Source: a virus
Reading direction: 5' to 3' (one strand)
DNA length: 25,882 nucleotides
IMG/VR virus record: IMGVR_UViG_3300020083_000066
Location: 1-25,882 of that record
Below the pieces are notes generated by a model. It was not told where the DNA came from. It saw only the letters and a program-made list of their open reading frames with translations, and ran no database searches. The first letter of the stretch is position 1. Each line of letters begins with the position of its first letter. The translations under genes and the position numbers were made by a program. Positions 1 to 25,882 of this stretch are shown here, one piece after another.

Positions 1-2
1 TT

Positions 3-164
3 AAACAGGCTGGCTGGGACTGGATGAGATTGAGACAGCTAATCATGCGCAGATGCAAGGCGACGCACTGGAACGCTCTGACGGAGTATGAGAAGAGGGG
101 GATAATCAATATACTGAAAGGATATGCGGGGAAGAAAGAAGCAGGGGCGACAGCGAAGGTGTAA
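3..164 (+). CDS. GemA/DUF1018-like protein, C-terminal part (5' truncated)
   Basis: An open frame runs in from the left edge and stops at 162-164, giving 53 residues. The stretch begins with AGWDWMRLRQLI and continues through THWNALTEYEKRGIINILK. This matches the C-terminal pattern of DUF1018 (Mu GemA-like) proteins: LGWD, then a Leu/Arg helix, then W-x-LT, then I-x-x-LK. GemA is a Mu middle gene affecting host gene expression and DNA topology. A DUF3164 gene lies 1.2 kb downstream, which is the usual Mu-type neighbourhood. The N-terminal two thirds are outside the window, so the assignment rests on a short tail and on context. Confidence 0.6.
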   Translation, partial: KQAGWDWMRLRQLIMRRCKATHWNALTEYEKRGIINILKGYAGKKEAGATAKV

Positions 165-167
165 GGT

Positions 168-431
168 ATGAGAGTATATAGGTGTTATGACTTTAAGGTG
201 GGCAGGATAAAGGTAGCAGGCTGCAAGGACTGTCCAGCCAAGAATGTTAAAAGATATCAGAGCGGCGGGGTATTCAGTTCCGGTTATGTATGCCCGTTGT
301 TAAAGCAGACCAGAAAGGTACAAGATGGTACCGGCGAGTGGAGAGAGATTCAGGTTAATCCAAACATAAAAGAAGAAATGGCAAATGACGGGATACGGTT
401 TGATTGCCCGCTGCCTGTGTGGGAGGAGTAA
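168..431 (+). CDS. small cysteine-containing phage protein
   Basis: This 87-aa protein starts three bases after the GemA-like stop, with AAGGT just upstream. It has five cysteines: one near residue 6 (RCYDF), two in GCKDCPAKN, and one each in VCPLL and FDCPLP. The spacing suggests a metal- or disulfide-stabilised fold, but it is not a clean zinc-finger pattern and I do not recognise the family. The base composition resembles that of the flanking Mu-type genes. The close packing supports a real gene in the same transcript. Function unknown. Confidence 0.6.
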   Translation: MRVYRCYDFKVGRIKVAGCKDCPAKNVKRYQSGGVFSSGYVCPLLKQTRKVQDGTGEWREIQVNPNIKEEMANDGIRFDCPLPVWEE

Positions 432-440
432 GGTATGTTT

Positions 441-474
441 TACCACAAAGGCACAAAGGAACACAAAGAGCAAA
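441..474 (+). repeat. CACAAAGGCACAAAGG-type repeat before an AT-rich ORF
   Basis: The segment reads as a run of (C/G)CACAAAG-like units ending AACACAAAGAG and supplies the purine-rich ground just upstream of the ATG at 475. A related but GC-richer block lies at 1988-2070, before another AT-rich small gene. This type of degenerate ACAAAGG repeat is common in intergenic DNA of many uncultured bacteria, so it may be host-derived. Confidence 0.55.
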
Positions 475-1368
475 ATGAGAGTGATGATAATTAATATAGA
501 TTCGGTAATCCCCAATCTGGCTTTAGAAAAGATTAAACTCTATCATAAGAAATTGAATGATGAGTTCTATTATGATTTGCCTTTTATGCGACACGTAGTG
601 GATAAAATATATGCGAGTTGCGTCTTTACTAAAAATAAAGAAATAGCGGATGAATGGGCTGAATATGGAGCTGAGGTTGGTGGACCTGGCTATTCAATTT
701 TATCAAAACTTCCTAATGCTATCGAAAGCCTTAATCCACAAATAAATTTAGGTTTTATAACGAGGGGATGCAACAGAGATTGTTCTTTTTGTATTGTGCG
801 CAAAAAAGAAGGGAAAGTTCATCAAGTTGCAGCTTTAGAAGAGATATGGGATAAGAAAAGCCGGAAAGTTATATTATTGGATAATAATATTCTTTTTAAC
901 CGTAAGGCATTTATAGAAACAGCTAACTATGCTATAAAGAATAAAATACAATTAGATTTTAATCAGGGGCTTGATCATAGATTATTAACAGAAGAAATCT
1001 GCCATTATCTAAAGCAAATGCCACATAAATACTGGCGGTTTGCATTTGATTCACCCGAACAATATGAATCTGTGCATAAGGCAATAGATTTATTAAATAA
1101 ATATTCACTTAATTATAATGTATGGTATGTATTAAGCGGGTATAACACATCTTTCACAGAAGATTTAAGAAGATGCAATTACTTAAAAAGTCGCAACCAA
1201 AGAGTATTCTTAATGAGGTATGAAACAATCAGAGCGGAAAAAAAATATATCTTATTGGCTTCATGGACAGCACAAAGGGATCTGTTTGATAAATGGTCAT
1301 TTGATAAATATTGTAAAATAAAAAACTACAATGCAAAGGAGATAACCGATGGCAAAAATGAAACTTAA
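475..1368 (+). CDS. radical SAM protein (phage accessory gene)
   Basis: This 297-aa protein uses the ATG at 475; the open frame extends upstream to 385 only through repeat sequence and the preceding gene. The motif GCNRDCSFC gives a CX3CX2C cluster (Cys99, Cys103, Cys106) that would bind the [4Fe-4S]/S-adenosylmethionine centre of radical SAM enzymes. The roughly 95 residues before it look like a reduced cobalamin-binding-type or accessory domain (EYGAEVGGPGYS). Later LLDNN and FNQGLDHRL segments fit the TIM-barrel core. Substrate unknown. Codons are strikingly AT-rich compared with both neighbours, which suggests a recently acquired cargo gene. It overlaps the DUF3164 gene by 20 nt. Confidence 0.85.
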   Translation: MRVMIINIDSVIPNLALEKIKLYHKKLNDEFYYDLPFMRHVVDKIYASCVFTKNKEIADEWAEYGAEVGGPGYSILSKLPNAIESLNPQINLGFITRGCNRDCSFCIVRKKEGKVHQVAALEEIWDKKSRKVILLDNNILFNRKAFIETANYAIKNKIQLDFNQGLDHRLLTEEICHYLKQMPHKYWRFAFDSPEQYESVHKAIDLLNKYSLNYNVWYVLSGYNTSFTEDLRRCNYLKSRNQRVFLMRYETIRAEKKYILLASWTAQRDLFDKWSFDKYCKIKNYNAKEITDGKNET

Positions 1369-1984
1369 GGCAACGGACACAATTCAGGGTCCGAACGGGC
1401 AGATGTTCCAGGTGGGACATCTGAAAGAAGACATAGTCAAGCGGGAAATGGTGGTCCGCAGAGCGATAGCGGAAGCTAAGAAGCTGAGCGGATTTGTAGA
1501 AGCAACCCAGCAAAGGATTGCCGGAATCGTGGAGAACTATCTGAATGACAGCGCTGCAGACCATGATACGGACTGGCAGGGCAGCACAATACTGCGCAGT
1601 TTTGACGGGACGATGCAGGTGGAAGTGGATATCAAACAAATCAAGAGCTATAGCGAGCAACTCAACGTAGCCGGTGAAATCATCCGGGAATGGATAGAAG
1701 AGAAGCTGTCCCTGGTCAAAGACCCGGCACTGCGAAAGACGTTTGCCCAAATAGCCGACATAGCCAAGGCAGCCCTGCGGATTGACGCAAAGGGCAAGGT
1801 AGATCAACAGAGACTACTGCAGCTTAAGAAGTTTGATTTCCCAAACGAGCCACGCTGGCAGGAAGCTATGGAGCTGATCAACGAAGCTGAGCAGATAACC
1901 GGCAGTAAGAGATATATTAGATTCAAGGAAGCAGACGAAGCCGGCAAAATGAATGGGATACGGGTGAACTTCTTTGAGTTTTAA
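1349..1984 (+). CDS. DUF3164 family protein (Mu-type)
   Basis: A 211-aa protein with AAGGAG 8 nt before its ATG. The N-terminal GPNGQMF...GHLKEDIVKREMVV region, the central Lys/Ala-rich helix, then ILRSFDGTMQVEVDI, and the C-terminal RYIRF...VNFFEF segment match the DUF3164 family, which is typical of the early/middle region of Mu-like transposable phages near Gam and GemA. The biochemical role of DUF3164 is not established. It is the strongest marker here that the element is Mu-related rather than an ordinary integrase-type prophage. Confidence 0.8.
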   Translation: MAKMKLKATDTIQGPNGQMFQVGHLKEDIVKREMVVRRAIAEAKKLSGFVEATQQRIAGIVENYLNDSAADHDTDWQGSTILRSFDGTMQVEVDIKQIKSYSEQLNVAGEIIREWIEEKLSLVKDPALRKTFAQIADIAKAALRIDAKGKVDQQRLLQLKKFDFPNEPRWQEAMELINEAEQITGSKRYIRFKEADEAGKMNGIRVNFFEF

Positions 1985-2079
1985 TGTCAACGCAAAGGCG
2001 CGGAGAAATTGAAATTGGATTTATTAACGCAAAGGCGCAAAGAGGCAAAGGGCGCAAAGAACACGAAGGAAAGGAAATT
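1985..2079 (+). repeat. ACGCAAAGGCGCAAAG repeat block
   Basis: Two direct copies of AACGCAAAGGCGC begin near 1988 and 2027, and a longer run of GCAAAGA/GGCAAAGG/GCGCAAAG units continues to AACACGAAGG. The block fills the gap between the DUF3164 stop and the next ATG, and its 3' end (GAAGGAAAGGAAATT) serves as the ribosome-binding region of the following small gene. Shorter relatives sit at 441-474 and 7203-7230. Confidence 0.65.
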
Positions 2080-2310
2080 ATGAGAGTTAAAGATTTGATA
2101 GAAAAACTGCAGAAGTGTGATCCTGATGGAATTGTTGTGATGGCCAAAGGTGAAGAAGGTAATGGATATAGTGAGCTTGCAGAAATTGAAATGGCAAAGT
2201 TTGATCTAAAAGAAATGGAGTATATTCATCCCGATGATATAAAGGACGGCTATTATTCAAAGCATTATATAGATAAGCTTAAAAGCTGCGCTATATTGTG
2301 GCCGCATTGA
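2080..2310 (+). CDS. small phage protein, VxELIEKLxKxDPD-type
   Basis: A 76-aa protein. The ATG at 2080 is preferred because everything upstream in the frame is repeat sequence, and because GAAGGAAAGG precedes it. The N-terminus MRVKDLIEKLQKCDPDGIVVMAKG resembles small phage proteins with a conserved LI-x-x-L-x-x-x-DPD-x-x-V-V start, of unknown function. A segment Y-x-E-L-A-x-I-E follows, and the C-terminus is basic. Codons are AT-rich, as in the radical SAM gene, so both may be inserted cargo. Function unknown. Confidence 0.65.
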   Translation: MRVKDLIEKLQKCDPDGIVVMAKGEEGNGYSELAEIEMAKFDLKEMEYIHPDDIKDGYYSKHYIDKLKSCAILWPH

Positions 2311-2328
2311 TTGCTAAGGGGAGGAAGG

Positions 2329-2889
2329 ATGAGCCATTTACAGATAATCGGATGTTTGGCTGTATATGCGGCAGCAGTGACAGTGGTACTGCTGCTGGTG
2401 CTGATGCTGCTGAAGCAGTATAAGGAAGGCTATAATGGGCAGATCATGCAGGAGAAGATGCTGGTAAAGCAGATATTGGAACTGCAGAAGACCGTTAAAC
2501 TGCAAAGCGAAGATAAAAGTAAACTGATAATGGATAAAGGTGAGACGGAGATTCTGCTGAAGAAAGAGGTGTGGAAGAGCGCTAAGCTGTTTAATGAGCT
2601 AGAGTGGTACCGGACCAAGCTGCGGGCTGTCTATCCTAATGTATATAGGGAGCTGGGCGTGGTGGCGAGGGTGGAAATGCCATTAATTACGAATGATGAA
2701 TTACGAAGTGTTATAACCGGCATAGCCAAGGGAGCGCTACGGATTGAAAAGGAAGAAAAAGGAAAGAAAGAGGAATGGATTCCCGATCAGGTCGGGAATG
2801 ACACAGCGTGGGTTGGGAATGACATAAATAACGCGATTCTGACACCGGCAGTGCAGGGAGTGGAGAATGTGCAGAACAGGGAAACATAA
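2329..2889 (+). CDS. membrane-anchored coiled-coil protein with a repeat-encoded segment
   Basis: A 186-aa protein. GGGGAGGAAGG immediately upstream fixes the ATG at 2329. Residues 5-28 form one hydrophobic membrane segment, followed by about 80 residues of Lys/Glu/Leu coiled coil. This layout is common in phage accessory or inner-membrane proteins, but no family is recognised. Residues 150-165 (IPDQVGNDTAWVGND) are encoded by a copy of the interspersed palindrome plus a degenerate half copy, so the repeat has become protein sequence without breaking the frame. The last 23 nt overlap the next gene. Confidence 0.65.
   Translation: MSHLQIIGCLAVYAAAVTVVLLLVLMLLKQYKEGYNGQIMQEKMLVKQILELQKTVKLQSEDKSKLIMDKGETEILLKKEVWKSAKLFNELEWYRTKLRAVYPNVYRELGVVARVEMPLITNDELRSVITGIAKGALRIEKEEKGKKEEWIPDQVGNDTAWVGNDINNAILTPAVQGVENVQNRET
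2776..2825 (+). repeat. palindromic repeat inside a coding region
   Basis: The full copy occupies 2776-2804. Its stem ATTCCCGA (2779-2786) pairs with TCGGGAAT (2792-2799) and is followed by the conserved GACA tail. A degenerate second half (GGTTGGGAATGACA) follows at 2811-2824. Both are read in frame in the 2329-2889 gene. Confidence 0.85.
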
Positions 2890-3142
2890 GGACCCGGACA
2901 GCATCGAGCAGAGACTGAAACGGCTGGGCTTTGAGCCGACAGCGTTTGGGCGGCGGAACTGGCATAACCCAAAGACCCAAGAACGGATAATGACCACTTC
3001 CGCACCAGAGCCCGGAATCGGGCATAGCGGTAAAAAGAGAGATAGAGTGGTGGTTTACCGGTTAATCAGCAAGGATAACGAGGTAGATGCTCAAGCCCAG
3101 TCAATGGTGGAGCTGGTGGGATGGCTGGAAGCGAAAGAGTGA
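2867..3142 (+). CDS. small basic phage protein, unknown
   Basis: A 91-aa protein starting inside the end of the preceding gene (23-nt overlap), with GGGAG 6 nt before the ATG. Residues 7-35 are rich in Arg/Lys (EQRLKRLGFEPTAFGRRNWH) and resemble a small nucleic-acid-binding helix, but no motif is diagnostic. The C-terminal half is mixed-charge. It lies at the end of the pre-late gene block. The stop codon falls within a 28-bp motif repeated at 9853. Function unknown; coding potential is reasonable but not certain. Confidence 0.5.
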   Translation: MCRTGKHKDPDSIEQRLKRLGFEPTAFGRRNWHNPKTQERIMTTSAPEPGIGHSGKKRDRVVVYRLISKDNEVDAQAQSMVELVGWLEAKE

Positions 3143-3166
3143 CAGGAAGCGACAGTTGGATTTGAC
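3139..3166. promoter_or_regulatory. 28-bp motif shared with 9853-9880 (copy 1)
   Basis: The sequence GTGACAGGAAGCGACAG, then three variable positions, then TTTGAC, occurs here and at 9853-9880 with 25 of 28 identical bases. This copy precedes the HTH/terminase gene block; the other follows a terminator and precedes the protease/capsid block. That placement suggests a shared control site, but no convincing -10 box follows, so the role is inference. Confidence 0.4.
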
Positions 3167-3205
3167 ATTAAAATAAAAGCGAAAGAGAAATGGAGAAAGG
3201 ACAAT

Positions 3206-3412
3206 ATGTTCGATGAGACCAGGATGTACAGGCCGGATGAGGTGGCAAAAAAGATGCAGATAAACAAGCGGACGGTATATAGGATGATAGATAACAATGA
3301 AATAAAGGCAGTCAAAGTACGAGGTCAGTTGCGGATATGGGGCAGTGAATTGAACAGATATATGGATGAGAATATAGCGGATCCAATGGGATTAAAGGAA
3401 ATAGGGCAATGA
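3206..3412 (+). CDS. excisionase-type helix-turn-helix DNA-binding protein
   Basis: A 68-aa protein with GGAGAAAGGA upstream of the ATG. The pattern MYRPDEVAKKMQINKRTVYRMIDNNEIKAVKV-x-x-x-x-RI fits the winged HTH_17/MerR-like excisionase family: helix-turn-helix at residues 8-30, then a short wing with KVRGQLRI. Such proteins bind short operators or bend DNA. It shares an ATGA overlap with the small terminase gene, so the two are translationally coupled. It may regulate the late genes or simply be part of the packaging block. Confidence 0.75.
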   Translation: MFDETRMYRPDEVAKKMQINKRTVYRMIDNNEIKAVKVRGQLRIWGSELNRYMDENIADPMGLKEIGQ

Positions 3413-3852
3413 AAAAAGCAGTTAACAAAGCACAGTTACTGGCAAAGGCAGAGGAGTTGTATATAATCGGCAAGAGCGTTAAAGAGATATGCGCAGTAAC
3501 GGGTCTGCCGACGAGTTCAGTCTACCGGTTGATTAAGAAAAACGAGCTGGACAAGCTAAGAGATAAAAGCATGAAAAGCGCCAGAGCTTCTGCGGCGGAG
3601 CTGCGGACAATGATACCTGACCTGGTGAAGAAATTTAAGAAGGAGCCGAACGCCGGTAATGCCGATGCAATCTGCAAAGTAATCAACAGCATCAAGAGCC
3701 TGGACAAGCGGTCTGACTATGTTCCGAATGTAATAGAGGGATTGAAGGGGTTTGCCATATTCATCAAAAACAAAGACGAGAAGGCAGCACAGTTGATGAA
3801 TGATTACATCACGGACTACATCAATGAGTTATTGAGCAGGGAAGAGAAGTGA
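3409..3852 (+). CDS. terminase small subunit candidate, DUF1804-like
   Basis: A 147-aa protein starting within the stop of the HTH gene. Residues 7-38 (LLAKAEELYIIGKSVKEICAVTGLPTSSVYRLIKK) are a helix-turn-helix typical of small terminases and of DUF1804 (Mu gp27-like) proteins. The remainder is helical and suited to oligomer formation. Position directly before the large terminase supports the call. The expected role is recognising the viral DNA and loading it onto the motor. Confidence 0.72.
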   Translation: MKKAVNKAQLLAKAEELYIIGKSVKEICAVTGLPTSSVYRLIKKNELDKLRDKSMKSARASAAELRTMIPDLVKKFKKEPNAGNADAICKVINSIKSLDKRSDYVPNVIEGLKGFAIFIKNKDEKAAQLMNDYITDYINELLSREEK

Positions 3853-3862
3853 AATTAAGCGG

Positions 3863-3994
3863 ACTGGGTCCCCGATCAGGCCGAGGACGACATAAAGTGG
3901 AATGGATTCCCGCCTTCGCGGGAATGACAGGATTTTTCACGGGAATGACAGGGTTTTTCACGGGAATGACAAGGTTTTTCACGGGGATGACAGG
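3863..3994 (+). repeat. palindromes followed by a 21-bp tandem repeat
   Basis: A degraded palindrome (3863-3892, GGTCCCCGATCAGGCCGAGGACGACA) is followed by an intact one (3903-3930, TTCCCGCCTTCGCGGGAA stem). The 3' half of the latter is then tandemly repeated with a 21-bp period: 3919-3939, 3940-3960, 3961-3981 and a partial unit 3982-3994. Units read CGGGAATGACAGG-TTTTTCA with few changes. The last partial unit runs straight into the GGAAGGAG ribosome site of the terminase gene. Confidence 0.85.
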
Positions 3995-4009
3995 AAGGAG
4001 TAGATTAGG

Positions 4010-5515
4010 ATGACGAAGCTGGAGCTGGAACGGAAGATTGAAGAGATACGGGAGATCCTGAGCCGGGAGATCAGTGAGTTTGCGAACGATACACCGGAGC
4101 GTCAGCGGGCGAGAATCCAGAAAAGCCGGGTGGACTTTGAGTATTTTTGCCGGCAATACCTACCCAATTACTTTACCAGTCCGAGCGGCGAGCACCACAA
4201 GGAGATAGACAGATATCTGGAGGAGAAGCAAAGCGACATAATCGCTTATGTGGGTCCGCGGGAAGACGCTAAAACCGTAAGATGGAGCATAGCTTATGAG
4301 CTATGGAGCATAATCAACCGGAAGCGGCATTATATCATCAACGTGAGTGAGACGGAAGATTTGGCGATAGAGATGAATCTGAATGTGCGGGAGCAGTTTA
4401 GCAGCAATGTCCGGGTCATGAAGGATTTCGGCAATACCTGCAAGGCGGGGACGAACTGGTCTGAGGAAGACTTTATCTGCAACGGGGTGAAGACTTTGGC
4501 CTTGGGCTATGGTCAGAAAATCCGAGGGCGGATATATGGACCATACCGTCCGGACCTGATCCGGGTGGATGACATCAGCAGCCTCAGGAGCAGCCGGAAT
4601 GAACTATTGGAGAAGGAGAAGCTGGAATGGGTGCTGGGGGAGGCGTATGGCGGATTAAGCTCAGACGGGACGCTATTCTGGACGGGGAACATATTACGTA
4701 AGACAAGCGCCATTGCACAGTTGGAAAAAGAGAGCGAGAAGCCGGAGCGGGAAATCAGATATATCAAGAAAGCAGCTTATAGGGTAAAGCCTGACGGGGA
4801 GTGGGAGATACTGTGGAAGGAGCGTTATGACCGGGCATATTATGAGCTGAAGCGCAAGAAGGTAGGTAAAATCATCTTTGAGCGGGAATGGCTGCAGAAT
4901 CCCGTGGAAGAGGGAGTGTATTTCCAAGAGGGGTGGTTTAACCGGTTCAGCCAGCAGGAAGCTATGGCATTATGGGAAGGGATGGAGCGGCGGATCATAT
5001 ACATCGACCCGAGTTACGGGAAAAAGAAGAAGACAGCCAAGAGCCCGGGGAGTAATAAAAAGGTAGCGGTGGTGCTGGGTAAAAGCAAGTATGGATATTT
5101 TTTATTTGATGCAATCAGCCGGCAGATGAGCCTGGAGGGTTTTTTTGATGGACTGATAGAGTTATATAAGCGGTGGCCGGTGGGTTGTGTATATTATGAA
5201 GGGAATTACGGGCAGGCGGACATAATTGGGAAATACCTGAAAGAAGCGATGGTGCGGAAGCAATATAACATACCGATCAAAGCCTGGTATAACAAGATGA
5301 ACAAAGAGGACAGGATCGAGAGCGCCAGTCCATTGGCAGAAACGGGCAGAGTGTATGCAGTAAAAGGCAATACGGATGTGCAGGACATTGTGGATAATTT
5401 AATCATGTATCCGGACATCGAGTTTGATGATCCGGCGGATGCCTTCGGGAGCGGGATAATAGTGCTGGATGCCAGGAAACACACAGTAAACGCGAGAATA
5501 ATCGGGAGAAGATAA
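4010..5515 (+). CDS. terminase large subunit
   Basis: A 501-aa DNA-packaging motor, an ATPase plus nuclease that translocates DNA into the prohead. The Walker A-type loop is GPREDAKT near residues 81-88, where the usual GKS/T is AKT. A Walker B-like LIRVDD lies near residues 183-188. The C-terminal RNase H-like nuclease is marked by IIYIDPSYG (Asp about 334), VYYEGNYG (Glu about 397) and DDPADAFG (Asp about 474-477). Length and architecture fit Mu gp28-like/Terminase_6 proteins. GGAAGGAG precedes the ATG. The gene abuts the portal gene with no spacer. I judge it functional. Confidence 0.93.
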   Translation: MTKLELERKIEEIREILSREISEFANDTPERQRARIQKSRVDFEYFCRQYLPNYFTSPSGEHHKEIDRYLEEKQSDIIAYVGPREDAKTVRWSIAYELWSIINRKRHYIINVSETEDLAIEMNLNVREQFSSNVRVMKDFGNTCKAGTNWSEEDFICNGVKTLALGYGQKIRGRIYGPYRPDLIRVDDISSLRSSRNELLEKEKLEWVLGEAYGGLSSDGTLFWTGNILRKTSAIAQLEKESEKPEREIRYIKKAAYRVKPDGEWEILWKERYDRAYYELKRKKVGKIIFEREWLQNPVEEGVYFQEGWFNRFSQQEAMALWEGMERRIIYIDPSYGKKKKTAKSPGSNKKVAVVLGKSKYGYFLFDAISRQMSLEGFFDGLIELYKRWPVGCVYYEGNYGQADIIGKYLKEAMVRKQYNIPIKAWYNKMNKEDRIESASPLAETGRVYAVKGNTDVQDIVDNLIMYPDIEFDDPADAFGSGIIVLDARKHTVNARIIGRR

Positions 5516-6772
5516 ATGGTAAAGATGCAAGTAAAGGTATTTAAGAAAGTGACGGGACTGGAGAGTTATGCCCAGAATGACACGGTAACAACGACGATGC
5601 GGGAAGTGGGAGCGATAGCACAGCCGGTGCCGTTTGACGGATTGTGGGAGTTTGCCAGGGCAGACGGTCTGCACAAGCGGTGTCTGACAAAGAAAGCGAC
5701 TTGTGTGGCGGGATTGGGACATAACTGGAAGAACGAGCAGGCAGATAAGCAGCCATTGATTAAGCAACCGAACGAGCGGGAGAGTTGGAGCGACATACTA
5801 ATCAAGCTGCAATGGGATTTGGAAACATTTGCGAACGGATATCTGGAACTGGTGCGTTTGGGCGGGAAACTGAGCTCCATCTATCACATTCCGGCGACCT
5901 ACATGTATGTGGGTAAGGACCGGGATTATGTGTGGCAGATCATGCCGGACGGGAAGAAGCAGAAGTTTGGCTATTACGGGGCTAAAAGAGACGAAATTGA
6001 CGAGCAGGGGCGTCCTCTGCATGAGATCATCCATTTTTGCAAATACAGCCCGGGAAACACCTATTATGGCGAGGTGGACTATACGGGGATACTGGACACG
6101 ATGGCAATCGTGAAGCAGGTGAAGAGCTATAACCTGAACTTTTTTTCGAATAATGCGACGCCGGACTTTGCGTTGATGGTGGAAGGCGGGGATTTGAGCG
6201 AGGAGAGCATCAAGGAGATAGAGGAGTACCTGGCGGACAATTTTAAGGGGGTGGCCAACAGTCACAAGATGCTGTTCATCCCGGTGAGTGACCCGAACGT
6301 AAAGGTGAAGCTGCAGCCGTTGCAGACGGTGAAAGAGGGGAGTTTTGTAGCGACGAAGGATCAGGGACGGGACGAGATAATCAACGTGCATGGGATACCG
6401 CCGAGAATAGTGGGGATAATGACGAGCGGCAGCCTGGGCGGGGGTGGTGAAATAACAGGCCAGCTACAGGTATTCCGGGACACAGACTGCGCCCCGAGTC
6501 AGCGGTGGCTGGAGAGCCGGATAAACGGACTGATAGAGAAAGAGACGGGGCTGAACCCGGAGCTGCACCTGCACGGACTGGACATAACGACGGACATGGA
6601 AGATGCGCAACGGTATGAGATATTGGTGCGGAACGGGATAATGACGGTGGACGAGGTGCGGAGTGAGCTGGGAATGGGGGCACTGGAAGGGGAGAATCCG
6701 GGTGAGTTGCTGGCGAGTTTACGGAAGATACGGGAGAAGATTCCTGCCTGCGCAGGAATGACAAAGGAGTAG
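5516..6772 (+). CDS. portal protein (PBSX/HK97 type)
   Basis: A 418-aa protein forming the dodecameric portal through which DNA enters and leaves the capsid. Recognisable segments are the ANGYLELVR-type core near residue 105, HFCKYSPGNTYYGEVDYTGIL (about 172-192) and INVHGIPPRIVGI (about 289-301), all typical of PBSX-family phage portals rather than the Mu gp29/DUF935 type. This suggests a mosaic genome. The last 11 residues (KIPACAGMTKE) are entirely encoded by an interspersed palindrome, whose AAAGGAG tail also provides the ribosome site of the next gene. The ATG follows the terminase stop directly; an in-frame ATG at 5525 is an alternative. Confidence 0.9.
   Translation: MVKMQVKVFKKVTGLESYAQNDTVTTTMREVGAIAQPVPFDGLWEFARADGLHKRCLTKKATCVAGLGHNWKNEQADKQPLIKQPNERESWSDILIKLQWDLETFANGYLELVRLGGKLSSIYHIPATYMYVGKDRDYVWQIMPDGKKQKFGYYGAKRDEIDEQGRPLHEIIHFCKYSPGNTYYGEVDYTGILDTMAIVKQVKSYNLNFFSNNATPDFALMVEGGDLSEESIKEIEEYLADNFKGVANSHKMLFIPVSDPNVKVKLQPLQTVKEGSFVATKDQGRDEIINVHGIPPRIVGIMTSGSLGGGGEITGQLQVFRDTDCAPSQRWLESRINGLIEKETGLNPELHLHGLDITTDMEDAQRYEILVRNGIMTVDEVRSELGMGALEGENPGELLASLRKIREKIPACAGMTKE
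6737..6764 (+). repeat. palindromic repeat forming the portal C-terminus
   Basis: The hairpin TTCCTGCCTGCGCAGGAA (6741-6758) and the TGACA tail are read in frame as the end of the portal protein. The adjacent AAAGGAG (6763-6769) acts as the ribosome-binding site for the ATG at 6778. Confidence 0.88.
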
Positions 6773-6777
6773 AGTAA

Positions 6778-7188
6778 ATGAATTTACTGAATAATATTGA
6801 GGCACTGGGGACGGCAATAACGGAAGCACTGGCGGGGCTGGAAGAGCCGGAGCAGATAGATGCAAAGATATACAATAATATGATAATGCCGGTGCGGGAC
6901 TTACCGGCGGTGGTGATAGAGCCGCTGGCGAGCAAACTGGAGCGGCACGGGGGCGGTACGCAGGTAAGTGACGAGCATAAGCTGGGGTTGTATATCATAG
7001 TTAAATGCACAGAGGATAATACCTTGGGGATAGTTAATGCGAGGGCGACTGTGGGGCATATTGCTGATACGATCCTGGCTATACCGAGGGTGTATGCGGA
7101 GAGTGAGGAGATACAATACACAGAGGACATAGTGGAGAAGGCGAAGTGCAGTCTGGCGTATTTTGAGGTTAAGTACAGGAAGGATTAA
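6778..7188 (+). CDS. tail terminator/minor structural protein candidate
   Basis: A 136-aa protein with AAAGGAG upstream. The layout resembles phage tail-terminator or neck proteins: an N-terminal amphipathic helix, a LPAVVIEPLA strand near residues 42-51, a basic loop, LGLYIIVKCTED near 65-76, and a second helix with ADTILAIPRVY. No single motif is decisive. Its place between portal and HK97 gp10-like gene, ahead of MuF, is unusual, because terminators normally follow the capsid gene. It could instead be a DUF1834-like (Mu gp37) protein. Confidence 0.55.
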   Translation: MNLLNNIEALGTAITEALAGLEEPEQIDAKIYNNMIMPVRDLPAVVIEPLASKLERHGGGTQVSDEHKLGLYIIVKCTEDNTLGIVNARATVGHIADTILAIPRVYAESEEIQYTEDIVEKAKCSLAYFEVKYRKD

Positions 7189-7202
7189 GGGATGGGTCTT
7201 TT

Positions 7203-7304
7203 AACGCAAGGGACGCAAAGTCAAAGGTTTAACGTAAATGGTTAAAATACTGCGTGAAGGCGGAACAACAAACGGAGTGGATTCCCGATCGAGTCGGGAA
7301 TGAC
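7203..7304 (+). repeat. mixed repeat island before the gp10-like gene
   Basis: The 134-nt gap between genes contains no ORF. It holds an ACGCAAGGGACGCAAAG unit (7203-7219), a GTTTAACG/TGGTTAAAA stretch, a GAAGGCGGAAC fragment (7257-7267, also seen at 19461-19471), and a full palindrome at 7278-7304 (ATTCCCGA / TCGGGAAT stem, tail GACA). Confidence 0.75.
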
Positions 7305-7322
7305 AATAATGAGTAGACAGGG

Positions 7323-7844
7323 ATGACGACAGAAGAGGTATTCAGTCAGATAAGGCAGCGGTTGGACAGAGCGATAGACAACGCTCTGGATATGATAGGC
7401 GAACGGCTGCGGGGGGAGACACAGAAGCTATTGCGGGGGAAGAAGAAGATAGCCTGGAAGGAGCTGTTTGACAGCATCGTTTACCGGAAGGAGCGGCTGG
7501 CTTCGGGCTGGATACTGCATTTTGGGAGCAATGCCCGGCATGCGCGGTGGGTAAGTGAGGGCAGACCGGCGGGGAAGATGCCACCGATTGAGCCGATCAA
7601 GCGTTGGGTAATCCAAAAAGGGAGATTGAATCCGGGACTATTTAAGGGCGGGTTTGAGCGATATAACAGAATGAGCAAGAAGCAGAAAGCGGGTAAAGAG
7701 GCGGAAGCAGAGCGGGCAGCGTGGGGAGTGGCGATTAAAATCAAACATCGAGGAATCAAGGAATTTCCGTTTTTGACATTGATAGTGAACCAGGAGATAG
7801 GTAAAATCAACCAGATATTGCAAAAAGCGGTGCGGGAGATGTGA
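7323..7844 (+). CDS. HK97 gp10-like head-tail/tail-completion protein
   Basis: A 173-aa protein. The central segment LHFGSNARHARWVSEGRPAG, followed by PPIEPIKRWVIQKG, matches the H-x-x-W-V-x-x-G-x-P-x-G-x-x-PP-x-x-x-I-x-x-W pattern of HK97 gp10-like or phage virion morphogenesis proteins. These join the tail to the head or complete the neck. The C-terminus ends in a helix typical of the family. The stop overlaps the next start (TGATG at 7842-7846), indicating translational coupling to MuF. Confidence 0.75.
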   Translation: MTTEEVFSQIRQRLDRAIDNALDMIGERLRGETQKLLRGKKKIAWKELFDSIVYRKERLASGWILHFGSNARHARWVSEGRPAGKMPPIEPIKRWVIQKGRLNPGLFKGGFERYNRMSKKQKAGKEAEAERAAWGVAIKIKHRGIKEFPFLTLIVNQEIGKINQILQKAVREM

Positions 7845-9259
7845 TGAAGAGTGATGTGCGCAGTTTGGCAGCGAGCCGGGAGATCTGGCGGGCAAGCCGG
7901 GATAGAGACAGCCGGTTTGAGCTACTGACGGAGATAGATGCCATCATGGAAATAGTGGGCAAAGCCAAGCTGCGGAGCGCACAGGTGGAAGCGCTGATCA
8001 ACGACATGTACCTGGTGTTAGCTAACACACGGGAGGAACATCTGAAAGCAGCCTACCGGGAGATATTGAACGGACTGCAGGGGGGGATGGATGCGAGCCA
8101 GGCGGCGGAGCTGATCCGGCTGAAGCTGGGGGACGAATATGCAATAGCAGTGAACAAGCCGGTATATGAGTGGAGTAAAAGCGTATATAAACTGGGACAA
8201 CAGGAGATAAAGGCACAAACCGGGATCAGAATCGGATATGGGATAGAGGACGAGCAGGCGGTCAAATTATTACATGAGAACAACATATTTTACATAGGTC
8301 AGTATTATGACAGCCAACGGGGTGACATCATGCAGCGGGACTTGGGAAGGCTGTTTGCGGAGAGTTTGTCTCAACGAGAGCTGGCAGATAAGATAGCGGA
8401 GGCGATAGACCTGGATAACAAGCTGGGGAAGCACTACTTTCAGGGGTTTGTACGGCATGCGGCGGGGAGAGTGCGGAACGTTAGCCATGCGGTCACCTAT
8501 GAGCGGATAGGAGTGGAATATGCGGAAGTGGTGGCGATATTGGACGCTGCGACAACGGAAATCTGCCAAGAGATGAACGGGCGTTTGATCCCTGTGAAAC
8601 GGATGCGGGAGACGGCGGAGCAGATATTAAACATTGACACGGAAGGCAAGACACCGGATGAAGTAACAGAAGAGCTGAAGGCGATAGTGCCGTTCTGGAA
8701 TGACAAGGAGACAGGACGGATCAAAGGAATGAGCACGGAAGAATTGCTGACGGAGAATGCCGGATTGGACTTGCCACCTTATCACTGGGGCTGCAGGACA
8801 ACGACAGTGGCGTATTTTGAAGAGGAAGGGGAGAGCTATCAGGCGGAGGTTGGAACGGAGTGTGACGAAGAGACGGAGAATTATGCCAATAATCTGACGG
8901 ACAGAGAGATAGGTAACAAGATTCAGGCAATCCGAGAGATGGAGCGATTGGGGTATCGGAAGGAAGATTTGGCAAGCGACTGGGAGAAGCATTATGTGAA
9001 AGACCCAGATAAATGGGGACAATCTTTTAAAGATGAAAAGGATTATGCTGCATATGCCAATAGCGTGATAAAAGAAGCTGAACACGTAGCTATGCATATG
9101 TGGAATAAAGCGGAACTGCAGTTTGATTTTATTGGGAAAGGATGTTATGTGGTGGCAAACGGCAAGATGGAGATAGTGGGGATGTATCCACAAGGCAGCA
9201 CAGAAAGACTGTGGGAGCAACGGAAAAATTGGGTCAGGCTAAGAGGTAAAAATGGATAA
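7844..9259 (+). CDS. MuF head protein with C-terminal nuclease-like (BECR-type) extension
   Basis: A 471-aa protein. The ATG at 7844 overlaps the previous stop; a GTG at 7841 is an alternative. The MuF core is marked by LDAATTEICQEMNG near residue 233 and LPPYHWGCRTTTVAY near 309; MuF proteins sit at the portal and are often injected. Residues from about 348 onward are not standard MuF. The segment around EKHYVKDPDKWG (His383), YAAYANSVIKEAEHVAMHMW (His414, His418) and GKGCYVVANGKMEIVGMYPQG resembles the layout of barnase/EndoU/colicin/RelE-fold nuclease domains attached to phage MuF proteins. The final ~270 nt are more AT-rich than the core. Toxin activity is inference; MuF itself is well supported. 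Confidence 0.82.
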   Translation: MKSDVRSLAASREIWRASRDRDSRFELLTEIDAIMEIVGKAKLRSAQVEALINDMYLVLANTREEHLKAAYREILNGLQGGMDASQAAELIRLKLGDEYAIAVNKPVYEWSKSVYKLGQQEIKAQTGIRIGYGIEDEQAVKLLHENNIFYIGQYYDSQRGDIMQRDLGRLFAESLSQRELADKIAEAIDLDNKLGKHYFQGFVRHAAGRVRNVSHAVTYERIGVEYAEVVAILDAATTEICQEMNGRLIPVKRMRETAEQILNIDTEGKTPDEVTEELKAIVPFWNDKETGRIKGMSTEELLTENAGLDLPPYHWGCRTTTVAYFEEEGESYQAEVGTECDEETENYANNLTDREIGNKIQAIREMERLGYRKEDLASDWEKHYVKDPDKWGQSFKDEKDYAAYANSVIKEAEHVAMHMWNKAELQFDFIGKGCYVVANGKMEIVGMYPQGSTERLWEQRKNWVRLRGKNG

Positions 9260-9539
9260 AACTTATATAATGAACTATTTAAACGGATTCATTGAGTTTA
9301 ATACAGCCAGAGGCACGATATGGGCTGATTTGAATGCCATATTTGAGCACATGGAAGAGTACTTTGGCTATAATAAAGATAACTATGATGAAGAGATAGC
9401 CGGAGTTTTGAAGACTATCAAAGGGTTAATGGATGCCAGCGCAATCAGGGAAGCAGAGGTATGGCACAAACAAGCAGCTAACAAGAAACAAACTGCCTGG
9501 TGGATAGAGATAATGAGGCATGAAGGAGCAACGCTATGA
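9252..9539 (+). CDS. small acidic protein, candidate immunity partner of the MuF tail domain
   Basis: A 95-aa protein starting inside the end of the MuF gene (8-nt overlap), so it is probably coupled to it. It is helical, acidic and Trp/Tyr-rich (EEYFGYNKDNYDEEIAG in the middle, TAWWIEI near the end), with no signal peptide or known motif. Size, charge, overlap and the shared shift to AT-rich codons match what is known of immunity genes next to polymorphic toxins. I do not recognise the family. It could alternatively be an unrelated phage accessory gene. Confidence 0.7.
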   Translation: MDKTYIMNYLNGFIEFNTARGTIWADLNAIFEHMEEYFGYNKDNYDEEIAGVLKTIKGLMDASAIREAEVWHKQAANKKQTAWWIEIMRHEGATL

Positions 9540-9778
9540 CCAAGATGATATACCGGACAGAAGTGAAAGAAATGGAAGAAATCCGGATCAAGTGCGGGAC
9601 CTGCGGGACAGTGATCGAACTGGGGTGCAATTCAACTCATACGCCAGATAAGTGTATAAATTGCGATAAGGAAATGGACAAACACATAAAGGAAGCTATT
9701 GTGTTATTGCGTGATGGAATAAAGCAATACAGCCTGAGCAAAGGATTTGAGCTGAGCGTGCAGACGGAGAAGGAATAG
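9536..9778 (+). CDS. small zinc-ribbon protein
   Basis: An 80-aa protein linked to the previous gene by an ATGA overlap. Two knuckles, IKCGTCGTVIELGC near residues 18-31 and KCINCDKEM near 39-47, give a CX2C...CX2C set expected to bind one zinc ion in a ribbon. The C-terminal half is helical. Such small ribbons occur in many phages with regulatory or unknown roles. It is the last gene before a strong terminator and completes the MuF-associated trio. Confidence 0.7.
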   Translation: MTKMIYRTEVKEMEEIRIKCGTCGTVIELGCNSTHTPDKCINCDKEMDKHIKEAIVLLRDGIKQYSLSKGFELSVQTEKE

Positions 9779-9816
9779 AAGTGTAATAACGCGAGAGAGA
9801 ATCAGCTATTTAAGAG

Positions 9817-9850
9817 AAAGTCGGTGTAAAAGCCGACTTTTTTTTATTTT
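9817..9850 (+). terminator. rho-independent terminator
   Basis: AAAGTCGG (9817-9824) pairs with CCGACTTT (9833-9840) across an 8-nt loop and is followed by a T-rich run to 9850. It closes the terminase-to-zinc-ribbon block and separates it from the protease/capsid block. Confidence 0.9.
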
Positions 9851-9852
9851 GT

Positions 9853-9880
9853 GTGACAGGAAGCGACAGGTGTGTTTGAC
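9853..9880. promoter_or_regulatory. 28-bp motif shared with 3139-3166 (copy 2)
   Basis: The copy begins three bases after the terminator T-run and matches the copy at 3139 in 25 of 28 bases. It lies at the start of a 370-nt gene-free gap leading to the protease gene. A regulatory site for late transcription is the simplest idea, but no clear promoter boxes are visible. Confidence 0.4.
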
Positions 9881-9939
9881 CAAGAATCAGGGCATTGGAA
9901 ACTCTGCTTATGAACGACAGAGATTATTTAAGCGGAAGA

Positions 9940-10137
9940 AGATTCCTGCCTTCGCAGGAATGACGGAAATATGGAATGGATCCCCGATCAGGTCGGGGAT
10001 GACAAAGCAAGGAAGTGGATCCCCGATCAGGTCGGGGATGACATTAAAACTGGATACCGGCCTTCGCCGGTAAGACGAAACAGGGAACTGGATGCCGTTC
10101 TACAACGGCAAGTTTAGATACCGGGCTTCACCGGTAG
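9940..10137 (+). repeat. island of six consecutive palindromic repeats
   Basis: Six units follow one another: 9940-9964 (TTCCTGCCTTCGCAGGAA), 9977-10004 and 10016-10043 (both TCCCCGATCAGGTCGGGGA), 10050-10077 (TACCGGCCTTCGCCGGTA), 10088-10112 (GCCGTTCTACAACGGC) and 10116-10136 (TACCGGGCTTCACCGGTA). Stem sequences differ but each remains self-complementary, and each keeps GGAT at the 5' side. A frame across the island exists but encodes only repeats and is not a gene. The remainder of the gap (9881-9939) shows nothing recognisable. Confidence 0.9.
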
Positions 10138-10150
10138 AGCGGGAGAAAAG

Positions 10151-11200
10151 ATGAAAGGTAAGAGACTGAAGGGCTTGAGGGTAAAGTTTATCAGCCTGGT
10201 AGATAAAGGAGCGAATAACCGCCCGATTGTGCTGAAGGATGAGGGGCAAGTGGAGCATCTGCTTACGGTGTCGATAGCGAAGGTGGATGAAGAACTACGG
10301 AAGGTGTATGGGATAGTATATCCGGTGAATGAGAAGGATGCGCATGGGGATTGGGCTTTGAAGGAAGATTTATGGCCTGCACAGGAAGACTTTATGAAAA
10401 ACATGCGGCTTTTGAACATCGACCGTCAGCACAATATGGAGAAGCAGGAAGCATTTATCAGCGAGAGCTGGATAGTGCGGGCCGGAGATCCGATGTTTCC
10501 GGAGGCGAAGGATGTGGATGCCTGGGCAGTGGCGGTGAAGATAGAGGACGATAAACTCTGGGCGGACTGCAAGAGTGGTAAGATAGGCGGACTGAGCTTA
10601 TACGGGACATTCATGGATGACAGCGGCAAGAGCCTGTGGGAGCAGTTCAAGAACTGGGCAGGCATCAAAAAGACGATGCTGGATGATGAGCTGAGAGCCA
10701 GAAGCGCAGAAGAGATAATGTGGGCATTTCAATGCGCCATCAGAGAATTGATAGAGAGCCAGGATGAGAGCATAGACAAAGAGATGGAACTGGCCGAGAT
10801 GCTGAACCAACTGGGCGTGATGCTATCGGAGACAATCTTGATGAAATCGGGGGCGGTGCTGAGCCAAAGCAACCGCAGTAAACTGGAGAGCGCAATCGAG
10901 AGTTTACGGCTGATATTAGAGGCAGCAACAAGCGAAAAAAGTCATAAAGGAGAAGACAAAATGGACGAAAAGCAAGTAAAGGCATATGTGGACGAGGCTT
11001 TGGCCAAGCAGAAGCAGGAGCTGGAGGCAGCCCACACAGAGCAGATGGCAGCGGTAACGAAATCTGCCGAGGACAAGATAAGCGAGCTGGAGAAGAAACT
11101 TGCAGCCACCCAAGAGACAGTGGAACTGCTGAAGGCAACCATCCTGAAATCCAGCCAGCAGGAAAACGGTGGCGGCGGGGAAGCCGTCAGCGTGGTTTAG
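10151..11200 (+). CDS. prohead maturation protease (XkdF/S78_2-like) with C-terminal scaffold
   Basis: A 349-aa protein. Residues about 40-160 carry RKVYGIVYPVNEKDAHGDW, LNIDRQHNMEKQ (His94), ISESWIV (Ser104/Ser106) and GKIGGLSLYGTF, the pattern of XkdF-like putative serine proteases that trim the scaffold and capsid during maturation. The N-terminal FISLVDKGANNRP is also typical of this family. After a helical linker, residues 271-349 form a Lys/Glu/Ala coiled coil ending in a Gly-rich tail, as in capsid scaffolds. An internal start at 10961 probably makes the scaffold alone. GGGAG precedes the ATG. Exact catalytic residues are not assigned. Confidence 0.85.
   Translation: MKGKRLKGLRVKFISLVDKGANNRPIVLKDEGQVEHLLTVSIAKVDEELRKVYGIVYPVNEKDAHGDWALKEDLWPAQEDFMKNMRLLNIDRQHNMEKQEAFISESWIVRAGDPMFPEAKDVDAWAVAVKIEDDKLWADCKSGKIGGLSLYGTFMDDSGKSLWEQFKNWAGIKKTMLDDELRARSAEEIMWAFQCAIRELIESQDESIDKEMELAEMLNQLGVMLSETILMKSGAVLSQSNRSKLESAIESLRLILEAATSEKSHKGEDKMDEKQVKAYVDEALAKQKQELEAAHTEQMAAVTKSAEDKISELEKKLAATQETVELLKATILKSSQQENGGGGEAVSVV
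10961..11200 (+). CDS. nested scaffold protein from an internal in-frame start
   Basis: The ATG at 10961 is preceded by AAAGGAG (10946-10952) at about 8 nt and is in frame with the protease gene. It would give a 79-aa, highly helical acidic/basic coiled-coil protein (MDEKQVKAYVDEALAKQKQ...). Nested protease/scaffold pairs are established for Mu (I/Z) and lambda (C/Nu3). The product would assemble inside the prohead and be removed by the protease. The start is predicted from the sequence, not proven. Confidence 0.65.
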   Translation: MDEKQVKAYVDEALAKQKQELEAAHTEQMAAVTKSAEDKISELEKKLAATQETVELLKATILKSSQQENGGGGEAVSVV

Positions 11201-11209
11201 GAGGGGAAA

Positions 11210-12163
11210 ATGAAGAGTGTACTTCAACAAATCATCGAGATAATGAAAGGCAATGATGCCACCACCTTATCGGTGGGCGGAGTCTTGCAGCCGGGACAGG
11301 CACAGATGCTGATGAGCCTGGTCGTCGATCAGAGCAAATTCATGCAAAGGGTAACGGTCTTGCGCAGCAACAAGCTGAGCTTTCCGGTGCCCATCTTTAA
11401 CCTGGGCAGCCGGAAGCTGGTGCGGATCACGGAAGGGACGGAGGCTTCGGCCAGCAACGACAGTACCAACGTGGGTAAGCTACTGACCCTGAAAGCGGTG
11501 GATCTGCTGTATGACCTGTATTACAGCTTTATCCTGAACAACCTGGACAACCCGAACGTGGAGAAGCTGGTGACCAGCGACATAGCTGTCCAACTGGCGA
11601 ATGACATCCTGGATCTGGCGACGAATGGGACGAGTGAGACCTATTCACCGAGCTTTGTGACGTTGAACAAGGGCTGGATGAAGACCTTAAAAGACAGTGC
11701 TGACGCCAACAAAGTGGACCTGGTGTCGAGCGGCGGGAGCAACAACTATGACAGCATGCAGGACCTGTTTAGCGCGTTGCTGAGAGCAATGCCTGACAAA
11801 TACAAGACGCCACAATGCGCCTTTGCGGTATCACCGACCAGGTTTGAGGATTACTGTAGAGAAATCGGAAACAAGCCGGGGATGGGTCAGATATTGTTGA
11901 ATGGTGACGTAGCCACCTATCTGGGATATTCCGTGGTACCGAATCCATTCATTCCGGTGGATGCGACTGCAGACAACATCTGCGGAACGAACGAATATCT
12001 GTTTGGTGACCTGAAACGGCTGCTGGTGGCATACAGCACAGTGGATGTGCAGAGAAGCGTGGTGGACAAGCCCCGGAAGAAGAGCTTCGAGTACACCTAC
12101 AGCGTGCCGGTGGACTTTGAAATTGCCGGTGACGAAGCGATGGTCATCGCTTACAACTCGTAG
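11210..12163 (+). CDS. major capsid protein
   Basis: A 317-aa protein directly after the protease/scaffold gene, with TAGGAGGGGAAA before its ATG. Features consistent with an HK97-fold capsid subunit are an N-terminal helix, SKFMQRVTVLRSNKLSFPVPIFNLG (about 43-67), a long central LANDILDLATNG helix, and C-terminal FGDLKRLLVAY and FEYTYSVPVDFEIAGDEAMVIAYN segments, typical of the P-domain/A-domain end of the fold. It forms the icosahedral shell. Gene order (protease, scaffold, capsid, connector) supports the call strongly. Confidence 0.85.
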   Translation: MKSVLQQIIEIMKGNDATTLSVGGVLQPGQAQMLMSLVVDQSKFMQRVTVLRSNKLSFPVPIFNLGSRKLVRITEGTEASASNDSTNVGKLLTLKAVDLLYDLYYSFILNNLDNPNVEKLVTSDIAVQLANDILDLATNGTSETYSPSFVTLNKGWMKTLKDSADANKVDLVSSGGSNNYDSMQDLFSALLRAMPDKYKTPQCAFAVSPTRFEDYCREIGNKPGMGQILLNGDVATYLGYSVVPNPFIPVDATADNICGTNEYLFGDLKRLLVAYSTVDVQRSVVDKPRKKSFEYTYSVPVDFEIAGDEAMVIAYNS

Positions 12164-12171
12164 GAGCAACG

Positions 12172-12408
12172 ATGGACGAGAAAAAGATAAAAGTAAAGCT
12201 AAGCTGCAACTATGTCGGGGACAAACGGCTGTATCACAAAGGTGATACTGTCCTGGTAGGGAGCGAGCTGGCAGAGAAGATGCAGAAGATGAACGCGGGA
12301 AAAGTAATCTCAGAGAGTGAGACTATTCCTGCGGCCGGTGCAGATGAAGGCGGAGTGGAAACCGTGGTAAAAAAGCCTTTGGTTAAAGAAGGCAAGAAAG
12401 ACAAATGA
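12172..12408 (+). CDS. small capsid-adjacent protein
   Basis: A 78-aa protein with TAGGAGCAACG before the ATG. Residues 5-48 (KVKLSCNYVGDKRLYHKGDTVLVGSELAEKM) form a short beta-rich domain with a KGD-x-V-x-V strand, as seen in small phage proteins placed between capsid and connector genes. The tail is charged (KEGKKDK). Role unproven; candidates are a head decoration or connector accessory. The ATGA overlap with the next gene suggests coupling. Confidence 0.6.
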   Translation: MDEKKIKVKLSCNYVGDKRLYHKGDTVLVGSELAEKMQKMNAGKVISESETIPAAGADEGGVETVVKKPLVKEGKKDK

Positions 12409-12806
12409 GCGTAGTTACCCGGGTAAATGCGATAGGTAAGTTAACCGATGTGGCTGACGAAAGGATAGAGGCGTTTTTACCGGCAGCCAAAGCCAAGGTA
12501 AAGAGCCAAATCGGGACGACCAACTACAACGCATATACCGGCGGAGAGCTAAGCGCAGATGACACAGAAACGATAGAAAGCGCAGAGGCATATTATGTGC
12601 TGAGTCTGCTGATTCCAGCGCTGCAGGAGCTGAAAGAGGGTAAAGTAATGACCCTGGAGAGCCGCTGGGGTGAAGGCAATGAAGCAGGTAAAAGCATGAG
12701 TGACGTGCTGGCAATGGCAGACAGGTACCGGCAAACGGCAGAAGAGCTGTTGGGCGGGATAAAGCAAAGCTATGCGGCAAAGAGAATTGCCTTTAGAGCG
12801 ATATGA
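12405..12806 (+). CDS. head-tail connector (gp6/DUF1320-like)
   Basis: A 133-aa protein. The N-terminal segment ADERIEAFLPAAKAKVKSQIG, a following helix with ESAEAYYVLSLLIPALQEL, and a final helix with ADRYRQTAEELLGGIK make up the small all-helical fold of HK97 gp6-like or Mu gp36 (DUF1320) connectors, which sit under the portal. Location just after the capsid gene fits. No single diagnostic motif is present. Confidence 0.65.
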   Translation: MSVVTRVNAIGKLTDVADERIEAFLPAAKAKVKSQIGTTNYNAYTGGELSADDTETIESAEAYYVLSLLIPALQELKEGKVMTLESRWGEGNEAGKSMSDVLAMADRYRQTAEELLGGIKQSYAAKRIAFRAI

Positions 12807-12816
12807 ATAAGCGGAA

Positions 12817-12884
12817 TGGATCCCCGATCAGGTCGGGGATGACAGAAATATGGAAGAAGATTCCTGCCTTCACAGGAATGACAA
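12817..12884 (+). repeat. two palindromic repeats upstream of a secreted protein gene
   Basis: Copies at 12817-12844 (TCCCCGATCAGGTCGGGGA) and 12858-12884 (TTCCTGCCTTCACAGGAA, with one mismatch in the stem) occupy most of the 124-nt gap. The AAAGGAG ribosome site lies further down at 12919-12925. Confidence 0.88.
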
Positions 12885-12930
12885 AAAGCGGGATAACGCC
12901 CTTAACAGTGTCGATAAGAAAGGAGAAAAG

Positions 12931-13296
12931 ATGAAAAAGATACTATTCATTATGGTGCTTTTATTAGTAAGCATATTGGTATTTGGCAAGCCGAGTCTGG
13001 CAATAGATGCCAAAGGATATCCCATTCAACTGGCCAAGAGTTTTACCACGGCAGCGGACACAGTGGTAACGGTGGCGGACAGCATAGCGGTGCCGTCCAA
13101 TACGGTAGAAGTAGAAATACTGGTAAAAGACCAGATAGTGTACATAACTGACGGGTTGAGCAACCGAGCCAATACATACTGGATCCAAGTACCGACAGCA
13201 ACCAAGATAACGCTGCCTGTGATGAACAATAGTTATATACGATATAAAGCACTAACGGGAAACGCCAAGCTATACTTTATCTGGCGCAGGATGTGA
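12931..13296 (+). CDS. secreted beta-rich protein, unknown
   Basis: A 121-aa protein with AAAGGAGAAAAG before the ATG. Residues 1-24 form a clear signal peptide (basic start, LFIMVLLLVSILVF core, likely cut after SLA). The mature part is Thr/Val-rich and strand-forming, with VYITDGLSNRANTYWIQVP and a final LYFIWRRM. A signal peptide in a phage late operon is unusual and points to periplasmic or surface action, such as lysis control or exclusion. A virion decoration role cannot be excluded. Family not recognised. Confidence 0.65.
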   Translation: MKKILFIMVLLLVSILVFGKPSLAIDAKGYPIQLAKSFTTAADTVVTVADSIAVPSNTVEVEILVKDQIVYITDGLSNRANTYWIQVPTATKITLPVMNNSYIRYKALTGNAKLYFIWRRM

Positions 13297-13303
13297 GGTT
13301 CAC

Positions 13304-13825
13304 ATGAAATACTACATCATAGCGGTAATAATTCTCTGCCTGAGCTTATGTGGCTTATTGGCAGAGGACAGCGAGCAAGAGGGGACTGAATTGGCAATCA
13401 ATCCCCACATCTCCTTATCCGTACCGGGGCAGGGCGCTGGTCCTGCTCCGGCCTCTTTTCCTAATGCAGAGGGGGCAAAAGGGGATAATCCCTGGAACAA
13501 GATCCTGTTTAATTTGCTTAACCAGTTGGCGGCAATAATCGTACCGTCGGCGGTGGGAGCAATTCTGATCTGGGTAGGAAAGAAAATCGGATGGGATATA
13601 CCTGGCGCGGTAAATACGGCTTTGGAAGCAGCAATTTTAGAATGCATTGCACAGATAAACAACTCATATAGGAAAAGGAAAAGTCCGGAACAGTTAAAAG
13701 AGTTAGCTGTGCAAATGGTGCAGCAAGCGCTACCGAATAAACTGATGAAGGTACTGCTGAAGAAGTATAAGACGGTGGACGCAGCGGTGGAGTATTTTTA
13801 CCGCAAGTCGTTTAAGAAAGGTTAA
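13304..13825 (+). CDS. holin-like membrane protein (LL-H type candidate)
   Basis: A 173-aa protein. Residues 1-20 are hydrophobic and end GLLA, followed by an acidic/proline-rich stretch, so they may be a signal peptide or first membrane segment. A second membrane segment (AAIIVPSAVGAILIWVGKKIGW) spans about residues 72-93. The basic helical C-terminus (RKRKSPEQLKELAVQMVQQALP...) resembles LL-H family holins. Holins open the inner membrane so that the hydrolase can reach peptidoglycan. The hydrolase gene is 1.6 kb downstream. Confidence in the lysis role is moderate. Confidence 0.6.
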   Translation: MKYYIIAVIILCLSLCGLLAEDSEQEGTELAINPHISLSVPGQGAGPAPASFPNAEGAKGDNPWNKILFNLLNQLAAIIVPSAVGAILIWVGKKIGWDIPGAVNTALEAAILECIAQINNSYRKRKSPEQLKELAVQMVQQALPNKLMKVLLKKYKTVDAAVEYFYRKSFKKG

Positions 13826-13882
13826 AGGTTAGCCGTTAATGGTTAAAAGCGGAATGGATCCCCGATCAGGTCGAGGATGACA
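13818..13882 (+). repeat. GGTTAAA unit plus palindromic repeat
   Basis: A GGTTAAAGGTTA / TGGTTAAAA block (13820-13848) overlaps the end of the holin-like gene and is followed by a palindrome at 13855-13882 with a partly degraded stem (TCCCCGA / TCGAGGA). AAAAAGGAG of the next gene follows directly. Confidence 0.75.
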
Positions 13883-13904
13883 AAGTAAAGAAAAAGGAGC
13901 CAAA

Positions 13905-14381
13905 ATGGCAGGAAAATTCATAGACAGGGTGTACTACCGCAATACGAGCACCTATCCCACGGGGACAGTGAATGTATCATCCGGCTGGAGCAAAATACCG
14001 GCAGCCAGCAATGCGCTGAGCGGAGTAATTATTGAAGAAAAAGCCGGGGCTGGGATTGAGACGGCAACCACACGCAAAAAGGGGAACGGCAACCAGTTTG
14101 TGGTGAGCGAGAAGGCAACCTTCAAAGTACAACTGATGAAGGTAGCCGCTGCTGACTATGCTGCATTGAGAGCAGCATTTGTGAACATTGACGTAGATAT
14201 AATCCTGGTGGACAGCGCCAATCCGACGGTAGGTTATCTGACACATAACATCTGCGTGTATCCGAAAGGGTCCCTTGAAGGCGGAAACACCTACACGGTG
14301 GAAATAAGCGGCGAGTGTGAACGCGGCAGCGACATCAGCAGCGTACCGCACGCATTTTTAACCGTATCAAACGTTAGTTAA
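13905..14381 (+). CDS. tail tube-like protein 1 (major tail protein candidate)
   Basis: A 158-aa protein with AAAAAGGAG before the ATG. It is strand-rich and shares a block pattern with the protein at 14594-15331: an E-x-KA segment, a GN...VSEKA strand, a Y-x-x-L helix with VD-x-x-L-x-DS, and a closing L-x-G-x-LE-x-G-x-x-Y-x-V strand. This beta-sandwich-like pattern, the size and the position ahead of the tape measure fit siphovirus tail-tube subunits. A hairpin terminator directly after the stop would favour high expression of this gene, as is usual for a major tail protein. Confidence 0.6.
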   Translation: MAGKFIDRVYYRNTSTYPTGTVNVSSGWSKIPAASNALSGVIIEEKAGAGIETATTRKKGNGNQFVVSEKATFKVQLMKVAAADYAALRAAFVNIDVDIILVDSANPTVGYLTHNICVYPKGSLEGGNTYTVEISGECERGSDISSVPHAFLTVSNVS

Positions 14382-14406
14382 GGGGCGGGCGAGAGCCTGC
14401 CCTTTT
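14380..14406 (+). terminator. GC-rich hairpin after the tail tube gene
   Basis: AAGGGGCGGGC (14380-14390) pairs over 11 positions, with two G-T wobbles, to GCCTGCCCTTT... (14395-14405) around a GAGA loop. Only a short T run follows, so it may be a partial terminator or a transcript-stabilising hairpin. Confidence 0.55.
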
Positions 14407-14418
14407 GGTATGGTTGAA

Positions 14419-14567
14419 CTGGATTCCGTTGTTCAACGGGACCCCTGGATACCGGCTGTGATCAGGTCGAGGACAGGATCTTCGCCGGTAAGAGGAAACA
14501 AAGAACAAGATTCCCGCCTGTGCGGGAATGACAGTCTTAAGGAAAGCGGGAATGCCCCGGTTGGGGC
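14419..14567 (+). repeat. composite palindromic repeat island
   Basis: This stretch of the 212-nt gap holds TTCCGTTGTTCAACGGGA (14423-14440), a composite unit at 14445-14493, an intact TTCCCGCCTGTGCGGGAA copy (14508-14534) and a GCCCCGGTTGGGGC hairpin (14554-14567). In the composite, the GGATACCGG...CCGGTAAG palindrome is interrupted by GATCAGGTCGAGGACAGGAT, as if one repeat had inserted into the loop of another. The same composite appears at 16724-16776. Confidence 0.82.
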
Positions 14568-14593
14568 GTAATAAACTAAAAGAAGAGGAAGAT

Positions 14594-15331
14594 ATGAGTG
14601 CGATATTTCCGGATGTATATATAAGAAGACAAAGTACACGCATTGAAGATTTTGGGGCAATAGACGGAAACCTGCTGGAAGGATGGGACAGACTGGAAAA
14701 TGCTCTGAAAGGGGCAAAATTCAGCATCGAGAAAGCACTGGTGAAACAGATGTCCAACGGGAACGAGCGGGTAATCAGCGAGAAAGTAATGCTGGAGATG
14801 AGCGTTATATTTACCGATAAAACCAAATATGATTATTACCGGGACGAGATGGTGGGAAGCAAGCTGATGAATACCCCGGTAGATTTGCTGTTTTATGACA
14901 GTAACAAAGCGGAGTTTTTAGCGGCATTCTGGGATATAAATTTAACGTTGAAAGGCAATCTGGAAAGTGGAGACAGCTATGTCATAACCTTTGCATCTGA
15001 AGCAGAAGGGGAACCAGGCAGTCACTACAAAATATCCGGTAGAGAACCGTTTGGAATATTATCCGGCGTAGTATATGAGAGTGTGAGCGGACTGCCCTAT
15101 ACAAATCGCGATATCACTGTCAAAGCAGAGGGGACATACAACAACATAGAATATACCTATGAGGATGCAGTGGACGGAGAAGGAATATACTTGCTCAATG
15201 TAATCTGCTCAGCGGAAGGGACCACATATACAATTACGGAAAGTGTAGGAATAGGGACATTTGCGCCCAACAGCATAACTGCCAAACCGAACCAGGAGAC
15301 GCCTACCGATCTGGTGATTACATTAGTATAA
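14594..15331 (+). CDS. tail tube-like protein 2 with C-terminal Ig-like domain
   Basis: A 245-aa protein. The ATG at 14594, after AGAAGAGGAAG, is chosen over upstream in-frame codons because those lie in repeats. Residues 1-150 are homologous to tail tube-like protein 1 (EKALVKQ...GNERVISEK...VDLLFYDS...LKGNLESGDSYVITFASEAE). Residues about 158-245 (FGILSGVVYESVSGLPYTNRDITVKAEG...YTYEDAVDGEGIYLLNV) look like a carboxypeptidase-regulatory/Ig-like module, a common outward-facing decoration on tail tubes. It could be a decorated minor tube subunit or an alternative major tail protein. Confidence 0.6.
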   Translation: MSAIFPDVYIRRQSTRIEDFGAIDGNLLEGWDRLENALKGAKFSIEKALVKQMSNGNERVISEKVMLEMSVIFTDKTKYDYYRDEMVGSKLMNTPVDLLFYDSNKAEFLAAFWDINLTLKGNLESGDSYVITFASEAEGEPGSHYKISGREPFGILSGVVYESVSGLPYTNRDITVKAEGTYNNIEYTYEDAVDGEGIYLLNVICSAEGTTYTITESVGIGTFAPNSITAKPNQETPTDLVITLV

Positions 15332-15345
15332 GAGGATGATTAAAC

Positions 15346-15380
15346 CGGATGGCGGTCTTCTGTCGGGTCGGGGATGACAG
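15346..15380 (+). repeat. degenerate palindromic repeat
   Basis: The segment GGATGGCGGTCTTCTGTCGGGTCGGGGATGACAG retains the GGAT start and the GGGGATGACA end, but its stem is eroded. It fills the 82-nt gap before the hydrolase gene. Confidence 0.55.
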
Positions 15381-15413
15381 GGTTAAAAGTGGATGAAACG
15401 AGAGAGAGAAGAG

Positions 15414-15953
15414 ATGAATAAAGAGCAGGTCAAGAGAATAATTAAAAAGATGTGTCTGGAGATATGGGGCAAAACGGCGGTAAAGACGAGTGATTGGGAT
15501 ATAGACAGGATTGCTGCAGCAGTATATTGCAACTGTGAAAAGTATGGTGTGGATATGCGATTGGCACTGGCGCAGGGGATAGCGGAATGCCACTTTGCTG
15601 TAGCACCTGGAGCAAACCGGAGCCGGAAGACCAGAAACATCTTTAACGTGGGAAATGTGGATAGCGGTGGGAACCGTTATATGCAGAGCTATGAGCAAGG
15701 GATAGAGACATATTGCCGGTTGATAAGCAGGGAGTATAACTGGAGCGGAAAAATGGAAATGGATCCCGGTTCAAGTCCGGGACGACTCTCAACGGGTGTG
15801 AGTATTGTTACAGCAGAGTCTTTGATAGAAAAAGACTTCAGGCGTCCGAAAGGCGGGAGGTATGCCACGGATCCGAATTATACGGAGTTGATAAAAGGGA
15901 TAGTAAAACGGATAGACAAAGCACTGGTAAAAGAGAGGAAAGATGGAAACTAA
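15414..15953 (+). CDS. peptidoglycan hydrolase (glucosaminidase-like endolysin)
   Basis: A 179-aa protein. GAGAGAGAAGAG precedes the ATG at 15414; an upstream ATG at 15393 lacks such a site. The sequence VDMRLALAQGIAECHFAVAPG...KTRNIFNVGNVDSGG, then YEQGIETYCRLISREY, and late GGRYATDPNYTELI, is the pattern of the FlgJ/LytG glucosaminidase fold. The catalytic Glu is probably in GIAECHF. It would cleave the glycan backbone at lysis or entry. No signal peptide is present, which fits holin-dependent release. Residues 116-126 (MDPGSSPGRLS) come from an interspersed palindrome inserted in frame in the loop before the C-terminal subdomain. Confidence 0.78.
   Translation: MNKEQVKRIIKKMCLEIWGKTAVKTSDWDIDRIAAAVYCNCEKYGVDMRLALAQGIAECHFAVAPGANRSRKTRNIFNVGNVDSGGNRYMQSYEQGIETYCRLISREYNWSGKMEMDPGSSPGRLSTGVSIVTAESLIEKDFRRPKGGRYATDPNYTELIKGIVKRIDKALVKERKDGN
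15759..15785 (+). repeat. palindromic repeat inserted in the hydrolase gene
   Basis: ATGGATCCCGGTTCAAGTCCGGGACGAC has a TCCCGG / CCGGGA stem around TTCAAGT and keeps the GGAT start and GACGA-type tail of the family. It is read in frame as MDPGSSPGR. Confidence 0.8.
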
Positions 15954-16644
15954 GATAGACGAAAAAGTGTTCGGATCACCAAAGGACATGTTTGATTTGT
16001 TGGAAGCTTTTTTCCGGAATTATACAGGACAAGATGGGATATCGGTAAGCCCGATAAACAGCCGGAATAAGCTGGACTGCTTCTGCGGGAATCCGAGCGT
16101 GGACGATACCCTAAAGCTGCATGACCCCAGCGTGGCGTTGCAGAATATGACTGAAGCGGATATGGAAATTGCTATAGAAAAGACAGGGGTGCAGGATAAC
16201 GCTTTCTTTGAATATGAGAAAGTGCCGGGTGGGGCTGTGTTTCATCCCACGCAGTCACACAAAGAATTAAAACTGGGGACACCCGTAGAGATAACCAGCG
16301 TAAGCGGGACGGGGGAGGAAGGCGAGCCTAACGAGCCGACCATCATCACCATCGAGGGATTAACCGCCAGCACCTATCATCTGATTAAGTTATATGTGGA
16401 GAGTCCGTGTGTGGTGACGCTATCCAGCGACCTGACAAGTCCGCTGAATGCAGAACTGGAACTGGCTGCAGGGATGAATATGTTTCTGTTTTATGCGGAT
16501 GCGGAAGCGACGGATGAGACAATCTCACTGCAATGCGGAGGAGCTAACATAACGGGGTTGACAAACGACAATAAAAGCGACAGGATTAAATGCTGGGAAG
16601 TGGATGATTTTGAGATCAATGAACTGTTTGCTGTGGTAAATTAA
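15943..16644 (+). CDS. virion-associated protein candidate, unknown
   Basis: A 233-aa protein overlapping the hydrolase gene by 11 nt, with GAGAGGAAAG upstream. The first third is helical, with an FFRNYTGQDGISVSPINS segment. The middle (TPVEITSVSGTGEEGEPNEPTI and following) and the C-terminal half are strand-forming and Thr/Ser-rich (EGLTASTYHLIKLYVESPC), as in tail-decoration or fibre-like domains. Four cysteines are present. No family is recognised. Position between tube and tip genes suggests a structural or lysis-linked role. Confidence 0.6.
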   Translation: METKIDEKVFGSPKDMFDLLEAFFRNYTGQDGISVSPINSRNKLDCFCGNPSVDDTLKLHDPSVALQNMTEADMEIAIEKTGVQDNAFFEYEKVPGGAVFHPTQSHKELKLGTPVEITSVSGTGEEGEPNEPTIITIEGLTASTYHLIKLYVESPCVVTLSSDLTSPLNAELELAAGMNMFLFYADAEATDETISLQCGGANITGLTNDNKSDRIKCWEVDDFEINELFAVVN

Positions 16645-16667
16645 GGCCATTCCACCACAAAGAGATA

Positions 16668-16812
16668 ATTACGAATTATGAATTACGAATTACTAAACTG
16701 GATCCCGTTCTATAACGGGAAGACTGGATCCAGTTCCCCGATCAGGTCGAGGACAGGCTCTTCGCCGGGAAGACGAACCAAAGAACTGGATTCCTGCCTA
16801 CGCAAGAATGAC
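16668..16812 (+). repeat. AATTACGAATT block plus palindromic repeats
   Basis: The 180-nt gap holds AATTACGAATTATGAATTAC (16669-16693), TCCCGTTCTATAACGGGA (16702-16719), a second composite unit (16724-16776, GATCAGGTCGAGGACAGGCT between TTCCCC and CGCCGGGAAG) and a worn copy TTCCTGCCTACGCAAGAA (16791-16808). No ORF is seen. No purine-rich ribosome site precedes the next ATG except AAATAAG. Confidence 0.85.
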
Positions 16813-16824
16813 GAGTGAAATAAG

Positions 16825-19107
16825 ATGGGAATAGGAATTGGAATAGGAATAGGCAAGACGGGTAAGCAAGAAGCGGCGGGCATCTATATAACCAATGAAA
16901 TGACACCGTTTTATATTCAAGATATAGAAGGAGGTCTATCTAAAACAGTTCAGACTATCGGAGTCAAAGTTATCAAGATGCCCGATGAAATTACCGTTGT
17001 TAGAAAGTTTGATGAGATATATTCCAAGTGCGGAATTAGTTTAGATGGCGAATCATTTGATAGTCCCGTTGTTCTGCCGATAAACTATAATGGATTACTA
17101 TACATTAAATTTCTCGACGAAGAGAACGGGCTATACGATATTGGAATTGATTTCAAAATCAATGATGAAATAGTAAAAGAAGTGACTGCAAAAGGATACA
17201 TTGGTGACAACACGGAAGACAATCCACTTCCTGTCTGCGACCCTGCCACATTTGATAAAATAAGAGAACTGAGAGAAGCAAGTCATTATATTTATGCTGA
17301 TATTGATGTGGCAGGAATAGCATTTACTCCACTTGGAATGCAGTCGCAGGAGTTTGTTGGCAGTTTAATAACCGATAATAAAATAGTCAAAAACATAACT
17401 ATCAATATGCCTAATGATGATAATATCGGAGTGTTTTCTTATACAATTGGGGCAACATTCAAAAATATAAGAATTGAAAATGCCAATATAATCTGCAACA
17501 GAATGAGCGGCGGCTTTGTGGCATTGCCTTCGGAATCAAGTTTTGAAAACTGCCATATATCCGGGACAATGCGTTGTCATTCAAATTGCGGTGGATTTTC
17601 ACATTATTCTGCCAGTAATCAATATAAAAATTGCTCGGCAGATATTGTTGCATTACTGGAAGCAGGGAGCTTCAGCGGATTTGTTGACTATTCTGTGCTT
17701 GATACGGTTAATGAATGTAATGCGAAATTGATTGCAGACAGTAAAGGTGCAGGAACTTCATTAGTCGGATTTAATGGAACAAGCGAAGGGTCAATCTTTA
17801 CCAATTGTTATGCGACCGGACATATTAAAAAAGCAGGACAATTCTCTGCGGGATTTATGTATATGGCAATGGCGGAGTTGGGCTCACAGCAAAAAACAGA
17901 AGCCACTAATTGCTACTCAGCAGTTAAGCTTGACTATACAATGGAAAATCCCACAATAGATGATTTGGGCGGATTTGTTCAATTTATAGATGTTGACCTG
18001 CAAGAAGAGCCAGCAGGCATATTCACAGATTGCTTCTATGACTCTGAATATGAGGGCATTGATTTCTCGGCGGCAGGGACAGCTAAGACAACTGCCCAAA
18101 TGAAAGACCAAGCAACTTTCACTAATTGGGATTTTGAGAATGCTGTCGGAATATGGAAAATACCTACCAATAGATATCCGCAACTTAATCATTATTTGGA
18201 AAGAGACTGGTTTGAGCTTTCTCTTTTAGATAAAATAGTTCAAGGCAACCTAACGGACACAATAACCGCTCTTGAAACATTTAATGCAATACCAACCAGA
18301 TATTGCGGATATAAGGTCAACGATAGTCCCAAGTTAGTTGCCGACTACTCTGCCCAAAGATTTGCAGCAATGGGAATAACGGATATAAAATACTGCATCA
18401 ATCGTGACTTTGAGCATTCGGGAATGCCCGAGATATTCGGTCTTGTAGATGTAATCAGCGTTATTGCGACAATCAAAGGCATTAAATATCCCACTAAGTA
18501 TCTCTATGTAACTGCTCATCACGACAGCATAGAAAATTATTCAACAGAATATCCAGACAATCCAGCACCGGGAGCAGATGACAACGGATCAGGCATGGCA
18601 ATTATGTTCGAAATAGCCCGCATTATTATGGAAAGTGGATTCAGACCTGAATATTCAATAAGATTTTGTTCGTTTGGCGGAGAAGAGACAGGAACTGCCG
18701 GGTCAAAGTTCTATATGGATAAATATATCACGCCAAACGATACTCCAATCGCTTGTATTAATATTGATATGGTCGGCACAGATATCAGAGAAGAAGCGAA
18801 TTGGTTGCTAAAAGTTATCCAATATACCGCGTCCGACCCTGGGGCAAAGTTTAATAAGGGTGTCAGAAACATATTTGAGCAAAAGGCAGATTTGAATACA
18901 ACCACTCCGGTTCCAACGAATGTTGGCTCTGATGCGACTTCATTTGACGAAAAGGGAATACCATCTGTATGGATACACGAAGACCTTAAATCCGCATTTT
19001 ATCACACAGAAGACGACTTGCGTGAAAACATGAATATTCCGTATCTGATGAAAGTTGCCAAAGGCGCTTTGTGGTCAGTATTATATTATTCAAAAAGGAT
19101 TGCCTAA
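16825..19107 (+). CDS. GLUG-repeat protein with C-terminal M28 metallopeptidase
   Basis: A 760-aa protein. Residues 1-10 are a Gly-Ile repeat. Residues about 205-455 contain GLUG-like repeats (SGGFVAL, NCGGFSH, TNCYATGHI, LGGFVQF) and the usual closing TNWDFENAVGIWKI...YPQL. Residues about 535-755 form an M28 aminopeptidase-like domain with all expected zinc and catalytic residues: His565-x-Asp567 (TAHHD), Asp585 (GADDNGSG), Glu620-Glu621 (GGEET), Asp648 (IDMVG) and His727 (YHTEDD). It probably digests a host surface protein or peptide during adsorption. There is no signal peptide, and the location is inside the tail module. Codons are AT-rich unlike the neighbours, indicating transfer. The weak ribosome site is the main caveat about its start. 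Confidence 0.85.
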   Translation: MGIGIGIGIGKTGKQEAAGIYITNEMTPFYIQDIEGGLSKTVQTIGVKVIKMPDEITVVRKFDEIYSKCGISLDGESFDSPVVLPINYNGLLYIKFLDEENGLYDIGIDFKINDEIVKEVTAKGYIGDNTEDNPLPVCDPATFDKIRELREASHYIYADIDVAGIAFTPLGMQSQEFVGSLITDNKIVKNITINMPNDDNIGVFSYTIGATFKNIRIENANIICNRMSGGFVALPSESSFENCHISGTMRCHSNCGGFSHYSASNQYKNCSADIVALLEAGSFSGFVDYSVLDTVNECNAKLIADSKGAGTSLVGFNGTSEGSIFTNCYATGHIKKAGQFSAGFMYMAMAELGSQQKTEATNCYSAVKLDYTMENPTIDDLGGFVQFIDVDLQEEPAGIFTDCFYDSEYEGIDFSAAGTAKTTAQMKDQATFTNWDFENAVGIWKIPTNRYPQLNHYLERDWFELSLLDKIVQGNLTDTITALETFNAIPTRYCGYKVNDSPKLVADYSAQRFAAMGITDIKYCINRDFEHSGMPEIFGLVDVISVIATIKGIKYPTKYLYVTAHHDSIENYSTEYPDNPAPGADDNGSGMAIMFEIARIIMESGFRPEYSIRFCSFGGEETGTAGSKFYMDKYITPNDTPIACINIDMVGTDIREEANWLLKVIQYTASDPGAKFNKGVRNIFEQKADLNTTTPVPTNVGSDATSFDEKGIPSVWIHEDLKSAFYHTEDDLRENMNIPYLMKVAKGALWSVLYYSKRIA

Positions 19108-19385
19108 TGGACAGTTTAATGGTAAAGATACTATTGTTTGTGATGGGGATATTGATAGCGATAATCAGCTATTTTGTAAAAAGAGCATTTGAAAAGCTGG
19201 ATGAGCACAGCAAACAGATTGAAGAATTTAAGCTGACCTGTTACAAAGACTGGCAAAGCACGAAAGAAGATTTGATAGAGCGGATCAGCGAGATGTTGGA
19301 TGAAAAACTGGAGGCCTGGTGGAATAAGATAGAGATTAACTTGATGAACGAGGGACGGCTGCCACCGAAACGGGTGAAACAATGA
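19107..19385 (+). CDS. small membrane/coiled-coil protein
   Basis: A 92-aa protein. The start overlaps the peptidase stop by one base (TAATG). Residues 6-24 form one membrane segment (VKILLFVMGILIAIISYFV). The following 60 residues are a charged coiled coil (FEKLDEHSKQIEEF...IERISEMLDEKLEAWW), and the end is basic (PPKRVKQ). This N-terminal-anchor layout is seen in XhlA-like lysis accessory proteins and in inner-membrane spanins. Either role is only suggested. Translational coupling to the peptidase is likely. Confidence 0.6.
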   Translation: MDSLMVKILLFVMGILIAIISYFVKRAFEKLDEHSKQIEEFKLTCYKDWQSTKEDLIERISEMLDEKLEAWWNKIEINLMNEGRLPPKRVKQ

Positions 19386-19387
19386 TA

Positions 19388-19469
19388 AATTTTAAATTAA
19401 GAATTATAAATTATGAATTATGTCATTCCCGACCACGATAGGGAATCCATAAAACCGCCTGAAGGCGGA
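19388..19469 (-). repeat. AATTATGAATT block, inverted palindromic repeat and CCGCC hairpin
   Basis: AATTATAAATTATGAATTATG (19402-19421) is followed by TGTCATTCCCGACCACGATAGGGAATCCAT (19421-19450), the only clear copy of the palindrome family in inverted orientation. A CCGCC/GGCGG hairpin with a TGAA loop follows (19455-19468), then AAGGAG for the chaperone gene. Confidence 0.82.
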
Positions 19470-19490
19470 ACTACGAACCAAGGAGTCTAT

Positions 19491-19790
19491 ATGAAAGTAT
19501 ATTGCACAGTGCGGATATTGAAGGACGCGTGGCAGATATTGAAGGAACTGGGGATAGCTGAACTATTTACGGGAGAAGCCGTCAAAATCAACATCAACGA
19601 GCTGTTGGACAAGCTGCTGACCGGCAACAAGCTCAATGCTTTTCTGCAGATCATCACCAAGTCCGAGCGGGATTTTGAAGATGAGGACATGGCGGAGGTG
19701 GGACAGATGCTGACTGATTTTTTTACGCTTATTGGCACCAGCTTCAAGAGCTTGAACCTGAAGGCGGGTCTGCCGGCGGTAAAGGGGTAG
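19491..19790 (+). CDS. tail assembly chaperone (gpG-like)
   Basis: A 99-aa helical protein. AAGGAGTCTAT precedes the ATG at 19491. It contains a REL-like central segment (INELLDKLLTGNKLNAFLQIITKSERDFEDEDMAEVGQ) and ends SLNLKAGLPAVKG. Size, helical content and position just before the tape measure match tail assembly chaperones of long-tailed phages, which coat the tape measure during tail assembly. An A AAG GGG slippery site overlaps its last two sense codons, and the -1 frame is open for 64 more codons, as in lambda gpG-T. Confidence 0.72.
   Translation: MKVYCTVRILKDAWQILKELGIAELFTGEAVKININELLDKLLTGNKLNAFLQIITKSERDFEDEDMAEVGQMLTDFFTLIGTSFKSLNLKAGLPAVKG
19781..19787 (+). promoter_or_regulatory. 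predicted -1 ribosomal frameshift site (A AAG GGG)
   Basis: The heptamer AAAGGGG lies in the zero frame as A_AAG_GGG immediately before the TAG at 19788. A -1 slip gives GTA-GAT-GCG and onward in an open frame to 19981. A palindrome of the interspersed family (hairpin from about 19809) lies 21 nt downstream and might act as a stimulator, although it is further away than usual. Confidence 0.7.
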
Positions 19791-19981
19791 ATGCGGAAAA
19801 GAGCGGGGATTCCTTCCTTCGAGGGAATGACATCCGAAGAACCGGGAATGAAATTAAGGTGAATCCGTTTATGAAGATGTGTTTTAATTTATATCAGATG
19901 GGGATAAACCCGGATGATGCGACTGTGTCTGAAGCGGCGGCGTATGTGCGGATGTATAATGAAGCGAATAAGGTATGTTGA
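19787..19981 (+). CDS. frameshift extension of the tail chaperone (T-like part)
   Basis: In the -1 frame 64 codons follow the slippery site and end at TGA 19979-19981, giving a predicted fusion of 163 aa. The first 24 residues are a linker that includes repeat-encoded GDSFLRGND. The remainder, VNPFMKMCFNLYQMGINPDD and the following EAAAYVRMYNEANK, is helical and of the kind seen in T-like chaperone tails. A separate start at GTG 19859 is possible but has only AAGG before it. The upstream open frame, slippery site and gene order together favour frameshifting. Confidence 0.68.
   Translation, partial: VDAEKSGDSFLRGNDIRRTGNEIKVNPFMKMCFNLYQMGINPDDATVSEAAAYVRMYNEANKVC
19805..19832 (+). repeat. palindromic repeat within the frameshift linker
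   Basis: GGGATTCCTTCCTTCGAGGGAATGACA retains an ATTCCT/GGGAAT stem and the GACA tail. It is translated only in the -1 frame of the chaperone fusion. Confidence 0.8.
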
Positions 19982-20071
19982 TTACTTTGATCTTCGATTA
20001 TTGCGTTTATATTCTCTGTTCCCAGCCCAAAGTAAGTATATGACTACTGCGAGGGCGATTATTGTTCCCAT
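19982..20071 (-). CDS. tiny antisense membrane peptide candidate
   Basis: On the minus strand a 29-codon ORF starts ATG at 20071-20069 and ends TAA at 19984-19982. GGAGG precedes it at an ideal 5-nt distance. The peptide begins MGTIIALAVVIYLLWAG, one membrane-spanning helix, and ends with a strongly basic tail (EYKRNNRRSK). This looks like a small membrane peptide, such as those of toxin or lysis-regulator type. It lies in the only gap of the tail module that lacks repeats. Chance is possible for such a short ORF, and no strong promoter is evident. Confidence 0.4.
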   Translation of the reverse strand: MGTIIALAVVIYLLWAGNREYKRNNRRSK

Positions 20072-20121
20072 CTTTACCTCCTCAGATAAAAATAAGCGAA
20101 TAGGAATTTTAGGCAAGGTTT

Positions 20122-21792
20122 ATGTCTGATAACTCATACACAATTACTATAAATCTAAACGGCAGTAATGTTGTCAATTCTTTTAACGATATGACAAAAA
20201 ATATGCAAAGTGGAGTTAATGGCGTAAAAAGAAGTGTTGGGGACATGGTATCAAATTGGCGGCACCAATTAGCTGAAGCATCCTTGGTCTATTCCGGCAT
20301 TATGAACGTATATAATGATGTCCGGCGAATAATTGCAGGTACCATTAGCGAGGCAAGCAGAGCTGAGGAAGGTCTGATTAAGGTCGCCACCGCCATAAAA
20401 TCTACGGGAGGCGCAGCCGGATATAGCACCCTACAGCTAAAAGAGTTGGCGGATGAACTGGAAAGAACGGCTGCTGTTGATGCTGATGAGATAATGAATA
20501 ATATCACCACACCGCTCTTGACTTTTTTAAAGGTTGGTGGAGAAGAATTTAAAAGAGCTCAAAAAGCTATTCTTGATGTGAACGTTGTGTTGGGTGATCC
20601 GAGCAATCCAGCGAGTTTAAAGAATATAGCTATTCAGGTCGGGAAAGCGCTTAATGACCCTGTCCAAGGATTAACCGCATTACGAAGGTCCGGGGTTTCA
20701 TTTAGTGATGCCCAGATAAAAGTAATTAAAAATCTGCAGGAAACCAACCGGCTTGCGGCGGCGCAAAAAATAATTTTGGCTGAGTTAGACACGGAGTTTA
20801 AAGGACAGGCCGAGGCCTATGCCTCCACCTATGCGGGCGGTATCAATAAACTCAATATTGCTTTTGGTAATCTACGGGAAACTGTTGGTGAAAAGCTGTT
20901 ACCGGCATTCAATACGTTTACCGTGGGGCTTGCTGTTTTAATGGACAGGACTAATCAGAGAATTAAACAATCCGGTGAACAAACTGTCGATAGGTTACGT
21001 GAGCAGACAATAGAATGGGCTCGTTTTAATTCGGCATTACTATTAAACACCTCAACTGTGGTTACGGGGATTATTAATCTATTTGTATATATGACCTCCG
21101 TGGCCACGGGAAGCGTGCACATGATAAGCCAAAGCATGTCGAGTATGATTGAATCAATACTGCCAGTGATAAACAATTTACCAAAGGCGGTTATTGAGGC
21201 TATTGCCCTGGGTGATACAGCAGGATTGGAAACACTCTGGGAGAAACTCAAGGCTAAAGTCGATCCAACCATAGAATTTGCCGAGCAGTTCATGGATGTT
21301 ACACGTCAGACGTATGACCAGCTAATCGGCACATTCGATAACTATGAAGGTGATTTTAATGCCATGGTTGATGCCTCTTTACGTGCTTATGATGCTAAAC
21401 TAAAGCTGTTGCGTGATGGGTTCAACAAAAACAAATCTGCTTCTGATGATGATAGTGCCGCCTCTGGAACTGTCGATCAAGTATCCGAATTTCAAAGAAT
21501 GAATGCTGAGATGCACGCGGAATCTTTAACAGCCACCCAGAAGTTGCTAGAGGAATACGACCGTAGGTTGAGCATCATCAAAGCAGCGACAAAAGAAGGG
21601 TCAGAAGCAGAAAAAGCCGCAATAGCTGAATTAGACGCATGGAAAAAGAGAGAACAGGAGAAGTTGGACAAAGAGCTGGAAAATAGACGATTGGAGGCTC
21701 AAAAGCAATATTATGAAGCGCTAAAATTTCAGGACAAATCATATTATTTACACAAACTATTCCAAATCAAGAAGAATTGGATGCTCAGCTAA
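20122..21792 (+). CDS. tape measure protein, N-terminal part (frameshifted)
   Basis: A 556-aa product. Typical tape measure sequence includes GVSFSDAQIKVIKNLQETNRLAAAQKIILAELDTEF (about 190-225), then YAGGINKLNIAFGNLRETVGEKLLPAFNTF, membrane-like helices (about 297-325) and a Lys/Glu coiled coil. The frame is lost near 21775: the conserved-looking QIKK is followed by NWMLS-stop, whereas the -1 frame continues with ELDAQLNSGMLSQAQHDTLF. One missing base restores a single ~924-aa protein. The protein sets tail length and helps DNA entry. This half is more AT-rich than the C-terminal half. Confidence 0.85.
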   Translation: MSDNSYTITINLNGSNVVNSFNDMTKNMQSGVNGVKRSVGDMVSNWRHQLAEASLVYSGIMNVYNDVRRIIAGTISEASRAEEGLIKVATAIKSTGGAAGYSTLQLKELADELERTAAVDADEIMNNITTPLLTFLKVGGEEFKRAQKAILDVNVVLGDPSNPASLKNIAIQVGKALNDPVQGLTALRRSGVSFSDAQIKVIKNLQETNRLAAAQKIILAELDTEFKGQAEAYASTYAGGINKLNIAFGNLRETVGEKLLPAFNTFTVGLAVLMDRTNQRIKQSGEQTVDRLREQTIEWARFNSALLLNTSTVVTGIINLFVYMTSVATGSVHMISQSMSSMIESILPVINNLPKAVIEAIALGDTAGLETLWEKLKAKVDPTIEFAEQFMDVTRQTYDQLIGTFDNYEGDFNAMVDASLRAYDAKLKLLRDGFNKNKSASDDDSAASGTVDQVSEFQRMNAEMHAESLTATQKLLEEYDRRLSIIKAATKEGSEAEKAAIAELDAWKKREQEKLDKELENRRLEAQKQYYEALKFQDKSYYLHKLFQIKKNWMLS

Positions 21793-22895
21793 ATTCCGGG
21801 ATGCTCAGTCAAGCCCAGCACGATACACTGTTTGCGAAACGAAAAGCAGATTTGGATGCAGAAAAGACCGCCTGGGATGACAAGCTCCGGGAGCCGATCA
21901 ATAACCTGATCGGCGAATATGAGCGGTTGATGGCGACGATGGCGGATTCCCGTCAATTGGGTGTGCAGCAGTGGAAGGAAACGGCAACCTCCCTGCAAGA
22001 GTTCAAGGTAAAGCTACAGGAGTTTGCCGCTGATCCGGTGGTGGCGGAGTTGCTCAAGAAACTGGAAAAGCAATTAGAAATAGCCAAGCTCAACGCCGGC
22101 AAAAAAGACAACGGCTGGTTTTGGGGACAACTGCTGGGTTTGGATAGTGAAGCCGACCGCACGATTATAAATTCTGCTCAAGCCTCATATCAGACGCTGT
22201 CCAACGGCATTACGGACATCACCAACCGGATGATCGAGGTCAACCGGCAGAAACGCCAGGAAGAACTGGCTAAAATTGATGAGATCGCTGCCAAAGAAAA
22301 ATGGAGCGCTGAAAATATTGCCAATGCCAAATCCCAAATCAATAAAAAATATGATGCCGAAGAGCGGAAGCTGAAGCGGGTGCAGCAGAATATGGCTGTG
22401 GTGCAGTCGGTAATCAATACAGCGGAAGCAATAACCAAGGCTCTGACCATGGGACCGGTATTGGGACCTATCTTTGCCGGGATAATCGGAGCAATGGGGA
22501 CAGCGCAGATAGCCTTAATCAAAGCCCAGAAGTTTGCGTCTGGTGGATTATTTAAAGGACGAGGTGGTCCGCGGGATGATGCCAACCTGGTGTGGATCAG
22601 CGATGAGGAATATGTGGTCAATGCGGAGTCTACGAAGCAGTGGCTGCCGATACTGGAAATGATAAACAGAGGCGGACAGGGTTACCGATTCCAGGGGAAT
22701 GGCATGTCAAGAAGCGGGTATGCTGCAGGTGGTGTAGTTTCAGGCGGTACCGGTATCGGTAAGTTGGTCAAAGACAGCGTGCGTGAGGTCATCGGTCAAA
22801 TCAAAGTGGTGATCGATGCCACCTCTCCAGATGCCAAACAGTGGGCTAAACATATTTACCTGGGTAATCAGCAACTGGCTGCGGATACGATATGA
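21777..22895 (+). CDS. tape measure protein, C-terminal part (frameshifted)
   Basis: The second half of the split tape measure; the 5' frame is open from 21717 but has no good ribosome site, and the TTG at 21777 is unlikely to be a true start. It contains coiled coil to about 22420 and then the classic C-terminus: TAEAITKALTMGPVLGPIFAGIIGAMGTAQIALIKAQKFASGG, then DDANLVWISDEEYVVNAESTKQWLPILEMIN. Without translation of the first half it would not function as a tape measure, so either the frame is intact in reality or this copy is decayed. Confidence 0.82.
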   Translation: MDAQLNSGMLSQAQHDTLFAKRKADLDAEKTAWDDKLREPINNLIGEYERLMATMADSRQLGVQQWKETATSLQEFKVKLQEFAADPVVAELLKKLEKQLEIAKLNAGKKDNGWFWGQLLGLDSEADRTIINSAQASYQTLSNGITDITNRMIEVNRQKRQEELAKIDEIAAKEKWSAENIANAKSQINKKYDAEERKLKRVQQNMAVVQSVINTAEAITKALTMGPVLGPIFAGIIGAMGTAQIALIKAQKFASGGLFKGRGGPRDDANLVWISDEEYVVNAESTKQWLPILEMINRGGQGYRFQGNGMSRSGYAAGGVVSGGTGIGKLVKDSVREVIGQIKVVIDATSPDAKQWAKHIYLGNQQLAADTI

Positions 22896-22944
22896 AAAAT
22901 TATAAATTACGAATGACTAAGATTCCTGCCTTCGCAGGAATGAC
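22893..22944 (+). repeat. AATTACGAAT block plus palindromic repeat
   Basis: AAAAATTATAAATTACGAATGA (22895-22915) is followed by TTCCTGCCTTCGCAGGAA (22923-22940) and TGACA. The unit occupies the 74-nt gap between the tape measure and the next tail gene. Confidence 0.88.
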
Positions 22945-22969
22945 ATATATAAATGCAGGGTGAAGCGGG

Positions 22970-24496
22970 ATGAATATGCGCCTGACGCTCATCAATTCTG
23001 CCGGTGAAAGACATCAAATAGACGATTTTTGGGACTTTAACCTCGACCCCATTGCCGTAAGCGGGATCAACTTCTTCAGCCAGGAATCCCGGACCTTGAA
23101 ATGCTCCTTTCTCGTCGATACCTGGATTGAGCAAACCATCAATAATCATCCGGCAAATACCTATCTGGGCTACGTCCGAGTCTGTGCAATCCTCGAAAGC
23201 AGCCGACCGGAACAGACCTGGTATGTCGGCTGGCTGCCGGGCACTAACTTTTCCATCCAGGAACATCGCTCCAACCTCAAGGAAATTACAGCCACATTTG
23301 TTGATCTGCTGCGTGTCCTCAAAGATTTCAGTGAAAACCTGACCAAGCCTTTGGTCGAGTTTGAAAGCTATCAAACTATCAGTGAAATAGTCACCGGGCT
23401 TAACACTATTATTTATAACAAACGAGCTTTTTTCGAGCCTTTTTACCTGCCTATGGTAATCAATCAATATGAAGGCGTGAACTGGACTCCGAACTTGGTG
23501 ACCGATATGGTCATCTTTGACCGCTCCGAGCACGACTATCAGGAAACATTTGATACTTACTTCGGCGTTGACCCTATAGACAGGCGGGTTTTGAGGATAG
23601 ATAGAACAGCTGGAAAGCTTATTTTAACCTATGTTCATTATAAAGCCTGGCTAAGTTATCTATACACTCCTGAAACTTCTCAGAATCCTGAGAACTATTT
23701 AATAGGTAAAAACGAGAAGGTATTATGGGGCATTTATCAGATAAATGGGACCAATCTGATAAGTCAGCTGCCCGGGGGAGTTTTTACAAAAGAAGTTGTA
23801 AGGAACACTGCAGAAGTGTTTATGAGACATGCCTCTGGAAATACTGAATGGCATAATCAAAACGAGCAATCTGTGCAGCAATGGTTCGATTCCCTTCCCT
23901 GGTTGGGCAGTGGCTACGGTCTGCCCTGGGACGACAATAGCCAGACTCTGTTTATATCCGGACAGACCCAATGGCGGGTGATTGATGGAACAGTGGAATT
24001 TAGCGGGGATATTGCCTTTACCGATGTCCGGGCTGCCGAAACCAAAGACCTTCCTCTTTGGGAATGGATTTCTGCTCTCATAAAAATCCTCAATGCCTAT
24101 CTCAAAATTGAAGCGTATTCCATACGGGTCGTGGATAGAAAAAAACAGGACCCAATGTACGGTTTACCTGTTTATAATATTGATATTAACCCGGATGACC
24201 TGATAGGCATTCCCAAAATTAATGGTAATTATGTGACTAAAAATGAATTCAGCACCGACCTCAGCTTTCTTAACCAGGGGGATGTCATCTCTACTGCCAT
24301 AAACAACTATTATATTGCAGCTATGAACAATGTGTATCGTTATAAAGTTGAGATTGTTCTGAGAGGTAAGCATTTGGATGTGCCGACATTTTACCGGCAT
24401 AATTATTACTGGATTTTAGCTACCGATGCGGATTATAATATCGATGCTGACCAAACCGCCATCAAAGGGTTAGCGGTAGAATCACAACCATTATGA
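22970..24496 (+). CDS. tail tip/distal tail protein
   Basis: A 508-aa protein with GGTGAAGCGGG before the ATG (an ATG at 22976 is an alternative). The N-terminal ~115 residues (LTLINSAGERHQIDDFWDFNLDPIAV...YVGWLPGTNFSIQEHR) are strand-rich and resemble distal tail proteins. The rest is large, aromatic and mixed alpha/beta, typical of tail-tip hub or tail-associated proteins placed after the tape measure. No catalytic motif is evident. Codons here are richer in pyrimidines than in the purine-rich left half, which suggests a module of different origin. Exact tip role unknown. Confidence 0.7.
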   Translation: MNMRLTLINSAGERHQIDDFWDFNLDPIAVSGINFFSQESRTLKCSFLVDTWIEQTINNHPANTYLGYVRVCAILESSRPEQTWYVGWLPGTNFSIQEHRSNLKEITATFVDLLRVLKDFSENLTKPLVEFESYQTISEIVTGLNTIIYNKRAFFEPFYLPMVINQYEGVNWTPNLVTDMVIFDRSEHDYQETFDTYFGVDPIDRRVLRIDRTAGKLILTYVHYKAWLSYLYTPETSQNPENYLIGKNEKVLWGIYQINGTNLISQLPGGVFTKEVVRNTAEVFMRHASGNTEWHNQNEQSVQQWFDSLPWLGSGYGLPWDDNSQTLFISGQTQWRVIDGTVEFSGDIAFTDVRAAETKDLPLWEWISALIKILNAYLKIEAYSIRVVDRKKQDPMYGLPVYNIDINPDDLIGIPKINGNYVTKNEFSTDLSFLNQGDVISTAINNYYIAAMNNVYRYKVEIVLRGKHLDVPTFYRHNYYWILATDADYNIDADQTAIKGLAVESQPL

Positions 24497-25017
24497 GCGA
24501 ATTCAAGTCCGTCTGGGGCTTTGGTGGCGTAAAGTTTACCCTGGGGCAGAAGACCGTCACCTTTGATTTTCTGCATAATAAAGGCGAAATCGAATTCGAA
24601 CCCGAACTCTTTGAAAAAAGGACCTTCAATAAAAAAAACCTGGTCCGCTTGATCGGCTGGGATGCAGTCATCACCGTCAAGCTGTCTAATTACAAACCGG
24701 ACGATTACCTCTCTTTCTTCAGTTTGTTCGATATTATCAATGAATCCTACAGAACAAATACTCCGTTTACCATTCAACCTCGCTTTGCTGCAGGAGTCTA
24801 TTATACCCTGGCAATTACCTGTTATTTTAAAGGTAAGATTAAACCCGAGGACATCGAAAGATACGAGTGCGGTCAAGAACTTGAATTGAAGTTCTATTCA
24901 GTCTATCAAATCCCGGAATTGCCCAAGGTAGTAAACACATTTATCCCGTCCTATCTGCTTCTGGAAAGCGGTGGTTACCTGCTACTGGAAAGCGGTGGTA
25001 AAATATTAAAAGATTAG
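24493..25017 (+). CDS. tail protein with tandem LLLESGG C-terminus
   Basis: A 174-aa protein overlapping the preceding gene by an ATGA junction. The body is strand-rich (FTLGQKTVTFDFLHNKGEIEF, PFTIQPRFAAGVYYTLAITC) and fits a small tail-tip component. The last 25 residues repeat YLLLESGG twice and end KILKD. Such Leu-Glu-Ser-Gly-Gly repeats are seen at the ends of tail-tip proteins and may form an extension for fibre attachment. No specific family is assigned. Confidence 0.68.
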   Translation: MSEFKSVWGFGGVKFTLGQKTVTFDFLHNKGEIEFEPELFEKRTFNKKNLVRLIGWDAVITVKLSNYKPDDYLSFFSLFDIINESYRTNTPFTIQPRFAAGVYYTLAITCYFKGKIKPEDIERYECGQELELKFYSVYQIPELPKVVNTFIPSYLLLESGGYLLLESGGKILKD

Positions 25018-25026
25018 GAGGTTATC

Positions 25027-25767
25027 ATGTTTGATGACTATAAACTGAGTGAACTGCCTGTGGCAAGCTCGCTGAACCTTACGGACTATATGACTTTGCT
25101 GCAATCCGGCGCTAATAAAATAGCCTTGCTTTCTGTATTAAAAGCTCTGCTGCTGGAAGGGAAAACTATCGGCGGTTCTGCTGCTGGTGATATAGCGGAC
25201 ATCGATTCCATACAGCAATTTACGAACAAACTATTATCAGCTTGTAGCTTGGGTTTTCCCTACATCAACAGCGAATCAGTGCAGTGTAATGTGACGTCGG
25301 AAGATATCAACAAGATTGTGGATCATCTTGACGGTAGCGATTATAACCACGCTGCAGAGCATATATCATTCTCAAGTATTCACGGAAGTAATGTTGACGA
25401 TGCTCTGAGCGGTCTTTTGGCGGCAGTTGCGACGCTTGTGTCATTCGCGGCATCCAAAGTGTCACGGACTTATGCGCTGCAATGGACCCAGTCCGGGACA
25501 ACTAAAACCATCACGGAAGCGACTATACTGGCAGCCCTCGGAGTTACCAACTATGTGGTCTTGCCATCTGGCTTTCAGATTCAATTATGGACATACGATG
25601 GAGTATCTAAATCCAACCCGGCTACCGGCGTAACTATTGGCTGGTATGAGACCGAAGTAAACGGACAAATGAGGCTGGATGAAGTGGTACTGGAGTCCTT
25701 AACAAACGCACAAGTATATAAAATAAGCATCAGCTGCCTCTTGGCTCAAGAAACTGATCCGATGTAA
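25027..25767 (+). CDS. tail fibre/receptor-interaction protein (frameshifted end)
   Basis: A 246-aa protein with TTAGGAGGTTATC before the ATG. The N-terminal KLSELPVASSLNLTDYMTLLQSGANKIALLSVL is the pattern of tail-fibre attachment regions. An HAAEHISFSSIHGSNVDDAL segment follows, and then a beta-rich C-terminus. After AQETDPM the frame stops, but the -1 frame continues DVNSKLWIALDNNTHSDANWKYISLT to 25841. This is a fibre-like end, so one base appears to be missing near 25760. The intact protein would be about 271 aa. Confidence 0.78.
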   Translation: MFDDYKLSELPVASSLNLTDYMTLLQSGANKIALLSVLKALLLEGKTIGGSAAGDIADIDSIQQFTNKLLSACSLGFPYINSESVQCNVTSEDINKIVDHLDGSDYNHAAEHISFSSIHGSNVDDALSGLLAAVATLVSFAASKVSRTYALQWTQSGTTKTITEATILAALGVTNYVVLPSGFQIQLWTYDGVSKSNPATGVTIGWYETEVNGQMRLDEVVLESLTNAQVYKISISCLLAQETDPM

Positions 25768-25841
25768 ACAGCAAACTCTGGATAGCTCTTGACAATAATA
25801 CGCACTCTGATGCAAATTGGAAATATATAAGTTTAACCTAA
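25758..25841 (+). pseudogene. displaced C-terminal fragment of the fibre gene
   Basis: In the frame of 25764, codons read DVNSKLWIALDNNTHSDANWKYISLT and end at TAA 25839-25841, 11 nt before the next ATG. The composition and ending are those of a phage fibre domain and connect naturally to the end of the preceding gene. It has no start of its own. An apparent TTGACA box inside it belongs to these codons. Confidence 0.75.
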
Positions 25842-25852
25842 GGAGGTAATAA

Positions 25853-25882
25853 ATGGCTGACCCTATTAAAATAATCGTAAAA
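25853..25882 (+). CDS. start of a downstream tail gene (3' truncated)
   Basis: The ATG at 25853 follows AAGGAGG at 25839-25845 and opens a frame MADPIKIIVK to the window end. Only ten residues are visible, so the product is unknown. Its position after a fibre-like gene suggests another tail or fibre component. Confidence 0.7.
   Translation, partial: MADPIKIIVK

What the first reader, a model, noticed from the sequence alone, without database searches (positions are those of the whole stretch)
7844..9539. MuF head protein with a nuclease-like tail and a coupled candidate immunity gene
After the MuF core (ends near PPYHWGCRTTTVAY, about residue 320) there are ~120 residues outside the family's core. 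They have a His-rich helix, then a compact strand pattern resembling barnase/EndoU/colicin/RelE-fold nucleases known to be fused to MuF in other phages. A small acidic gene overlaps it by 8 nt and shares its AT-rich codon use, which differs from the MuF core. Together this looks like an injectable toxin plus its protective partner inside a structural operon. Seen: architecture, overlap, composition. Inferred: toxicity and immunity.
Basis: partly seen in the sequence, partly recalled or inferred. Interest (0 to 1): 0.75.

Follow-up and report, generated by a model that had tools for sequence, protein, structure and literature searches.

The report
Phage head-protein toxin with immunity partner
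A phage head protein that probably enters the next host cell with the viral DNA carries a swappable toxin-like tail, probably RNA-cutting, and the small gene overlapping its end probably makes the antidote; the arrangement is known, but this toxin family and its partner are absent from the databases searched.

Summary
Confirmed: window 7844-9259 encodes a 471-aa MuF minor head protein; the core ends near residue 324 and a foreign-looking ~100-aa domain follows. A 95-aa ORF overlaps it by 8 nt. Domain and ORF share low GC3 (0.42, 0.44), below every 95-codon stretch of the surrounding head genes.

The nearest MuF relatives have no tail or quite different tails (metallopeptidase-like, ADP-ribosyltransferase, papain-fold, CdiA_C, ParB). 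Across 56 deduplicated MuFs a small abutting ORF follows 38/46 long tails but 2/10 short ones, and tail and partner co-vary. This repeats the published MuF polymorphic-toxin pattern (Jamet 2017).

New here: the tail belongs to a family with no Pfam, PHROGs or NCBIfam entry (relatives' profile: E about 1e-6, 0 of ~3000 shuffles). Most partners in that family carry a C-terminal WW/WWW motif; the 95-aa protein has WWIEIM. Three members fetched by the tail profile alone all had WWW partners.

A nuclease fold is plausible, not shown: the family leads through a distant relative to solved toxin 8ey4 and has a His-helix-then-strands layout, but the structure models failed and the usual strand Thr is Gly446 here. 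Toxicity and immunity remain untested. A new toxin-immunity family inside a known kind of system.

The parts
7844..8815 (+). MuF (phage minor head protein) core, residues 1-324, ending PPYHWGCRTTTVAY
   Evidence: phrog_9907 'minor head protein and DNA pilot' E=3.5e-17; TIGR01641 38.9 bits against cut-off 39.65; PF04233 17.9 bits, below cut-off 29.6; 23-32% identical to MuF cores of other phages
8816..8950 (+). Linker, residues 325-369
   Evidence: GC3 still head-like at 8816-8953 (0.59); absent in relatives whose MuF ends 6-9 residues after the core motif (L007, L099, L101, L105, L109)
8951..9256 (+). Candidate toxin domain, residues 370-471; H383 (nt 8990-8992) and Y401 aligned with family-invariant columns in A6; G446 (nt 9179-9181) where most members have Thr
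   Evidence: Profile of relatives' tails scores it 20.7-22.1 bits, E 9e-7 to 3e-6 among 116 tails, 0 of ~3000 shuffles reach this; GC3 0.42
9241..9247 (+). Ribosome-binding-like site AAGAGGT for the 95-aa ORF, inside the MuF gene
   Evidence: sequence
9252..9539 (+). 95-aa ORF, candidate immunity protein, overlapping MuF by 8 nt; motif WWIEIM at residues 83-88 (nt 9498-9515)
   Evidence: WW motif shared with partners of the same tail family; no homologue by profile or BLAST
9536..9778 (+). 80-aa zinc-ribbon protein, probably outside the cassette (GC3 back to 0.56)
   Evidence: phrog_4875 E=7e-5; weak match to the Com translational regulator phrog_6417, E=0.015; GC3
5516..6772 (+). Portal protein (context)
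   Evidence: phrog_12 E=1e-51
10151..11200 (+). Head maturation protease (context)
   Evidence: phrog_3017 E=3e-34

Best explanation
The gene is a MuF polymorphic toxin. The MuF core (shown) is a head component expected to sit at the portal and to be delivered with the DNA (inferred from the family). [quoted passage not shown] The 95-aa protein, translationally coupled to it (shown: overlap and ribosome-binding site), most likely binds the toxin domain and blocks it in the producing cell (inferred). Domain and partner moved together as one AT-richer cassette into a GC-richer head operon (composition shown, transfer inferred).
For: Nearest MuF relatives: L099, L101, L105 and L109 (29-31% identical) have no tail; L006 and L100 have metallopeptidase-like tails; L098 has another domain. 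L006 has its own 75-aa ORF abutting the MuF stop, while tail-less L007 goes straight to the protease. Small abutting ORF after 40/46 long tails and 2/10 short ones; 38/46 after removing two that are not small partner genes (L021, L028), Fisher p=3e-4. Tail and partner co-vary: 14 of 20 tail-similar pairs have similar partners, permutation p=2e-4; among pairs with cores at least 60% identical and dissimilar tails, 61/63 have dissimilar partners. Tail GC3 is below core GC3 in 40/45 relatives, p=2e-8. Window tail belongs to a family with L107, L113, L115, L121, L122, L123, L163, L074, L184, L185, L186. Partners with WW: 6/8 in that family against 0/57 others, p=3e-7 (2.8e-6 without the window); three further members fetched blind by the tail profile all have WWW partners overlapping the MuF stop by 4-23 nt. 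Distant relative L187 matches solved PT-VENN toxin-region chain 8ey4 at E=1.2e-5. Known class: PMC5576092, PMC12226406.
Against: No toxicity or neutralisation data. The 95-aa ORF is not found by the partner profile (6.1 bits, ranked below shuffles); its link rests on a short motif read partly after the fact, and P(WW) by chance is 12% given its four Trp. The strand Thr is Gly446 (also Gly in L122 and L163), and one alignment (fam13) puts Asp387 rather than H383 in the conserved His column, so the domain could be inactive or catalytically different. AlphaFold2 pLDDT 45 and 49, no fold match. Whether the phage is temperate, as MuF toxins usually are, cannot be seen in this fragment.
Confidence: 0.85

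Rival explanations
1. The tail is a degenerate, non-toxic domain kept for a structural or RNA-binding role, as proposed for the inactive PBECR domain of phage Mu gpF; the 95-aa gene is a leftover or an unrelated late gene.
For: G446 replaces the Thr found in most family members; His placement is ambiguous; an inactive PBECR in Mu gpF is described in PMC5512222.
Against: L122 and L163 also have Gly there yet keep WWW partners, so the Gly form recurs with an intact partner. The reading frame, overlap and ribosome-binding site of the 95-aa ORF are intact.
Confidence: 0.12
2. The tail is an early-infection effector injected to subvert or disarm the infected host (for example cleaving defence RNAs), not a weapon against competitors; the partner only keeps it quiet until packaging.
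For: MuF-linked enzyme domains are proposed as injected effectors in PMC5512222. Presence in a virion protein fits.
Against: Tail swapping with a co-varying specific partner is the polymorphic-toxin signature, though it does not exclude this. Sequence cannot separate the two.
Confidence: 0.25
3. The tail is a toxin or effector of another enzyme class, not BECR.
For: No curated nuclease model matches the window tail. Known MuF tails include many other enzymes.
Against: Family link to L187 and 8ey4, sub-threshold PBECR2 hit of L122 (E=0.14), and hhalign of the family to PBECR2 members aligning the His-helix region (P=0.002, probability 14%).
Confidence: 0.35

Closest known systems
MuF polymorphic toxins of temperate phages (Jamet et al. 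2017, PMC5576092)
   Same: MuF core in the portal/protease head operon, variable C-terminal extension, small ORF right after it; they report small ORFs after 89.4% of toxin MuFs and 25.5% of short MuFs, against 83% and 20% here
   Different: Extension family not in the curated libraries searched; MuF toxins were described mainly in Firmicutes phages, while the host here is unknown and family members found include Desulfobacterota genomes; two small genes lie between portal and MuF
PBECR domains fused to MuF (Iyer et al. 2017, PMC5512222; Pfam PF18810 and relatives)
   Same: MuF plus small domain with a His motif then a strand meander; weak profile similarity of relatives to PBECR2
   Different: No PBECR model hits the window tail; strand Thr is Gly446
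PT-VENN (CDI-type) toxin-region chain, PDB 8ey4
   Same: H-x3-KH-x2-F ... rT-hFKP layout matched by relative L187 (E=1.2e-5) and by the family profile A8 that includes L187 (E=0.006)
   Different: Not matched by the window sequence itself; carried by a different kind of toxin protein according to its PDB name
Apk2/IapK MuF toxin-immunity pairs (PMC12226406)
   Same: MuF C-terminal toxin followed by an immunity gene whose product blocks the toxin by binding; experimentally shown there
   Different: Different enzyme ((p)ppApp synthetase) and different immunity proteins

Membership tests
MuF polymorphic toxin | N-terminal MuF head-protein domain | tested here: met
   phrog_9907 E=3.5e-17; TIGR01641 just under cut-off; PF04233 below cut-off; alignment with other MuFs
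MuF polymorphic toxin | Gene in the head module close to the portal gene | tested here: met
   Portal 5516-6772, two small genes, then MuF 7844; not immediately adjacent
MuF polymorphic toxin | C-terminal extension absent or different in related MuFs | tested here: met
MuF polymorphic toxin | Extension is a recognised toxin domain | tested here: inconclusive
   No curated hit; membership of an uncatalogued tail family linked only distantly to 8ey4
MuF polymorphic toxin | Small downstream ORF under 150 aa, candidate immunity | tested here: met
   95-aa ORF at -8
MuF polymorphic toxin | Encoded by a temperate phage | not testable with these tools
   25.9-kb fragment; no lysogeny region present
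BECR / PBECR nuclease fold | Match to a curated PBECR/BECR profile | tested here: not met
   No such hit at E<=5 for the window tail; relative L122 only E=0.14
BECR / PBECR nuclease fold | His in the N-terminal helix | tested here: inconclusive
   H383 aligns with the invariant His in A6; A7 and fam13 shift it to Asp387
BECR / PBECR nuclease fold | Ser/Thr in strand 4 | tested here: not met
   Gly446 in the window, Gly also in L122 and L163, Thr in the other members covering that column
[quoted passage not shown]
   Low-confidence model: long helix then three strands (pLDDT 48.6)
WW/WWW-motif partner family (seen here) | C-terminal WW-rich motif in a gene overlapping or abutting the MuF stop | tested here: met
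   WWIEIM at residues 83-88; composition shuffles give that pattern in 0.05%, pattern defined partly after seeing it
WW/WWW-motif partner family (seen here) | Match to a profile of the other partners | tested here: not met
   6.1 bits, within the shuffle range

The most novel reading that the evidence does not exclude
An undescribed MuF toxin family, of which this is a divergent branch with Gly in place of the strand Thr (also L122 and L163), uses a changed active site, and is matched by a fast-evolving family of WW/WWW-motif immunity proteins that plug it with the aromatic C-terminus.
Probability: 0.3. Interest if true: 0.55.

Novelty: new member of a known kind. Interest (0 to 1): 0.42.

Why it matters
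MuF toxins are predicted far more often than tested. This gives a compact, testable pair from a poorly represented phage group, a family definition that fetched further members from genomes, and a motif in the partner that ties antidote to toxin where sequence similarity fails. It also shows that tail cassettes are AT-richer than their cores in 40 of 45 relatives, a simple signal for finding such cassettes.

Tried and rejected
Single-protein scans of IMG/VR and GTDB contigs with the tail, the 95-aa ORF, the portal or the full MuF found no useful relatives beyond one tail-less MuF. Phage and plasmid tblastn found no tail homologue; the 95-aa ORF hits only nifK at E>=0.07, chance. Apparent extension of the DLP5 match through the tail is a different, ParB-like domain. 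phrog_16096 (E=0.011) could not be followed up. Genome hits L095-L097 and L188 are chance: L097 overlaps the end of an unrelated enzyme gene, L188 is a helicase-like protein. AlphaFold2 on the whole tail and on the trimmed domain: pLDDT 45 and 49; Foldseek gave nothing at E<=0.001, and these lists were not used. A first hhalign against PBECR2 used two wrong-frame sequences and was redone. Portal and capsid alignment scans gave phages without a comparable MuF locus or repeated known ones. L021 and L028 score weakly with the tail family but lack a small partner gene at the stop; kept as doubtful members.

Full report
What is there. The window is a 25.9-kb IMG/VR virus record. Its head module reads terminase (4010), portal (5516), two small genes, MuF (7844-9259), a 95-aa ORF (9252-9539), an 80-aa zinc-ribbon ORF (9536-9778), head protease (10151) and capsid (11210). 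The MuF match is clear in PHROGs, just under the cut-off in NCBIfam and below the cut-off in Pfam. The tail and the 95-aa ORF match nothing convincing in Pfam, PHROGs, NCBIfam, PADLOC or PDB sequences.

The tail is a separable module. MuF relatives aligned over the core stop 6-9 residues after the conserved PPxHxxCR motif (L007, L099, L101, L105, L109, 29-31% identical to the window) or carry unrelated tails: metallopeptidase-like (L006, L100), papain-fold glutamine-deamidase toxin (L017), CdiA_C (L024), ADP-ribosyltransferase (L011, L025), ParB-like in phage DLP5. HExxH occurs in 24 of 46 long tails.

A partner gene goes with a tail. In L006 a different 75-aa ORF abuts the MuF stop, while in tail-less L007 the protease gene follows directly. 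Over 56 MuFs clustered at 80% identity, a small ORF of at least 40 aa starting within -40..+30 nt of the MuF stop is found after 40/46 tails of 80 aa or more and after 2/10 shorter ones; two of the 40 are not small partner genes (L021 with 486 aa; L028, a neck-type protein), leaving 38/46, Fisher p=3e-4. This agrees with the published 89.4% and 25.5% (PMC5576092). Exceptions include the CdiA_C-like tails L024, L067, L071 and L076. Similar tails have similar partners (14 of 20 pairs; permutation p=2e-4), and where cores are at least 60% identical but tails differ, partners differ in 61 of 63 pairs.

Composition. In the window GC3 falls from 0.64 in the core to 0.42 in the domain and 0.44 in the 95-aa ORF, below the minimum (0.526) of 1643 windows of head genes, and returns to 0.56 in the zinc-ribbon ORF. 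The same fall from core to tail is seen in 40 of 45 relatives (p=2e-8). The paper text on MuF toxins has no mention of composition. Genes elsewhere in the window are equally AT-rich, so this is supporting evidence only.

The window tail has relatives. A scan with the alignment of the three closest MuFs brought in 80 loci, two of them already held. A profile of six tails that excludes the window scores it 22.1 bits, E=9e-7 among 116 tails; 0 of 2952 shuffles and no reversed tail come near. Cut down to the domain alone it is 15.6 bits, E=1.2e-4; with ten and twelve members 20.7 and 21.3 bits. None of the members tested has a Pfam match above cut-off.

The partners of that family share a motif. 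Of eight family partners (window included) six contain WW, near the C-terminus, against 0 of 57 partners of other tails (p=3e-7; 2.8e-6 without the window). As a blind check, the tail profile alone was searched in whole genomes: the three further MuF members found, L184 and L185 (from genomes of the phylum of the Desulfarculaceae locus L074) and L186 (a genome of the phylum of L069), all have a WWW-containing partner overlapping the MuF stop by 4-23 nt. A fourth, distant hit, L187, has a Cys_rich_CPCC protein as partner instead. The window's 95-aa protein has WWIEIM, close to WWIEEL in L122, whose partner is also 95 aa. But it fails the partner profile, and with four Trp it would contain WW by chance 12% of the time, so its membership rests on position plus motif.

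Is it a nuclease? BECR toxins have a His helix, four or five strands and often Ser/Thr in strand 4 (PMC5512222). The family has [F/Y/H]x2[K/R]H, an invariant Tyr, then strands ending in I-x-T-[L/M/F]-[Y/F]. L187 matches solved chain 8ey4, named a PT-VENN domain protein, at E=1.2e-5, and profile A8, which includes L187, matches it at E=0.006. L122 has a sub-threshold PBECR2 hit, and hhalign to PBECR2 members aligns the His helix (P=0.002, probability 14%). In the window the Thr is Gly446, as in L122 and L163, and His383 or Asp387 occupies the His column depending on the alignment. Structure models were unusable. I hold the BECR reading at about 55%.

Verdict. A MuF polymorphic toxin with a probable cognate immunity protein, from a family with no entry in the libraries searched. 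Known kind, new member. Toxicity, target and neutralisation are untested.

Noticed in passing
window 2772, 3861, 7274, 9973, 10012, 12813, 13851, 15756 and 3894, 6728, 9930, 12848, 14498, 16778, 19797, 22910: Two families of REP-like palindromic repeats, eight copies each (GGATCCCCGATCAGGTCGGGGATGACA; GATTCCTGCCTTCGCAGGAATGACA), mostly between phage genes, plus AATTATGAATTACGAA and CGCAAAGGCGCAAAG repeats. This looks like host-type repeats accumulated in a long-resident prophage; unusual density for a phage.
   Followed up: no
window 16825-19107: 760-aa protein with an M28 peptidase domain (PF04389 E=3e-33) and a weak GLUG motif, AT-rich (GC3 0.34), among the structural genes.
   Followed up: partly
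window 385-1368: Radical SAM protein (phrog_9298 E=2e-53) at the left end of the phage fragment.
   Followed up: no
L024, L067, L071, L076: MuF proteins with CdiA_C-type tails (L024 matched by Pfam, the others by resemblance) have no abutting partner gene, unlike nearly all other long tails; immunity may lie elsewhere or be unnecessary.
   Followed up: no
L187 217-1809 and the ORF after it: MuF with a tail close to solved toxin-region chain 8ey4, paired with a Cys_rich_CPCC (PF14206 E=1e-20) protein, suggesting CPCC proteins act as immunity proteins for this toxin type.
   Followed up: partly
L098, L108, L126, L130, L142-L147, L153-L158, L162, L166, L168: A second recurrent MuF tail type (H..KH...ALNSI...NGYFxVFxGDEIVTxFKP) paired in most loci with ~100-120 aa partners often ending like FDGTLxDALLxIANEG; no Pfam match above cut-off for the three tested.
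   Followed up: no
window 9536-9778: 80-aa zinc-ribbon protein, weakly like the Mu Com translational regulator; zinc-ribbon ORFs also sit near MuF in L006 and L007.
   Followed up: no
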